DNA of 44,809 nucleotides, taken from contig JADLAB010000118.1 in the NCBI GenBank assembly GCA_020848455.1, positions 1 to 44,809 of the forward strand, written 5' to 3'. The stretch comes from Polyangiaceae bacterium (lineage in GTDB: Bacteria; Myxococcota_A; Polyangia; Polyangiales; Polyangiaceae). Numbering within the stretch: the first letter of the stretch is position 1; every line of letters begins with the position of its first letter. Shown here piece after piece: positions 1 to 44,809 of this stretch. Position numbers and translations under genes: made by a program. The notes under the pieces are model-generated. The model was not told the origin of the DNA and searched no databases. It saw only the letters and a list, made by a program, of their open reading frames with translations.

Positions 1-1404
1 GGGCGGCGCCTTCACGTTGAGCTCGTACCAGTAGGTGCCGAGCCACACGAAGCGACTGAAGTCGCCCTGCTTGGCGAGCGAGTCCATGTAGGCGCTCGGC
101 AGGCTGACGTTCGAGCCGATGTAATCGATTTCGCCGGTGCGATAGAGGTTCAGGCACGCCTGCACGTCGTTGACCTGCAGGAAGACGAGCCGGTGCATGC
201 GCAGGCGCTCGAAGTCGGGGTGGTGCGGGTTGCGCACCATGCTGATCTCGTAGCGGAACTTCCAGTTCTCGAGCGCGTAGGGGCCATTCGAGACGATGCT
301 CTCCGGGCGGAACCAGCGGTCGCTCTCGCCGCGCGCGGTGAAGCGCTCGACGACGGCGCGCGGCACGGGCGAGAGGGTCGGGAGCGTGCAGAGCTCGAGA
401 AAGTGCGGGGTCGGGCGCTCGAGCTCGACCTCGAGGGTGCGGTCGTCGACGGCGCGTACGCCGACCGCGCTCGCGTCGGCGACGAGCAGCGCACGGGGCA
501 CGAGCCCGGCGACCGGCGCCGCCTCGGCGGGCACGGGGCGCCGCGGCGCGTAGGTCGGCACGACGGCGACCGAGACGAGCGCCTCCTCGGCATGCGCCGC
601 GTCCTCGAGAAGGGCGCAGCCCGGCGCCCAGCCCTCGCGCCCGCCCGCCTCGAGCCGGAACCAGTGGTCGCCTTCGCCGTTGCAGCGGAGCGGCGGCCCG
701 AGCCCGAGCACGCGCACGGGCGCGCCGTCCTTGTCGTCGCCCACGCTCTCGGAGGCGCCCGGCTCGGGCGCCGCGGCGAGCGCGCGCGAGGCCTTGAGCC
801 GCGCCGGGCTCGTCGCGTAGACGCGCACGAAGGTGCCCGCCGCGAGCTCGGCCTGGGCCGTGCCATGCCCGTCGCGCGGGCGCACCGCCGTGCCGAGGCG
901 CAGGATCTTGCCCTGGTGGAAGAGCTTGCCGTTCGTGAGCGCGTAGAGGAGGGTCGCGTTGCGCGCGCCCGTCGCCGGCGTGAGCACGCGCTGCCAGGCG
1001 TAGACGAAGTCGTGGGCCGTGACCGGCGTGCCGTCGGTCCAGCGCGCGTCCGCGCGCAGGTGGAAGCGGTAGAGCAGGTTGTCGTCGCTCGTGTCGTAGC
1101 GCTCGGCCACCCCCTGCACCGGGTGCTGATCGTCGGGGTGCGCGAGCACGAGCCCGTCGAAGAGCTCGCGCACGAGCGCGCTGCTCGCCGTGTCGCTCAC
1201 GAGGCCGGGGTCGAGGTACTCCGGCTCGTCGCCGTTGTTGAGGTAGAAGGTCGCCGCGTCCTTGCCGCCGCGCCCGACCGTCCCGAAGTAGCCGGGCTCG
1301 TCGCGCCCGCAGGCCGTCAGGCCTCCGAGCGCTCCGAGCACGCCCACGGCGCAGATCGCGGCCCAGCCGTGCCTCGCGCGCCGCGCCGTCGTGTGCCGTG
1401 TCAT
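1..1404 (-). CDS. Peptide/oligopeptide ABC transporter substrate-binding lipoprotein (OppA-like, SBP_bac_5), C-terminus off the window
   Basis: The visible 468 residues begin at ATG 1404 with a lipoprotein signal (lipobox LTAC, Cys32). The body is typical of family 5 solute-binding proteins: LDPGLVSDTASS near residue 65, WTDGTPVTAHDFVYAWQRV near 122-140, and VRAVDDRTLEVELERPTPHF near 316-335. These proteins capture peptides outside the cytoplasmic membrane and deliver them to an Opp/Dpp permease; no permease gene is visible here. The oddity is an insertion of about 140 residues (roughly 170-310), placed where OppA relatives pass directly from the helix after YAWQRV to the VRAVDD strand. It contains a segment resembling a bacterial SH3 domain (VRV near 193 and WFRLEAGGREGWAPGC, 248-263). 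The gene runs off the left edge and is transcribed away from the next gene. Confidence 0.85.
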   Translation of the reverse strand, partial: MTRHTTARRARHGWAAICAVGVLGALGGLTACGRDEPGYFGTVGRGGKDAATFYLNNGDEPEYLDPGLVSDTASSALVRELFDGLVLAHPDDQHPVQGVAERYDTSDDNLLYRFHLRADARWTDGTPVTAHDFVYAWQRVLTPATGARNATLLYALTNGKLFHQGKILRLGTAVRPRDGHGTAQAELAAGTFVRVYATSPARLKASRALAAAPEPGASESVGDDKDGAPVRVLGLGPPLRCNGEGDHWFRLEAGGREGWAPGCALLEDAAHAEEALVSVAVVPTYAPRRPVPAEAAPVAGLVPRALLVADASAVGVRAVDDRTLEVELERPTPHFLELCTLPTLSPVPRAVVERFTARGESDRWFRPESIVSNGPYALENWKFRYEISMVRNPHHPDFERLRMHRLVFLQVNDVQACLNLYRTGEIDYIGSNVSLPSAYMDSLAKQGDFSRFVWLGTYWYELNVKAPP

Positions 1405-1552
1405 CGACCGGCACCCAGAATCGTCCGCCCCGCGCGCTCCGGCAAGCAGATCCGTCCCTGCGCGGCGCCGCGCCGGGGCCGGGCCGGGCGCCACGTGTAC
1501 CGGGCGAACACGGCGTTTGCGTTCCTGGCCGCGCGGGGCGGCGCGGCGGTGG

Positions 1553-1558
1553 TAGCGT
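1553..1558 (+). promoter_or_regulatory. TANNNT -10-like box (TAGCGT) before the CxxCH lipoprotein gene
   Basis: TAGCGT ends exactly 6 nt before the ATG at 1565, and no -35 is recognisable. The same box-to-start spacing is seen at the next two genes. Bacterial transcription starts about 6-8 nt after the -10 box, so the mRNA may begin at the start codon. Confidence 0.45.
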
Positions 1559-1564
1559 GACGAC

Positions 1565-2068
1565 ATGAGCCTTGGCTTGCGAGCGGCCTCTGCCGCTACC
1601 GTGGTGGCGCTCGCGCTCGGCGCAGCCGGTTGCGAGGACGAGGACAGCGACTACGTGCCGCCCGAGGTGTGCGCCTCGGGTGACGTCGCGCCCGACCTCG
1701 AGGAGTCGCCGCTCATGCGGCCGGGCGGGGACTGTATCGGCTGCCACGCCGGCGACGAGGGCCCGAGCTACGACCTCGCGGGCACGGTGATGGTCGGCGC
1801 CGACGACGACACGAACTGCAACGGCGTGGGCGGCATCGCGGTCGAGATCACGGACGCGAACGGCGCCGTCCTCACGCTCGCGACCAACGCGGCCGGCAAC
1901 TTCTTCCACGAGGTGCAGGCGGGTGCCGTCGCCCTGCCCTACACGGCCCGCGTCCTCTACCAGGGCCGCGTGCGCGCGATGGCGAGCGCGCAGACCGAGG
2001 GCAGCTGCAACGGCTGCCACTCCGACACCGGCGCGAACGGCGCGTCCGGGCGCATTCTCGTGCCCTGA
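1565..2068 (+). CDS. Lipoprotein with two CxxCH motifs around a carboxypeptidase-regulatory-like beta domain
   Basis: This is a 167-residue protein with a lipoprotein signal (GAAGC, Cys23). Two CxxCH sequences (CIGCH at 57-61, CNGCH at 148-152) match the covalent c-type haem attachment motif. Between them lies a short beta-rich stretch (GTVMVG..., VEITDANGAVLTLATNAAGNFF) resembling carboxypeptidase-regulatory or Ig-like domains. This suggests an exported, possibly dihaem, electron-transfer or surface protein. No distal Met ligand can be assigned, so the CxxCH pairs could instead bind zinc. It is followed 29 nt later by another lipoprotein gene on the same strand. The TANNNT box at 1553-1558 supports this start; no Shine-Dalgarno sequence is visible. 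Confidence 0.75.
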   Translation: MSLGLRAASAATVVALALGAAGCEDEDSDYVPPEVCASGDVAPDLEESPLMRPGGDCIGCHAGDEGPSYDLAGTVMVGADDDTNCNGVGGIAVEITDANGAVLTLATNAAGNFFHEVQAGAVALPYTARVLYQGRVRAMASAQTEGSCNGCHSDTGANGASGRILVP

Positions 2069-2085
2069 AGCGGCCGACGCCGCGC

Positions 2086-2091
2086 TACGCT
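2086..2091 (+). promoter_or_regulatory. TANNNT -10-like box (TACGCT) before the propeller/toroid lipoprotein gene
   Basis: TACGCT ends 6 nt before GTG 2098, the same spacing as at 1553-1558 and 4514-4519. It lies in the short gap after the stop of the preceding gene, so this gene may have its own, possibly leaderless, promoter. Confidence 0.45.
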
Positions 2092-2097
2092 CGGCGC

Positions 2098-4485
2098 GTG
2101 ATCGCGCTCGCGCGCCTCGGGTCGTCTCGCGTCGCTCTCCGTCTCGGCGCGCTCGCGCTCGCGCTCGGCGCGCTCGGCGCGCTCGCGGCCTGCGGTGGCG
2201 GCGGCGAGACCGAGCCCCTGTCCGCGGCGCCGATCCCGTGGCCTTACGACCCTTACGAGCCGCCGGCACTCGCGACGCCGCTCGCGGACGCGACCTTCGT
2301 GCAGGAGCAGAACCACACGTCGAACGAGCTCGAGCCGGGCGTCGGCGCGCTCGTGGCCGTGCTCGTGCCGCCCGGATCGGCGACGGACCTCGAGCTGCCG
2401 GTGCAGGTGACGCCGCGCGGGGTCGTCACCCACCCGGGCGGCGGCGCGGCCGCGATCGTCCCCATCGAGGCCGGCGACGCGGATCTCGTCGGGGCCGCCT
2501 TCGCGGGTGACACGCTCGCGCTCGTCGGACCGGGGGCCGTGTACCTCTTCGATGCCGGCGCGGGCACGCTCGCGCGCCACGCCGCGCCCGCGGGGACGGT
2601 GCTGCTCGGCCTCGCGAGCGGCGCCACCCGGGCGTACCTCCGCACCGACCGCGGGCTCGGCCTCGTGCACGGCCCCGGGCCGGGCACCATCGACTGGCCG
2701 GCGGCCGCCCCGGGGGACGAGCCCGTCGACGCGGCGCTCGAGGCGGCGAGCGCGCTCTACCTCGCGAGCGCGAGCGGGCTCGCGCAGTATCCGCTGCCGG
2801 TCAGCCTGCCCCTCGGGGCGCCGAGCGCGACCTACACGACCGCGGACGGGCTCGCGACGGGGACCGTCACCGCGCTCGTCGCGGACGTGACCCTGCCCCT
2901 GCCGCTCGATCTCGTCGTGCTCGGCACGGCGGGCGTGCAGGGCCTGCTCTTCGCGGGCGGCGCGCCCTCCGCGCCGTCCGTGCCGGAGTTCGGCCCGACG
3001 CGCGTGCCGCTCGGCACCGCCACGAGCGCGGCGCGCGCCGCCGACGGAGGCTTCGTGGTCGCGACGGCCGAGGGCGCCTACCGCATGCTCGAGCGCGGCG
3101 ACGGCCCCGAGTGGCGCGTGTACGGCGCCGAGCGCTGGCTGCCCTCCGAGGCCGTGCGCGCCGTCGCGACCGACCCCTCCGTCGCGAACGGGCCGCTCTA
3201 CTTCGCGACCGGCGCGGGGCTCGCGACGGCGACCGCCACCGTGGTCACGCTCGAGCAGAAGCTCGCGTCCTTCGTCGAGCGCATCGTGCAGCGCCACGAT
3301 CGGGACGGCGCGGTCGCCGACTCGCGCCTCGGCGTCCCGGGCGATCCGTCGACCAGCATCCCGTACGACTCCGACAACGACGGCGGCTGGACGAGCTACT
3401 GGCTGCTCTCGGAGTGCTTCCGCTTCCGCGCGACGGGCGACCCCGAGGCGAAGGCCCACTTCGACCGGTCGCTCGAGCGCATGCTGAGCCTCCGCACGCT
3501 CACCGGCACCGACTGGTTCGTGGCGCGCGCGGTCATCCGCATCGAGGGCTGCCAGCTCGACGACTGCGCCAACCCCGACGACGGCGAGTGGTTCCTCTCG
3601 TCCGACGGCGCCTGGTGGGTCAAGGGCGACACCTCGAACGACGAGGTCACGTCCCACATGTTCATGATGGGACACGCCTACGACCTCTGCGCCGACCCGG
3701 CCCAGCAGGCCGCCATCCGCGCCCACGTCGCGGGCATCGTCGGGGGACTCGTCGACCACGGCTACGACCTCGTCGACGTGGACGGGCTGCCCACGAGCTA
3801 CGGTCAGTTCGACCCGTTCTACGTGAACGAGTCGATCCCGGGACAGCTCCAGGACGGCGGGCGCCGGAGCGCGCAGCTGCTCGCGGCACTCACGCTCGCC
3901 CACTACCTGACGGGGGACGAGCGCTACGTCGCCGCGAAGCGCGACCTCATCGCGACCCACCACTACGCGGACAACGCCGTCCACGAGAGCGAGTACCCCA
4001 TCCGCGCGGGCAGCGGCGACGGCGACGAGCTCGCGATGCAGGCCTTCTTCGTGCTCCTGCGCTACGAGCCCGAGGCCGCGCTCCGTGACCTCTGGCTCGA
4101 GGGCTGGCGCCGTACCTACGGCAACCTCCGCCTCCAGCAGGGCGCGTGGTGGGACCTCGTGAACGCCGTCGTCGGCGGCGACGCGCCCGACCTGGCGAAC
4201 GCCGGCCGCTGGCTGCGCCTGGCGCCGATGGACATGATCCGCTGGACGATGCACAACTCGCAGCGTCGCGACCTCGCGCCCGGGCCCGCCTACTACGGCG
4301 ACGACGCACGCATGCGCTCCGACGGCCGCATCCTGCCGTACGACGAGCGGCCCAACGACCGCTGGAACACGGACCAGTTCAAGGCCGACGGCGGCCTCGG
4401 GGCCGGCCTCGAGATGGACGGCGCCGACGTGCTCGCGCCGTACTGGCTGGGCCGGTACTACGGCTTCATCGCACCGGCGCCGTGA
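2098..4485 (+). CDS. Lipoprotein with N-terminal beta-propeller-like region and C-terminal (alpha/alpha) toroid-like region, function unknown
   Basis: A 795-residue protein starting at GTG 2098, with a lipoprotein signal (LAAC, Cys32). Residues of about 50-380 show repeated hydrophobic strands and turns (LALVGPGAVYLFDAG, DLVVLGTAGVQGLLFAGG, GGFVVATAEGAYRM) as in two-component-regulator or Kelch-like propellers. The second half begins with a polar, Asp-rich segment (YDSDNDGGWTSYWLL, near 420) followed by helical segments with conserved Trp, Tyr and Gly residues. This resembles six-hairpin glycosidase-like toroids, but no catalytic acid pair can be assigned. A role in carbohydrate handling at the envelope is inference from fold alone. 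The preceding and following genes also encode lipoproteins. Confidence 0.7.
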   Translation: MIALARLGSSRVALRLGALALALGALGALAACGGGGETEPLSAAPIPWPYDPYEPPALATPLADATFVQEQNHTSNELEPGVGALVAVLVPPGSATDLELPVQVTPRGVVTHPGGGAAAIVPIEAGDADLVGAAFAGDTLALVGPGAVYLFDAGAGTLARHAAPAGTVLLGLASGATRAYLRTDRGLGLVHGPGPGTIDWPAAAPGDEPVDAALEAASALYLASASGLAQYPLPVSLPLGAPSATYTTADGLATGTVTALVADVTLPLPLDLVVLGTAGVQGLLFAGGAPSAPSVPEFGPTRVPLGTATSAARAADGGFVVATAEGAYRMLERGDGPEWRVYGAERWLPSEAVRAVATDPSVANGPLYFATGAGLATATATVVTLEQKLASFVERIVQRHDRDGAVADSRLGVPGDPSTSIPYDSDNDGGWTSYWLLSECFRFRATGDPEAKAHFDRSLERMLSLRTLTGTDWFVARAVIRIEGCQLDDCANPDDGEWFLSSDGAWWVKGDTSNDEVTSHMFMMGHAYDLCADPAQQAAIRAHVAGIVGGLVDHGYDLVDVDGLPTSYGQFDPFYVNESIPGQLQDGGRRSAQLLAALTLAHYLTGDERYVAAKRDLIATHHYADNAVHESEYPIRAGSGDGDELAMQAFFVLLRYEPEAALRDLWLEGWRRTYGNLRLQQGAWWDLVNAVVGGDAPDLANAGRWLRLAPMDMIRWTMHNSQRRDLAPGPAYYGDDARMRSDGRILPYDERPNDRWNTDQFKADGGLGAGLEMDGADVLAPYWLGRYYGFIAPAP

Positions 4486-4513
4486 GCGCTCGCAGCCCGG
4501 AGCCGTCCGGGGC

Positions 4514-4519
4514 TAAGGT
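4514..4519 (+). promoter_or_regulatory. TANNNT -10-like box (TAAGGT) before the giant lipoprotein gene
   Basis: TAAGGT ends 6 nt before ATG 4526. It is the third successive lipoprotein gene with this spacing, and no Shine-Dalgarno sequence can be seen. Confidence 0.45.
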
Positions 4520-4525
4520 TGCGCC

Positions 4526-7500
4526 ATGCGGACTCTCGCCACCCTGCGCCCTCTCGTCGCTCGCGCCACGCTCGCCCTCGCGGCCGCGCTCGGCCTGGCC
4601 GCCTGCGACGGCCACGTCGTCCCCCCGCCCGGCACGCCCGGGGCGGGCGCACATTGCAGCCCGGACGACCTCGCGGGCTGCGAGCGCGCGGTCCTCGCGG
4701 CCGAGCCGGCCGACGTGCCCGCCGCCCTCGCGCGGCTCGACGAGGCGAGCGGTGGCGGCAGCGCCTGGGGCGAGCTCCACGCGGCGCTCGGGCGCACGCC
4801 CGACGCGCTCGTCGTCGTGCACGGGCCCGCCGACGCGGCCGCCGCCGAGGCGCGCGCCACGGCCGCGCACGCCGCGGCGCTCGCCATGCCCGCGAGCCGG
4901 ACCGAGCCCCGCGCGCTCGTCGTCGCGATCGGGCGCGCCGCCGGTCGCGACGCCGTGCTCTTCGCGAGCGAGCGCGGCCCGGAGCATCTCTACTGCCGCG
5001 ACGCGCTCGCGCCCTTCGCGCTCGGCCTCGTCCCGGCGCTCGCCGCGGCGCGCGACCCGGCGGCGCTCGCGCGCGAGCTCGAGCTCGGGCGCACGCTCGA
5101 CGCCGCGGCGCGGGCGGCCGCGGCCTTCGACTACGTCACCGCCGCGCGCCAGGCCGAGAGCCTCGCCAAGCTCGCGAGCGCGCTCCCGCCCGAGAGCGAG
5201 CCGTGGCTGCGGGCGCGCTACCTGCTCAACCTCCTCGGCTCGAGCGGCATCGAGCTCGATTTGCCCGAGGGCGCGACCAAGGACCCGCGCACCGAGCCGC
5301 CCGACACCGCGCAGAGCTCGGGCTACGCGCGCCTCCTCGCCGTGCTCGTGAGCCCGACCGCCGCCGCGGACGGCGCCAAGAGCGCGACGCCCGCCACGGC
5401 TACGGCCCAGACGCGCTGGAGCGCGGCGCGCGCGGCGCTCGCGAAGGAGCTCGGCCCCGAGCGGCTGGCGCAGCTCGACTACATGTACGCCCCCGAGGGC
5501 ACCTGCCCGACGCCGCTCGCGCCGCCGATGGACAGCGCGGGCGACCTCTTGTTCGCCCACCGCATCGGGCGCTCGCTCGACCCGTCGCCACCGAGCGCGC
5601 CCGCGGCGGCCGCGCCGGCCGAGCCCGCCCCGCCGGGCACCCTGCCGCTCGAGACCTGGCTCCCGCGCTACGAGAGCATGGTGCGCTTCGTCGAGACGAG
5701 CGGCACGATCTGGGCGCTCGCCGCGAGCCTCGTCAGCGAGCGCGGCGAGCTCCACGGCCTGCGCGCCGAGGGCACGGTCACCTACGGCCGTGTGAGCGAG
5801 CTCCTGCACAAGCACGTCGACGCCCTGCGCGCCCTCGCCGGGGCCGAGCCGGCGCGCTTCCGCCCGTTCCCGGTGCTGAGCCTCTTCTACCAGCGCGGCC
5901 TGCTCGCCGACCGGCGCCTGCGCCAGGCGGTCATCGACTTCGCCAGCGCCGCCATCGCGCTGAAGCTCCAGTCGACCGACTCCGTGACCCGCGTCTGGGA
6001 GGCGGCCGGCGCCGCGTTCGTCGCCGGGCTGTCCCTGCCCGGCGACGCCCAGTCGGCGCAGTTCCTGGCGCTCGCCTCGGCGGTCGCCGACAAGCTGGGC
6101 GCCGGCAAGCTCGAGCCGGCTCACGGCTGGTCCCTCGCCGGCCTGCACGCGGCGCACGGCGCTCTGCGCCTCGTGCTCGGCGAGCCCGAGCGGGCCCGCG
6201 CCTCGCTCGCCGGCGCGGCGGCCGCGCTCGACGGGCCGGACGTCGCCTACCGGGGCCTCGCGCGGCTGACCATGGCGGCCGTGCACTACGTGTCGCTCAT
6301 CGGCACGGGCGCCCTCGACCCGGCGGTCGCGAACCCGGAGATGTTCGCCGAGGGGCGCAAGAAGGCGCTCGCGGCCCTGCGCCAGGCGCTGGCGGAGCTC
6401 GCCCCCGAGGGCCCCGCGACACCAGAGGAGCGCGATCTGCTCGCCGACACGGCCTCGCTCATGGACGGCGCGATCGTGGCCATCGCGACCTCGCTCGCCG
6501 CCGAGGCACCGGCGGGACCGAGCTGCGCCGGCGACGCGGCGAGCGCGCGCGATCCGCGGCTGCGCGATGCCTTCGAGCGACTGAACAAGACGCGGCGCCG
6601 GCTGCTCGAGCGCCCGGCCTTCCGGGACGGCGGCAAGGACGACCGGGCCGGCCCGTGGTTGCGGCGCGTGCGCCTGGTCGCGACGGTGCTCTCCGACGCA
6701 GTCGATGTGGCGGACAAGGGCGGCACCGGCGTGCGCTTCGCCATCGACGACGCCTCCGCGGCGCGCTTCGTCGAGGCGGCGCTCGGGGACTGGGAGGAGC
6801 GCGATCTCGCCGGCGCCATCGCCGGGGGCTACGGGCTGGCCCGCGCGGCGCTCGGCGCCCAGGCGCTCGATCTGCCGCGGCTGAAGCGAGACGTGAGCCA
6901 CGTGCTCGCCGGGCTCGCGGCGGCCTTCGGCTCGGCCGGCACGAGCGGCGGCGCTGCGAGCCTGTTCGACGCCCTGCGGGCGGCGGCCGACAAGCTCGAC
7001 CTCGGGCCCGAGCCCGGCAAGGGCGGGGTCGGCACGGGCGACCTCGCCGCGCTCATGGTGCGGAGCGCCGCCGGCGCCTACGACGCCGGCGCGAGCGCCC
7101 AGGGCGACGTCCTCTTGCTCGGCGCGAGCGCCGCGTCGGCCGCGCGCAAGGAGGCCCTGCCCCGCGAGGCGGCGGCGCTGGCCGAGCGGCACGGGCGACC
7201 GGTGCTCATCGCGACCCTCGCCTACTCCGAGCGCTTCGCGGACCGCTTCGATCCGGCTCCCCTCGTGGGCGCGATGCAGGGTCTCGCCAGGCAGCAGTGC
7301 ACCGCGCCGAGCCCCGACGCCGTCGCTTCCGTGCTCACCGCCTTCCACGCCTTCAAGTCGGGCGAGCGCGCCGCCGCACGCGCCGCGCTCGAGGCCTTCC
7401 TCGCGCGCGCCGAAGCGCGCGGGCTCGACGTGCCGCGCCTCAACTTCGCCTACCAGGAGGCCACCGGCGGCAAGATCTTCACGCTCCAGGTCGGCCAATC

Positions 7501-8890
7501 GTACGCGCGCGACCTCATCCGGGCCTCGGGGACCTTCCAGATCGGCCTCGGGATGCAGACGGGCGGCAGCCAGACGACGGGCCTGGCCGCGACCTTCGCC
7601 GACGGCTCGACGCCGACCGCCGCCGAGGAGGCGGCGCGCTACTACGCGCACGTGGCGCTCGTCACGGCCGTCTACGCCTGGCTCGACGGCGACGCGACGG
7701 CGGCGGCACGGGCGGCGCGGCGGGCGGTCGACGCCTACACGACGGGCGTGCGGCTCGGGCAGCGCCGGGTGGACGCCAAGGCCAGCACCGCGCTCTGGCA
7801 GGCCGACGCGGCCACGACCCTGGCGCTCGCTGGACAGCTCGCCGCCGAGCACGGCGAGGCCTTCCTCGCGGGGCACCTCTGGTCGCTCGTCACCTTCGAC
7901 GAGGACGTCGACGACCAGAAGCTCGGCGAGTTCTTCGCGGAGCTGCCGCAGCCGCTGCGCGGCATCCCCGCCCTCGAGGCCGTGCGCGAGCGAGCGCGAG
8001 CGAAGGTGCGCCTGCTCGCCGACCGGCCGGGCGACGCCCCGAAGCCCTACGCCTTCGAGTGCCTCCAGACCCACGCCGACCCGAAGCCGTTCGTGCAGGT
8101 CGGCTGCGTCGACTACCCGGCCGCGCTCGGGCTGCGCATCGCGAACGTGCTGCCGTTCCTGCCGCACCTGACGGCCGGCGCGGAGTCGGGCCGGGCCACA
8201 TGCGCGCCCTTCCGGCCGCTCGATCGCTTCCTGACGCTCGCGGACCAGCACCAGTACGACCCCGACGCGTTCACGGCCGCCGTGCAGGCCCTGCGCCAGG
8301 GCGGGCACGCGGGCGACGCCGCCGTCCTCTTGGCGCGCCACCGCGAGCCGGCCCACTGCGGGGCGCTCGTCGCCGAGGCGCGCGCGCTCGCCGACCGCGC
8401 CGAGCTCGGCACTGCGCTCCGCGCCGACCTCGTGACGGTGGCCGCCAACTGCGCGGGCCCGGAGGCCAGCCCGGCGCTCGAGGCCGACCTCGCGACCCTC
8501 GACGAGCTGACGAAGGCACTGGCGACGCCCGACCGCAACCTGTCGATCGTCACCTTTGCCGCGCGGAGCGCCCTGACGGGCCAGCCCGCGCTGCTCGCCG
8601 CGCTCGCGCGCAAGCCGGACTTCGTGAGCCGCTGGCTCGCGACGAGCCCCGAGCTCGCGACCGCCGCCCTGCTCATGCACCACGCCGGCTACACGCTCGC
8701 GGACCAGTCCTTCGACGCCCTCGAGACGCTCCCGTACTACCGGCTGCTCTGCACGACCTACCCACCCGCCGACCGCGGACCGCTCTGCGGTAGCATCGCC
8801 ATCCTGCGAGGCGGTGGCTCGGCCGACGAGCGCAAGCGGAGCGCGCGCGCGGCGCTCGAGCAGTTGCTCGGGTCGCCGGCCGCGCCCTGA
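4526..8890 (+). CDS. Giant (1454-residue) predicted lipoprotein of unknown function
   Basis: I do not recognise a family. The protein starts with a clear lipoprotein signal (LAAC, Cys27). The rest is Ala- and Leu-rich and largely helical in appearance, with several Cys pairs (for example CSPDDLAGC just after the signal and cysteines in the last 400 residues) that could form disulfides after export. The alternation of helices with small-residue turns suggests TPR-like or other solenoid repeats, but no repeat register could be fixed. It lies between lipoprotein genes on the same strand. Start and frame are supported by unbroken coding over 4.4 kb, the signal peptide and the -10-like box. The long antisense frame opposite is a compositional shadow. 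Confidence 0.7.
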   Translation: MRTLATLRPLVARATLALAAALGLAACDGHVVPPPGTPGAGAHCSPDDLAGCERAVLAAEPADVPAALARLDEASGGGSAWGELHAALGRTPDALVVVHGPADAAAAEARATAAHAAALAMPASRTEPRALVVAIGRAAGRDAVLFASERGPEHLYCRDALAPFALGLVPALAAARDPAALARELELGRTLDAAARAAAAFDYVTAARQAESLAKLASALPPESEPWLRARYLLNLLGSSGIELDLPEGATKDPRTEPPDTAQSSGYARLLAVLVSPTAAADGAKSATPATATAQTRWSAARAALAKELGPERLAQLDYMYAPEGTCPTPLAPPMDSAGDLLFAHRIGRSLDPSPPSAPAAAAPAEPAPPGTLPLETWLPRYESMVRFVETSGTIWALAASLVSERGELHGLRAEGTVTYGRVSELLHKHVDALRALAGAEPARFRPFPVLSLFYQRGLLADRRLRQAVIDFASAAIALKLQSTDSVTRVWEAAGAAFVAGLSLPGDAQSAQFLALASAVADKLGAGKLEPAHGWSLAGLHAAHGALRLVLGEPERARASLAGAAAALDGPDVAYRGLARLTMAAVHYVSLIGTGALDPAVANPEMFAEGRKKALAALRQALAELAPEGPATPEERDLLADTASLMDGAIVAIATSLAAEAPAGPSCAGDAASARDPRLRDAFERLNKTRRRLLERPAFRDGGKDDRAGPWLRRVRLVATVLSDAVDVADKGGTGVRFAIDDASAARFVEAALGDWEERDLAGAIAGGYGLARAALGAQALDLPRLKRDVSHVLAGLAAAFGSAGTSGGAASLFDALRAAADKLDLGPEPGKGGVGTGDLAALMVRSAAGAYDAGASAQGDVLLLGASAASAARKEALPREAAALAERHGRPVLIATLAYSERFADRFDPAPLVGAMQGLARQQCTAPSPDAVASVLTAFHAFKSGERAAARAALEAFLARAEARGLDVPRLNFAYQEATGGKIFTLQVGQSYARDLIRASGTFQIGLGMQTGGSQTTGLAATFADGSTPTAAEEAARYYAHVALVTAVYAWLDGDATAAARAARRAVDAYTTGVRLGQRRVDAKASTALWQADAATTLALAGQLAAEHGEAFLAGHLWSLVTFDEDVDDQKLGEFFAELPQPLRGIPALEAVRERARAKVRLLADRPGDAPKPYAFECLQTHADPKPFVQVGCVDYPAALGLRIANVLPFLPHLTAGAESGRATCAPFRPLDRFLTLADQHQYDPDAFTAAVQALRQGGHAGDAAVLLARHREPAHCGALVAEARALADRAELGTALRADLVTVAANCAGPEASPALEADLATLDELTKALATPDRNLSIVTFAARSALTGQPALLAALARKPDFVSRWLATSPELATAALLMHHAGYTLADQSFDALETLPYYRLLCTTYPPADRGPLCGSIAILRGGGSADERKRSARAALEQLLGSPAAP

Positions 8891-8939
8891 CGCGTCGCAG
8901 GGGTCGATGCGCGGGGTCGGAGCGTCGAAGGGGTTGACG

Positions 8940-9668
8940 ATGCGACGCCGCACCGCGACGCTGCGCCCCGTGATACGCCGTCATGCCTGCGTCGTCGCGG
9001 CCGCGCTCGCGGCCGTCGTGGTCCCGGCCTGCGCCGCCTCGAGCGTCACCGCCATCGTCGAGGACGAGCCCGTGTGCGCCGATTTCGAGATCGGCGCGGC
9101 GCGCACGCTGATGAAGGGGGGCCTGCGCCGTCCCATCGTGGTCACGGTCCTCGACGGCTCGTCCGAGATCTCGAAGCAGATGCTGCTCGGCCGGCGCGAG
9201 ACGACGTCGGGCGGCGCGCGGCTGCTCGTGACCGACTCGAACGACGAGTACACGATCCGCTGGGCGCAGTGCGAGAACGAGCGCGCGCCGCAGGCCGTCA
9301 AGGAGCGCACCAAGCGCGCCGATCAGAAGGGCGCGAGCTACGAGTGCGGCAAGGCCGAGACGTACCACGAGGAGAAGCTCACGGTGCGACGCGGCGACCC
9401 GAGCTCGCGCATCCTTCACTACGTCCCGCCGCCGGAGCCGGCGTGCTGGACGACCGAGGTCCCCGAGGGGGTGCGGCCGGCGGGGTCGGCGAGTGCGAGT
9501 GCCGTCCCGGCCGAGCGTCCGAGCGCGAGTGCGAGTGCGAGTGCGAGCGCGAGTGCGGGCGCGAGTGCGAGTGCGAGTGCGAGTGCGAGCGCGAGTGCGA
9601 GCGCGAGTGCGAGTGCGAGTGCGAGTGCGAGTGCGAGTGCGAGCGTCCCTGCGCCGCCGGCGCCCTGA
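8940..9668 (+). CDS. Small predicted lipoprotein with C-terminal Ser-Ala repeat tail
   Basis: This 242-residue protein starts at ATG 8940, followed by an Arg-rich n-region, a hydrophobic segment and VPAC (Cys31). An in-frame start further upstream overlaps the preceding gene and would bury the signal, so it was not used. Residues of about 35-180 form a mixed soluble domain with Cys residues (CADFE, CENER, ECGKAE, PACW) that I do not recognise. From about residue 181 the chain is almost entirely Ser-Ala, encoded by the GCGAGY hexanucleotide array, and ends VPAPPAP. Such a tail may be a flexible linker or surface stalk. Repeat number could change by slippage; six-base units keep the frame. Confidence 0.7.
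9521..9645 (+). repeat. Hexanucleotide tandem repeat (GCGAGT/GCGAGC), about 20 units
   Basis: GCGAGT units, with occasional GCGAGC and one GCGGGC variant, run head to tail inside the C-terminal coding end of the lipoprotein gene at 8940-9668. A shorter patch lies at about 9490-9500. Each unit encodes Ser-Ala, so gain or loss of units is in frame. Confidence 0.9.
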
Positions 9669-9761
9669 CAGCTCGAGCCGACTCCCGTCGCCGGCATCAC
9701 CGCTCTGGCGCCCGGCTCGACGACCCGCGCCCGGCGATCCCTGCGTCGACGGGCCCACCAG

Positions 9762-9790
9762 TTGAGCAGAAGCACACAACTCGCTAGAGT
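9762..9790 (+). promoter_or_regulatory. Sigma-70-like promoter (TTGAGC - 17 nt - TAGAGT) upstream of the pseudokinase gene
   Basis: TTGAGC (9762-9767) and TAGAGT (9785-9790) are separated by 17 nt, each matching the consensus at four of six positions. The box lies 42 nt before ATG 9833 and downstream of the previous stop codon. Confidence 0.45.
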
Positions 9791-9832
9791 GGCTCTTCGG
9801 ACTCGCGGGAACGACCCCCGCGGCGAGAGAGC

Positions 9833-11467
9833 ATGACCACGGAGTCGACTGCGGAAACCCTGCGCGACGAGCTCGAGCGACGCCGCGCCGTTGGCAAGCG
9901 CTTCACCCTGAAGGAAGTCGTGAAGCTCGTGGTGCCCCTGTGCGCCGATCTGGCGGCCCACCACAAGATCCTCGGCAAGCTGGCGGTGCACCCGGGCTGC
10001 GTCCTCTACAGCCCGGACGGGCTGCGCTTCGACGAGGGCGCCTCGCACGAGCCGCCCATCCAGGCACGCGACCGTGCCTGTCTGCCGCCCGAGGAGCGCC
10101 ACGGCACGCCGGGCGGCGACAAGTCCGCGAGCGTCTTCTCGATCGGCGCGATCCTCTACGAGATGATCACCGGCCAGAGCGTCGGCCCGGGCATGCGTCG
10201 GCCTTCCGACATCGTCAAGGGGCTGCCCGAGTCGTTCGAGGTCCTGCTGAGCAAGGCGCTCGTCACCGACCCGACCCACCGCCCGAGCGACCTCGAGGCG
10301 CTGGCCCAGGCCCTGCACCACGCCTCGCCATCGGCGTCGATCCCGCCGCCCCCGGCCGACGAGTCGCACCTCGACGCCGAGGGCGGGGTCGAGGTCGACG
10401 TGTCGCTGTCGATGATCCCGCCGGCCCCCGCGGGCGTCGGCAACAAGGCCCACGCCGCCCCGAAGCAGCAGTTCTCGCAGGTCGCCAGCGCGGGCATCAT
10501 GGCCTTTGCGGCGACCGATTCGCCGGCCTCGTCCCGCAGCGGCAGCGCTGCGGCGACCTCGGTTCCCGGCAGCACGGCCCGCAACTCCACCGAGCGCCTC
10601 GCCGAGCTCAAGGCCGCGCTCGAGAGCGACCCGCGCCCGCGCTACGTCGTCATCAAGGACAGCATCGACCACGGCCCCTTCACGGCCGTCGAGCTCCTGC
10701 AGCAGATCGCGACCGGCAACTTTCGCGGGGACCTCTACCTGCGCGACACCCTGAGCCTCGACGAGCGCCTCATCGACGACTGGGAGCAGTTCGCCCCCTT
10801 CGCCCAGCAGGCGCGCCTCGGCAAGGAGGCCAAGGAGCGCAAGCGCGAGCTCGAGGCGACCGTCCACAAGGAGAAGTCGGGCACGCGCGCCAAGGCCCTC
10901 ATCGGCGGCGGCGTCATCCTGCTCGTGCTCGCCGCGGGCGTCGGCTGGTGGATGCGCGCACGCGCCTCCGGCGAGAACAAGGCGCAGGTGCAGGGCCAGG
11001 TCGCGGTCGCGAGCGACATCGACGGAGGCTTCCGCACCGGCGAGGTCGGCGACAACTCGCTCGCCAGCGAGGGCAGCGGCGGGCCCAAGTTCTCCTACAA
11101 GAAGGCCGGCGACGGCGACGGGCCGACCCCGAGCGGCGGCTCGTACCCGGCGGCGCGGGGCGGCAGCTGCGCCGCCGCGCAGGCGAGCTACGTCGAGGAC
11201 TACACGAAGCGCAACGTGCCGCCCGACCTCACGGCGGGCGCCTTCCAGTCGGTGCTCGGTCGCGGCACCTACTTGAACGCCTGCGGCGTGCCCCCCACCA
11301 CCACGGTGACGGTGTGCGCGGCCGTGCAGAACGGGATCGCCGTCGGCGTCACCGTGTCGACGAGCCCGGTCGACGGTGCGCTCAACTCCTGCATCCGCAG
11401 CGCGGTGCAGGGGCTGTCGTATCCGTCGCACCCGCGCCTCGACGTCACCACGACGGTCTTCAAGTGA
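9833..11467 (+). CDS. Membrane-anchored pseudokinase with GYF-like domain and TonB/AgmX-like C-terminal domain
   Basis: A 544-residue protein. Residues 25-162 look like only the C-lobe of a Ser/Thr kinase: DEG (67-69) in the DFG position, LPPE (84-87) for the APE region, FSIGAILYEMITG (102-114) and DPTHRPS (146-152). No glycine loop, no ATP-binding Lys and no HRD Asp are visible (GKLAVHPGCVL stands in place of HRDLKPxNVL), so it is probably inactive. A Pro/Ala linker follows. Residues 270-325 (YVVIKDSIDHGPFTAVELLQ) resemble a GYF/DUF4339-type peptide-binding domain. A single membrane helix (356-374) leads to an exported C-terminal domain with Cys residues, ending like TonB-C or AgmX/PglI domains. 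It probably links cytoplasmic partners to the periplasm; the exact role is unknown. It precedes an ABC ATPase gene by 42 nt. Confidence 0.75.
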   Translation: MTTESTAETLRDELERRRAVGKRFTLKEVVKLVVPLCADLAAHHKILGKLAVHPGCVLYSPDGLRFDEGASHEPPIQARDRACLPPEERHGTPGGDKSASVFSIGAILYEMITGQSVGPGMRRPSDIVKGLPESFEVLLSKALVTDPTHRPSDLEALAQALHHASPSASIPPPPADESHLDAEGGVEVDVSLSMIPPAPAGVGNKAHAAPKQQFSQVASAGIMAFAATDSPASSRSGSAAATSVPGSTARNSTERLAELKAALESDPRPRYVVIKDSIDHGPFTAVELLQQIATGNFRGDLYLRDTLSLDERLIDDWEQFAPFAQQARLGKEAKERKRELEATVHKEKSGTRAKALIGGGVILLVLAAGVGWWMRARASGENKAQVQGQVAVASDIDGGFRTGEVGDNSLASEGSGGPKFSYKKAGDGDGPTPSGGSYPAARGGSCAAAQASYVEDYTKRNVPPDLTAGAFQSVLGRGTYLNACGVPPTTTVTVCAAVQNGIAVGVTVSTSPVDGALNSCIRSAVQGLSYPSHPRLDVTTTVFK

Positions 11468-11509
11468 CCGCGGGGCCGGGCCTCCGCAGACCTCGCTCGT
11501 GATGCGCCC

Positions 11510-12247
11510 GTGATCCGTCTCGAGGGCGTGTGCAAGAGCTTCGGCGGCGTGCCGGTGCTGCGCGGCGTCGACCTCGAGGTGCCCAAGGGCTGCCTCTACG
11601 GCCTCATCGGTCCCGGCGCCGCCGGCAAGAGCGTGCTGCTCAAGATCGTGACCGGCCTGTTGCGCCCCGACCGCGGCCGCGTGGTCGTCGACGGGCGCGA
11701 CATCTTCGCCATGAGCGAGCTCGAGCTGCAGCAGTTCCGCTCGCAGATGGGCATGCAGTTCCAGAACAACGCGCTCTTCGACTACATGACGGTCGGCGAG
11801 AACGTCGCCTTTCCGCTGCGCCGCCTGTCGAACCTCGCCGAGCCCGAGATCGCGGCGCGCGTGGCCGAGCGGCTGGAGCGCGTGGCCCTGCCGGGCTACG
11901 AGACGCGCCTGCCGGCCGGTCTGTCGGGCGGCCAGAAGAAGCGCGTGGGCGTGGCGCGCGCCACGGTGACGCGCGCGGCCATCGTGCTCTACGACGAGCC
12001 GGCCGCCGGCCTCGACCCGGTGACCTCGCAGCGCATCTTCGAGATGCTGCGCGGCGAGCAGCGCGAGAGCGGCGCCACCGCGCTCATGGTGTCGAGCGAT
12101 CTCGACCGCATGCTGTCGGTCACCGACCGCGTGGGCATGCTCTACAAGGGCGAGCTCATCTTCGACGGCACGACCGCCGAGGCGCAGGCGGCCGAGGAGC
12201 CGCGCGTGCGCCAGTTCGTGCACGGTCTGACCGAGGGTCCGCTCTAG
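11510..12247 (+). CDS. ABC transporter ATPase, MlaF/Mce-type lipid transport family
   Basis: A 245-residue ATPase starting at GTG 11510, of the size expected for MlaF-like proteins. Walker A is GPGAAGKS (34-41), followed by a Q-loop (MQFQNNALFDYMT, 82-94), the signature LSGGQKKR (138-145) and Walker B IVLYDEPAAGLDP (158-170). The QNNALFD Q-loop and the early signature resemble the Mla/Ttg2 retrograde phospholipid transport family. The H-loop, normally (T/S)HD, reads VSSD with Ser196 (AGC at 12095-12097) where the switch His is expected. No MlaE permease or MlaD/Mce gene is present nearby, so partners must be encoded elsewhere. Its stop codon TAG begins a 13-nt sequence shared with the terminal repeat of the element at 36721. 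Confidence 0.85.
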   Translation: MIRLEGVCKSFGGVPVLRGVDLEVPKGCLYGLIGPGAAGKSVLLKIVTGLLRPDRGRVVVDGRDIFAMSELELQQFRSQMGMQFQNNALFDYMTVGENVAFPLRRLSNLAEPEIAARVAERLERVALPGYETRLPAGLSGGQKKRVGVARATVTRAAIVLYDEPAAGLDPVTSQRIFEMLRGEQRESGATALMVSSDLDRMLSVTDRVGMLYKGELIFDGTTAEAQAAEEPRVRQFVHGLTEGPL

Positions 12248-12257
12248 AGCACCGAAC
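12245..12257 (+). repeat. Partial copy of the terminal inverted repeat of the element at 36721-36900
   Basis: TAGAGCACCGAAC is identical to the first 13 nt of the left arm at 36721; with the preceding C the match is 14 nt. As there, the TAG is the stop codon of the upstream gene and the site lies between convergent genes. Confidence 0.5.
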
Positions 12258-12267
12258 CGAACACGAG

Positions 12268-15200
12268 TCAGAGCTGCGCCAGCATCTCGCGCGCGTCCTG
12301 GTAGATGAGCTCGTGGCCGTGCTCGGCCGCCATCTCCTGCACGCGCACGAGCAGGGGCCGCGCCTGCGCGCTCCGGCCGGTGGCGTGGAGCACGCGCGCG
12401 AGCAGGAAGCGCCCCTCGAGCACGTCCCAGAGAAAGCCGGAGCCGTCGGCCTGGCGGATCAGCGCCTTCAGCTGCTCCTCGGCGCCCGCGTGCCCCTTGA
12501 GCGCCTCGAGCGCGCACAGGTGCATCTGGTTCAGGTTCGAGAGCCGCTCGTGGTCGAGCGCCTTGGCGAACTCGAAGGACTCGACGAACGCGGCGTAGGC
12601 GCGCCCCATGTCCCCGAGCCGGTCGCAGGCGTCGCCGAGGTTGTGCAGCGCCGCGGCCGCCTCGTAGCGCAGGCCCGCGATGCGAGCCAGGTCGGCGAGC
12701 TTGGCCGCCTCGCGCGCCACGGCCTGGAAGTCGCGCAGGTTGAAGTAAATGAGCGCGCGGTGCTTCTGGCGCGCCACGGCCTCGACGGGGTCGCCGGAGC
12801 GCCCGAGCGCGTCGGCGCGGTCCATGTGCTCGAGCGCGCGCTCGCAGCGTCCGGTCGAGGCGCGCACCTGCGACAGCAAGAGGAGCGTCGCCACGTCCTC
12901 GGCCGGGCCGAGCGCCTCGAGGCGGTCCGCCGCCGCGGCTCCCTGCGTGAACAGCCCCTTGCGCAGGCTCACCTCGATCTCGGTGCGCAGCGCCGCGCGC
13001 TCGAGGCCCACCTCGCCGCCGGTGTCCGCCCGCGCCTCCTCGAGCACGCGGTAGGCGTCGTCGAACTGGTTGATGGCGCCGAGCGCTCCGGCCGCCGCAA
13101 TGCCGGCGCGCGCGCGCAGCCGCGGCTCGCCGCGCGCCTGGATCTGGCGCAGGGCCGGCAGGACGGCGTCCTTCAACCCAGGTGCGGCGCGGACGCGCGT
13201 GGCTGCCTCGGCGAGCTGCACCAGCCAGTTGCACAGCTCCTCGACGCTGCGGTCGCGCAGGTCCGCGAGCTCGAGCGTGCGCTGCATGGTGCGCAGCGCC
13301 GCCTCGAGCTGGCCCGCACCCAGCTTCTCCTCGGCCGCCTGCCAGAAGTACTGCGAGGCGAGGCGCCGGTCGCCGGCGTCGAACAGGTGCTCGGCGATGC
13401 GCTCGAGCGTCTCGCCGCTCGGACCGACGAAGGTGGCGTCGCGCCCCACGCCACCCTCGCCGTAGCGCGCCTGCATGTACACGTGCGCGGCCGTCGCATG
13501 CAGCTCCTGGCGCGCCACGGGCGCCATCGCGGCGAGCACGATCTCGCGGTAGAGCGGCGACGCGAAGCGCACCTTCGTGGGACCGGTGCGCCGCACCAGG
13601 CCCTTCTGGCCGAGCACCGCGATGAGCTGATCGAGCGCCGGCAACGAGCGCTTCACGGTGGCCGCGAGCACCGGCGTGAGGGCGGGCTCCCCCAGGATCG
13701 CGATGCCCTGCAGCACGCGCCGCTCGCGCTCGGGCAAGCGGCTCACGCGCGACGCGACCAGGTTCTTCAGCGTGCGCGGCGCCGCGGTCGAGAGCTCCGG
13801 CGGTGCGGTGAGGGCCGCCCCGCCGAGCGCGCCGAGCTCGCCGTTCTCGGCGATCTCGCGCAGCAGCTCCTCGACGAACAGCGGATGGCCGCCCGCGTAG
13901 TTGCGCACGTAGCCGAGCACGCCCGGCGGCACGCTGCGCTGGTCGAGCTGGACCTCGAGCAGCTTGCCCGTCTCGCGCTCGCCGAGCTCGCCGAGCTCGA
14001 GGTCGTGCACGCCCGGAAGACTGGCGAGCACCGCCGGCACCTCGCCGCGCTGCGCCAGGATGAACACCGCCCGCGCGCCCGCGCTCGGCGGGGTCGTCGC
14101 GCCCGGGGCGGCCGAGGGTGGGCTCGCGCGCCCGAAGATGCGCGCGATGGCAGCCAGGCTCTCGAAGTCCGCGGCCTGGGCGTCGTCCCAGGCGAAGCAG
14201 TGCAGCCGGTCGCGGCACAGGCTGAACACCATGCGCTCGAAGCCCGAGCGGATCGCCGCGCTCGTCTCGCCGGCCGCGGTGCGCGTCGGGGCGCCGAGCA
14301 GGTGCAGGATCGCCGCCACCTCGGCCTCGGGCAGGCCGAGCGCGCGCAGCCGCGGCGCCACCTCGAGGATGCGCCCCGGATCGTCGTCCTCCTCGGTGCC
14401 GCAGAGCACGTGCAGCATCGCCCGCAGCGCGCTCCACGGAACGGTGGCGCCGTTGAGCGGACAGGACGCGGTGTAGAAGGCCACGTTGAACTGCCCGCGC
14501 TCCAGCCGGCGGCGCGCCTCGAGCAACAAGCGGCTCTTGCCGATGCCGGTCTCGCCACGCACGACGGCGAGCTGCGGCACCTGGCGCGTCGCCGCCGCCA
14601 TGATCGCCCCCAGGCGCTTGAGCTCGTCGTGGCGCCCGACGAAGCGCACCCGCGGCCGGTCGCTCGGCTGCGCGCTCTTGACCACCACGGCGCCGTCGAC
14701 CAGGCGGCGCGCGTCGGGCAGCGCCTCGGTCACGAAGGTGCGCCGCACCAGCCGGCCGGTGATGGGCGACAGCGCCACGCTGCCCTCCGCGGCGCGCGCC
14801 AGGCTCTGCGCGGTCGCGACCAGGGCCGCCAGCCGCTCGTCGGCGATGGGGATCCCGCCCATGTCGACCGAGATGGAGCCGCAGTGCACCCCCGCCGCGG
14901 GCACGACGCCGGCGCCGCGCGAGCGCACCAGCACGAGCGCGGCACGCACGGCTGCCTCGGCGTCGCGCCCATCGGTGTCGCCGAGCCCGAAGATCGCGAC
15001 GAGCTGCGAGCCCGTCTCTTCGTGGATCCAGGCGCCGTGGCGCTCGAGCAGCTGCCGCATGCGCCCGCGCGCGACGTCGCTCTCGCGCGCGGGGAAGGCC
15101 ACCACCACGGCGCTCACGTCGCGGCGCTCGCCGCGCGGCGCGAGCCCGTCGCGCGCCTCCGGGGGCGGGCCGGAGCCGCGCGGGATCTCGACCGGCGTCG

Positions 15201-16233
15201 GCTCCTCCGAGGTGCTCGGCTCGTCGAGCACGCGCGTGCCCTCGAGCTCCGGCGCCTCGCCCGCGTCGCGCAGCGGCGCAAGCACGTCGCAGAGCTCGGC
15301 CGCGCCCCAGCGCTGCCCCGTGACGTAGCAGTGCTCGAGCAGCTGCTCACACAGCTCGCCCGCGCTCGCCAGCCGCGCCTCGGGGCGCGGGGTGAGCAGG
15401 CGCGCGACCAGATCCACGAGCGCGCGCGGCGCGCCGGGGCAGCCGAGCTCGAGCGGCGGGTACTCGCAGGCGAGCACGCGGCGCGCCGTCTCGGCCCGGG
15501 CGGCGGCGCGGAACGGGTTCGCGCTCGTCAGCATCTCGTAGAGCACCACGCCGAGCGCGAAGAGGTCGCTGCGCGCGTCGGTCGGCTCGCCGCGCAGCTG
15601 CTCGGGGCTCAGGTACGACAGCTTGCCGGCGGCCCGCACCGCCGTCGTGTCGTCGCTCGCCGCCTCGTCCACCTGGATGATGTCGCGCGCCTTGGCGATG
15701 CCGAAGTCGGTGACCTTCACGTCGCCCTCCCACGACAGCAGGATGTTCTGCGGCGAGATGTCGCGGTGCACGATGCCGAGCGGCTGGTGGTGCTCGTCGC
15801 GGCGCCGGTGCGCGTGGTCGAGCGCCTTGCCCACCTCGCTCGCCACGAACACCGCGAGCGCGGGCGGCAGCGCCTCGCGCACGCGCCGGCAGTGCGCCAG
15901 CAGGGTCGCCAGATCGACCCCGGGCACGTACTCCATCGCGATGTAGTAGCTCGGGCCGGAGGCGCCCTCGATGCGCCCGAGGTCGAACACCTGCACGATA
16001 TTGGCGTGCGACAGGCGCACCGCGAGCTTCGCCTCGGCGACGAACATGTCGACGAAGGCGGGGTGGGCCGCGAGCTCCGGCAGGATGCGCTTGATGACGA
16101 GGACCTTCTCGAAGCCCTCGACGCCGAAGCTCTTGGCCTTCCACACCTCGGCCATGCCGCCGCGGCCGATCGGCTCGAGCAGGCGGTAGCGCCCGTAGGT
16201 GGGCTCCGCCCGGCTTTGCCCCCGCTCCGTCAT
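12268..16233 (-). CDS. Multidomain Ser/Thr protein kinase: kinase, degenerate class III cyclase, AAA ATPase and TPR-like helices
   Basis: A 1321-residue cytoplasmic signalling protein. The kinase domain (15-300) is complete: GRGGMAEV loop (23-30), Lys48, HRDISPQN (156-163), DFG (176-178) and SPE (209-211). A Pro/Glu linker is followed by a cyclase-like domain (372-500), in which the metal-binding Asp residues are replaced (FPAR for FxD, GSQL for GDxx); it is probably a non-catalytic sensor. A predicted ATPase follows with Walker A GETGIGKS (560-567) and Walker B-like FAWDD (680-684). The remaining 600 residues are helical with TPR-like spacing. The plan resembles PknK-type kinase/AAA regulators. 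It begins 4 nt after the dnaK stop codon, so the two are probably co-transcribed and translationally coupled. Chaperone-linked control of the kinase is inference. Confidence 0.9.
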   Translation of the reverse strand: MTERGQSRAEPTYGRYRLLEPIGRGGMAEVWKAKSFGVEGFEKVLVIKRILPELAAHPAFVDMFVAEAKLAVRLSHANIVQVFDLGRIEGASGPSYYIAMEYVPGVDLATLLAHCRRVREALPPALAVFVASEVGKALDHAHRRRDEHHQPLGIVHRDISPQNILLSWEGDVKVTDFGIAKARDIIQVDEAASDDTTAVRAAGKLSYLSPEQLRGEPTDARSDLFALGVVLYEMLTSANPFRAAARAETARRVLACEYPPLELGCPGAPRALVDLVARLLTPRPEARLASAGELCEQLLEHCYVTGQRWGAAELCDVLAPLRDAGEAPELEGTRVLDEPSTSEEPTPVEIPRGSGPPPEARDGLAPRGERRDVSAVVVAFPARESDVARGRMRQLLERHGAWIHEETGSQLVAIFGLGDTDGRDAEAAVRAALVLVRSRGAGVVPAAGVHCGSISVDMGGIPIADERLAALVATAQSLARAAEGSVALSPITGRLVRRTFVTEALPDARRLVDGAVVVKSAQPSDRPRVRFVGRHDELKRLGAIMAAATRQVPQLAVVRGETGIGKSRLLLEARRRLERGQFNVAFYTASCPLNGATVPWSALRAMLHVLCGTEEDDDPGRILEVAPRLRALGLPEAEVAAILHLLGAPTRTAAGETSAAIRSGFERMVFSLCRDRLHCFAWDDAQAADFESLAAIARIFGRASPPSAAPGATTPPSAGARAVFILAQRGEVPAVLASLPGVHDLELGELGERETGKLLEVQLDQRSVPPGVLGYVRNYAGGHPLFVEELLREIAENGELGALGGAALTAPPELSTAAPRTLKNLVASRVSRLPERERRVLQGIAILGEPALTPVLAATVKRSLPALDQLIAVLGQKGLVRRTGPTKVRFASPLYREIVLAAMAPVARQELHATAAHVYMQARYGEGGVGRDATFVGPSGETLERIAEHLFDAGDRRLASQYFWQAAEEKLGAGQLEAALRTMQRTLELADLRDRSVEELCNWLVQLAEAATRVRAAPGLKDAVLPALRQIQARGEPRLRARAGIAAAGALGAINQFDDAYRVLEEARADTGGEVGLERAALRTEIEVSLRKGLFTQGAAAADRLEALGPAEDVATLLLLSQVRASTGRCERALEHMDRADALGRSGDPVEAVARQKHRALIYFNLRDFQAVAREAAKLADLARIAGLRYEAAAALHNLGDACDRLGDMGRAYAAFVESFEFAKALDHERLSNLNQMHLCALEALKGHAGAEEQLKALIRQADGSGFLWDVLEGRFLLARVLHATGRSAQARPLLVRVQEMAAEHGHELIYQDAREMLAQL

Positions 16234-16237
16234 GGGG

Positions 16238-18091
<1,854 letters not shown>

Positions 18092-18268
18092 CGTCCTGCT
18101 AGCGCCCCCACCCTGTCGCGGCCCTCGGTGCGACCCCCACACCCATAGCACCGTCGCCCGGCGGCTCGCAGCCCCTCGCGCGCCCGGGGTCGCGGCGCCC
18201 CGCGAGCCCCGCGCCGAGCTGCGCCCCGCACGGGCGGCGCCGCACGACCACCGCGGGCAGCCCGGCGG

Positions 18269-18922
18269 TCACGGGTCGTTGCCGGGGTCGCCGGACGGCA
18301 CCGGAGACTCGCCGGGGGAGGCTTCGGGCGCCGGGTCCGCGGCCGCCGCGGGCCCGCGTGACACCACGACCATCGCGGGCCGCACCAGCTCGGTGCCCAT
18401 GACGTAGCCGCACTGCACCTCGGCCACGATCGCGCCCGCGGGGTGGTCGGCCGACTCGACGTACTGGATCGACTCGTGGAAGGCCGGATCGAAGGGCTTG
18501 CCGACGACCCCGAGGCGCTCGATGCCGAGCCGCCCGAGCGTGGTCTCGAGCTGCTTGCGCACCATGCGCAGGCCCTCGGCCAGGGACGCGATGTCGGTGC
18601 CTGGCCCGATGTGCGCGGTGGCGCGCTCGAGGTTGTCGAACACCGGCAGGAGGTCCTTCACGAGGCCCTGGACCGCGCGGCGGCGCGTGTCCTCGAGCTC
18701 GCGCTGGGAGCGCTTGCGGTAGTTGTCGAAGTCGGCCGCGACGCGCAGCATCTGCTCGCGCGATTTCTGCACGAGCGCGGTCTGCTCGGCCAGCCGCTCC
18801 TCGAGCGTCGGCTCCGGCGGCGGCGCTTCGGGCGCCGCCTCGACGCTGGGCTTGCCGTTGCCACCGTCGCCCGCCGCAGCCTCGGTGCGGGCCTCGTTCG
18901 CTTTCGCTTTGTCTTCGCTCAT
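18269..18922 (-). CDS. grpE: Nucleotide exchange factor GrpE
   Basis: A 217-residue co-chaperone that promotes ADP release from DnaK. It has an acidic, Ala/Pro-rich N-terminal tail, then a long coiled-coil helix (LEERLAEQTALVQKSREQML), then the typical core with RVAADFDNYRKRSQRE, DLLPVFDNLERA and GKPFDPAFHESIQYVE. The C-terminus is followed by an extra Pro/Ala/Glu tail. The start ATG 18922 is chosen because upstream sequence in this frame loses GrpE character. The gene is divergent from argD. The intervening 210 nt contain three GC-rich inverted repeats; no CIRCE-type (TTAGCACTC) operator was found. Confidence 0.93.
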   Translation of the reverse strand: MSEDKAKANEARTEAAAGDGGNGKPSVEAAPEAPPPEPTLEERLAEQTALVQKSREQMLRVAADFDNYRKRSQRELEDTRRRAVQGLVKDLLPVFDNLERATAHIGPGTDIASLAEGLRMVRKQLETTLGRLGIERLGVVGKPFDPAFHESIQYVESADHPAGAIVAEVQCGYVMGTELVRPAMVVVSRGPAAAADPAPEASPGESPVPSGDPGNDP

Positions 18923-18968
18923 GTCGCCAGCCGCGCGTTCTAACACGCACCGCGCCCGGCTCCGAGCG

Positions 18969-18990
18969 CGCGCGACGAGCTCGTCGCGCG
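18969..18990. repeat. 22-bp perfect palindrome in the grpE-argD divergent promoter region
   Basis: The sequence is self-complementary across all 22 bases, centred on GAGCTC (core CGACGAGCTCGTCG). Its half-site CGCGACG recurs in the inverted repeat at 19016-19032. A pair of operators for one regulator is possible. GC-rich DNA produces palindromes easily, so this is tentative. Confidence 0.4.
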
Positions 18991-19015
18991 GCGTCCGACC
19001 GGCACGTCGCGTGCG

Positions 19016-19032
19016 CGCGACGCCTCGTCGCG
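19016..19032. repeat. Inverted repeat CGCGACG-CCT-CGTCGCG upstream of argD
   Basis: Two perfect 7-bp arms surround a 3-nt spacer. The arms match those of the palindrome at 18969-18990, about 45 bp away. The right arm ends 6 nt before the TATAAT at 19039, so a bound protein could affect that promoter. A third small repeat (GCACG-TCG-CGTGC, 19002-19014) lies between the two. Confidence 0.4.
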
Positions 19033-19038
19033 TGGCAC

Positions 19039-19044
19039 TATAAT
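19039..19044 (+). promoter_or_regulatory. Consensus -10 box TATAAT upstream of argD
   Basis: A perfect TATAAT, rare in DNA this GC-rich, lies about 88 nt before ATG 19133. No -35 hexamer close to TTGACA is present at 16-18 nt spacing. An activator or an extended -10 contact may compensate. Confidence 0.5.
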
Positions 19045-19132
19045 CCCCCGCGCCAGCAGCGCAACGCGGGCCCCGGTAGGCTCGGAGCCCGCGCGGTTGC
19101 CTCGGCTGCGCGCGGAGCGTAGAAAGGCCGCG

Positions 19133-20437
19133 ATGCCAGCCCAGAGCCAGCCCGTGAAAGGTCCGCAGACGCCGGCGTCCCCGGCCCCCGCCACCCCGGC
19201 AGCATCCTCCGCCGAGCGCGGGGCGACCCGCGAGGCGGACCTCTTGGCCCGCGCACGCCAGCACCTGCTCGCCAACTACAAGCCCGCCCCCATCGTCCTC
19301 GCCGAGGGGCGCGGGGTGGAGGTGCGCGACGTCGCCGGGCGGCGCTACCTCGACTTCTGCGCCGGCGTCGCGGTCTGCGCGCTGGGGCACGCTCACCCGG
19401 GGCTCGCCGCGGCGCTCGCCAGCCAGGCCGGGCGCCTGATGCAGGTATCGAACTACTTCTACAACGAGGAGAACATCGAGCTCGCCGCCGAGCTCTGCGC
19501 CGCGACCGGCTACGACCGCGCGTTCTTCTGCAACTCCGGGGCCGAGGCCAACGAGGCGATGCTCAAGCTCGCCCGGCGCCACTTCTTCGCGCTGGGGCAG
19601 CCCGAGCGCCACGGGATCCTCGCTTTCGATCGCTCCTTCCACGGCCGCACGCTCGGCGCGCTCGCCATGACCGGCAACCCGGCGTACCAGCAGGGCTTCG
19701 GGCCGCCCGTCGCCGGCATCCGCCACTTGCCTTACGGGGACCTCGCCGCGGTCGAGCAGGCGCTCGGCCCCACCGTCGCCGCCGTGATCGTCGAGCCGGT
19801 GCAAGGCGAGGGCGGCGTGCTGCCGGCGCCCGAGGGGTGGCTGCCGGGGCTGCGGCAGCTGTGCGATCGCGCCGGCGCGCTCTTGCTCGTCGACGAGGTG
19901 CAGACCGGCATGGGCCGCACGGGGCGCATGCTCGGAAGCGACCACCAGGGGGTGCGCGGCGACGCCATCGCCCTCGCCAAGGGCCTCGGCGGCGGCTTCC
20001 CGATCGGCGCCATGCTGTGCCGCGAGGCGCTCGGGGGCGCCCTGCCACCCGGCACCCACGGCTCGACCTTCGGGGGCAACCCGCTCGCCTCGCACGCCGC
20101 CCGCACGGTGCTCCGGCTCCTGCGCGAGCAGGGGCTCGTCGACGCGGCGCGCGAGCGGGGCGCCCAGCTCTCGGCCGGGCTCGCGAAGATCGCGGCGCGC
20201 CACCCGACGGTGTGCACCGGCGAGCGCGGGCTCGGGCTGCTGCGCGCGCTCACCCTGCAGCCGGGGCGGGCGGCGCGCGATCTGCTCGAGCCCTGCCGCA
20301 AGCGCGGTCTGCTCCTGACCGCTGCCGGCGCCGAGGCGCTGCGCCTCACGCCGCCGCTCGTGGTGACACCGGCCGAGATCGACGAGGCGCTCGCCCTGCT
20401 CGATGCGGCGCTCGGCGACGTCGACGGCGCAGCCTGA
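19133..20437 (+). CDS. argD: Acetylornithine/succinyldiaminopimelate aminotransferase family (class III, PLP-dependent)
   Basis: A 434-residue enzyme of the family that transfers the amino group between N-acetylornithine and 2-oxoglutarate in arginine synthesis. Class III features are clear: LDFCAGVAVCALGHAHP, FFCNSGAEANEAMLKLARR, SFHGRTLGAL, VEPVQGEGG, LLVDEVQTGMGRTG (Asp254) and the PLP Lys283 in ALAKGLGGGFPIGAM. The C-terminus matches ArgD (RGLGLLRAL..., PPLVVT..EIDEAL). ATG 19133 follows an AGAAAGG sequence and is preferred to an upstream in-frame start at 19097. The first 40 residues are a Pro/Ala-rich extension not usual in ArgD. It leads a plus-strand gene series reaching 25905. Ornithine or 4-aminobutyrate aminotransferase is a less likely alternative. 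Confidence 0.88.
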   Translation: MPAQSQPVKGPQTPASPAPATPAASSAERGATREADLLARARQHLLANYKPAPIVLAEGRGVEVRDVAGRRYLDFCAGVAVCALGHAHPGLAAALASQAGRLMQVSNYFYNEENIELAAELCAATGYDRAFFCNSGAEANEAMLKLARRHFFALGQPERHGILAFDRSFHGRTLGALAMTGNPAYQQGFGPPVAGIRHLPYGDLAAVEQALGPTVAAVIVEPVQGEGGVLPAPEGWLPGLRQLCDRAGALLLVDEVQTGMGRTGRMLGSDHQGVRGDAIALAKGLGGGFPIGAMLCREALGGALPPGTHGSTFGGNPLASHAARTVLRLLREQGLVDAARERGAQLSAGLAKIAARHPTVCTGERGLGLLRALTLQPGRAARDLLEPCRKRGLLLTAAGAEALRLTPPLVVTPAEIDEALALLDAALGDVDGAA

Positions 20438-20466
20438 TCCAAAGGCAGGGGTCGCACCGGAGCCGC

Positions 20467-22746
20467 ATGCTGCCGCCCCTGCGCGATCGCCCCACCGGCC
20501 CGACCGGACCGCAGGTCAGCTGCTCGGGGTGCGGCGCCGTCCTCGACGCGCTCCGCGCCGGGCACGTGGCGATCCTCGGCGCGCGCTTCCACTACTTCTG
20601 CAACTACGCTGTCTGCCGGTCGCGCTTCCTCGGGCTGCCGATCGCCCCGCTCGACGCCAGCCCCACCCCGCCACCGCGCCCCGTCGGTCCGCCCCTGCTC
20701 GTCGCCGCGGTGAGCGGCGCCGAGGCGACCGAGCCCGTCGGCCTGCGCGTGCCCGCGCAGGCCCCCGGCAACAGTCCCGGCGAGCTCATCGAGCCCTTGC
20801 CGAGCTACCTGTCCGAGCCCACGGCCGGGGCGCGCGCCGAGCGCGCCGAGCGCCGCGACGTCGGCATGCTGCTCATCGCCCTGACGCTCATCGCCGGGGC
20901 GCTGGCGATGGCGCTCGAGTTCGCGAGCCCGAGCCGGCTGGTGCTCGTGGCGCGCGCGGTGCTCCTCGCCGTCGGCACGGCGGCCTTCGTGGGCCAGGTG
21001 CTGACCGGCCGCCGGGACGCGACCGACCCGCACCCGGCGGTCGTGTCGGCCCCGCCCGTGCTCGCGACCGTGGTGGCGGCCTGGGCCTTCGCGGCGCGCT
21101 CCGGCGACGGCCTCGGGCGCGCCACCTTCCTCGGCGGCGCCGTGCTCGTCGTCGCGGCCGTGGGCTACGCGCTCGTGGCCTGGTTGCGCCGCCCCGTCGC
21201 CTCGGACCGCGACGCCATGGCCGAGCTGCTCGACGTGCCCGCGCGCCGCCCCAAGACCGACCCCACGGCGCCCGCCGCCCAGTGCGCCAACTCCGACATC
21301 CGCAGCGGCGAGGAGGTCGTCGTCGAGGCGGGCGAGATCGTCCCGGTCGACCTCGTGATCACCGAGGGCGAGGGGGAGATCCTCGCCCCCGTGCCCGACA
21401 GTCCGCGCGTGCGCAAGCGCGTGAACGACGTGGTGTGCGCGGGCTGTCGCCTCCTCGGCGGGCAGCTGCGCGGCGTGTGCACCTGGGCGGGCGACGAGCG
21501 CGCCCTGGCGCGCCCGCTGTTCGACGCCGCCCGCCGGGCCGACCGCCACGCGCCCGTGGCGCGCCTGGCGCGGCTGATCGCGGAGCGGGGCGCCATCGTG
21601 CCGCTCGTGCTCGCGGTCGTCTACGCCCTGGTGCGCCGCCGCCCGCCGCTCGACGCGGCGCTCGTGGCGGTCGGCGGCATGGCGGCGATCGCGAGCCTGC
21701 CCCTGGCCACGTCGGCCTCGCTCGCCATCGCCCGCGGCCTGCGCGCGGCCTTGCGGCGCGGCATCGTCTACAACCAGGCGCGCGCCTGGGACCGGTGCGC
21801 GCGCACCACCGCGGCCGTCTTCTGCGCCCGGGGGACCCTGTTGCGCGGCGAGCCCGAGCTCACCGACGTCGAGCGCACGAGCGACCGCGCCACCCTCGAG
21901 GAGGTGCTCGCCCTCGGCGCCGGAGCGCTCGCGGCGGAGCGCACGCCCATCGGCGCCACGCTCGTGCGCGCGGCGCGGCAGCGCGGCGTGACTCCGGACG
22001 CGACGCGCAACGGCCGGCTCGTCCCCGGCTACGGCGTCACGGCCGTCGCGTCGACGGGCGAGGTCCTGTGCGTGGGCAACCGCGCCCTCCTGCTCGAGCG
22101 CGGCATCTCGATGGCGGCGGCCGAGCAGCGCATCTTCGAGCTGGAGTCGGCCGGGCGCAGCGTCATCCTGGTCGCCAAGGGCGGCCGGCTGCTCGGCCTG
22201 CTGGCGCTCGCGGACGGCCTCCGCACCGGCGCCCGCGCCGCCGTGCAGCACCTGCTCGACACGCGCATCGAGCCCGTGCTCCTCGCGGCCGACGCCCGCC
22301 AGACCTGCGAGGCGCTCGGGCGCTCGCTCGACATCGACCACCTGCGCGCCGAGGTCCCGGACACCGAGCGGGCCGCCGAGATCAAGCGCCTCCAGGAAGC
22401 GGGAGCCGTCGTCGCGGTGATCGGCCACAGTCCGATCGACGACGAGCCGCTCGGGCGCGCCGACGCCTCGATCGTGCTCGGACACGCGGGCAGCGCCCCG
22501 GACGAGTCGAGCGCGTCGCTCGTGCTCGACGACGTGCGCGACGCCGCGCTGGCCCTCGCGCTCGCCGCGCGCACCCGCCGCGCCGCGATCCAGGCCCTGA
22601 CGCTCGCCGCGGTACCGGCCGCCTTCGGCGCGCTCGTGACCGCCGTGGGCCTGCTGCCGCCCGAGTACGCGCCCCTCGCCTCCGCGCTCGGGGCGCTCGC
22701 GGCGAGCGCGCACCTGTGGCTCTTCGACCGCACGCTGCGTGGCTGA
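20467..22746 (+). CDS. Degenerate heavy-metal-type P-type ATPase (catalytic motifs lost) with N-terminal Cys-rich domain
   Basis: A 759-residue membrane protein with the full P1B layout. An N-terminal Cys motif (C19xxC22...C45xxxxC50, zinc-ribbon/TRASH-like) is followed by membrane helices (132-240), an actuator-like region with GEEVVVEAGEIVPVDLVI, two more helices, a nucleotide/phosphorylation-like domain and final helices. The core motifs are changed. DKTGT reads CARGT (453-457, Cys for the phosphorylated Asp; TGC at 21823-21825). The TGE region reads PDSP. CPC in the ion helix reads SLP. HP reads TP (493-494). GDGxND reads GHSPID. The Asp of the TGD motif (AAD, 609) is retained. ATP-driven transport is therefore unlikely; metal sensing or partner regulation is inference. 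It follows argD by 29 nt. Confidence 0.85.
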   Translation: MLPPLRDRPTGPTGPQVSCSGCGAVLDALRAGHVAILGARFHYFCNYAVCRSRFLGLPIAPLDASPTPPPRPVGPPLLVAAVSGAEATEPVGLRVPAQAPGNSPGELIEPLPSYLSEPTAGARAERAERRDVGMLLIALTLIAGALAMALEFASPSRLVLVARAVLLAVGTAAFVGQVLTGRRDATDPHPAVVSAPPVLATVVAAWAFAARSGDGLGRATFLGGAVLVVAAVGYALVAWLRRPVASDRDAMAELLDVPARRPKTDPTAPAAQCANSDIRSGEEVVVEAGEIVPVDLVITEGEGEILAPVPDSPRVRKRVNDVVCAGCRLLGGQLRGVCTWAGDERALARPLFDAARRADRHAPVARLARLIAERGAIVPLVLAVVYALVRRRPPLDAALVAVGGMAAIASLPLATSASLAIARGLRAALRRGIVYNQARAWDRCARTTAAVFCARGTLLRGEPELTDVERTSDRATLEEVLALGAGALAAERTPIGATLVRAARQRGVTPDATRNGRLVPGYGVTAVASTGEVLCVGNRALLLERGISMAAAEQRIFELESAGRSVILVAKGGRLLGLLALADGLRTGARAAVQHLLDTRIEPVLLAADARQTCEALGRSLDIDHLRAEVPDTERAAEIKRLQEAGAVVAVIGHSPIDDEPLGRADASIVLGHAGSAPDESSASLVLDDVRDAALALALAARTRRAAIQALTLAAVPAAFGALVTAVGLLPPEYAPLASALGALAASAHLWLFDRTLRG

Positions 22747-22820
22747 TCCGGGCGGCGCGCGGCCGTCCGGGCGCGTGCTCGGCGTTGACGGTGTGGGCAC
22801 CCCGCGCTACCCGATGCGCC

Positions 22821-23678
22821 ATGCAGAGCGCGACGCCTCGTCGATCGACCGTCGGGCGGCGGGGGCCGGCGTGGCGGGCGCTCGTCGGCGTGCCGCTCGT
22901 CGCGGTCCTCGGCCAGGGCGCCGTGTGCCTGCCCCCGAAGGGCGAGATCGACCGGGTGTCACGCGCCGAGTACGACCTCGCCCGCGACGCCCTCGAGCGG
23001 CGCGACCCGCGCCAGGCGCTCGACCACGTCGCTCGCGCGGTGGCCGCGGACGAGGCGAACGCCGACGCCGCCTACCTCGGGGCCGTCATCCTGCTCGGCT
23101 TCTGCTCGGCCGAGGAGGCGTCCTCGGACTGCCGCTACGCGGAGGCCGAGAGCTACGCGCGCAGGGCGCTCGCCGCCGACCCCGACCACCGCGACGCGCG
23201 CAACGCGCTCGGCGTCGTCCTGGTCAACGAGAAGCGCCCCGCGGACGCCATCGAGGTGCTGAAGCCGCTCGCGGACGACATCCTCTACGGCTCGCCCGAG
23301 AAGGCCTGGGGCAACCTCGGCTGGGCGCAGCTCGAGGCCGGCCTGCCCGACGAGGCGATCGCCTCGCTGAAGCGTGCCGTCGCCGCCGCGCCGAGCTACT
23401 GCGTCGGCCACCTCCACCTCGGCGACGCCTACCGCGCCAAGCGCGAGCATGCCGCGGCGCGGCAAGCGTACGGCCGAGCGCTCGAGATCGACAAGGGCGA
23501 CTGCTCCCGGCTGCAAGAGGCCTATCTCGGCCGCGCCGAGTCGAGCATCGCCCTCGGGCAGCCGGCCGACGCCACGGAAGATCTCCAGCGATGTCGCGAC
23601 GTTGCCCCACAAACGGCGGTGGGTCGCACCTGCGCCCACAAACTTCAGGTATTGAAGCAGGACCAAAACGGTGGTTGA
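22821..23678 (+). CDS. TPR protein resembling type IV pilus assembly pilotin PilF/Tgl
   Basis: A 285-residue exported protein with a hydrophobic N-terminal segment ending at Cys36 (GAVC, an imperfect lipobox). The body is a series of tetratricopeptide repeats, the clearest being ARDALERRDPRQALDHVARA, ARRALAADPDHRDARNALGV, AWGNLGWAQLEAGLPDEAI and GHLHLGDAYRAKREHAAARQ. In Pseudomonas (PilF) and Myxococcus (Tgl), TPR lipoproteins of this kind are needed to assemble the outer-membrane PilQ secretin. The next gene encodes a RodZ-like HTH membrane protein. The pilF-rodZ neighbour pair is conserved in gammaproteobacteria, which supports the call. A generic TPR lipoprotein remains possible. Start ATG 22821 gives the signal segment. 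Confidence 0.65.
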   Translation: MQSATPRRSTVGRRGPAWRALVGVPLVAVLGQGAVCLPPKGEIDRVSRAEYDLARDALERRDPRQALDHVARAVAADEANADAAYLGAVILLGFCSAEEASSDCRYAEAESYARRALAADPDHRDARNALGVVLVNEKRPADAIEVLKPLADDILYGSPEKAWGNLGWAQLEAGLPDEAIASLKRAVAAAPSYCVGHLHLGDAYRAKREHAAARQAYGRALEIDKGDCSRLQEAYLGRAESSIALGQPADATEDLQRCRDVAPQTAVGRTCAHKLQVLKQDQNGG

Positions 23679-23717
23679 AGGGGTGCGCCCCATTCCTATG
23701 GGTTTGACGCAGGTGCC

Positions 23718-24179
23718 ATGACGGCGAGTCGGGTCGAATCGGTCGGCGGGTTTCTCAGGCGCACGCGCATCCACAAGGGGATGAGCGTGACCGAGGTCGC
23801 GCGCGCCACCCGCATCCCGCAGAGCGCCCTCGAGCGCATCGAGGCGGACCACTTCGACGATCTGCCCGGCGAGGTGTTCGCGCGCGGCTTCCTCAAGGCG
23901 TACGCCCGGGCCGTCGGGCTCGATCCGGCGGAGGTGCTGGCGCGCTACACGTCCGCACGCCGCGTGGTGTCGGTCGCCCCGCTCCCCATGGCGACGCCCG
24001 TGCGGCGCCCCGGCAGCCGCCGCTTCGGCGTGGCCATCGCGTTCGTGCTCCTGCTCCTGCTGTTCACGCTCGCGCTCAGCATCCTGCTGCGGCCGCGAGG
24101 GCACGACCGGCCGAGCGAGCTGTCCCTGCGCGCCGCCCCGGGCGCGGCCGTCGACGGCGTGCGCACGGCCCACGGCTGA
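23718..24179 (+). CDS. RodZ-like membrane protein with N-terminal helix-turn-helix domain
   Basis: A 153-residue protein with an N-terminal HTH_25-type domain (SVGGFLRRTRIHKGMSVTEVARATRIPQSALERIEADHFDDLP, described by residues 8-50) and the conserved VFARGFLKAYARAVGLDP continuation. A basic stretch, one membrane helix (103-124) and a short exported tail follow. RodZ links the actin-like MreB cytoskeleton to the cell wall machinery; the HTH-like domain binds MreB instead of DNA. The periplasmic part is much shorter than in E. coli RodZ (337 residues). It lies 39 nt after the PilF/Tgl-like gene and before recO. Confidence 0.75.
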   Translation: MTASRVESVGGFLRRTRIHKGMSVTEVARATRIPQSALERIEADHFDDLPGEVFARGFLKAYARAVGLDPAEVLARYTSARRVVSVAPLPMATPVRRPGSRRFGVAIAFVLLLLLFTLALSILLRPRGHDRPSELSLRAAPGAAVDGVRTAHG

Positions 24180-24218
24180 GGCCTGGCCCGCCCGGGGCGG
24201 AGCGGAGCCCTCCGGACC

Positions 24219-24935
24219 GTGCGACGTAGCCGCGCCACGCGCATCGCGAGCCGCGCCGAGCTCGTCCGCCGCGTGGCGTTCGGCGAGTCGGACGTCATCG
24301 TGACGCTCTTCACCGAGCAGATGGGCAGCGTGGCGGCGCTCGCGCGCGGCGCTCGCGCGAGCCGGAAGCGCTTCGCCGGGCTCGAGCCGATGCACCAGCT
24401 CGAGGTCGAGATCGACCTCGTGGCCGGTCGCGATCTCGGCGCGCTGGTGAGCTCGCGGCTGGTCCGTCCGCGGCTCGGCCTCACGAGCTCGCTCGCGTGC
24501 CTCGACGCGGCGGGCGCCGCGCTCCGCTGGCTGGCTGCGGTCGCCCCGGCGCACGTCGCCGAGCCCGCCCTGTGGGCCGAGATCGAGGGCCTGCTCGACG
24601 AGCTCGACGCGCCGGCGAGCGCGCCCGCCGCCATGCTCGGCGCCTTCGGCCTGCGCCTGCTCGCCGCGGCCGGCTGGGGGCTCGAGCTCGCGCAGTGCGT
24701 GCGCTGCGGCCGCGCGTGTCCCGAGCGCTCGGCGGGCCGGCTCGACCTGCCCGCCGGTGGCCTCGTGTGCCGCACCTGCGGCGGCGCGCCGGTGCTGCTC
24801 ACCGCGCGCGAGCGCCGGGCCCTCGTGGAGGCCGGTCACGGGGTCGTGGACGCGCTCGCCAGGCCCGAGGACGCCGCGCTCGCGGCGCGCCTGGTCACCG
24901 AGGCCATCGAGGTGCACGGCCGTGGCCCGCGCTGA
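24219..24935 (+). CDS. recO: DNA repair protein RecO
   Basis: A 238-residue recombination mediator of the RecF pathway, which anneals single strands and helps load RecA. The N-terminal OB-fold region has the typical LVRRVAFGESDVIVTLFTEQMGSVAALARGAR (residues 15-45), followed by RKRFAGLEP. The central part is helical and the C-terminal zinc finger has C160xxC163 and C184xxC187. GTG 24219 follows a purine-rich GGAGCGGAG stretch. The gene lies 39 nt after the RodZ-like gene. Its last 14 nt overlap the next gene, which suggests translational coupling. Confidence 0.9.
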   Translation: MRRSRATRIASRAELVRRVAFGESDVIVTLFTEQMGSVAALARGARASRKRFAGLEPMHQLEVEIDLVAGRDLGALVSSRLVRPRLGLTSSLACLDAAGAALRWLAAVAPAHVAEPALWAEIEGLLDELDAPASAPAAMLGAFGLRLLAAAGWGLELAQCVRCGRACPERSAGRLDLPAGGLVCRTCGGAPVLLTARERRALVEAGHGVVDALARPEDAALAARLVTEAIEVHGRGPR

Positions 24936-25905
24936 ACGGCGCCCCCGGCCCGCCCGCGTGCTCTGCGTGGGCGAGATCCGCTGGGACCTCTTCTTCGACG
25001 CGACGACCCGGCCGCCGCTCGGCCTGCGTGCGGTGCCGGGCGGCGCCGCGGTCAACGTCGCCCTCCGGCTCCGGCGCCTCGGCCTCGCGAGCGCGGTCGC
25101 CGGGCTGGTGAGCGCCGACGCGCTCGGCCGCGCGCTCCGCGAGGCGCTCCGCCGCGCGGGGGTCGGCGTCGAGGAGCTCGTGCCGGCGCGGGGCCGCATG
25201 GGCCTGGTCTTCGTGGCGCGCGGCGCGCGCGGGGCGGCGAGCTACGCCGGCTATGGGCCGCGCCTCGAGGCGGCGCCGACGACCCGCACGAGCGCGCGCC
25301 GCCTGCGCGCGTCGCACCTGCACGTCGCCGCGCTGCCGCCCGAGCGCGAGGCCCAGGCGGCGCTGCTCCACGAGGTCGATCGCGCGCGGGCATGCGGCGC
25401 CGTCGTGAGCCTGGACCTCAACCTGCGGCCGGGCCCGTGGGCAGGGGCGCGCTTCGGACGCCGCGCGCGCGCGCTCGTCGCCGCCGCCGACCTCGTGAAG
25501 GCATCCGTCCCCGACCTCGCGGTGGCGGGCGCACCGCTCGAGCTCGATCCGCGCGCGCCGTATGCGCTCGCGGTCGAGGCGGCCCGCCGCGCGCTCGGCG
25601 CCCGCACGCTCGTCGTGACGCGCGGCCGGCTCGCCACGCTCGCGGCCGGGCCGTGGGGCGCAACCCGGCTCGCCGTCGCGCCCGGCCGGTCGCGCTTCGC
25701 GCTCGGCGCGGGCGATGCGTTCGCGGCGGGCCTCGTCGGGGCGATGGTGGTGCGCGGCCTCCCGCACGACGCCACGAGCTGGCGCGGAGCCCTCGCCGCC
25801 GGTCACGCGGCGGCGCGCAGCGACCTCGCCGAGGTCGCGAGCGGCAGGAGGCCGCCGCACGCACCCCGAGACCGCAGAGGCAGCGACGGGCCGCAGAGGC
25901 GGTAG
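24922..25905 (+). CDS. PfkB-family carbohydrate kinase (ribokinase/fructokinase-like)
   Basis: A 327-residue sugar kinase starting at GTG 24922, overlapping the end of recO by 14 nt. The first PfkB signature (PGGAAVNVALRLRRLGL) and the second (FALGAGDAFAAGLVGAM, with catalytic Asp in GAGD) are both present, as are VSLDLNLRPGPW and LVVTRGRLATLAAG. Family members phosphorylate sugars or nucleosides with ATP; the substrate cannot be read from the sequence. The last 20 residues are a basic polar extension beyond the usual end of the family. This is the last gene of the plus-strand series begun by argD. Confidence 0.85.
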   Translation: MARAERRPRPARVLCVGEIRWDLFFDATTRPPLGLRAVPGGAAVNVALRLRRLGLASAVAGLVSADALGRALREALRRAGVGVEELVPARGRMGLVFVARGARGAASYAGYGPRLEAAPTTRTSARRLRASHLHVAALPPEREAQAALLHEVDRARACGAVVSLDLNLRPGPWAGARFGRRARALVAAADLVKASVPDLAVAGAPLELDPRAPYALAVEAARRALGARTLVVTRGRLATLAAGPWGATRLAVAPGRSRFALGAGDAFAAGLVGAMVVRGLPHDATSWRGALAAGHAAARSDLAEVASGRRPPHAPRDRRGSDGPQRR

Positions 25906-25953
25906 CGGGACGGAGACGGCTGGAGAGCTGGCGCCGGAAGGGCGAAGCCCCCG

Positions 25954-26913
25954 TCAGCGCGCAGCCTGCGCCAGGGGCGCGACCGAGTGGCGCTCGGCGC
26001 GCGCGGTCGGCAGCGGGTGCACCGTCGCGAGGTGCCCGGCCCGCGGACGCGCCGCGCGCTCGACCTCGCGCGCGAAGCGCAGGATGCGCGCCGCGAGATC
26101 GTCCGGGTGCTCGAGGAAGGGCGTGTGGCCGTAGTGGGGCGGGGTCTCGACGCGCGACCCCGCGGGCAGGTGCGCGCGCCAGAACTCGCGCTGTCCGACC
26201 GACAGCAGCCGCTCCTGGCCGCCCCACACGAGCGTCACCGGCATGCGGAGCGCGGCGAGCTCCTCGGGGCGGAGGAAATCGGCGGGCGTCACGCGGCTCA
26301 TGAGCTTCACGAGGTGCGGCCGCCCGAACTGCTGTCGCACGCCGAAGGCGACCACGTGGCGCACCGCCGCGGGCCCGGCGTCGACGAAGACCCGGTCGAG
26401 GAAGGCCAAGGCCTGCTCGTGGCTCTCGATGCGCAGCGTCGCGAGCAGCTCCGCGAGCTCCGCCTCGGGCACCGGCGCGCCCGACGGCGAGCACAGCATG
26501 AGCCCCTTCACGCGCCGCTGCCGCAGGTTGGTGGCGCGGACGGCGACCGCTCCCGAGAGCGAGCTCGCGAACACGAGGGCGGGCTCCTCGACCACCTGAT
26601 CGAGCACGTCGACCACACCCTCGACCATGACCGTGGGGCTCAGGTTGCGGCGACTGCTCTCGCCGTGGCCCGGCAGATCGGGCGCGATGATGCGCGAGAA
26701 GTGGCGGCGCAGCGCGCGCATCACACCGGTGAACTGCGTGGCGGCCGTCGCGCTGAAGCCGTGCAGCAGCACCAGCGGCGGCAGGTGCCCGCGCCCCTCG
26801 AGCTCGAGCACGTGCAGGCGGCCGCAGCGGCTGGAGATGTGGCGCGCCCGCGCCCCGCCGAGCAGCAGGCGTCCTCGCATGAAACGTTCGTAGGCGGTGG
26901 TGGCGTTCAGCAT
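25954..26913 (-). CDS. Alpha/beta hydrolase fold protein
   Basis: A 319-residue protein with LPPLVLLHGFSATAATQF (oxyanion strand and loop), IIAPDLPGHGESSRR, and a nucleophile elbow reading FASSLSGAVAV. The usual GxSxG is altered (Ala and Ser replace the two Gly), but the central Ser remains. VTLVWGGQERLL occupies the acid region, with Glu where Asp is common, and YGHTPFLEHP supplies the catalytic His. The start ATG 26913 (MLNATTAYERF) is preferred; an in-frame extension to 27090 adds Arg-rich sequence without homology character. Substrate unknown; lipase, esterase or haloperoxidase-like activity are options. It converges on the PfkB gene. Confidence 0.8.
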   Translation of the reverse strand: MLNATTAYERFMRGRLLLGGARARHISSRCGRLHVLELEGRGHLPPLVLLHGFSATAATQFTGVMRALRRHFSRIIAPDLPGHGESSRRNLSPTVMVEGVVDVLDQVVEEPALVFASSLSGAVAVRATNLRQRRVKGLMLCSPSGAPVPEAELAELLATLRIESHEQALAFLDRVFVDAGPAAVRHVVAFGVRQQFGRPHLVKLMSRVTPADFLRPEELAALRMPVTLVWGGQERLLSVGQREFWRAHLPAGSRVETPPHYGHTPFLEHPDDLAARILRFAREVERAARPRAGHLATVHPLPTARAERHSVAPLAQAAR

Positions 26914-27140
26914 TCCGAGGTCTCGGCGCAGGGGGACACGGCCATCACGAGGTCGTCGTACGAGAGTGCACCGCGCGCGACGGAGCTCCCGAACGGCTGC
27001 CGCGACCACTCTCCAGGGTCGCGCGCCGCGATCCATCACGCGGCGCTCATGGTTCCATTTGTAGCCGACCGCACGCGTGCAGTCCAACAAGCGCGCGCAC
27101 GATTTTGCGGTCCGCGAAGGGGTTTTCGCGCATCGGGCGC

Positions 27141-27164
27141 GAGCGCGAAGACCGCTTCGCGCTC
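27141..27164. repeat. Perfect 10-bp stem, 4-nt loop hairpin
   Basis: GAGCGCGAAG and its exact complement CTTCGCGCTC flank ACCG. There is no T-run on either strand after the stem, so it is not a typical intrinsic terminator. Confidence 0.5.
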
Positions 27165-27187
27165 GCTGTTGCGCAGGCGTTCAGCGC

Positions 27188-27203
27188 CGTGCGGATCCGC
27201 ACG
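27188..27203. repeat. 16-bp perfect palindrome centred on GGATCC
   Basis: CGTGCGGATCCGCACG is self-complementary throughout. It lies in the gene-free stretch and may be an operator or chance. Confidence 0.4.
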
Positions 27204-27343
27204 CTCGCCACAGCCTGCAAAGCGGAGCCCGAGACTCGGCTGGGTGCCAATCCCCGTTTGTTGGCGCTCGAGGCGTCAGCTATCGGCCATCCGTTTCCAG
27301 CTCGGAGAGAAACGGCATGCCGAGCTTGCGTGACCCTCTCGCG

Positions 27344-27364
27344 GCTGACGGCTGATGGCTGATG
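27344..27364 (+). repeat. Three tandem heptads (GCTGACG, GCTGATG, GCTGATG)
   Basis: Three 7-nt units run head to tail, followed by ACTGAG and AGCTG remnants, ending about 20 nt from the 3' end of the toxin gene. Such heptad arrays expand by slippage and may be dispersed elsewhere in the genome. Confidence 0.6.
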
Positions 27365-27383
27365 ACTGAGAGCTGCACCCGAC

Positions 27384-27779
27384 TCAGCTCGCCATCCAGT
27401 CCTCGATGTGGAGGTCCGTGAAGCGCGCGAAGAGCTCGTGGCGCCGCGTGACGAACAGGTAGCCGCGCGACAGCGCGATGGCGGCGATCATCACGTCGTC
27501 GGTCTCGCAGTCGCCCGCCACGGTGGCGCGGAGCTTGGCAAAGCTCTGGGCTGCAGCGAGGTCGTAGGGTGCGACGCGGATGGCCGCCACGAGGCGGATC
27601 ACGTCCTGCATGAGGCGCGTGTCGTGTTGCCGGCGCGCCGCGAGCAGGATCTGGCTGACGGTGATCGCGGACGTGAAGCGTTCGCTCGTCGGGACCTGTG
27701 CGAGGCGGCGCACGAGGCGTTGGGAGGGCGAGGCGCGCAGCACCTCGAGCAGGATCGTGGTGTCGAGCAGGTAGTTCAT
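27384..27779 (-). CDS. PIN-domain ribonuclease toxin (VapC family)
   Basis: A 131-residue protein of VapC size. It opens with MNYLLDTTILLEVL (acidic Asp6), continues with SAITVSQILLAARR (36-49) and CETDDVMIAAIAL, and ends with YLFVTRRHELFARF. VapC toxins are Mg-dependent RNases held inactive by an antitoxin. The normally acidic residue in the T-V-S-E position is Gln43 (CAG), so one metal ligand may be lost or supplied elsewhere. It lies 31 nt downstream of an antitoxin-like gene on the same strand. ATG 27779 is the only sensible start; the longer open frame running upstream is antisense to the metallophosphoesterase gene. Confidence 0.85.
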   Translation of the reverse strand: MNYLLDTTILLEVLRASPSQRLVRRLAQVPTSERFTSAITVSQILLAARRQHDTRLMQDVIRLVAAIRVAPYDLAAAQSFAKLRATVAGDCETDDVMIAAIALSRGYLFVTRRHELFARFTDLHIEDWMAS

Positions 27780-27810
27780 GCGCTCGGCCTTCGGGGCTCC
27801 GTCGTGGGGC

Positions 27811-28092
27811 TCAAGCCTTGCGGAACAGCACGGTCTGACTGAAGTCCCCGAGCAGCGCGTCGACGAAGAAGTCGTCCTGGCACGAGCCGCACAGGCCGAG
27901 CAGCGGATCCTGGCCGCTCTCGCCCGGGTCGGCGGGCTCGAGGGTGCGCACGTCCTCCATCGACACGACCGCCGCGACCGGCACGCCGTCGCGGAAGATG
28001 AGCGTGCGCGCCAGGGTGCGCTCCGCCGCGGAGGCGGCGCTCTGCGCCTGCGGGCCGAGGGCCTCGACGGAGATGCCGTAGGTTCGATGCAC
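27811..28092 (-). CDS. Type II antitoxin of the Phd/YefM (prevent-host-death) kind
   Basis: About 93 residues, starting HRTYGISVEALGPQAQSA and continuing TLIFRDGVPVAAVVSMEDV, which matches the small N-terminal DNA-binding fold of Phd/YefM antitoxins. The C-terminal half is acidic with two Cys (LCGSCQDDFF), probably the toxin-binding part. The start is uncertain. GTG 28092 is preferred because TAAAGT (28105-28100 on this strand) lies 7 nt upstream. The longer choice, GTG 28101, would overlap that box and add three residues. It precedes the PIN toxin gene by 31 nt, the usual antitoxin-first order. Confidence 0.75.
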   Translation of the reverse strand: MHRTYGISVEALGPQAQSAASAAERTLARTLIFRDGVPVAAVVSMEDVRTLEPADPGESGQDPLLGLCGSCQDDFFVDALLGDFSQTVLFRKA

Positions 28093-28099
28093 GGCCGGC

Positions 28100-28105
28100 A
28101 CTTTA
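28100..28105 (-). promoter_or_regulatory. TANNNT -10-like box (TAAAGT) before the antitoxin gene
   Basis: On the minus strand TAAAGT ends 7 nt before GTG 28092. This nearly repeats the box-to-start distance seen at the lipoprotein genes at 1565, 2098 and 4526. Confidence 0.4.
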
Positions 28106-28148
28106 TCGCAGCGAGCGCGATTCGCATACTCCGCCGCACCCGGCCTGC

Positions 28149-28154
28149 TACGGT
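28149..28154 (+). promoter_or_regulatory. TANNNT -10-like box (TACGGT) before the metallophosphoesterase gene
   Basis: TACGGT, preceded by GC as in other boxes here, ends 15 nt before ATG 28170. This would give a leader of only about 8 nt. It lies back to back with the antitoxin promoter. Confidence 0.35.
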
Positions 28155-28169
28155 GACCGACCCCTCACC

Positions 28170-29336
28170 ATGGCGCGCACGCTCGTCCTCGGCGATCTGC
28201 ACCTCACGCGCACCAGCCCCGCGGCGCTCGCCGACGACCTCGGGCGCCTGTGCGCCGGCCATCCGGGCGCGCGGCTGGTCTTGACGGGCGACGTGTTCGA
28301 CTTTGCCGCCGACGCGCCGCACGCGCCGCGCGAGCGCTGCCTCGAGGCGCTCCTGCTCGCCCAGCCGACCGTCCGGCGCGCGCTCGGCGAGCATGTGTCG
28401 CGCGGCGGCTCGGTCACCTTCGTGGGCGGCAACCACGACGCCGCGCTCGCCACCGAGCCGCTCCGGCACGCCCTCGCAGTGGCGCTCCGCCTCGACGCCA
28501 CGGCCGCCGCGCGACTCCGCACTTCGCCGTGGTTCTGGCGCGAAGGCGGCCTGCACGTCGAGCACGGGCACATGTACGATCCGGACAACGCCCTGCCCCA
28601 CCCGCTCGCCGAGGGCGCCCCCAGCCTCGGCCTCCACTTCAGCACGGAGTTCCTGCACCCGACCGGCGCGTACGCTTACCTGGCGGCGACCGACGGGACG
28701 CCCCTCGCGATGCTGCGCTCGGCCTTCCGGTGGTACGGCCGGCGCGGCCCCTACGTCGTGTACCGCTACTTCTACGCGGCGCTCGGCGCGCTCGGCCGGA
28801 GCGGCCCGTTCTTCGCGGAGCCGGCGCGCGCGGCGCGCTCGCGCGGCGCGGCCGAGCTCGCGCGTTTCGCGGCCGGGGCCGGCGCGCCCGCCGCGGAGCT
28901 CGAGCGGCTCGTCGGGCTCGGGGCCCGCCCCCGGCTCGAGAGCCTCGCCGACACCTTCGCGCGGCTGTACCTCGACCGGGTGGCGGCCCTGCTCGCGCTC
29001 GCGGCCGGCGCGGGCCTCGCGGCCGGGGCTCGCCCGCGCGCGGCGGGGCTCGCGGCGGGGCTCGGCCTCGGTGCCCTGCTCGTGTCCTTTGCGGCGGGCC
29101 ACGACCGCTACGGAGGCAGCGTCGCCGACCGCCTCGAGCGCGCGGCGGGACAGGTGGCGGAGCTCACGGGGGCGCACCTCGTCGTCTTCGGCCACAGTCA
29201 CGTGGCGTCGGTCGCCGCGCGCTACGCGAACCCGGGCAGCTTCGCCTTCCCGCGCGGCGCGCCGGGCCGCCCGTACCTCGAGCTCGAGGGCCCGCCCGAG
29301 GCGCCGCACGCGGTGCTCCGCCACGTCGGGGGCTAG
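28170..29336 (+). CDS. Calcineurin-like metallophosphoesterase with a hydrophobic C-terminal section
   Basis: A 388-residue protein with the five metal motifs of the family: GDLHL (Asp9, His11), GDVFDF (Asp41), GGNHD (Asn88, His89), EHGH and FGHSH. The HGHMYDPDN sequence and the long middle part resemble LpxH-like and related phosphoesterases, but lipid A cleavage is not established. Between the middle and the final FGHSH block is an Ala/Leu/Gly-rich segment (VAALLALAAGAGLAAG... ALLVSFAAG) that could be one or two membrane helices inserted into the fold. It is divergent from the toxin-antitoxin pair and precedes the ATP synthase genes by about 205 nt. Confidence 0.85.
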   Translation: MARTLVLGDLHLTRTSPAALADDLGRLCAGHPGARLVLTGDVFDFAADAPHAPRERCLEALLLAQPTVRRALGEHVSRGGSVTFVGGNHDAALATEPLRHALAVALRLDATAAARLRTSPWFWREGGLHVEHGHMYDPDNALPHPLAEGAPSLGLHFSTEFLHPTGAYAYLAATDGTPLAMLRSAFRWYGRRGPYVVYRYFYAALGALGRSGPFFAEPARAARSRGAAELARFAAGAGAPAAELERLVGLGARPRLESLADTFARLYLDRVAALLALAAGAGLAAGARPRAAGLAAGLGLGALLVSFAAGHDRYGGSVADRLERAAGQVAELTGAHLVVFGHSHVASVAARYANPGSFAFPRGAPGRPYLELEGPPEAPHAVLRHVGG

Positions 29337-29541
29337 CGGGCCGAGCGATCGGCTCCAAGGGACCGGAACCAGACGGCCGCGGAGCGCGGCGCCCGCGCCG
29401 TGCCGCGCTGGCTCCGCTCTCGAGCTCGCTCCGGCGGGCACCTGATCGGCCGTCCATGTACGGCGCCCCTTTTCACGTCGCGTCAGGCGTGGTAGGTGCG
29501 GCGCGGGTTTGGGCTCCCTGCGCCCCTCCCGGCGCTCGAAC

Positions 29542-30018
29542 ATGACGAGAAACTTGGGCACTCCGCTCTTGCTCGCGGGTGGCGTGAACGTCGACTTCGA
29601 CCTCACGTTCCTTGCACATTTCGTGCTGTTCGCGGCCTTCATCTTCCTGATGAAGCCCATCATCTTCGACCCGCTGCTGCGGCTGTTCGAGGAGCGCGAG
29701 CGGCGCACGGCCGGCGCCATCGCCCGCGCGCGCGGCATGGACGAGCAGGCCATCGTCCTGAAGCAGAGCTACGACGAGAAGCTCGAGGGCGTGCGCCGCG
29801 TCGCGGCCGTCGACCGCGAGGCCGAGCGCTCGCGCCTGAACGCCCTGCAGAACGAGCTCATGGCGGCCACGCGCCACGCCGTGGACGAGCGGCTGCGCGC
29901 CTCGAGCATCAAGCTCGAGATCGAGGTGAGCGACGCCCGCCGCGAGCTCGAGCGCGACGAGAGCGTCGTCGCCGCCCAGATCGCGAGCCGCGTGCTCGGG
30001 CGGGAGGTTCGACCGTGA
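29542..30018 (+). CDS. F-type ATP synthase subunit b'
   Basis: A 158-residue stator subunit with an N-terminal membrane helix (LTFLAHFVLFAAFIFLMKPIIFDP) and a long charged coiled coil. Paired b and b' genes are usual in phototrophs, alphaproteobacteria and some deltaproteobacteria. The first of the pair is called b' here because it has the ordinary short form; the naming could be reversed. ATG 29542 places the membrane helix near residue 20. An in-frame upstream start at 29509 was rejected. Its stop overlaps the start of the next gene (GTGA). About 205 nt upstream are non-coding and probably contain the operon promoter, but no clear boxes were found. Confidence 0.85.
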   Translation: MTRNLGTPLLLAGGVNVDFDLTFLAHFVLFAAFIFLMKPIIFDPLLRLFEERERRTAGAIARARGMDEQAIVLKQSYDEKLEGVRRVAAVDREAERSRLNALQNELMAATRHAVDERLRASSIKLEIEVSDARRELERDESVVAAQIASRVLGREVRP

Positions 30019-31115
30019 GCCGCGCGGTGACGGGCGTGACGGGCGAGCGGCGGGGCAAGGCGCGGGTGCGCGCGCGCCGCGTGGGTCTCGGGCTCGCCGG
30101 CGGCGTGCTCGTGTGGTGCGCGGTCGGCCTGGCGCAGCAGCCCCCGCCCCCCGCGCAGCCGACCGTGGCGCCCACGGTGCGGGTCGAGGCCACCGCCGCG
30201 CCGACGGCCGCGGCGAGCGGCAAGCCGGCCCCGGGCGCCACGCCGACCGCGGCCGCGGGTCCGCGGGCGACGGGTCTGCCGGCCGGTCATCCGCCGCTCG
30301 ACCCGGGTGGGCGCCAGCGCCGCCCGGCGCCAGGCACGTCGCCCAGCCCGGCGCTCGCTGCCGAGGTCGCCGCCCACGGCGCACCCGCGCACGGCGCCGG
30401 CCACGCACCCGCCGCCGGGCACGAGTGCCCGGGCCACGGGCCCAACGACCGCCCGCCCGAGGTGAACTGGCTCCACGGCATCCTCGGCGTCGACAACGAG
30501 GGCGCGCCCGATCCGCTGCCCCCGAACGCCTCGGGCTGGGACCGCTTCCTGTGGAAGCTCAAGCCCAGCCTGTGGCGCTACGAGAACAAGGACGACGCCT
30601 GCGACCCGCGCAACGAGCCCATCCCGCTCTTCGCGAACCTCGTGAACTTCGGCATCTTCGCCTTCCTGCTCGTGCACTTCGGCAAGAAGCCGGTGCGCGA
30701 GGCGCTCGCCAAGCGCAAGGCGTCGATCATGACCGAGATCGACCGCGCGGCGGCGATTCGCTCCGAGGCGAAGAAGCGCCTCGACCATTACCGCGGCGAG
30801 CTCGACAACCTCGACGACACGCTCGCCGAGCTGCGCCAGCAGTTCCACGACGAGGGCAAGGCCGAAGAGCTCCGGCTCGTCGAGGAGATGGGGACGATGC
30901 GCGACCGCATGCTCGCCGACGCCGAGTTCCGCGCCGCGCAAGACGGCAAGACGGCGCGTGACGAGCTGTCGCGCGAGGCGCTCGAGGGCGCGCTGAGCGC
31001 GGCCGAGAGCCTCATCGGCAAGTCGATCACGCCGGCGGACCACGATCGGCTGGTCGAGAGCTACCTCGACCACCTCGCCGTGGCCCTGAAGAGCGGCGTG
31101 GAGGTGCGGGCATGA
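30015..31115 (+). CDS. atpF: F-type ATP synthase subunit b with long exported N-terminal extension
   Basis: A 366-residue protein, more than twice the usual 150-170. The C-terminal half is standard: membrane helix (PLFANLVNFGIFAFLLVHFG, 204-223), GKKPVREALAKRK and a long coiled-coil stalk. The N-terminal 200 residues are extra. They comprise a hydrophobic segment (23-40) that could be a signal peptide or membrane anchor, a Pro/Ala/Thr-rich linker, a His-rich patch with one Cys (His121, 126, 130, 136, 141; Cys138), and a Trp-rich part before the helix. If exported, the patch would sit outside the inner membrane and might bind metal (inference). It overlaps b' by 4 nt and delta by 4 nt. Confidence 0.85.
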   Translation: MSRAVTGVTGERRGKARVRARRVGLGLAGGVLVWCAVGLAQQPPPPAQPTVAPTVRVEATAAPTAAASGKPAPGATPTAAAGPRATGLPAGHPPLDPGGRQRRPAPGTSPSPALAAEVAAHGAPAHGAGHAPAAGHECPGHGPNDRPPEVNWLHGILGVDNEGAPDPLPPNASGWDRFLWKLKPSLWRYENKDDACDPRNEPIPLFANLVNFGIFAFLLVHFGKKPVREALAKRKASIMTEIDRAAAIRSEAKKRLDHYRGELDNLDDTLAELRQQFHDEGKAEELRLVEEMGTMRDRMLADAEFRAAQDGKTARDELSREALEGALSAAESLIGKSITPADHDRLVESYLDHLAVALKSGVEVRA

Positions 31116-31654
31116 GCAGCCGTGCGGTGGCCCAGCGCTACGCGCGCGCCCTGTTCGAGGTGGGTCGCGAGGGCGGCTCGCTCGAGCGTCTGGTGCGCGA
31201 TCTGTCGGCCTTCGCGGACGTGGCGCGCACCAGCGCCGACTTCCGGGCCATGGCCGAGAGCCCGGCGTTCACCGAGGCGATGCGCACCGAGGTGCTCGGC
31301 GAGATCGGCGGCAAGCTCGGCGTGGCGCCCGAGACGCTGCGCCTCGTGCAGGTGCTCGCGGACAACGGCCGGCTCGCGGCCCTGGCGGACGTCGCCGACG
31401 AGCTCGCGCTCCTGATGGACGTGGAGCAGGGCATCGTGCGCGCCACGGTGAGGAGCGCGGTGCCGCTCAAGGACGACTACCGCGATCGGCTGCGGCGCCG
31501 CATCGAGGAGGCGACGGGCAAGAAGGTGCTCGTCCACTACGAGGTCGACGCCTCGCTCATCGGAGGCGTCGTGACCGAGATCGGCGATCGCGTGATCGAC
31601 GGCAGCGTGCGCGGCAAGCTGGAGCGGCTCGGCGAGTCGCTGCGGCAGGGCTGA
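31112..31654 (+). CDS. atpH: F-type ATP synthase subunit delta
   Basis: A 180-residue F1 subunit joining the alpha3beta3 head to the b stalk. [13 protein letters not shown] (6-18) and the C-terminal motif [23 protein letters not shown] are typical. It overlaps the b gene by ATGA and is followed by atpA after a 103-nt gap. Confidence 0.92.
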
Positions 31655-31757
31655 GCGGAGCGCCGGGAACAGCGCCACGGCGCCCCGGCCACAGGACACG
31701 ACGATGGCGCGCGCCGCCCCACGGGGCCTGCGCGCGGCCCGGCAAGACGAGGAACCA

Positions 31758-33791
31758 ATGCAGCTTCGCGCGGAAGAGATCTCGCAGATCATCAAGAAGC
31801 AGATCCAGAACATCCAGGCCGCCCCGAGCGTGGACGAGACCGGGACCGTTCTGACCGTCGGCGACGGCATCGCGCGCGTGCACGGCCTGCGCCTGGTGCA
31901 GGCGGGCGAGCTGGTGGAGTTCGTGGTCGGCGGGGGTCACCCGAACGTCTTCGGCCTGGTCCTCAACCTCGAGCAGGACAACGTCGGCTGCGCCCTGTTC
32001 GGCGAGTCGTCGGCCATCCGCGAGGGCGGGCTGTGCCGGCGCACCGGCCGCATCATGGAGGTGCCGGTCGGCGAGGCGGTCGTCGGTCGCGTGGTCAACG
32101 CGCTCGGCCAGCCGATCGACGGCAAGGGCCCGATCGAGACGAAGGACCGCGGCCGCGTCGAGCTCAAGGCGCCGGGCATCGTGCAGCGCCAGCCGGTCAC
32201 CGAGCCGCTGCAGACCGGCATCAAGGCCATCGACGGCATGATCCCGATCGGCCGCGGGCAGCGCGAGCTCATCATCGGCGACCGCCAGACCGGCAAGACC
32301 GCGGTCGCGGTCGACACCATCATCAACCAGAAGGGCAAGGGCGTCTTCTGCATCTACGTCGCCATCGGCCAGAAGCTCTCGACGGTGCGGCAGGTCGTCG
32401 ACAAGCTCGAGCAGCACGGCGCGATGGAGTACACGATCGTCGTCGCGGCGAGCGCGAGCGAGATGGCGCCCCTGCAGTTCATCGCGCCGTACACCGGCGT
32501 CACGATGGGCGAGTACTTCCGCGACACCGGCCGCCACGCGCTCTGCATCTACGACGACCTGTCGAAGCAGGCGGTCGCCTACCGGCAGCTGTCCCTGCTC
32601 CTGCGGCGCCCGCCGGGGCGCGAGGCCTTCCCGGGCGACGTCTTCTACCTCCACAGCCGCCTGCTCGAGCGCGCCGCGAAGATGGCGGAGCGCTTCTTCG
32701 TGGTCGACAAGGACACCGCCCTGCCGGCCGGCGACACGGCGTTCCGCGGCGTCGACGGCAAGGTGCACGCCGGTGCTCACGGCCGCGCCGAGGCGACGGC
32801 CTCGGCCTACGCGCTCGTCGACGCGGCGCTCGCGGCCGAGTGGGCGAAGGCAGCCAAGCCCGAGAAGGACAAGCTCGGCCGCGCGCTCGAGGACAAGCTC
32901 GCGGCCTCGCGCTACGCGATCAAGCGCGACGCGCACTCGGGCGGCTCGCTCACGGCCCTGCCGATCATCGAGACGCAGGCCGGCGACGTGTCGGCCTACA
33001 TCCCGACCAACGTCATCAGCATCACCGACGGGCAGATCTTCCTCGAGAGCGACCTCTTTTACTCGGGCGTGCGCCCCGCCATCAACGTCGGCATCTCGGT
33101 GAGTCGCGTCGGCGGCAACGCTCAGATCAAGGCCATGAAGCAGGTGGCCGGCCGCCTGCGCCTCGAGCTGGCGCAGTACCGCGAGATGGCCGCCTTTGCC
33201 CAGTTCGCGAGCGACCTCGACCAGAAGACGCGCGCGCAGCTCGAGCGCGGCGCGCGCCTGGTCGAGATCCTGAAGCAGGGCCAGTACGTGCCGCAGCCCG
33301 TCGAGAAGCAGGTGCTGATGGTCTTCGCGGCCACCAACGGCTTCATCGACGACCTGCCCATCGACGCCCTGCGCCGCTACGAAGAGGAGCTCTACCGCTT
33401 CGTCGACGCGAAGTTCCCGAAGGTGCTGAAGGACATCGCCGACAAGAAGGTGATCACGCCCGAGCACTGGGACGACAAGACGCGCACGGGCGAGCTCAAG
33501 AACGTGCTCGACGCCTTCCGCAAGACCTTCACCCTCGAGGCCGAGGAGCCGGCCGCGGTGCCGGGCAAGGCCAAGCCGAAGCCCGCCGCCGCGCCCGCCC
33601 GGACGGCGAAGCCTGCGGCCGACGAGGACCTCGACGAGGACGACGAGCTCGAGGACGAAGACGACGAGGACGAGGACGAGGACGACGAGGACGACGACGA
33701 GCAGGAGCCGCCGCAGAAGGCGGCCCCCGCGAAGGGCAAGCCCGCCGCGCCGGCGGGTCCCAAGAGCAAGCCGGGCAAGGGCAAGGCCTAG
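31758..33791 (+). CDS. atpA: F-type ATP synthase subunit alpha with internal insertion and acidic C-terminal tail
   Basis: A 677-residue protein; the family norm is about 505-515. The core is complete: Walker A GDRQTGKT (174-181), the catalytic-site region and [12 protein letters not shown] (297-308), and [26 protein letters not shown]. Between residues of about 309 and 394, where normal alpha has some 15 residues before SLTALP, there are about 85, giving an insertion of around 70 rich in Ala, Lys and Asp. After the usual end (about 592) comes an 80-residue tail: Pro/Lys/Ala, then an almost pure Asp/Glu run (622-650), then Lys/Pro/Ala. The start ATG 31758 follows AGGAACC and gives the standard [12 protein letters not shown]; the ATG at 31704 adds 18 Arg-rich residues and was rejected. 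Confidence 0.93.
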
Positions 33792-33812
33792 CCCGAGGGG
33801 CGAGCAAGCGCC

Positions 33813-34775
33813 ATGCCGTCGCTCAAGTCGATTCGCAAGCGGATCTCGACCGTCAAGTCGACGCAGAAGATCACGCGCGCCATGAAGATGGTGGCGGGCG
33901 CGCGCCTCAACCGCGCACAGCAGCGCATCACCGAGCTCCGCCCCTACGCGCAGAAGACGCAGCACGTCCTCGCCACGGTGACGGAGTCGGCGCGGCGCGA
34001 TCTGCGCCGTGCGGCCGCGGAGCGCGGCGGCGGCGGTGACGAGCTCGTGGTGGCCGGCGACAAGCCGGTGCACCCGCTGCTCGCGCTGCGCCCCGAGCGG
34101 CGCGTCATGCTCGTGGTCCTGACGAGCGACCGCGGGCTCTGCGGCAGCTTCAACACCACTATCAACAAGCGTGCCGAGCAGGAGTGGCGCAGGCGCGTGG
34201 CCGAGGGCGAGGACGTGCACCTCTACGTCATCGGCCGCAAGGGACGCGACTACTTCGCGCGCCGCAACGCGCCCATCGAGTACCTGCCCGGCGTCTGGGA
34301 CAAGCTCGGCTGGGACAGCGCGCGCCTGCTCGGGCGCCGCATCCTCGCGCCCTTCCTCCACGCCGCGCAGCCCTTCGACGCCATCTACTTCGTCTACAAC
34401 GAGTTCAAGAGCGCCATGACCCAGCGCGTGACGGTCGAGCGCCTGCTCCCCGTCGCGGACACCGACGAAGGACACGACGAGGAGCGCGAGGGTGGCGGGC
34501 CCGAGGAGCCCGCGCACAGCTTCATCTTCGAGCCGAACGAGGAGGCGCTGCTCGCCGAGCTCGTACCGATGTACGTGCAGATCTCGATCCTGCGCGCCCT
34601 CTACGAGTCGATGGCGAGCGAGCTCGGCGCCCGCATGACGGCGATGGACTCGGCGACCAGCAACGCCACCGACATGATCGCCAGCTTGACCCTGCAGTAC
34701 AACCGCGCTCGCCAGGCGGCGATCACCAAGGAGCTCATGGAGATCATCGGCGGCAGCGAGGCCCTCAAGGGCTGA
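33813..34775 (+). CDS. atpG: F-type ATP synthase subunit gamma
   Basis: A 320-residue rotor shaft subunit. The N-terminus PSLKSIRKRISTVKSTQKITRAMKMV and the C-terminus MDSATSNATDMIASLTLQYNRARQAAITKELMEIIGG are typical. LTSDRGLCGSFNTTI is also conserved. A Glu/Gly/His-rich loop (near 215-235) and another near residue 65 are longer than in E. coli gamma (287 residues). It is 21 nt after atpA. Unusually, atpD and atpC do not follow; the next gene is a YciO-type protein. Confidence 0.93.
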   Translation: MPSLKSIRKRISTVKSTQKITRAMKMVAGARLNRAQQRITELRPYAQKTQHVLATVTESARRDLRRAAAERGGGGDELVVAGDKPVHPLLALRPERRVMLVVLTSDRGLCGSFNTTINKRAEQEWRRRVAEGEDVHLYVIGRKGRDYFARRNAPIEYLPGVWDKLGWDSARLLGRRILAPFLHAAQPFDAIYFVYNEFKSAMTQRVTVERLLPVADTDEGHDEEREGGGPEEPAHSFIFEPNEEALLAELVPMYVQISILRALYESMASELGARMTAMDSATSNATDMIASLTLQYNRARQAAITKELMEIIGGSEALKG

Positions 34776-34792
34776 CGCGCGCGCCGAGAGCC

Positions 34793-35398
34793 ATGCTGCT
34801 GTCCGTCCATCGCGACCACCCCGAGCCTCGCAAGATTGCCCGCGCCGCCGAGGTGTTGGGCAACGGCGGCCTCATCGCCTACCCCACCGACACGGTGTAC
34901 GGCCTCGGCTGCGACCTGATGAACAAGCAGGCCATCGAGGAGCTGCACATGCTCAAGGCCATGGCCAAGGGCAAGCCCCTGTCCTTCATCTGCCCGGATC
35001 TGTCGGACATCGCGCGCTACGCCGTCGTCGACAACGCCACCTACCGCGTGCTGCGGCACCACCTGCCGGGCCCCTACACCTTCGTGCTGCAGGCGACGCG
35101 CGAGGTGCCGAAGATCGCCATGACCCGGCAGAAGACTGTGGGCATCCGCGTGCCGGACCACCCGGTGACGCAGGCCCTGGTGCGCGCCCTCGGTCGGCCG
35201 CTCATCAACACCACGGCGAGCCGCGACGGCGAGGAGCCGCTCATCGACCCCTGGGAGATCCAGGAGCGCTACCCGACGCTCGACCTCGTCATCGACTGCG
35301 AGACGGGCGGCCTCGAGCCGACCACCATCGTCGATCTGTCGACCGGTGAGGTGCGGGTGCTGCGCGAGGGCGCGGGCCCCATCGACGAGCTCGTGTGA
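34793..35398 (+). CDS. YciO-type member of the Sua5/YciO/YrdC family
   Basis: A 201-residue protein, size and sequence closest to YciO (GGLIAYPTDTVYGLGCD, GKPLSFICPDLSDIARYAVVDN, GPYTFVLQATREVPK, TVGIRVPDHPVTQAL, PTTIVDLS). The related TsaC/Sua5 enzymes make threonylcarbamoyl-AMP for tRNA t6A. The YciO branch has the same nucleotide-binding fold but its role is not settled. It starts 17 nt after atpG and its stop overlaps the next start (GTGA), so it is read as part of the same transcription unit. Confidence 0.85.
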   Translation: MLLSVHRDHPEPRKIARAAEVLGNGGLIAYPTDTVYGLGCDLMNKQAIEELHMLKAMAKGKPLSFICPDLSDIARYAVVDNATYRVLRHHLPGPYTFVLQATREVPKIAMTRQKTVGIRVPDHPVTQALVRALGRPLINTTASRDGEEPLIDPWEIQERYPTLDLVIDCETGGLEPTTIVDLSTGEVRVLREGAGPIDELV

Positions 35399-36723
35399 GC
35401 TCGATGGCGACGTCGCGACCGAGCGAGCGACCTCGGCCACGGCGCCTGCGCCGGGTGGGCGCCGCGCTCGCGTGCACGCTGCTCGGCGCCTGCCAGACCC
35501 CTCCGGCGCCGCTCTCCGTGCCACCGCCGGGCCCGTCGGCGGCGGTCGTCGGGCGGGTCGCGGCGAGCGCGAGCTCGGGCGCGCCGGCGGCGCCGGGCCC
35601 GGTCGCGCCCCCCGCTCCTGCGCCGCTCGAGGGGCGCGACTTCGGCGCCGAGGCGCGCTTGCTCCAGCGGGTAGCCGCCTGCGCGGGCGCGGACGCACTG
35701 CCACCGGAGCTCGACGCCGGCGCCGTCGAGCGGCACTGCGCCGCGCTCGGCCCGAAGCTCACGAGCTTCCGCGCGCACCTCGGCAAGGTGCGCGACTTCG
35801 TCGCGGGCGTCGAGCCCCCCACCCTGCCGACGACCGTCGTGTACCCCTTCGCCGGGGGAGACGTCGCGACGGCGCTCGCGGTCTACCCGCGCGCCGGGGA
35901 GCTCACGACCTTGTCGCTCGAGCTCGCCGGCGACCCGCGGCGCCTCGGCGGGCTCGGCGCGGCCGCGCTCGACCGCAGCCTCGCCGCGCTGCGCCGCCAG
36001 CTCGACGAGCTGCTCGCGACGAGCAGCTTCAGCTTCAGCGACACGCTCAAGTTCACGCAGCACGGCGACATCCCCGGGGAAATCGCCTTCGTCCTCGTGG
36101 GGCTCGCGCTCCACGACCGCGAGCCCGTCCACATGCGCTTCTTCCGCCTCGAGCCCGACGGCCGGGTGCGGTACCTCTCGGACGAGGACATCAGCGCCGC
36201 CGACGGCACCGTGGCGGCGCGCCGCAAGGAGAGCTGGTTCCCACCCGACTTCTCCGAGGCGTTCGCCAACGTCGAGATCGCCCACCGCGCTCGGGCGGCC
36301 GCAGACGCGGCACCGCTCGCCATCCACCGGCACGTGGCCGCGAACCTCGGCGACGCCGCGCTCGCCGACAACGGTGCGCTCCTGTTGCACCTCGCCGCCA
36401 AGGGCCCGGTCGCCGTGCTCGTCAAGGCCTCGAGCTACCTCCTGTGGGGTCCGGGCTTCGACCTCGTGCGCGACTATCTCACGGGTCACATGGCCTTCGG
36501 CATCTCGGACAGCTCGGGCCTGCTCCCGGAGGTCGCCACGCGGGCGGGCTTCGTCCTCGAGACCTACGGGTCCTTCCTCGGCACGCGCATCCCCGCGAGC
36601 GGCGCCGGGACCCGTGCCATGGTGGCCCTGTTCCGCGCCGGGCCCGCGCGCCCCCTGCCGTTTCGCTTCGGCTACGTCGACACCTCGAGCCGGCCGAGCC
36701 TCATCGTCGCGCGCAAGCCCTAG
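35395..36723 (+). CDS. Predicted lipoprotein of unknown function
   Basis: A 442-residue protein with an Arg-rich n-region, hydrophobic stretch and lipobox LLGAC (Cys33), then a Pro/Ala linker to about residue 80. The remainder is a mixed alpha/beta domain I do not recognise. It includes VVYPFAGGDVATALAVYP (near 143), which resembles the PFSGPDI-like motif of some exported myxobacterial proteins, and SYLLWGPGFDLVRDYL near 345. GTG 35395 overlaps the YciO stop by 4 nt; ATG 35404 is an equally possible start that leaves the signal intact. Its TAG stop is the first three bases of the inverted-repeat element at 36721. Confidence 0.75.
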   Translation: MSSMATSRPSERPRPRRLRRVGAALACTLLGACQTPPAPLSVPPPGPSAAVVGRVAASASSGAPAAPGPVAPPAPAPLEGRDFGAEARLLQRVAACAGADALPPELDAGAVERHCAALGPKLTSFRAHLGKVRDFVAGVEPPTLPTTVVYPFAGGDVATALAVYPRAGELTTLSLELAGDPRRLGGLGAAALDRSLAALRRQLDELLATSSFSFSDTLKFTQHGDIPGEIAFVLVGLALHDREPVHMRFFRLEPDGRVRYLSDEDISAADGTVAARRKESWFPPDFSEAFANVEIAHRARAAADAAPLAIHRHVAANLGDAALADNGALLLHLAAKGPVAVLVKASSYLLWGPGFDLVRDYLTGHMAFGISDSSGLLPEVATRAGFVLETYGSFLGTRIPASGAGTRAMVALFRAGPARPLPFRFGYVDTSSRPSLIVARKP

Positions 36724-36900
36724 AGCACCGAACAGGTTGAGAACGTCGCGAAATCCGTGAGGTGGCGTGAGGTTTGCGTCGTACGGACTGGAGGGCGACG
36801 CAGGCGTACTGCTGCTACGTCGAGGAGCCCGGAGGGAGTTTGGCGCGAAGATCGCGCAAGATCGCGGATTGCAGCAGGTTTCAACCTGTTCGGTGCGCTA
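36721..36900. repeat. 180-bp MITE/REP-like element with 20-bp terminal inverted repeats, located between convergent genes
   Basis: The left arm TAGAGCACCGAACAGGTTGA (36721-36740) and the complement of the right arm (36881-36900) match at 19 of 20 positions. Further in, AATCCGTGAGG... on the left also pairs imperfectly with the complement of the right side, so the whole element could fold into a long imperfect hairpin. Each half contains a short direct repeat of about 10 nt (CGTGAGGT twice; AAGATCGCG twice or nearly). The TAG at each end is the stop codon of the adjacent gene (lipoprotein on plus, TauE on minus). No open frame for a transposase is present. It could be a non-autonomous mobile element or a dispersed bidirectional terminator. 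Part of the arm recurs at 12245. Confidence 0.75.
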
Positions 36901-37686
36901 GGGGCCGTGCCGCCCGAGGCGCTGCCAGGCGAGCGCCACGCCGATGGCGAGTCCGATCCCGACCACCACCCAGCGCACGAGCGAGGCGCGCACGCGGCGC
37001 GCGCCCGCCGCACCGAAGAGGCCGCCCGCGATCGCCCCGAGCGCCATCGCGCCGGCGGGGACGGGCTCGACGACGCCCGCGATCACGAACGCGACGCACG
37101 CGGCCGAGTTGACGACGGCCGAGACGAGCGTCTTGACGCCGTTCATGCGGTGCAGATCGCGCCCGCCGAGCCAGCCGTAGAGCGCGAGCAAGAGGATGCC
37201 GAGCCCGGCCCCGAAGTAGCCGCCGTAGACGCCCGCCGCGAAGTGGCCGAGGTGCGGCAGGACGAGCGGCCGTGGCAGCTGCCACGGCGCGGTGGCGCTC
37301 GCCTCCACGCTGGCGGCGGGCCGGCGCAGGTTCGGGATTAGGAGCAGGCCCGTCGCCCCGAGCACCAGCACCGGGACGGCCGCGTCGAACCACGCGGCGG
37401 GCGTCGCGAGCAAGAGCAGCGAGCCCGCGATGCCGCCGAGCAGCGCCGAGGGCAGGAGCGCCGCCACGACCGCCCGGTCGCGCCCGAGCTCGCGCCGGTA
37501 GGCCCAGGCCGAGGCGAGCTGCCCCGGGAAGAGCGCCACGGCGTTGGTGGCGTTGGCGACGAGGGGCGGCAGGCCGGCCGCGAGCGCGGCGGGGAACGAC
37601 AGGAGCGTGCCCCCGCCCGCCACGGCGTTGACGGCCCCCGCGACGGCACTCACGAGCGCGAGCAGAGCGAGGTCGACCGCGTCCAC
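36898..37686 (-). CDS. Sulfite exporter TauE/SafE family permease
   Basis: A 262-residue integral membrane protein with about eight hydrophobic helices. The family sequence GAVNAVAGGGTLLSFPAALAAGLPPLVANATNAVALFPGQLA near the N-terminus and its weaker repeat FAAGVYGGYFGAGLGILLL in the middle are diagnostic. Members move sulfur-containing anions or other organic anions across the inner membrane; the substrate is not predictable. The start at 37686 is 24 nt downstream of the zinc-ribbon protein gene's stop, so the two may be co-transcribed. Its TAG stop lies in the right arm of the inverted-repeat element. Confidence 0.9.
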   Translation of the reverse strand: MDAVDLALLALVSAVAGAVNAVAGGGTLLSFPAALAAGLPPLVANATNAVALFPGQLASAWAYRRELGRDRAVVAALLPSALLGGIAGSLLLLATPAAWFDAAVPVLVLGATGLLLIPNLRRPAASVEASATAPWQLPRPLVLPHLGHFAAGVYGGYFGAGLGILLLALYGWLGGRDLHRMNGVKTLVSAVVNSAACVAFVIAGVVEPVPAGAMALGAIAGGLFGAAGARRVRASLVRWVVVGIGLAIGVALAWQRLGRHGP

Positions 37687-37710
37687 GCTGTGCGCCCGCA
37701 GCCCGGTCGG

Positions 37711-39042
37711 TCAGATGTCGAGCACGACCTCGGCGGGGTACTTCGGGTGCCAGATGACCCCGAGCTCGCGGCCCATGAGCGAGCCGGCCACGTGCGGGGA
37801 CATGAGGCGCTTCGTGGCGGCGACCGTGGGCGGGTGGCCGGGCACCTCGATCTGCACGTCGATGCGCAGGACCGGCACGCCGTTGATGCGCGTCCCGGTG
37901 CCCTGCACGTTGACGACGCGCCCGCGCCCGTGGATGCCGTGCGTCGCGATCTCGCGCGCGCGCTTCGCGGCGAGGATCATGCGCAGGCCCATGCCCCCGA
38001 ACACGACCGGGAAGATCAGCATGAAGAGCAGCTGCACCTGGAACATCCCGCTCGCCGCGAGCCCCGCGAGCACGAAGAGCGGGATGCAGCCGCTGACGAG
38101 CACGATGTAGCCGATGATCGCGCCGCCGCCGCCGGCCGCCGCGCGCGCCCCGGTCTCCTGGCGCACGACCTGGCGCGCCCCCGCGATCGACTGGGCGCAC
38201 ACCTGCCAGCCCGGCGGCATCGCGCCGACGATGCTCTCGATGACGCTCGCGGTGCCGCGCCGCGCGCTCATGAACTGCGACAGCACCTGCTGCGCGCGGT
38301 CCGGATGGCCGAGCTTCTCCCAGCCGTTGGCGCGGAGCACGGTCGCGGTCGCGTCCATCGCGTCCATGATCGGTACCTCCTCGAAGGTGCCACCGAGCAC
38401 CTCGAGCACGGCCTGCGGCCGGAGGCGGCCGGTGTCGATCATCGCGCGCGAGATCCGGTAGGAGCTGTCGCTCTGCAGGTCCTCGCTCGCCGGGTCGCAG
38501 CCCGCGAGCCAGGCCTCGGCCCCGTCGAAGTCCTCGTGGCGGGCAGCGATGCGCGCCAGGTAGCCTCGCACGGTCTGCCGGTGCCGCGGCAGCATGAGCA
38601 CCTCGAGCGCGGCCTCGAAGAGCGCGCGCTGCGTGGCGAAGTCGCCACTCCTCGTGAGCGTGTTCGACAGGATCATGGTGAGCCACACGAGCCGCTCGGC
38701 CGCCGCGACGTCCGCCGGCTGGCTCGCGAGCTGTCGCCGCGTCCCGTTCCAGATGAGCCGCGCCTCCTCGAGCTTGTGCCCCGCGATGTCGCTGCCCGAC
38801 GCCAGCGTCTCGAGCCCCGGGGGCGGCAGGAGCGGGCGACCGTCCTGCGCGCGCAGGGTCGCGCGGCGGGCCTGCTCGTGGGTGGGCGCCGAGCGCGCCA
38901 CCGAGGTCTCCGGTCGTGGCGGCACCGCGACGACCGCCCGGCAGCGGCCGCACTGTGCCTGGCCGCCCTGGAGCGGCAGCGACACGACGGTCCCGCACGC
39001 CTCGCAGGGCGCGTAGCGTTCACGCGGAGAGAAGCTCACCAT
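37711..39042 (-). CDS. Zinc-ribbon membrane protein of unknown function with helical repeat region
   Basis: A 443-residue protein. The N-terminus has a zinc ribbon (CEACG near residue 13 and CGRCR near 31), followed by a linker and a helical region of about 200 residues with TPR-like character (ERLVWLTMILSNTLTRSGDFATQRALFEAALEVL, GYLARIAARHEDFDGAEAWLAGC). Two membrane helices follow (IIGYIVLVSGCIPLFVLAGL and FQVQLLFMLIFPVVFGGMGL), then a beta-rich C-terminal domain (VVNVQGTGTRINGVPVLRIDVQIEVPG). ATG 39042 is preceded by GAGGAAGG, supporting this start. Function not recognised. Confidence 0.75.
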   Translation of the reverse strand: MVSFSPRERYAPCEACGTVVSLPLQGGQAQCGRCRAVVAVPPRPETSVARSAPTHEQARRATLRAQDGRPLLPPPGLETLASGSDIAGHKLEEARLIWNGTRRQLASQPADVAAAERLVWLTMILSNTLTRSGDFATQRALFEAALEVLMLPRHRQTVRGYLARIAARHEDFDGAEAWLAGCDPASEDLQSDSSYRISRAMIDTGRLRPQAVLEVLGGTFEEVPIMDAMDATATVLRANGWEKLGHPDRAQQVLSQFMSARRGTASVIESIVGAMPPGWQVCAQSIAGARQVVRQETGARAAAGGGGAIIGYIVLVSGCIPLFVLAGLAASGMFQVQLLFMLIFPVVFGGMGLRMILAAKRAREIATHGIHGRGRVVNVQGTGTRINGVPVLRIDVQIEVPGHPPTVAATKRLMSPHVAGSLMGRELGVIWHPKYPAEVVLDI

Positions 39043-39112
39043 GACTCGCGACGTCCTTCCTCGGGGCAGGCCGCCGCGGCGTCCCCTGCCGCGCGGAGCC
39101 CCCGCGGCGGGC

Positions 39113-39118
39113 ACTCTA
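39113..39118 (-). promoter_or_regulatory. TAGAGT -10-like box upstream of the zinc-ribbon protein gene
   Basis: On the minus strand GGTAGAGT lies about 70 nt before ATG 39042, in the short gap after the dioxygenase gene. Here the leader is long and contains a GAGGAAGG ribosome binding site, unlike the TANNNT boxes that sit at start codons. Confidence 0.35.
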
Positions 39119-39130
39119 CCACGGGCCGAT

Positions 39131-40027
39131 CTAGCCGAACTGCACCGAGCGTTTCGTGAAGGAGCCGTACGCGAAGCCGTCGATGGGGAAGCTCACGCCC
39201 TCGGCGTGGTCGAGCGAGGCCCCGAGCGCGACCGCCACGGGCGCGAAGTGCTCGTGCGTCGGCAGGGCCTGGCGCACCCCGGGCGCGAGCTCGCGGTAGC
39301 GCGCGAGCCGGTCGACGTCGCGCGCTGCCAGCACCTCGGCGCACCAGGCGTCGAAGTCCGTGGCCCACGACGGGGGCGCCCCGCCGTCCCACGCGACGGC
39401 GCGCAAGTTGTGCGTGAGAAAGCCGCTGCCGACGACGAGCACGCCCTCATCGCGGAGCGGCGCGAGCCTGCGCCCGAGGGCCACGAGCTCGGCCGGCTCG
39501 AGGGTGGGCAGCGACACCTGCAGCACCGGCACGTCGGCCTCGGGGTACATCGCGACGAGGGGCACGTAGGCCCCGTGGTCGAGCCCGCGCTCGGGATCGT
39601 CGGCGACGGGCCCCGCGGCCGCCGCGAGCGCGCGCACGCGCGCCGCGAGCTCGGGAGCGCCGGGCGCCGGGTAGCGGACCTCGGAGTAGCGGCGCGGGAA
39701 GCCGTAGAAGTCGTGGAGCAGCGGCACCGGGCGCGTCGCCCCCACGGTGAGCGGGGCGTCGAGCCAGTGCGCGGACAGGACGAGCACGGCGCGCGGCCGC
39801 GGCAACGCCCGCGCCCAGCCGGCGAGCTCGTCGACCCAGCGCGCGTCGTCGCGCAGGAGCGGCGAGCCGTGGGCGAGGAAGAGGACGGGCATCCGCCCGG
39901 CGCGTGACGCTGCGGTGGTCTGCATGGCCGTGCTCCCGGGCTCGCGCCCCGTGGCGTCGCGCCCACAACCCGCGAAGAGGGCCGCGCCCCCGGCGAGGGC
40001 AGACTGGAGGAGGGCGCGCCGACGCAT
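39131..40027 (-). CDS. DODA/LigB-type extradiol dioxygenase family protein with lipoprotein (possibly Tat) signal
   Basis: A 298-residue protein of the 4,5-DOPA dioxygenase (YgiD-like) family: PVLFLAHGSPLL, AVLVLSAHW, PLLHDFYGFPRRYSEVRYPAPG, GLDHGAYVPLVAMYPEADVPVLQVSL, VLVVGSGFLTHNL, and HEHFAPVAVALGA. The His residues of these motifs bind the metal in the family. The N-terminus (MRRRALLQSALAGGAALFAGC) has a twin-Arg-like RRxLL and lipobox FAGC (Cys21), so it is probably an exported lipoprotein. YgiD relatives are usually cytoplasmic. ATG 40027 is chosen for this signal; the longer frame to 40120 hides it. Divergent from the metallophosphoesterase gene at 40174. Confidence 0.85.
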   Translation of the reverse strand: MRRRALLQSALAGGAALFAGCGRDATGREPGSTAMQTTAASRAGRMPVLFLAHGSPLLRDDARWVDELAGWARALPRPRAVLVLSAHWLDAPLTVGATRPVPLLHDFYGFPRRYSEVRYPAPGAPELAARVRALAAAAGPVADDPERGLDHGAYVPLVAMYPEADVPVLQVSLPTLEPAELVALGRRLAPLRDEGVLVVGSGFLTHNLRAVAWDGGAPPSWATDFDAWCAEVLAARDVDRLARYRELAPGVRQALPTHEHFAPVAVALGASLDHAEGVSFPIDGFAYGSFTKRSVQFG

Positions 40028-40173
40028 GCTCCCAACATGCGTCCTCGCCGGGCGGTCCCGCACGGGTCGAATGCGCAACCCGGCGTTCCGCGATGGAAAC
40101 GCCGCTCTGCCCTCGCTCACCCAAGCACGGGAAGTGCTGGCACGGCGCGGCGCGCTGGAGGAGCCTAGGACCC

Positions 40174-41097
40174 GTGCTCCGCATCGCGCACGTGTCGGAT
40201 CTGCACGTCCTGTCGCCCCACGGCGTCGAGTGGCGGCAGATGCTGTTCAACAAGCGCCTCACCGGCTACGCGAACCTCGTCCGGCAGCGCGGTCGCGTGT
40301 ACCGCCGCGCCTACCTCGCGGCCGTGCTCGCGGCGGCGGCGGCGCGGGCCGACCACCTCGTCGTGACGGGCGATATCACGAACCTCTCGCTCGAGCGGGA
40401 GTTCGAGGAGGCGCGCGCGCTGCTCGACGGCGCGGCGCGGACGGTCGAGGTGACGGTCGTGCCGGGGAACCACGACGTCTACCTGCCGCACATCCACGAG
40501 GCGCGGCGCTTCGCCCACCACTTCGGACCCTTCCTGAGGAGCGATCTGCCCGCGCTCGCGTGCGCCCTCCGCGCCGGCCCCTTCCCCTGCGTGAAGCTGC
40601 GCGGGCCCGCCGCGATCATCGCCCTGTCGAGCGCGGTGCCGCGACCACCGTTCATCGCGAGCGATCTCGTCGGCGACGCCGAGCTCGCGGCGCTCGAGGC
40701 GGTGCTCGCCCACCCCGAGGTCGCCCGGCGCACGCCGGTCGTGCTCATCCACCACCCGCCGGTCGACGACCGCCTCAGGCTCTTGCAGCTGCGCGACGGG
40801 CTCGTCGACGCCGCGCGCCTCTGCCGGGTGCTCGCGCCGCTCGCGCGCGGCCTCGTGCTCTTCGGGCACCTGCACCTGCGCGTGCGCCGCCGCCTCCGAA
40901 CCGACGCGGGCTGGCTCGACGCCATCGGCGCGAGCGGCGCCGCGCTCGATCACCCCGCCCCCGCGGTGCGGGCTGGGTTCAACGCCTACACCATCGCCGA
41001 CGACGGGAGCCTCGCCTCGGCCGAGGCGCACGTCCTCTCACCCGACGGACGCACCTTCGAGCGGATGCCGCTCCGCGCGAGCCCGAGCGGCGCATGA
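40174..41097 (+). CDS. Calcineurin-like metallophosphoesterase (CpdA/3',5'-cNMP-like branch)
   Basis: A 307-residue protein starting at GTG 40174, 10 nt after a strong GGAGGAG. Motifs: HVSDLHV (Asp9, His11), TGDITN (Asp67, Asn70), PGNHD (Asn99, His100), IHHPPV and FGHLH. The SDLH/GDITN/GNHD pattern resembles class III cyclic-nucleotide phosphodiesterases, but activity on other phosphoesters is possible. An in-frame ATG at 39904 was rejected because the extension is antisense to the dioxygenase gene and lacks family character. Its stop overlaps the next start (ATGA), implying co-expression with the phospholipase D fusion protein. Confidence 0.88.
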   Translation: MLRIAHVSDLHVLSPHGVEWRQMLFNKRLTGYANLVRQRGRVYRRAYLAAVLAAAAARADHLVVTGDITNLSLEREFEEARALLDGAARTVEVTVVPGNHDVYLPHIHEARRFAHHFGPFLRSDLPALACALRAGPFPCVKLRGPAAIIALSSAVPRPPFIASDLVGDAELAALEAVLAHPEVARRTPVVLIHHPPVDDRLRLLQLRDGLVDAARLCRVLAPLARGLVLFGHLHLRVRRRLRTDAGWLDAIGASGAALDHPAPAVRAGFNAYTIADDGSLASAEAHVLSPDGRTFERMPLRASPSGA

Positions 41098-43784
41098 GGT
41101 ACCGCCGGGTGCTGCTCGTGGCCGAGCTCGGCTCGGATCCGGGCGCGGCGCTCGCCGCCGCGCGCGGCCTCGCGCCCGAGGCCGAGCGGCTCGTCGTCGT
41201 GGCCTGCCCCCCCGCCCAGCCGTCCTCGTGGTGGTCGGGCGCGAGCCCGCCCGAGCCGCCCGAGCCGGCGAGCCCGTGGCTCGACCGCCTCCGCGACGCC
41301 GCGGCTCGCGTCGCGCCCGAGACCGAGGTCGGGCTCGTGCCGGCGCTCGACGCCGAGTCCCTCGGAGACGTCGTCGCCGCCTCGGGCGTCGAGCTCGTCG
41401 TCGCCGGTCCGGTGCCGCTCGCCGCCATCCCCGTCCTCGCGGAGCTGCGCAAGCGCCGTCCGGTGGCGGTGCTCTGGGTCCCCACGACCCACGCGCCCGA
41501 GGCCCGGCGGCCCGTCCGCGAGCTGTTCTGCGTCGCGCTCGGGGAGCGCGCGCAGGTCTCGGTGGCGCGCTTCCTGCGCGATCACGGCGACCCCGCGATG
41601 CACGCCACGATCTTCGCGTTCGCGCTGCCGTCGGGCATCGAGCTCACCTCGGCGCTGGAGGTCGCGGGCATCCGCGCGTCGGTGGAGCTCGCCGGGGCGG
41701 GCGTGCCGGCGCCGTGGCGCGCGCTCGACGAGCTGGCGCGCCTGCGCTCGGTCGATCTCGTCGTGCTCGCGCGCTACCCGGGCTCGCTCCTGCGGAGCGT
41801 GCCCGGCTCGACGCCCATCCTGGTCCTGCCGCCGCTCGTGCCAGGCAGACCCGCGATCGAGCGCCCGCTCGACGTGGCCGACCTCGTGGACGACGGCGGC
41901 GTCGTGCGCGTGCGTGTCGAGCACGCCTTCGGCGTGGGCCGCAATCCGCCCATCGCCGACCAGGAGATCGCCTTCGTGCACGAGGGGCGGGTGGCAGCGC
42001 TCGTGACGACGCACGGCGGCGAGGCCGAGCTCCCGCCCGGGCTCGGCGCCGAGTCGCTCGGGCTGTTCCGCGTCCGCGATCGCGCCTCCGAGGATCCGGT
42101 CGCCGCGATCGAGCGCTGGGTGACGATCGTCCGCCCCGGGCCGAGGCCGCTCGTGCTCTTCGACGTGGACCTGCCCGACGCCGAGCTGCCGGCGCTCGCG
42201 GCCGTCGACGGCGCGGAGCTGCTCGCCGTCCGCCTGCGCCCCTCGCGGAGCTGCCACCTCTTGCGCGACCGGCTGCGGGCGGCCGGGCTCGCGGCGCGCG
42301 TCGTCGACGCGCGCGCCGTGCTCGACGAGGGCGACGCGGCCGACGTGAGCGAGTCCATCGACGCCGTGCGGCTGGCGCGGGTCGCTACGCGCCTGCTGCG
42401 CACGGGCTTCCCGGTCGCCGCGATCGTCCACCACGGCCCGCGCGCGCCCGCGGCCGTGGGCTTCGTGGCGCTCTCGGCGGCCGAGCTCGCGGGCCGCACG
42501 TGGGAGCGGCCGACCCCGGCGCCGCGGCCGAGCTCGCTCGGCGCGCGGCTCGACGCCACGACCGGCGCCGCTCGGCTCGACGGCCATCGCGTGGAGCTCG
42601 AGCTCGACAACGCGACGGCGCGGCGCTGGCTCCTCGGCGCCATCGAGGGCGCAGCGCAGCGCCTGCACCTTCAGAGCTACATGGCCACGGACGACGACCT
42701 CGGTCGCCGGGTGGAGACCGCCCTCCGGGAGGCCGCGCGGCGCGGGGTCGCCGTGCGCGTGCTCGTCGACTCGCTCCACGGTCTGCACGGGTCCTTCGGG
42801 ATGCGCAACCCGCTGCTCGAGCGGCTGGCGGCGTGCCCCGGCGTCGAGCTCCGCGTGTCGCGGCCGCTCGCGGGGGTGCCCTCGCTCGAGGATCTGAAGC
42901 AGCGGGATCACGGCAAGCTCGTGGTGGCCGACGGCCGGCTGGCGCTGCTCGGCGGCCGCAACCTCGCCGCCGAGTACTACACGGGCTTCGACGAGGTGAA
43001 CGTCGTGCCGAGCACCCCGTGGCGCGACGTGCCGTGGCTCGACGCCGGGGCGCGCCTCCTCGGGCCGGCCGTCGCCACGCTGGAGCGCTCCTTCCTCGAG
43101 GCCTGGACCGGCGCGGGCGGCGCCCCCTTCGAGGTGGTGGAGCAGCCGCCGGCCGGTACGACGCCGGCCCGCGTCGTGGTCCATCGCGGGCTCTGCGACG
43201 CCGGCACGCTCGAGGCGTACCTCGCGCTCATCGAGACGGCCCGCACGCACGTCGTGGCGGTGAGCGGCTTCCCGCTGCTGCTCGAGATCCAGCACGCGCT
43301 GCTGCGCGCGCTCGCGCGCGGCGTCCGCGTGCGCACGCTCTTCGGCCGCGCCACGCCCACCCACGGCGGCGAGCCCTTCGAGGGTCAGTGGGCGACGGCG
43401 CGCACCGCCGCGACCTGGCTCGTCCACTCCCGCATGGACGCGCTCGTCGCGGCGGGGGCCGAGGGCTTCGAGCTCGCGGTGCGCGACGTGCCGGGGTGGG
43501 CTCCGGACCTCGGCCTCGTGCACCCGCACGTCCACGCCAAGATCATGAGCGTCGACGGTCGCGTGTGCGCCATCGGCAGCGCCAACCTGGACGTCACCGC
43601 GAGCTACTGGGAGAGCGAGCTCCTGCTCCTCGTCGAGGACGAGGCCGTCGCCGGAGCGCTCGAGGCACGGATCGACGCCTTCTGCGCCGGCTCCGTCCGC
43701 GTGGACCGCGAGGATCCCGCCTGGCAGCGGCTCGCCCGCCGGCGGGAGTGGTTGCGGCACTGGCCCGGCGTGCTGTCGGTCTGA
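41094..43784 (+). CDS. Fusion protein: stress-protein-like N-terminal domains and phospholipase D/cardiolipin synthase-like C-terminal half
   Basis: An 896-residue protein. Residues 1-250 look like two Rossmann-type universal-stress-protein units (RRVLLVAELGSDPGAALAAARGLAPEAERLVVVA at the start; VRELFCVALG near 141 and VDLVVLARYPGSLLRSVPGSTPILVL near 219-246). A middle section of about 250 residues is unrecognised. The last 400 hold two PLD motifs, HGKLVVAD with GGRN (606-613, 620-623) and HAKIMSVD with GSAN (814-821, 828-831). Two HKD motifs form one active site in cardiolipin synthases and other phosphatidyl transferases. The protein has no clear membrane helices. It overlaps the metallophosphoesterase gene by 4 nt. 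Confidence 0.85.
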   Translation: MRYRRVLLVAELGSDPGAALAAARGLAPEAERLVVVACPPAQPSSWWSGASPPEPPEPASPWLDRLRDAAARVAPETEVGLVPALDAESLGDVVAASGVELVVAGPVPLAAIPVLAELRKRRPVAVLWVPTTHAPEARRPVRELFCVALGERAQVSVARFLRDHGDPAMHATIFAFALPSGIELTSALEVAGIRASVELAGAGVPAPWRALDELARLRSVDLVVLARYPGSLLRSVPGSTPILVLPPLVPGRPAIERPLDVADLVDDGGVVRVRVEHAFGVGRNPPIADQEIAFVHEGRVAALVTTHGGEAELPPGLGAESLGLFRVRDRASEDPVAAIERWVTIVRPGPRPLVLFDVDLPDAELPALAAVDGAELLAVRLRPSRSCHLLRDRLRAAGLAARVVDARAVLDEGDAADVSESIDAVRLARVATRLLRTGFPVAAIVHHGPRAPAAVGFVALSAAELAGRTWERPTPAPRPSSLGARLDATTGAARLDGHRVELELDNATARRWLLGAIEGAAQRLHLQSYMATDDDLGRRVETALREAARRGVAVRVLVDSLHGLHGSFGMRNPLLERLAACPGVELRVSRPLAGVPSLEDLKQRDHGKLVVADGRLALLGGRNLAAEYYTGFDEVNVVPSTPWRDVPWLDAGARLLGPAVATLERSFLEAWTGAGGAPFEVVEQPPAGTTPARVVVHRGLCDAGTLEAYLALIETARTHVVAVSGFPLLLEIQHALLRALARGVRVRTLFGRATPTHGGEPFEGQWATARTAATWLVHSRMDALVAAGAEGFELAVRDVPGWAPDLGLVHPHVHAKIMSVDGRVCAIGSANLDVTASYWESELLLLVEDEAVAGALEARIDAFCAGSVRVDREDPAWQRLARRREWLRHWPGVLSV

Positions 43785-43805
43785 CCGGTCGCCGCCCCGT
43801 CGTCC

Positions 43806-44399
43806 CTACCCGCGCCCGGGCGCGAAGAGCCCGACCGCGCCCGACTGCGCGGCGCTGCCGCGCGCCGCCGCCGTGAGCTCTACGCGCGAGCGCTCTTCGT
43901 CGCCGAAATCCTCGTGCGGCTCGTCGTCGGCGAGCTCCGCCATGAGCCGCGCCCAGCTCTCGCCCGTGTCGATCTGGAGCGCGCGCGCGATGTCGCCGAG
44001 CGCGCGCTCCGAAGCCGGGGAGACGGACGCGGGGCCAGCCCCCATGGCTTCCGCGGTCGCCCGGGCGATGGCCTCGGCGTGGACGAGCAAGCCCTGCAGC
44101 TCGTCGAGGTCGAACTCCCACTCGTCCGGTGCGTGCGCGAGGACGAAGATCTCGTGCAGGCCGTCGAGGAACTGCGCCTTCGTGAGCGGGCGCTCGAGCC
44201 AGTGCCGCAGCACCGCCTCGCCTTGGGCCCCGATGGTGAAGTGGTCGTGGGCCAGAGCGACGATCCGTTCCTTCTGGACCCCGTCCATCTTCCCGTCCGC
44301 CCAGGCGACGTAGAGGAGGGGCAGAAGCTTGAGCACGCGGAAGTTGTTCCGGTTGATGCCCAGATGGTGGAGCGATTGGATGAGCTGGTCTCGGATCAT
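43806..44399 (-). CDS. TerB-like (tellurite-resistance/DUF533-type) helical protein
   Basis: A 197-residue protein. ATG 44399 (MIRDQLIQSLHHLG) is preceded by AGGAGGGAG at good spacing; the frame extension to 44612 is Arg-rich and rejected. The segment LLPLLYVAWADGKMDGVQKERIVALAHDHF (35-65) matches the TerB-type helical bundle, in which the acidic WADG.MD loop can bind metal. The C-terminus is a low-complexity tail. Function unknown; TerB-like proteins act at the membrane in several bacterial stress responses. It converges on the phospholipase D gene with 21 nt between stop codons and no visible terminator. Confidence 0.75.
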   Translation of the reverse strand: MIRDQLIQSLHHLGINRNNFRVLKLLPLLYVAWADGKMDGVQKERIVALAHDHFTIGAQGEAVLRHWLERPLTKAQFLDGLHEIFVLAHAPDEWEFDLDELQGLLVHAEAIARATAEAMGAGPASVSPASERALGDIARALQIDTGESWARLMAELADDEPHEDFGDEERSRVELTAAARGSAAQSGAVGLFAPGRG

Positions 44400-44583
44400 G
44401 GCCGCTCCCTCCTGCGATGCGAGCCCGGCACGCCCGCCGTCCTCGGCGACGGCTGCCGCCCGTGTTCTCACCACGCGCCAGCCGCGACCACCGCGAGCGC
44501 GCGGGTGCAGTGCCCGAGGGTCTCCTGCTGATGGGTTAAGGCGTCGCGAAGCAGCGCGCTCGCGGGACAAAACCCGTCCGCGT

Positions 44584-44600
44584 GTAGGGGAGTACCCTAC
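44584..44600. repeat. Inverted repeat GTAGGG-N5-CCCTAC in the divergent region upstream of the TerB-like gene
   Basis: Two perfect 6-bp arms flank GAGTA. It lies between the divergent genes at 44399 and 44679 and is less GC-rich than its surroundings, so it could be an operator. The 279-nt gap around it shows no other clear signals apart from the ribosome binding site of the minus-strand gene and the box at 44665. Confidence 0.35.
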
Positions 44601-44664
44601 TCGAGCCGCCATGCCCCGATATCATTGGCTCGCCGCTCGGGTTCTGCCCGCGCGGCGCCGCCGC

Positions 44665-44670
44665 TATGCT
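44665..44670 (+). promoter_or_regulatory. TANNNT -10-like box (TATGCT) before the final lipoprotein gene
   Basis: GCTATGCT ends 8 nt before ATG 44679, close to the 6-7 nt distance seen at 1553, 2086, 4514 and 28100. Confidence 0.4.
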
Positions 44671-44678
44671 GGTGGGCG

Positions 44679-44809
44679 ATGCGCCGCCTCGCCTGCCTCG
44701 CGCTCCTGCTCTGCCCGGCCGGGTGCTCCGACGACGGGCTCGCGCCCCTGCCGCCCGGGGTCGAGGCGATCTACGCCGAGGCCCCGACGAGCGCGCTCAC
44801 GCCGTACCC
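44679..44809 (+). CDS. Start of a predicted lipoprotein gene (truncated by window end)
   Basis: Forty-three codons are visible: MRRLACLALLLCPAGCSDDG gives a basic n-region, hydrophobic core and lipobox PAGC (Cys16), followed by a Pro/Asp/Glu-rich mature N-terminus. The rest of the protein lies outside the window, so no function can be suggested. Confidence 0.6.
   Translation, partial: MRRLACLALLLCPAGCSDDGLAPLPPGVEAIYAEAPTSALTPY

Follow-up and report, generated by a model that had tools for sequence, protein, structure and literature searches.

The phosphorylated aspartate is what defines the P-type ATPases. There is precedent for dead P-type units, since Chan and colleagues reportedly described in 2010 a family (FUPA family 24) in which a dead type I ATPase half is fused to a type II ATPase and only the type II part is functional. 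A case closer to current debate is human TMEM94 (ERMA), a disputed P-type ATPase-like protein that lacks TGES, for which no ATPase activity was detected and which binds a nucleotide analogue with micromolar affinity (PMC12134183). It has ten transmembrane helices, is structurally closest to the Ca2+ pump SPCA and keeps D417 (PMC12134183); a more recent article nonetheless upholds its status as a Mg2+ pump (PMC13322241). Here we consider a gene in the window (the whole stretch of 44,809 nucleotides that was analysed, from a Polyangiaceae bacterium) whose relatives form a widespread bacterial clade that appears to have abandoned the entire cycle. Among openly licensed papers on pseudo- or inactive P-type ATPases, we found no report of this Polyangia family.

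A heavy-metal ATPase layout with its motifs replaced

Homology of the window protein to P1B-type ATPases spans the membrane, A, P and N domains. Pfam assigns E1-E2_ATPase (2e-11) and HAD hydrolase (4e-10) domains, and the NCBIfam model for P1B pumps, TIGR01525, matches at 2.3e-56 with 192 bits, which is 154 bits short of its 346-bit cut-off. The closest solved structure for the family profile is A. fulgidus CopA (3j08; 2.7e-79, over profile positions 131-738). The heavy-metal ATPase layout and intact frame proposed in the initial annotation are thus borne out, and descent from a heavy-metal pump of the copper type is shown at the level of sequence. AlphaFold2, applied to 7 sequences, gave pLDDT values of 31.6 for the full length and 34.7 for the P/N domain alone, and yielded no usable structure model. 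The genome also encodes three canonical P1B pumps with DKTGT, so that pumping is already covered.

Table 1. Positions of the gene, its motifs and its upstream neighbour in the window.
Feature	Position	Strand	Observation
Pseudo-P1B-type ATPase ORF	20467..22746	+	759 aa plus stop; frame open
Four-Cys TRASH/YHS-like finger (aa 17-51; C19, C22, C45, C50)	20515..20619	+	Invariant in 54/54; weak Pfam matches
Actuator TGE position, here V-P-D (aa 309-311)	21391..21399	+	Ala for Glu in 41/54
Transmembrane CPC metal-ligand position, here A-S-L (aa 409-411)	21691..21699	+	Lost in 54/54
DKTGT position, here C-A-R-G-T (aa 453-457)	21823..21837	+	Asp absent from all 54; Arg or His at aa 455 in all 54
N-domain HP position, here T-P (aa 493-494)	21943..21948	+	His retained in 32/54, not in window copy
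N-domain G-x-G, retained (aa 521-523)	22027..22035	+	Alignment
GDGxND position, here G-H-S-P-I-D (aa 653-658)	22423..22440	+	Last Asp (D658) retained
argD-type class-III aminotransferase gene	19097..20437	+	29 nt upstream of ORF; conserved partner in window family

The motifs were compared in an alignment of 54 clade members and 28 P1B pumps that carry DKTGT, among them CopA and ZntA of E. coli. The alignment upholds the replacements first read from the window sequence, namely CARGT for DKTGT (Cys453, codon TGC at 21823-21825), TP for HP and GHS for GDG, as well as the loss of TGE, whose position aligns to V309-P-D311. The loss of CPC also stands, with one adjustment, as the 'SLP' originally read there is off by one residue from the aligned A409-S-L411. 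At the position of the phosphorylated Asp, the 54 members carry Cys (35), Ser (8) or Leu (5), then Val, Asn, Gln and Met. The Thr of DKTGT is Arg in 48 members and His in 6, the GDG Asp is gone throughout (Arg in 26, His in 21), the P-domain Lys is Arg in 47, and the M7 Asn is missing from every member. Conversely, the last Asp of GDGxND persists in 53/54, and GxG, G537 and G563 are retained.

Each of the 86 aligned non-identical homologues, mostly 29-51% identical, lacks all four of the phosphorylated Asp, TGE, CPC and GDG, so that the search for substitutions at the DKTGT site proposed at the outset returned relatives without the aspartate in 86 of 86 cases. Because each relative examined has these same losses, the finding is far from chance. 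Arg or His occupies the places of two Mg-site groups, beside the retained Asp, an arrangement that we read as a probable salt-bridge or anion site rather than a Mg2+ site; in the window copy, Arg455 and His654 would replace Mg2+ ligands near Asp658.

Conservation and erosion within Polyangia

A 96%-identical copy is present in a second genome, a groundwater MAG (loci L009/L016), and copies of ~45% identity occur in several Sorangium genomes, three of which are recorded as complete. At 1e-60 the window protein finds matches in 95 of 290 genomes of the class Polyangia, and more divergent members missed at this threshold were recovered with the family profile and with finger searches. Among the genomes sampled, the clade is found only in Polyangia (Myxococcota), in dozens of genera; a finger search of 141 genomes across the phylum turned up just a single ORF, of 152 aa, beyond the class. 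In the FastTree phylogeny, 54 pseudoenzymes fall on one side of a branch and 28 canonical P1B pumps, among them the two from E. coli, on the other (support 1.0, stem 0.87). A second tree of 44 pseudoenzymes and 20 canonical pumps, which adds 15 members, most of them more divergent, recovers the same split with an SH-aLRT of 100. The inner branching order is uncertain because the branches are long, and a FastTree placement of one protein, L163, inside the window's family was dropped once more members were added. No intermediate between pump and pseudoenzyme occurs among the inspected loci, where the best profile match has either DKTGT or neither DKTGT nor GDGxND.

The Nei-Gojobori method puts dN/dS at 0.11 for the window pair, and comparisons of Sorangium strains give 0.13-0.26. 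These sequence comparisons strongly support a pseudoenzyme clade maintained by purifying selection without its catalytic residues. The suggestion of a maintained pseudoenzyme rather than a decaying gene, for which a tree and a dN/dS estimate had been advised, thus agrees with one monophyletic group apart from the canonical pumps, with the selection estimates and with the class-wide spread.

Other Polyangia families have gone further. Twelve finger-bearing proteins, L163 among them, keep just 9-12 residues of the 76-residue actuator stretch; three others keep 54-60 and one keeps 66. The P-sites of these eroded proteins are scrambled (e.g. FLARRSLF, GAKDILT) and the finger is nearly unchanged. 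As judged from the alignments, some lineages of the clade have lost the actuator domain.

The N-terminal finger and the gene neighbourhood

The finger follows the pattern CxxC...DPLRA...FCxxxC, with the second Cys pair spaced C-x3/4-C. It resembles the TRASH, YHS and zf-FCS fingers in its C-x2-C ... F-C-x3-C spacing and in weak Pfam matches in many members, but differs from them in its distinct D-P-L-R-A core. The best member E-values are 1e-6 to 1e-5 (DUF7576, TRASH), under the curated cut-offs where seen, and the window copy has no significant match. A related finger protein matches YHS at 1e-7, and the YHS domain of a mycobacterial cyclase has been described as a probable copper sensor (PMC4626032).

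The DPLRA finger also heads other proteins. Seven membrane proteins with HEAT-like repeats carry it, one of which (L225) matches HEAT_2 at 7.7e-13; in a further protein (L254:3932-4885) it is followed by a membrane helix and then a peptidase-like domain, M23-type by eye; and in three loci a Ser/Thr kinase gene comes directly after the gene for a small protein of finger and single helix.

Gene context is not uniform across the families of the clade. In nearly all members of the window family argD or argD-argF lies just upstream, and several members of other families have argH immediately downstream; one apparent conserved neighbour, L104dn, was rejected as a shadow ORF overlying argH. Later neighbour analysis used genes predicted with a simple GC-based gene caller. 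In 24 loci there is a Fur-family regulator gene 9-464 nt downstream; the two genes share a strand in most of these loci but are convergent in Sorangium. The Fur neighbour is absent at the window copy, which is surrounded by arginine and housekeeping genes: on its 3' side lie a TPR protein with a lipoprotein-like start (22812-24935), then an HTH_25 (RodZ-like) protein and RecO. L009, L111, L112 and L116 have this set too; in L111 and L112 the TPR gene is ~2.6 kb further off. One subclade is neighboured by a Ser/Thr kinase gene; myxobacteria carry very many kinases, which makes this link the weakest.

Proposed role and comparison with known systems

The joint loss of the phosphorylated Asp, the dephosphorylating Glu, the GDG Asp, CPC and the M7 Asn suggests that both the phosphorylation cycle and metal pumping are almost certainly absent. 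Intact retention across the class, on the other hand, suggests a new use for the pump body, as a sensor or scaffold in the membrane. We therefore favour, with moderate confidence, a non-pumping membrane protein in which the finger is a binding site for metal or a partner and the ATPase body is a regulatory scaffold. On the cytoplasmic side, the finger would bind either a partner protein or a metal ion of the Cu or Zn class, and the former pump body would hand the bound state on to a partner; in members with HP and GxG, the body may still bind nucleotide. Candidate partners from gene context are the adjacent Fur-type metalloregulator, the Ser/Thr kinase found in one subclade and, in another family, TrkH. 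The metal sensing proposed in the initial annotation gains support for the N-terminal Cys motif, given its four invariant cysteines, its finger-like spacing and the Fur genes adjacent in 24 loci, but not, as a family feature, for Cys453. More tentatively, the clade may stem from a single ancient loss of catalysis that turned a copper-type pump into class-wide membrane metal-sensing pseudoenzymes, which later shed the actuator in some lineages, with the DPLRA finger as a shared signalling adaptor.

Several other explanations have to be weighed against a sensor or scaffold. The strongest competitor, though still unlikely, is that the dead pump body serves as a regulatory or assembly subunit of a separate transporter such as TrkH, much as KdpB does with KdpA, without supplying energy. 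In eight actuator-less loci a TrkH-type cation transporter gene indeed starts 0-151 nt downstream; however, neither the window copy nor the rest of its family has TrkH nearby, and the ancestry is P1B, not Kdp. It is less probable again that the protein acts as a passive or secondary carrier, through which metal can still traverse the membrane with no ATP hydrolysed: the membrane portion survives, along with an N-terminal Cys finger, but the CPC ligands and the M7 Asn have disappeared from all members.

The remaining explanations centre on the altered phosphorylation site or on the integrity of the gene. A redox or metal sensor built around Cys453 would fit the fact that Cys is the commonest residue there, yet six other residues are also found, and in the actuator-less branch no Cys is conserved at the site. 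Position 453 varies among members, so its Cys is unlikely to be the essential feature; both the Arg/His in place of the DKTGT Thr and the loss of the GDG Asp are more constant. The role once suggested for Cys453 is not supported as a family trait, and we regard this explanation as very improbable. An active pump with another nucleophile (phosphorylation on Cys or Ser, or on an Asp at a different site) is more doubtful still, for although Asp658 and GxG are retained, CPC has gone along with the TGE Glu and the GDG Asp, and some members have Leu or Val at the nucleophile position. Finally, a recent mutant, pseudogene or assembly error has a negligible chance: a single internal TGA does occur in one Sorangium member (G258/L033, on the same contig as L012) and in one other (G259), but the clade is conserved across dozens of genera and its dN/dS lies far below 1, which refutes this origin for it.

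Placed beside the known systems, the sensor or scaffold that we favour shares with A. fulgidus CopA and E. coli CopA the membrane, A, P and N layout, GxG, the last Asp of GDGxND and, in many members, HP; it differs from CopA-type P1B pumps in having no phosphorylated Asp, TGE, GDG or CPC and in forming a separate clade. The clade provides a natural series from pump to scaffold and shows which parts have been retained for non-catalytic reasons. Like the type I half of FUPA family 24, it is a type I P-type unit that appears to be without function as a pump, but the dead unit there is fused to a live pump, whereas in Polyangia it stands alone with a finger. With TMEM94 it has in common P-type-like domains without a working cycle; TMEM94, however, is eukaryotic, has ten transmembrane helices and an SPCA-like structure, and still possesses D417; the two are likened via their shared superfamily only. 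At this level, the clade is a bacterial system in which to pursue the question currently under debate for the human protein.

Follow-up and report, generated by a model that had tools for sequence, protein, structure and literature searches.

ERIC, RUP and Correia-type elements are non-coding, palindromic repeats of ~100–150 bp that lie between genes, and a TA duplication has been reported for several of them; going by their descriptions, their hosts and sequences differ from those of the element studied here.

MITEPsy1 of Pseudomonas syringae is described, in the sections of the source that deal with it, as a 100-nt non-coding element with 18-nt terminal inverted repeats and a 4-bp duplication at CTAG or YTAA, which its authors linked to ISPsy2, listed as 'IS5?' (PMC3189936). 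GTAG-REPs are palindromic repeats of 20–40 bp that carry a GTAG tag at one end and are associated with RAYT tyrosine transposases. They lie mostly downstream of genes or between convergent genes, and their ends often give the TAG stop of the flanking genes (PMC3733652).

We analysed a 44,809-nucleotide stretch (hereafter the window) of a Polyangiaceae bacterium (GCA_020848455.1, contig JADLAB010000118.1), whose genome (G000) is a draft of 9.2 Mb in 742 contigs, 96.5% complete and with 74% GC. Between two convergent genes, the window holds a block that is very probably one copy of a MITE family targeting CTAG. The block has 17-bp inverted repeats, a gene-less and hairpin-forming interior, many copies and a flanking duplication. 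The family is new; it belongs to a known sort of element, since CTAG-duplicating MITEs and GTAG-REP ends that provide TAG stops have already been described. It resembles MITEPsy1 in being short and non-coding, with inverted repeats and a 4-bp CTAG duplication, but the terminal repeat of MITEPsy1, GGAAGGTCTGAAAAAGCC, is unrelated, and the sections of the source on MITEPsy1 describe no link to stop codons, whereas the element in the window sits at stops (PMC3189936). Unlike GTAG-REPs, it is 182 bp long, carries CTAG and 17-bp inverted repeats at both ends and is flanked by a target duplication.

Organization of the element in the window

The element, its flanking genes and a related short match are located as follows.

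35395–36723, plus strand: gene A, without a Pfam match; its orthologue in the congener G001 is 95% identical and element-free
36720–36901, plus strand: whole element with the duplicated target, 182 bp (174 bp plus CTAG at each end)
36720–36723, no strand: left target copy CTAG, in which TAG at 36721–36723 is the stop of gene A
36724–36740, plus strand: left terminal inverted repeat AGCACCGAACAGGTTGA, from arm complementarity and pattern match
36790–36831, plus strand: core GGAGGGCGACGCAGGCGTAC...CGTCGAGGAGCCCG, common to elements of genome G025 that have other ends
36881–36897, minus strand: right terminal inverted repeat CGCACCGAACAGGTTGA, from arm complementarity and pattern match
36898–36901, no strand: right target copy CTAG, whose minus-strand TAG is the stop of gene B
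36898–37686, minus strand: gene B, TauE/SafE family; in G001 it ends at a TGA two codons earlier
12244–12257, plus strand: probable decayed single end CTAGAGCACCGAAC, at the stop of an ABC ATPase gene

From left to right, positions 36720–36901 read CTAG, AGCACCGAACAGGTTGA, a 140-bp interior, TCAACCTGTTCGGTGCG and CTAG. The terminal repeats have the consensus (A/C)GCACCGAACAGGTTGA. The arms at 36718–36740 and 36881–36903 are 96% complementary across 23 nt, and the terminal-repeat pattern matched twice in the window against zero matches expected from shuffles. An earlier note on this DNA had described a 180-bp block with 20-bp inverted repeats (19/20). Block and repeats are both real, but we prefer the bounds 36720–36901 because the flanking tetramer is CTAG on both sides, and we delimit the repeats to 17 bp with CTAG outside them. 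The in-frame TAG noted at each end of the block was confirmed: gene A ends at TAG 36721–36723 and gene B at the minus-strand TAG 36898–36900, so that the two CTAGs are the stops of both convergent genes. Gene calling placed no gene in the 174 bp between the flanking CTAGs, and the element had no match among Rfam models or in the plasmids, phages and viral contigs searched.

The earlier note also pointed to a 13-nt copy at 12245, and this copy is real. CTAG at 12244–12247, followed by AGCACCGAAC, closes the ABC ATPase gene (11510–12247, plus strand), which faces a convergent gene ending at 12268. For the 14-mer at 12244–12257, chance would give ~0.01 occurrences in 445 kb of the same genome; it was found there three times, namely at 12244 and at both ends of the element. 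Since the match at 12244 does not reach beyond base 10 of the terminal repeat, it can be no more than a decayed single end of the family, and probably is one.

Copies in the same genome and in related genomes

A single copy would have spoken against a dispersed element, according to the earlier note; we found five full copies in G000, 93–99.5% alike (0.5–7% of positions differ), and 12 partial sites. Three of the partial sites are short hairpins of 50–59 bp whose two ends lie almost next to each other (C3, C373 and C493), and nine are truncated or single ends (C127, C478, C629, C576, C244, C308, C368, C421 and C145); an additional diverged copy lies at C632.

Of the order's 183 genomes, 17 contain the terminal repeat, where it encloses several unrelated interiors, and one genome of the Byssovorax sp. 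lineage (G004) has 25 exact ends. The ends are shared by 54 named records. Every one with an identified lineage is of the Myxococcales type, the records being MAGs labelled Myxococcales, Polyangiaceae, Byssovorax or Sorangium, with a few bearing no label beyond 'uncultured delta proteobacterium' or 'uncultured bacterium'. The family occurs in Polyangiaceae and neighbouring families.

Other repeats were seen in the same genome. A further dispersed and partly palindromic repeat, ACTCGGCTCCAGCGTGACGTGGCTTCGGGCCACG, follows several gene ends or CTAGs together with its variants (L003:1678–1720, L220:6740–6772, L221:3187–3225, L219:18872–18910, and L227 near 9159 and 13700), and short tandem repeats of the CAGTTGTCAGTTCTCAGTT type stand directly downstream of genes, after their stop codons, in L226 and L232.

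CTAG as a target duplication and element-free sites

When the repeat was searched without CTAG, all 20 matches in G000 (with at most one mismatch) were preceded by CTAG, and the same was true of 47 among the 60 distinct ends in the order as a whole. The flanking tetramers were identical in 33 of 40 distinct two-ended elements and unequal in the other seven; three of the 33 read CTGG...CTGG in direct orientation. CTAG, and rarely CTGG, thus has the behaviour of a target duplication of 4 bp. Had just the 2-bp TA within a preferred CTAG been duplicated, CTAG sites would show the same sequence; only the CTGG cases point to 4 bp or to a relaxed target.

In the congener G001, the element was absent from all 11 comparable orthologous sites, in line with the earlier note's proposal to look for empty sites in relatives. 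A stop codon was already present at each of the 11, as CTAG at five, GTAG at four (C119 gene A, C629, C308 and C3) and TGA at two (C96 and C373). CTAG stops without the element were seen at C127b, C576, C478 and C159, and the empty site of C493 is a single CTAG that serves as the common stop of two convergent genes. At the six of 11 sites where G001 has GTAG or TGA, we infer the sequence that preceded insertion. The flanking genes thus had stops before the element arrived; the duplication preserved or re-created them and altered the stop codon in a few genes, TAG having replaced TGA at C96, at C373 and in gene B of the window. What the earlier note took for a supply of stop codons is hence mostly their re-creation by the palindromic 4-bp duplication.

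The CTAG may instead be part of the terminal repeat of an element that moves without duplication, as REP elements moved by HUH (Y1) transposases do. CTAG is its own reverse complement, so that most copies fit both readings, and TIR families linked to Y1-type transposases have been described (PMC3733652). We regard this reading as highly improbable. The direct CTGG...CTGG of three elements argues for duplication, since a terminal inverted repeat would not yield a direct repeat, and the empty sites in G001 hold a single CTAG. Moreover, the Y1 (RAYT) transposase model PF01797 had no match in G000 (draft, 96.5% complete), and no such transposase with these ends was found in seven other carriers.

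The empty sites also bear on the bidirectional terminator that the earlier note had considered, and more generally on whether gene-end copies are kept as such terminators or as 3'-end stabilisers between convergent genes. The element folds as a very stable hairpin (z -8 to -10; a 56-bp hairpin version reaches -44 kcal/mol, z -11), and its copies are placed between gene ends. However, the T-run is absent after every stem, and a scan of 36300–37300 for intrinsic terminators (GC-rich hairpin plus T-run) found none. Single ends, which make up more than half of the sites in G000, cannot form the hairpin, and G001 does without the element at the 11 orthologous sites. A role of this kind is thus very unlikely. 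Compensatory changes lay mostly within the terminal repeats, which must match anyway, and are therefore no proof of an RNA role.

Rarity of CTAG and association with gene ends

Background CTAGs were collected from the window and 20 stretches of 20 kb from the same genome (445 kb), with genes called by our own simple codon-usage script. CTAG occurred 87 times, whereas trinucleotide frequencies predict 445 occurrences and base composition 1024; it is thus under-represented 5–12-fold. The 83 background CTAGs comprised 30 gene stops (36%), 38 other non-coding and 15 coding occurrences, in DNA that is 91% coding. As CTAG is rare and often a stop or non-coding, an element inserting at CTAG will mostly be found at stops and in gaps. 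Under a Markov model of the same 74% GC genome (the window and L213–L232), CTAG was ~5-fold rarer and GTAG 1.5-fold commoner than expected.

The flanking CTAG was the stop of the adjoining gene at 14 of the 17 sites in G000, and C368 would be a 15th, its CTAG being mutated and its gene now ending inside the repeat. Compared with 29 of 67 non-coding CTAGs, this is an excess (p 0.006 for 14/17; p 0.0009 for 15/17): 82–88% of the sites lay at stops, where CTAG targeting by itself would put 43%. The five full copies alone (4/5 at stops) showed no significant excess. Convergent pairs flanked nine of 16 sites, against 19% of gene pairs (p 0.0015) and 14 of 67 non-coding CTAGs (p 0.01). In other genomes, a called stop adjoined 16 of 60 sites, compared with 9 of 78 background CTAGs (p 0.03). 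The earlier note's view of a dispersed non-autonomous element biased toward stops is supported, but the specificity is for CTAG and not for stops as such.

We consider the stop association mainly a by-product of CTAG targeting, with a modest excess at stops remaining, which probably reflects survivorship, harmful insertions elsewhere having been lost. These excesses, in G000 (p 0.001–0.006), at convergent pairs and in other genomes, could also mean that the element prefers stops or convergent gene ends themselves beyond CTAG, for example through a DNA structure linked to termination. We think this unlikely: the numbers are small and come from a simple gene caller of our own, survivorship yields an identical pattern, 44 of the 60 sites in other genomes have no adjoining called stop, and the full copies taken by themselves show no significant excess.

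Under CTAG targeting by a MITE, a transposase acting in trans would recognise the terminal repeats and insert them at CTAG. This GC-rich genome strongly avoids that word, and over one third of the remaining occurrences are a gene-ending TAG. The duplicated word being CTAG on both strands, copies would come to lie at gene ends and could end two convergent genes at once; a TAG would close the gene on each side, and the insertion would be harmless. Loss of harmful insertions elsewhere would add to this bias.

Search for an autonomous parent

The surroundings of PF01609, PF13358, PF13546 and PF01797 genes in eight carrier genomes contained no element with these ends; G000 itself had no match to any of the four models, and no recognisable transposase was seen by eye in the open reading frames beside 17 further single ends. 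Two candidates were rejected. A 1.5-kb element in G162 (L133:2651–4151) is bounded by the same terminal repeats and has a decayed transposase-like reading frame inside; by eye it holds an apparent IS1182-type transposase fragment, and it is apparently a second, unrelated IS that is nested within a MITE copy. In G035, which carries the MITE, an IS701-family element (PF13546; L304:676–2086) has CTAG on both sides, as the MITE does, but CACTACTCCGCCATTTTT, with which it begins and ends as inverted repeat, bears no relation to the ends of the MITE.

Mosaic of ends and cores

The odd part of the family, and the best lead, is its mosaicism: one terminal repeat surrounds unrelated interiors, and one core is found under different ends. 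The interiors fall into several groups (G000, G001 and G043; G030, G035, G026 and G176; G004; G017; G105; and G100), whose mutual resemblance does not exceed that of shuffles; one short match of 21 nt links the G000 and G030 interiors. In G000, G001 and G043, conservation is higher in the interior than in the terminal repeats, and the ends of the G043 element have diverged.

The 42-bp core at 36790–36831 is identical at 41 of 43 aligned positions to the core of elements in G025, a genome of another genus. These elements have GAGAGGGTGTTTCACAG as their ends, and their flanks point to a TNA duplication of 3 bp. G025 carries this second MITE, ~120 bp long and with flanks suggestive of a TCA/TGA duplication, in at least six copies (L058, L063, L067, L069, L072 and L074), the core being nearly identical to that in the window. 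A core 14-mer had matches in many genomes, about as frequent as those of a reversed control; only G000 and G025 have five copies of it. It is doubtful that the internal hairpin core is a unit moving between transposons; if it were, it could be a cis-acting site or a small RNA with a function for the host or in helping different transposases to mobilise elements.

Implications

To judge from the mosaic, a MITE may have its interior from a source other than the element that its ends come from. The family also offers a simple, testable rule for settling harmlessly and exactly at gene ends: choose a target word that is palindromic, seldom found within genes and often used as a stop, and then duplicate it. 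For annotators, it is a warning that some TAG stops in these genomes are the marks of mobile-element insertion.

Follow-up and report, generated by a model that had tools for sequence, protein, structure and literature searches.

To our knowledge, little is known about the regulation of bacterial phospholipase D (PLD)-type lipid enzymes by sensor domains carried in the same chain. Bacterial cardiolipin synthases (TIGR04265 and ClsB, PRK11263) have two HKD motifs per chain, and we know of none that carries universal stress protein (USP) or lipin-like modules. Modules of these types have been linked to lipids in other contexts. For example, tandem UspE has a hydrophobic pocket holding an unassigned ligand that is probably related to lipid A, according to passages of PMC4750201, and parts of PMC12419160 describe the LNS2 domains of Nir proteins as binding phosphatidic acid and as missing their catalytic residues. 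Gene pairing has also been described: in excerpts of PMC12419801, calcineurin-like phosphoesterases adjoin the Wok enzymes, which are proposed cardiolipin synthases, and an HKD cardiolipin synthase pairs with a synaptojanin-like phosphatase. Section 18 of that text makes no mention of USP or lipin-like modules, and the terms ‘universal stress’ and ‘lipin’ are absent from its main text. A description of a bacterial USP-PLD or lipin/LNS2-PLD protein was not found in the literature within reach of our search, outside which lay most subscription papers and bioRxiv.

The window analysed here is a stretch of 44,809 nucleotides from a Polyangiaceae bacterium (contig JADLAB010000118.1). Two overlapping genes within it encode a phosphoesterase and a fusion protein with the following features.

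40174..41097, + strand: partner gene upstream of the fusion gene, a calcineurin-like metallophosphoesterase; GTG start, last 4 bases (ATGA) shared with the fusion gene
41094..43784, + strand: fusion gene, 896 amino acids; ATG at 41094, stop codon ending at 43784
41094..41495, + strand: USP-like unit 1 (residues 1-134); beta/alpha alternation in the predicted model, and part of the region (residues 1-251) that matches a tandem USP with Z 16.5
41505..41843, + strand: USP-like unit 2 (residues 138-250), from alignment, model and fold match; F160, L161, R162, D163 and H164 invariant in 8/8 proteins
41865..42134, + strand: predicted Ig-like beta sandwich, first half of a lipin/LNS2-like module (residues 258-347); strands within a stand-alone model (its residues 2-89), and structural matches
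42141..42509, + strand: second half of that module (residues 350-472), predicted to be HAD-like alpha/beta; D357 ends the first strand and the T of DxDxT is missing
42546..43781, + strand: domain of two-HKD phospholipase D/cardiolipin-synthase type (residues 485-896); Pfam PLDc_2 at 82.2 bits (cut-off 27)
42903..42962, + strand: HKD motif 1, H606-x-K608-x4-D613 ... GGRN; H, K and D invariant in 8/8
43527..43586, + strand: HKD motif 2, H814-x-K816-x4-D821 ... GSAN; H, K and D invariant in 8/8

The fusion protein is probably a bacterial enzyme that remodels membrane lipids. The start and stop of its open reading frame were given correctly in a preliminary description, and the frame is taken as a real gene because proteins L001-L007 (two of these rows being partial) are 51-91% identical to its product. 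Comparison with L001 over codons 50-896 (847 codons) gave 48, 37 and 111 differences at codon positions 1, 2 and 3, respectively, with 774 residues the same. No likely membrane span was found in the protein (the top 19-residue hydropathy, 1.84, lies inside USP unit 1), and it is most likely a soluble cardiolipin-synthase/phosphatidyltransferase or phospholipase D. On sequence criteria its C-terminal half belongs to the two-HKD phospholipase D superfamily, and both motifs are intact, as the preliminary description had judged, with H606-K608-D613 and H814-K816-D821 unchanged across the eight aligned proteins. The best named NCBIfam family for this half is cardiolipin synthase TIGR04265 at 75.1 bits (61.2 by genome search), well short of the 290-bit cut-off, and the host has its own separate, canonical Cls at 369.8 bits. 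The DISARM protein DrmC scores almost the same (74.7 bits by NCBIfam; 56.7 bits by PADLOC, the best PADLOC match), which, along with weak matches of the partner to DS9_1_antiphage (32 bits, NCBIfam) and PDC-S10 (24 bits, PADLOC), gives some grounds for reading the locus as a defence pair of a DrmC-kind PLD nuclease and a phosphoesterase nuclease. We consider this very unlikely, since the NCBIfam scores are far under the cut-offs of 133 bits for DrmC and 420 bits for the antiphage family, the Cls score is about equal to the DrmC score, no DISARM-like partner was seen by Pfam among nine other genes of the window (PADLOC was run on four proteins only) and the predicted fold of the middle of the protein is that of a lipid domain. 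A defence system was not called, as every NCBIfam match is below its cut-off and PADLOC gives no cut-offs.

The N-terminal half had been described as resembling nucleotide-binding USP units. The resemblance to USPs held in the predicted model, where residues 1-250 match the tandem USP 3loq with a Z of 16.5 and an rmsd of 4.1 over 237 residues, and tandem USPs as a group (3loq, Rv2623, UspE) correspond to the two units with Z of about 13-16.5. The nucleotide-binding part is unsupported, because the motif G-2x-G-9x-G(S/T) was found in 0/13 proteins by strict and loose patterns; three of these rows are partial, L001 and L002 being without part of the head and L008 a fragment. The head differs from tandem USPs both in this motif and in its fusion to an enzyme. 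Neither USP nor LNS2 was called by Pfam or NCBIfam in the fusion protein. In sequence the USP resemblance is weak: Pfam Usp gave no match to the protein at E<=1, with matches in 2/8 rows of the eight-protein alignment (A2; best E 7e-4) and in one of eight further proteins (L055, E 0.13), two of which have no head. Comparison of unit 1 with unit 2 as an internal repeat reached only E 0.012, at a probability of 3.7, and so the claim of a tandem rests on the fold. The C-terminal domains of cation-chloride cotransporters also match this region (Z 11.4-14.0 by VIA with the whole model), which is taken as a common fold.

The model of the full-length protein is weak (pLDDT 65, pTM 0.35). As the VIA list obtained with it covered mainly residues 1-250 and 691-870, the middle was modelled separately, with a pLDDT of 82 and a pTM of 0.82. 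These residues had been called unrecognised, which is right for Pfam, where LNS2 is not called at E<=1; their fold, however, is recognisable in the model, an Ig-like sandwich followed by a HAD-like half in the two-part arrangement of lipin/Pah and Nir2/PITPNM LNS2. The first-ranked Foldseek match is the LNS2 domain of Nir2 solved with phosphatidic acid (E 1.2e-5), and VIA gave Z values of 11.9-12.1 for Nir2 LNS2 and 10.2-10.6 for lipin/Pah, with the next unrelated structure at 7.0. Candidates rejected for this fold were TrkA (Foldseek E 8.8e-4 and weaker, rmsd 17-18) and dehydrogenases (E 0.003 and weaker, over only about 100 columns or over more at high rmsd). The middle differs from the Nir2/PITPNM and lipin/Pah proteins in being only 10-13% identical to them, outside Pfam LNS2, bacterial and fused to a PLD. 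Lipins have an N-terminal amphipathic helix; in the fusion protein no helix of at least four residues was modelled between residues 217 and 258.

Sequence comparisons join the middle to LNS2 in two steps. By hhalign, a 15-row profile of the middle matched 24 N-terminal parts from PLD proteins that lack the USP head with E 9e-11, and these parts in turn matched 15 bacterial Pfam-LNS2 proteins with E 1e-6. The controls (reversed, column-shuffled or unrelated) gave at least 0.07, except for one 21-column match at a shared boundary. Direct comparison of the middle with bacterial LNS2 was not significant (E 0.34), and the lipin link thus rests on the predicted structure and this two-step chain. With the lipin-like region of the USP-less relatives (profile A5), a search of PDB sequences brought up two designed TIM barrels and nothing else (E 0.94 and 4); with profile A2 it brought up PLDs (best 3.9e-6), and none of the 14 rows to E 1 was a USP or lipin chain. 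Joint MAFFT alignments of the middle and these relatives (A4, A6) were left out of folding, as the first HAD strand was judged misplaced. The USP-less proteins belong to the same class (L009-L014, L022, L031-L050); they share the lipin-like module, and in L009-L014 the PLD is 37-44% identical to that of the fusion, but they have no match to the USP head.

The lipin phosphatase motif DxDxT is incomplete in the middle. Its first Asp is kept in 12/12 rows and in all three divergent rows, and the fusion protein retains D-x-D, which would suit a bifunctional enzyme with an active phosphatidate phosphatase as its lipin-like half, PLD and phosphatase together yielding diacylglycerol in one chain. This is hardly credible given that T is absent from all 12 rows, that the third position is E in 9/12 and A in 1/12, that the divergent rows have R, R and G there (L030 alone of these three has a T), and that some USP-less relatives lack even the first Asp (N in L010, H in L014). 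The broken motif therefore suggests a pseudo-phosphatase adapted for binding, in which respect the middle resembles the Nir domains that are also without catalytic residues. Alternatively, the protein could be an ordinary accessory cardiolipin synthase isozyme whose USP-like and lipin-like parts are ligand-free modules for scaffolding or dimerisation, a reading that is unlikely but deserves some weight. The Cls-like PLD half fits it, as does the loss of both the phosphatase motif and the nucleotide motif of USPs. It accounts less readily for the many residues invariant in 8/8 proteins in the middle (among others R391, R393, D405, E412, G413, D417, R426, R429 and R433), or for the joint retention of the modules in three phyla and at identities as low as about 51%.

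We tentatively favour a membrane-surface PLD-superfamily enzyme ruled by lipid- and stress-sensing modules and sharing a lipid pool with the phosphoesterase. The two N-terminal modules would regulate the PLD half to which they are fused. The lipin/LNS2-like pseudo-phosphatase would bind an anionic phospholipid head group, with phosphatidic acid the first candidate, and this binding may both dock the enzyme on the membrane and let its own product or substrate tune it. The head, with its tandem of USP-like units, might hold a small or lipidic ligand, or dimerise under stress, and so gate the enzyme. Coupling of a sensor to a membrane-lipid enzyme, raised as possible in the preliminary description, gains from the conservation of this layout across phyla. 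If a bacterial PLD does carry a lipin/LNS2-like fold, this would be a prokaryotic precedent for coupling the recognition of phosphatidic acid to its production.

The phosphoesterase gene that accompanies the fusion is absent from the preliminary description. Its product matches Pfam Metallophos (E 6.4e-11, 43.5 bits against a cut-off of 21.5) and is, by sequence, a calcineurin-like phosphoesterase with intact motifs: D8, H10, D66, N98, H192, H193, H231 and H233, which we take to be metal ligands, are invariant in 12/12. Its close subfamily occurs beside or near the fusion in 10/13 fusion genomes, and copies of at least 380 bits were found in 5/289 genomes of the class, all five adjoining the fusion. 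The partner is not obligatory, as it was not found in the other three fusion genomes (G312 and G314 at 1e-10, G014 at 1e-30), and no phosphoesterase of its type was found around the USP-less relatives (flanks of up to 6 kb for L009-L014 and about 1.5 kb for the others). The pair resembles the neighbours of the Wok/HKD synthases, as described in parts of PMC12419801, in that a phosphoesterase gene adjoins a phospholipid head-group exchanger. In the favoured mechanism the phosphoesterase would work on the lipid pool of the fusion enzyme; it might, for instance, take off a phosphate or head group either before or after the PLD step.

The solved relatives of the phosphoesterase by profile include lmo2642, the best at 5e-8, and Rv0805/Icc at 6e-5. 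Rv0805 and Icc cleave cyclic nucleotides, and USP folds appear able to bind them, as the structures 5ahw and 7ji4, both among the structure matches, are titled as cAMP and c-di-AMP complexes. A cyclic-nucleotide circuit, with the USP head as sensor of cAMP or a cyclic dinucleotide and the partner clearing the signal as a class III cyclic nucleotide phosphodiesterase, is nevertheless distinctly unlikely, as the nucleotide motif was found in none of the 13 proteins and the partner's broader family occurs in 201/289 genomes of the class, most of which have no fusion. More speculative than the favoured mechanism, and rather improbable, is a self-contained lipid signalling unit, in which phosphatidic acid or an exchanged phospholipid would be made by the PLD and read by the LNS2-like part, with the USP head setting a stress threshold and the phosphoesterase ending the signal. 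If true, this would be a mobile prokaryotic counterpart, in two genes, of the eukaryotic PLD-phosphatidic acid-Nir2 axis.

A search for the same fusion in other genomes, as the preliminary description had proposed, found that the layout recurs in 13 genomes of three phyla, plus divergent relatives. The tree is compatible with horizontal transfer. A plasmid origin was considered and set aside, since tblastn with the fusion protein found nothing at 1e-10 among 72,556 plasmid records. Anaeromyxobacter sp. PSR-1 carries the two-gene cassette as well; its record has no label as a metagenome-assembled genome, and the cassette may therefore be testable in a cultured strain.

The fusion gene runs from an ATG at 41094 to a stop codon ending at 43784, as the preliminary description had placed it, and encodes 896 residues. 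It overlaps the gene directly upstream by the four nucleotides ATGA:

40174-41097, + strand, calcineurin-like phosphoesterase (the partner)
41094-43784, + strand, fusion of a tandem USP-like head, a lipin/LNS2-like middle and a two-HKD PLD

This fusion is a new architecture inside known superfamilies, and its most telling part is a predicted lipin/LNS2-like middle that had been left unplaced. Pfam recognizes the PLD half alone, with hits to the HKD motif and to PLDc_2 (82.2 bits; cut-off 27). The middle was rightly called unrecognised at that level, although its predicted fold is recognizable. Homology searches returned 15 related loci: eight are long-form (L001-L008), six align over the PLD half and at most slightly beyond it (L009-L014), and L015 is a weak PLD match at 26%. 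Both HKD motifs are invariant across eight aligned proteins, which bears out the claim that they are intact and, with the frame, confirms the earlier observation as a whole. Over 847 codons shared with L001, differences fall 48/37/111 at codon positions 1/2/3, and 774 residues are identical. L001, from a groundwater MAG, is the closest relative (91% identity); its copy of the fusion gene has a frame break (L001:5252-5360) in the initial 40 or so codons, either an assembly error or real.

Modelled alone from eight rows, residues 258-484 gave a pLDDT of 82 and a pTM of 0.82. The highest-ranked Foldseek match was the Nir2 C-terminal domain with phosphatidic acid (PA; E 1.2e-5), followed by another Nir2 entry (7.4e-5), with the first unrelated row at 8.8e-4. 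VIA Z scores were 11.9-12.1 for Nir2 and 10.2-10.6 for lipin/Pah phosphatases, with unrelated rows at or below 7.0. The lipin/Pah layout consists of an Ig-like domain and then a HAD-like one (PMC7066176). The link in sequence from the middle to LNS2 is indirect, passing in two steps through PLD proteins that lack the USP head: a 15-row profile of the middle matched the N-terminal part of 24 such proteins (hhalign E 9e-11, 188 columns), and those N-terminal parts matched 15 bacterial Pfam-LNS2 proteins (E 1e-6, 98 columns). When the middle was compared directly with the bacterial LNS2 set, the result was not significant (E 0.34). Controls comprised two reversed alignments, 15 column shuffles for each of two pairs, and unrelated alignments; all scored 0.07 or worse, except for a 21-column match at the boundary that the middle and the N-terminal alignment share.

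The DxDxT motif is broken in the middle. In 12 rows, a count that leaves out L008 (gapped at that site), the first D is always kept, the third position is E in nine, D in two and A in one, and the T is found in none. The D is also retained in three divergent rows, whose third positions are R, R and G; one of the three, L030, has the T. The model places D357 where the first HAD strand ends. Because the motif is broken, and because catalytic residues are also missing from Nir LNS2 domains, which bind PA (PMC12419160), we read the middle as a putative lipid-binding pseudo-phosphatase. Of 144 genomes of the class, 55 contain a Pfam LNS2 domain (over the cut-off in 44), against none of 14 control genomes; all 15 LNS2 sequences read from genomes of the class (L088-L102) are bacterial lipin relatives that keep DxDGT.

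The whole-chain model (eight-row alignment) was of modest quality, at a pLDDT of 65 and a pTM of 0.35, but its residues 1-250 form two alternating beta/alpha units. These match the tandem universal stress protein 3loq (Z 16.5, 237 residues, rmsd 4.1), as well as Rv2623 (Z 14.3) and UspE (Z 13.7). Pfam Usp was detected in two of eight aligned rows (best E 7e-4) and in neither unit of the window's protein, and the two units match one another only at E 0.012. The head had been likened to nucleotide-binding USP units; the predicted model upholds the USP fold, but the nucleotide motif G-2x-G-9x-G(S/T) was found in none of 13 fusion proteins, three of these rows being partial. What stands of the earlier interpretation is a sensor-like USP head, without the nucleotide motif, on an intact PLD. 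The USP-like half is scarce: at E<=1e-15, a search of 377 genomes from the phylum gave four with a match. In G000, G020 and G014 the match is the fused gene itself; G745 probably corresponds to the genome behind L008, as its open frame is likewise 705 aa long.

Against named families, the PLD half scores far below the cut-offs (Cls 75 of 290 bits, DrmC 75 of 133, ClsB 66 of 281). Apart from the fusion, the Cls model matches a single place in the host genome (C86:8564-9925), where the score of 369.8 bits exceeds the cut-off; the fusion protein is thus probably not the housekeeping Cls.

Broad relatives of the partner phosphoesterase occur in 201 of 289 sampled class genomes at 1e-30, whereas copies of at least 380 bits occur in only five (next best 280), and in all five the fusion lies directly beside that copy. 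A close partner is present in ten of the 13 genomes carrying the tandem-USP fusion (G000, G019, G020, G014, G030, G297 and G308-G314, the last seven being those behind L002-L008; L007 is also G298). It lies directly upstream in eight (G000, G019, G309, G310, G313, G020, G030, G297), faces the fusion start across a contig end in PSR-1, and in the Thiobacillus MAG is encoded on the opposite strand ~1.2 kb downstream, past a class 3 lipase gene. No partner was found in Luteimonas (G312) or UBA9160 (G314) at 1e-10, or in G014 at 1e-30. Eight aligned close partners share 61-92% identity with the window's copy, and all 12 sequences compared (nine close-type, three broad-type) have the same residues at the metal-ligand positions. 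By profile, the best solved relative is lmo2642 (5e-8), followed by Rv0805/Icc-type proteins (6e-5 and weaker) and a phosphohydrolase (4e-4). The host also carries a partner paralogue of 53% identity (L054, G000:C207:19113-19973), whose family, usually single-copy, is the one found in 201 of 289 class genomes.

Matches to the fusion at 1e-60 were found in 44 of 289 class genomes; the class is probably Polyangia, judging by named loci within it such as L007, which belongs to the window's order. Six have the fusion and four are divergent or cut: the N-terminal halves in G263 and G289 match the USP-head profile (E 1.3e-9 and 1.7e-5), and the G302 and G291 relatives are truncated at contig ends. 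Among the rest, the 21 whose loci were fetched gave no USP-head match. The USP-less lipin-like-PLD family (L009-L014, L022, L031-L050) recurs in the class, with frames mostly of ~720-830 aa. Within the window's own family, six of 108 genomes matched at 1e-40, one of them (G015) of the USP-less type; in the Luteimonas family, one of 198 matched at 1e-60. In the PLD tree, the window clusters with G019 and Anaeromyxobacter PSR-1 (95/96), while the other three own-family carriers fall elsewhere, with L007 (Sandaracinaceae) and G297 (99/99), and copies from Pseudomonadota and Acidobacteriota are nested in the same group of 13 (99/99). Horizontal transfer fits this split of own-family carriers and the presence of these other phyla within the group.

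The best supported reading, which we partly infer, is that the fusion protein would be a membrane-surface phosphatidyltransferase or PLD, that its activity may be set by the lipin/LNS2-like lipid-binding module together with the tandem USP head, and that the partner phosphoesterase would act on the same lipid pool. The hydrophobic pocket of UspE, also a tandem USP, holds a ligand that is probably lipid-A-related (PMC4750201), and calcineurin-like phosphoesterases have been described as adjoining Wok proteins, proposed cardiolipin synthases (PMC12419801, section 18).

In the Thiobacillus MAG (L005:27-13893), the fusion lies among two P-type cation ATPases, the class 3 lipase, the phosphoesterase and a DUF308 protein, and a DUF308 gene is also near the fusion in Luteimonas (L006). 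In the window itself, an ATP synthase alpha/beta-type subunit (31704-33791) extends ~100 residues past its C-terminal domain match and, at 695 aa, is longer than usual.
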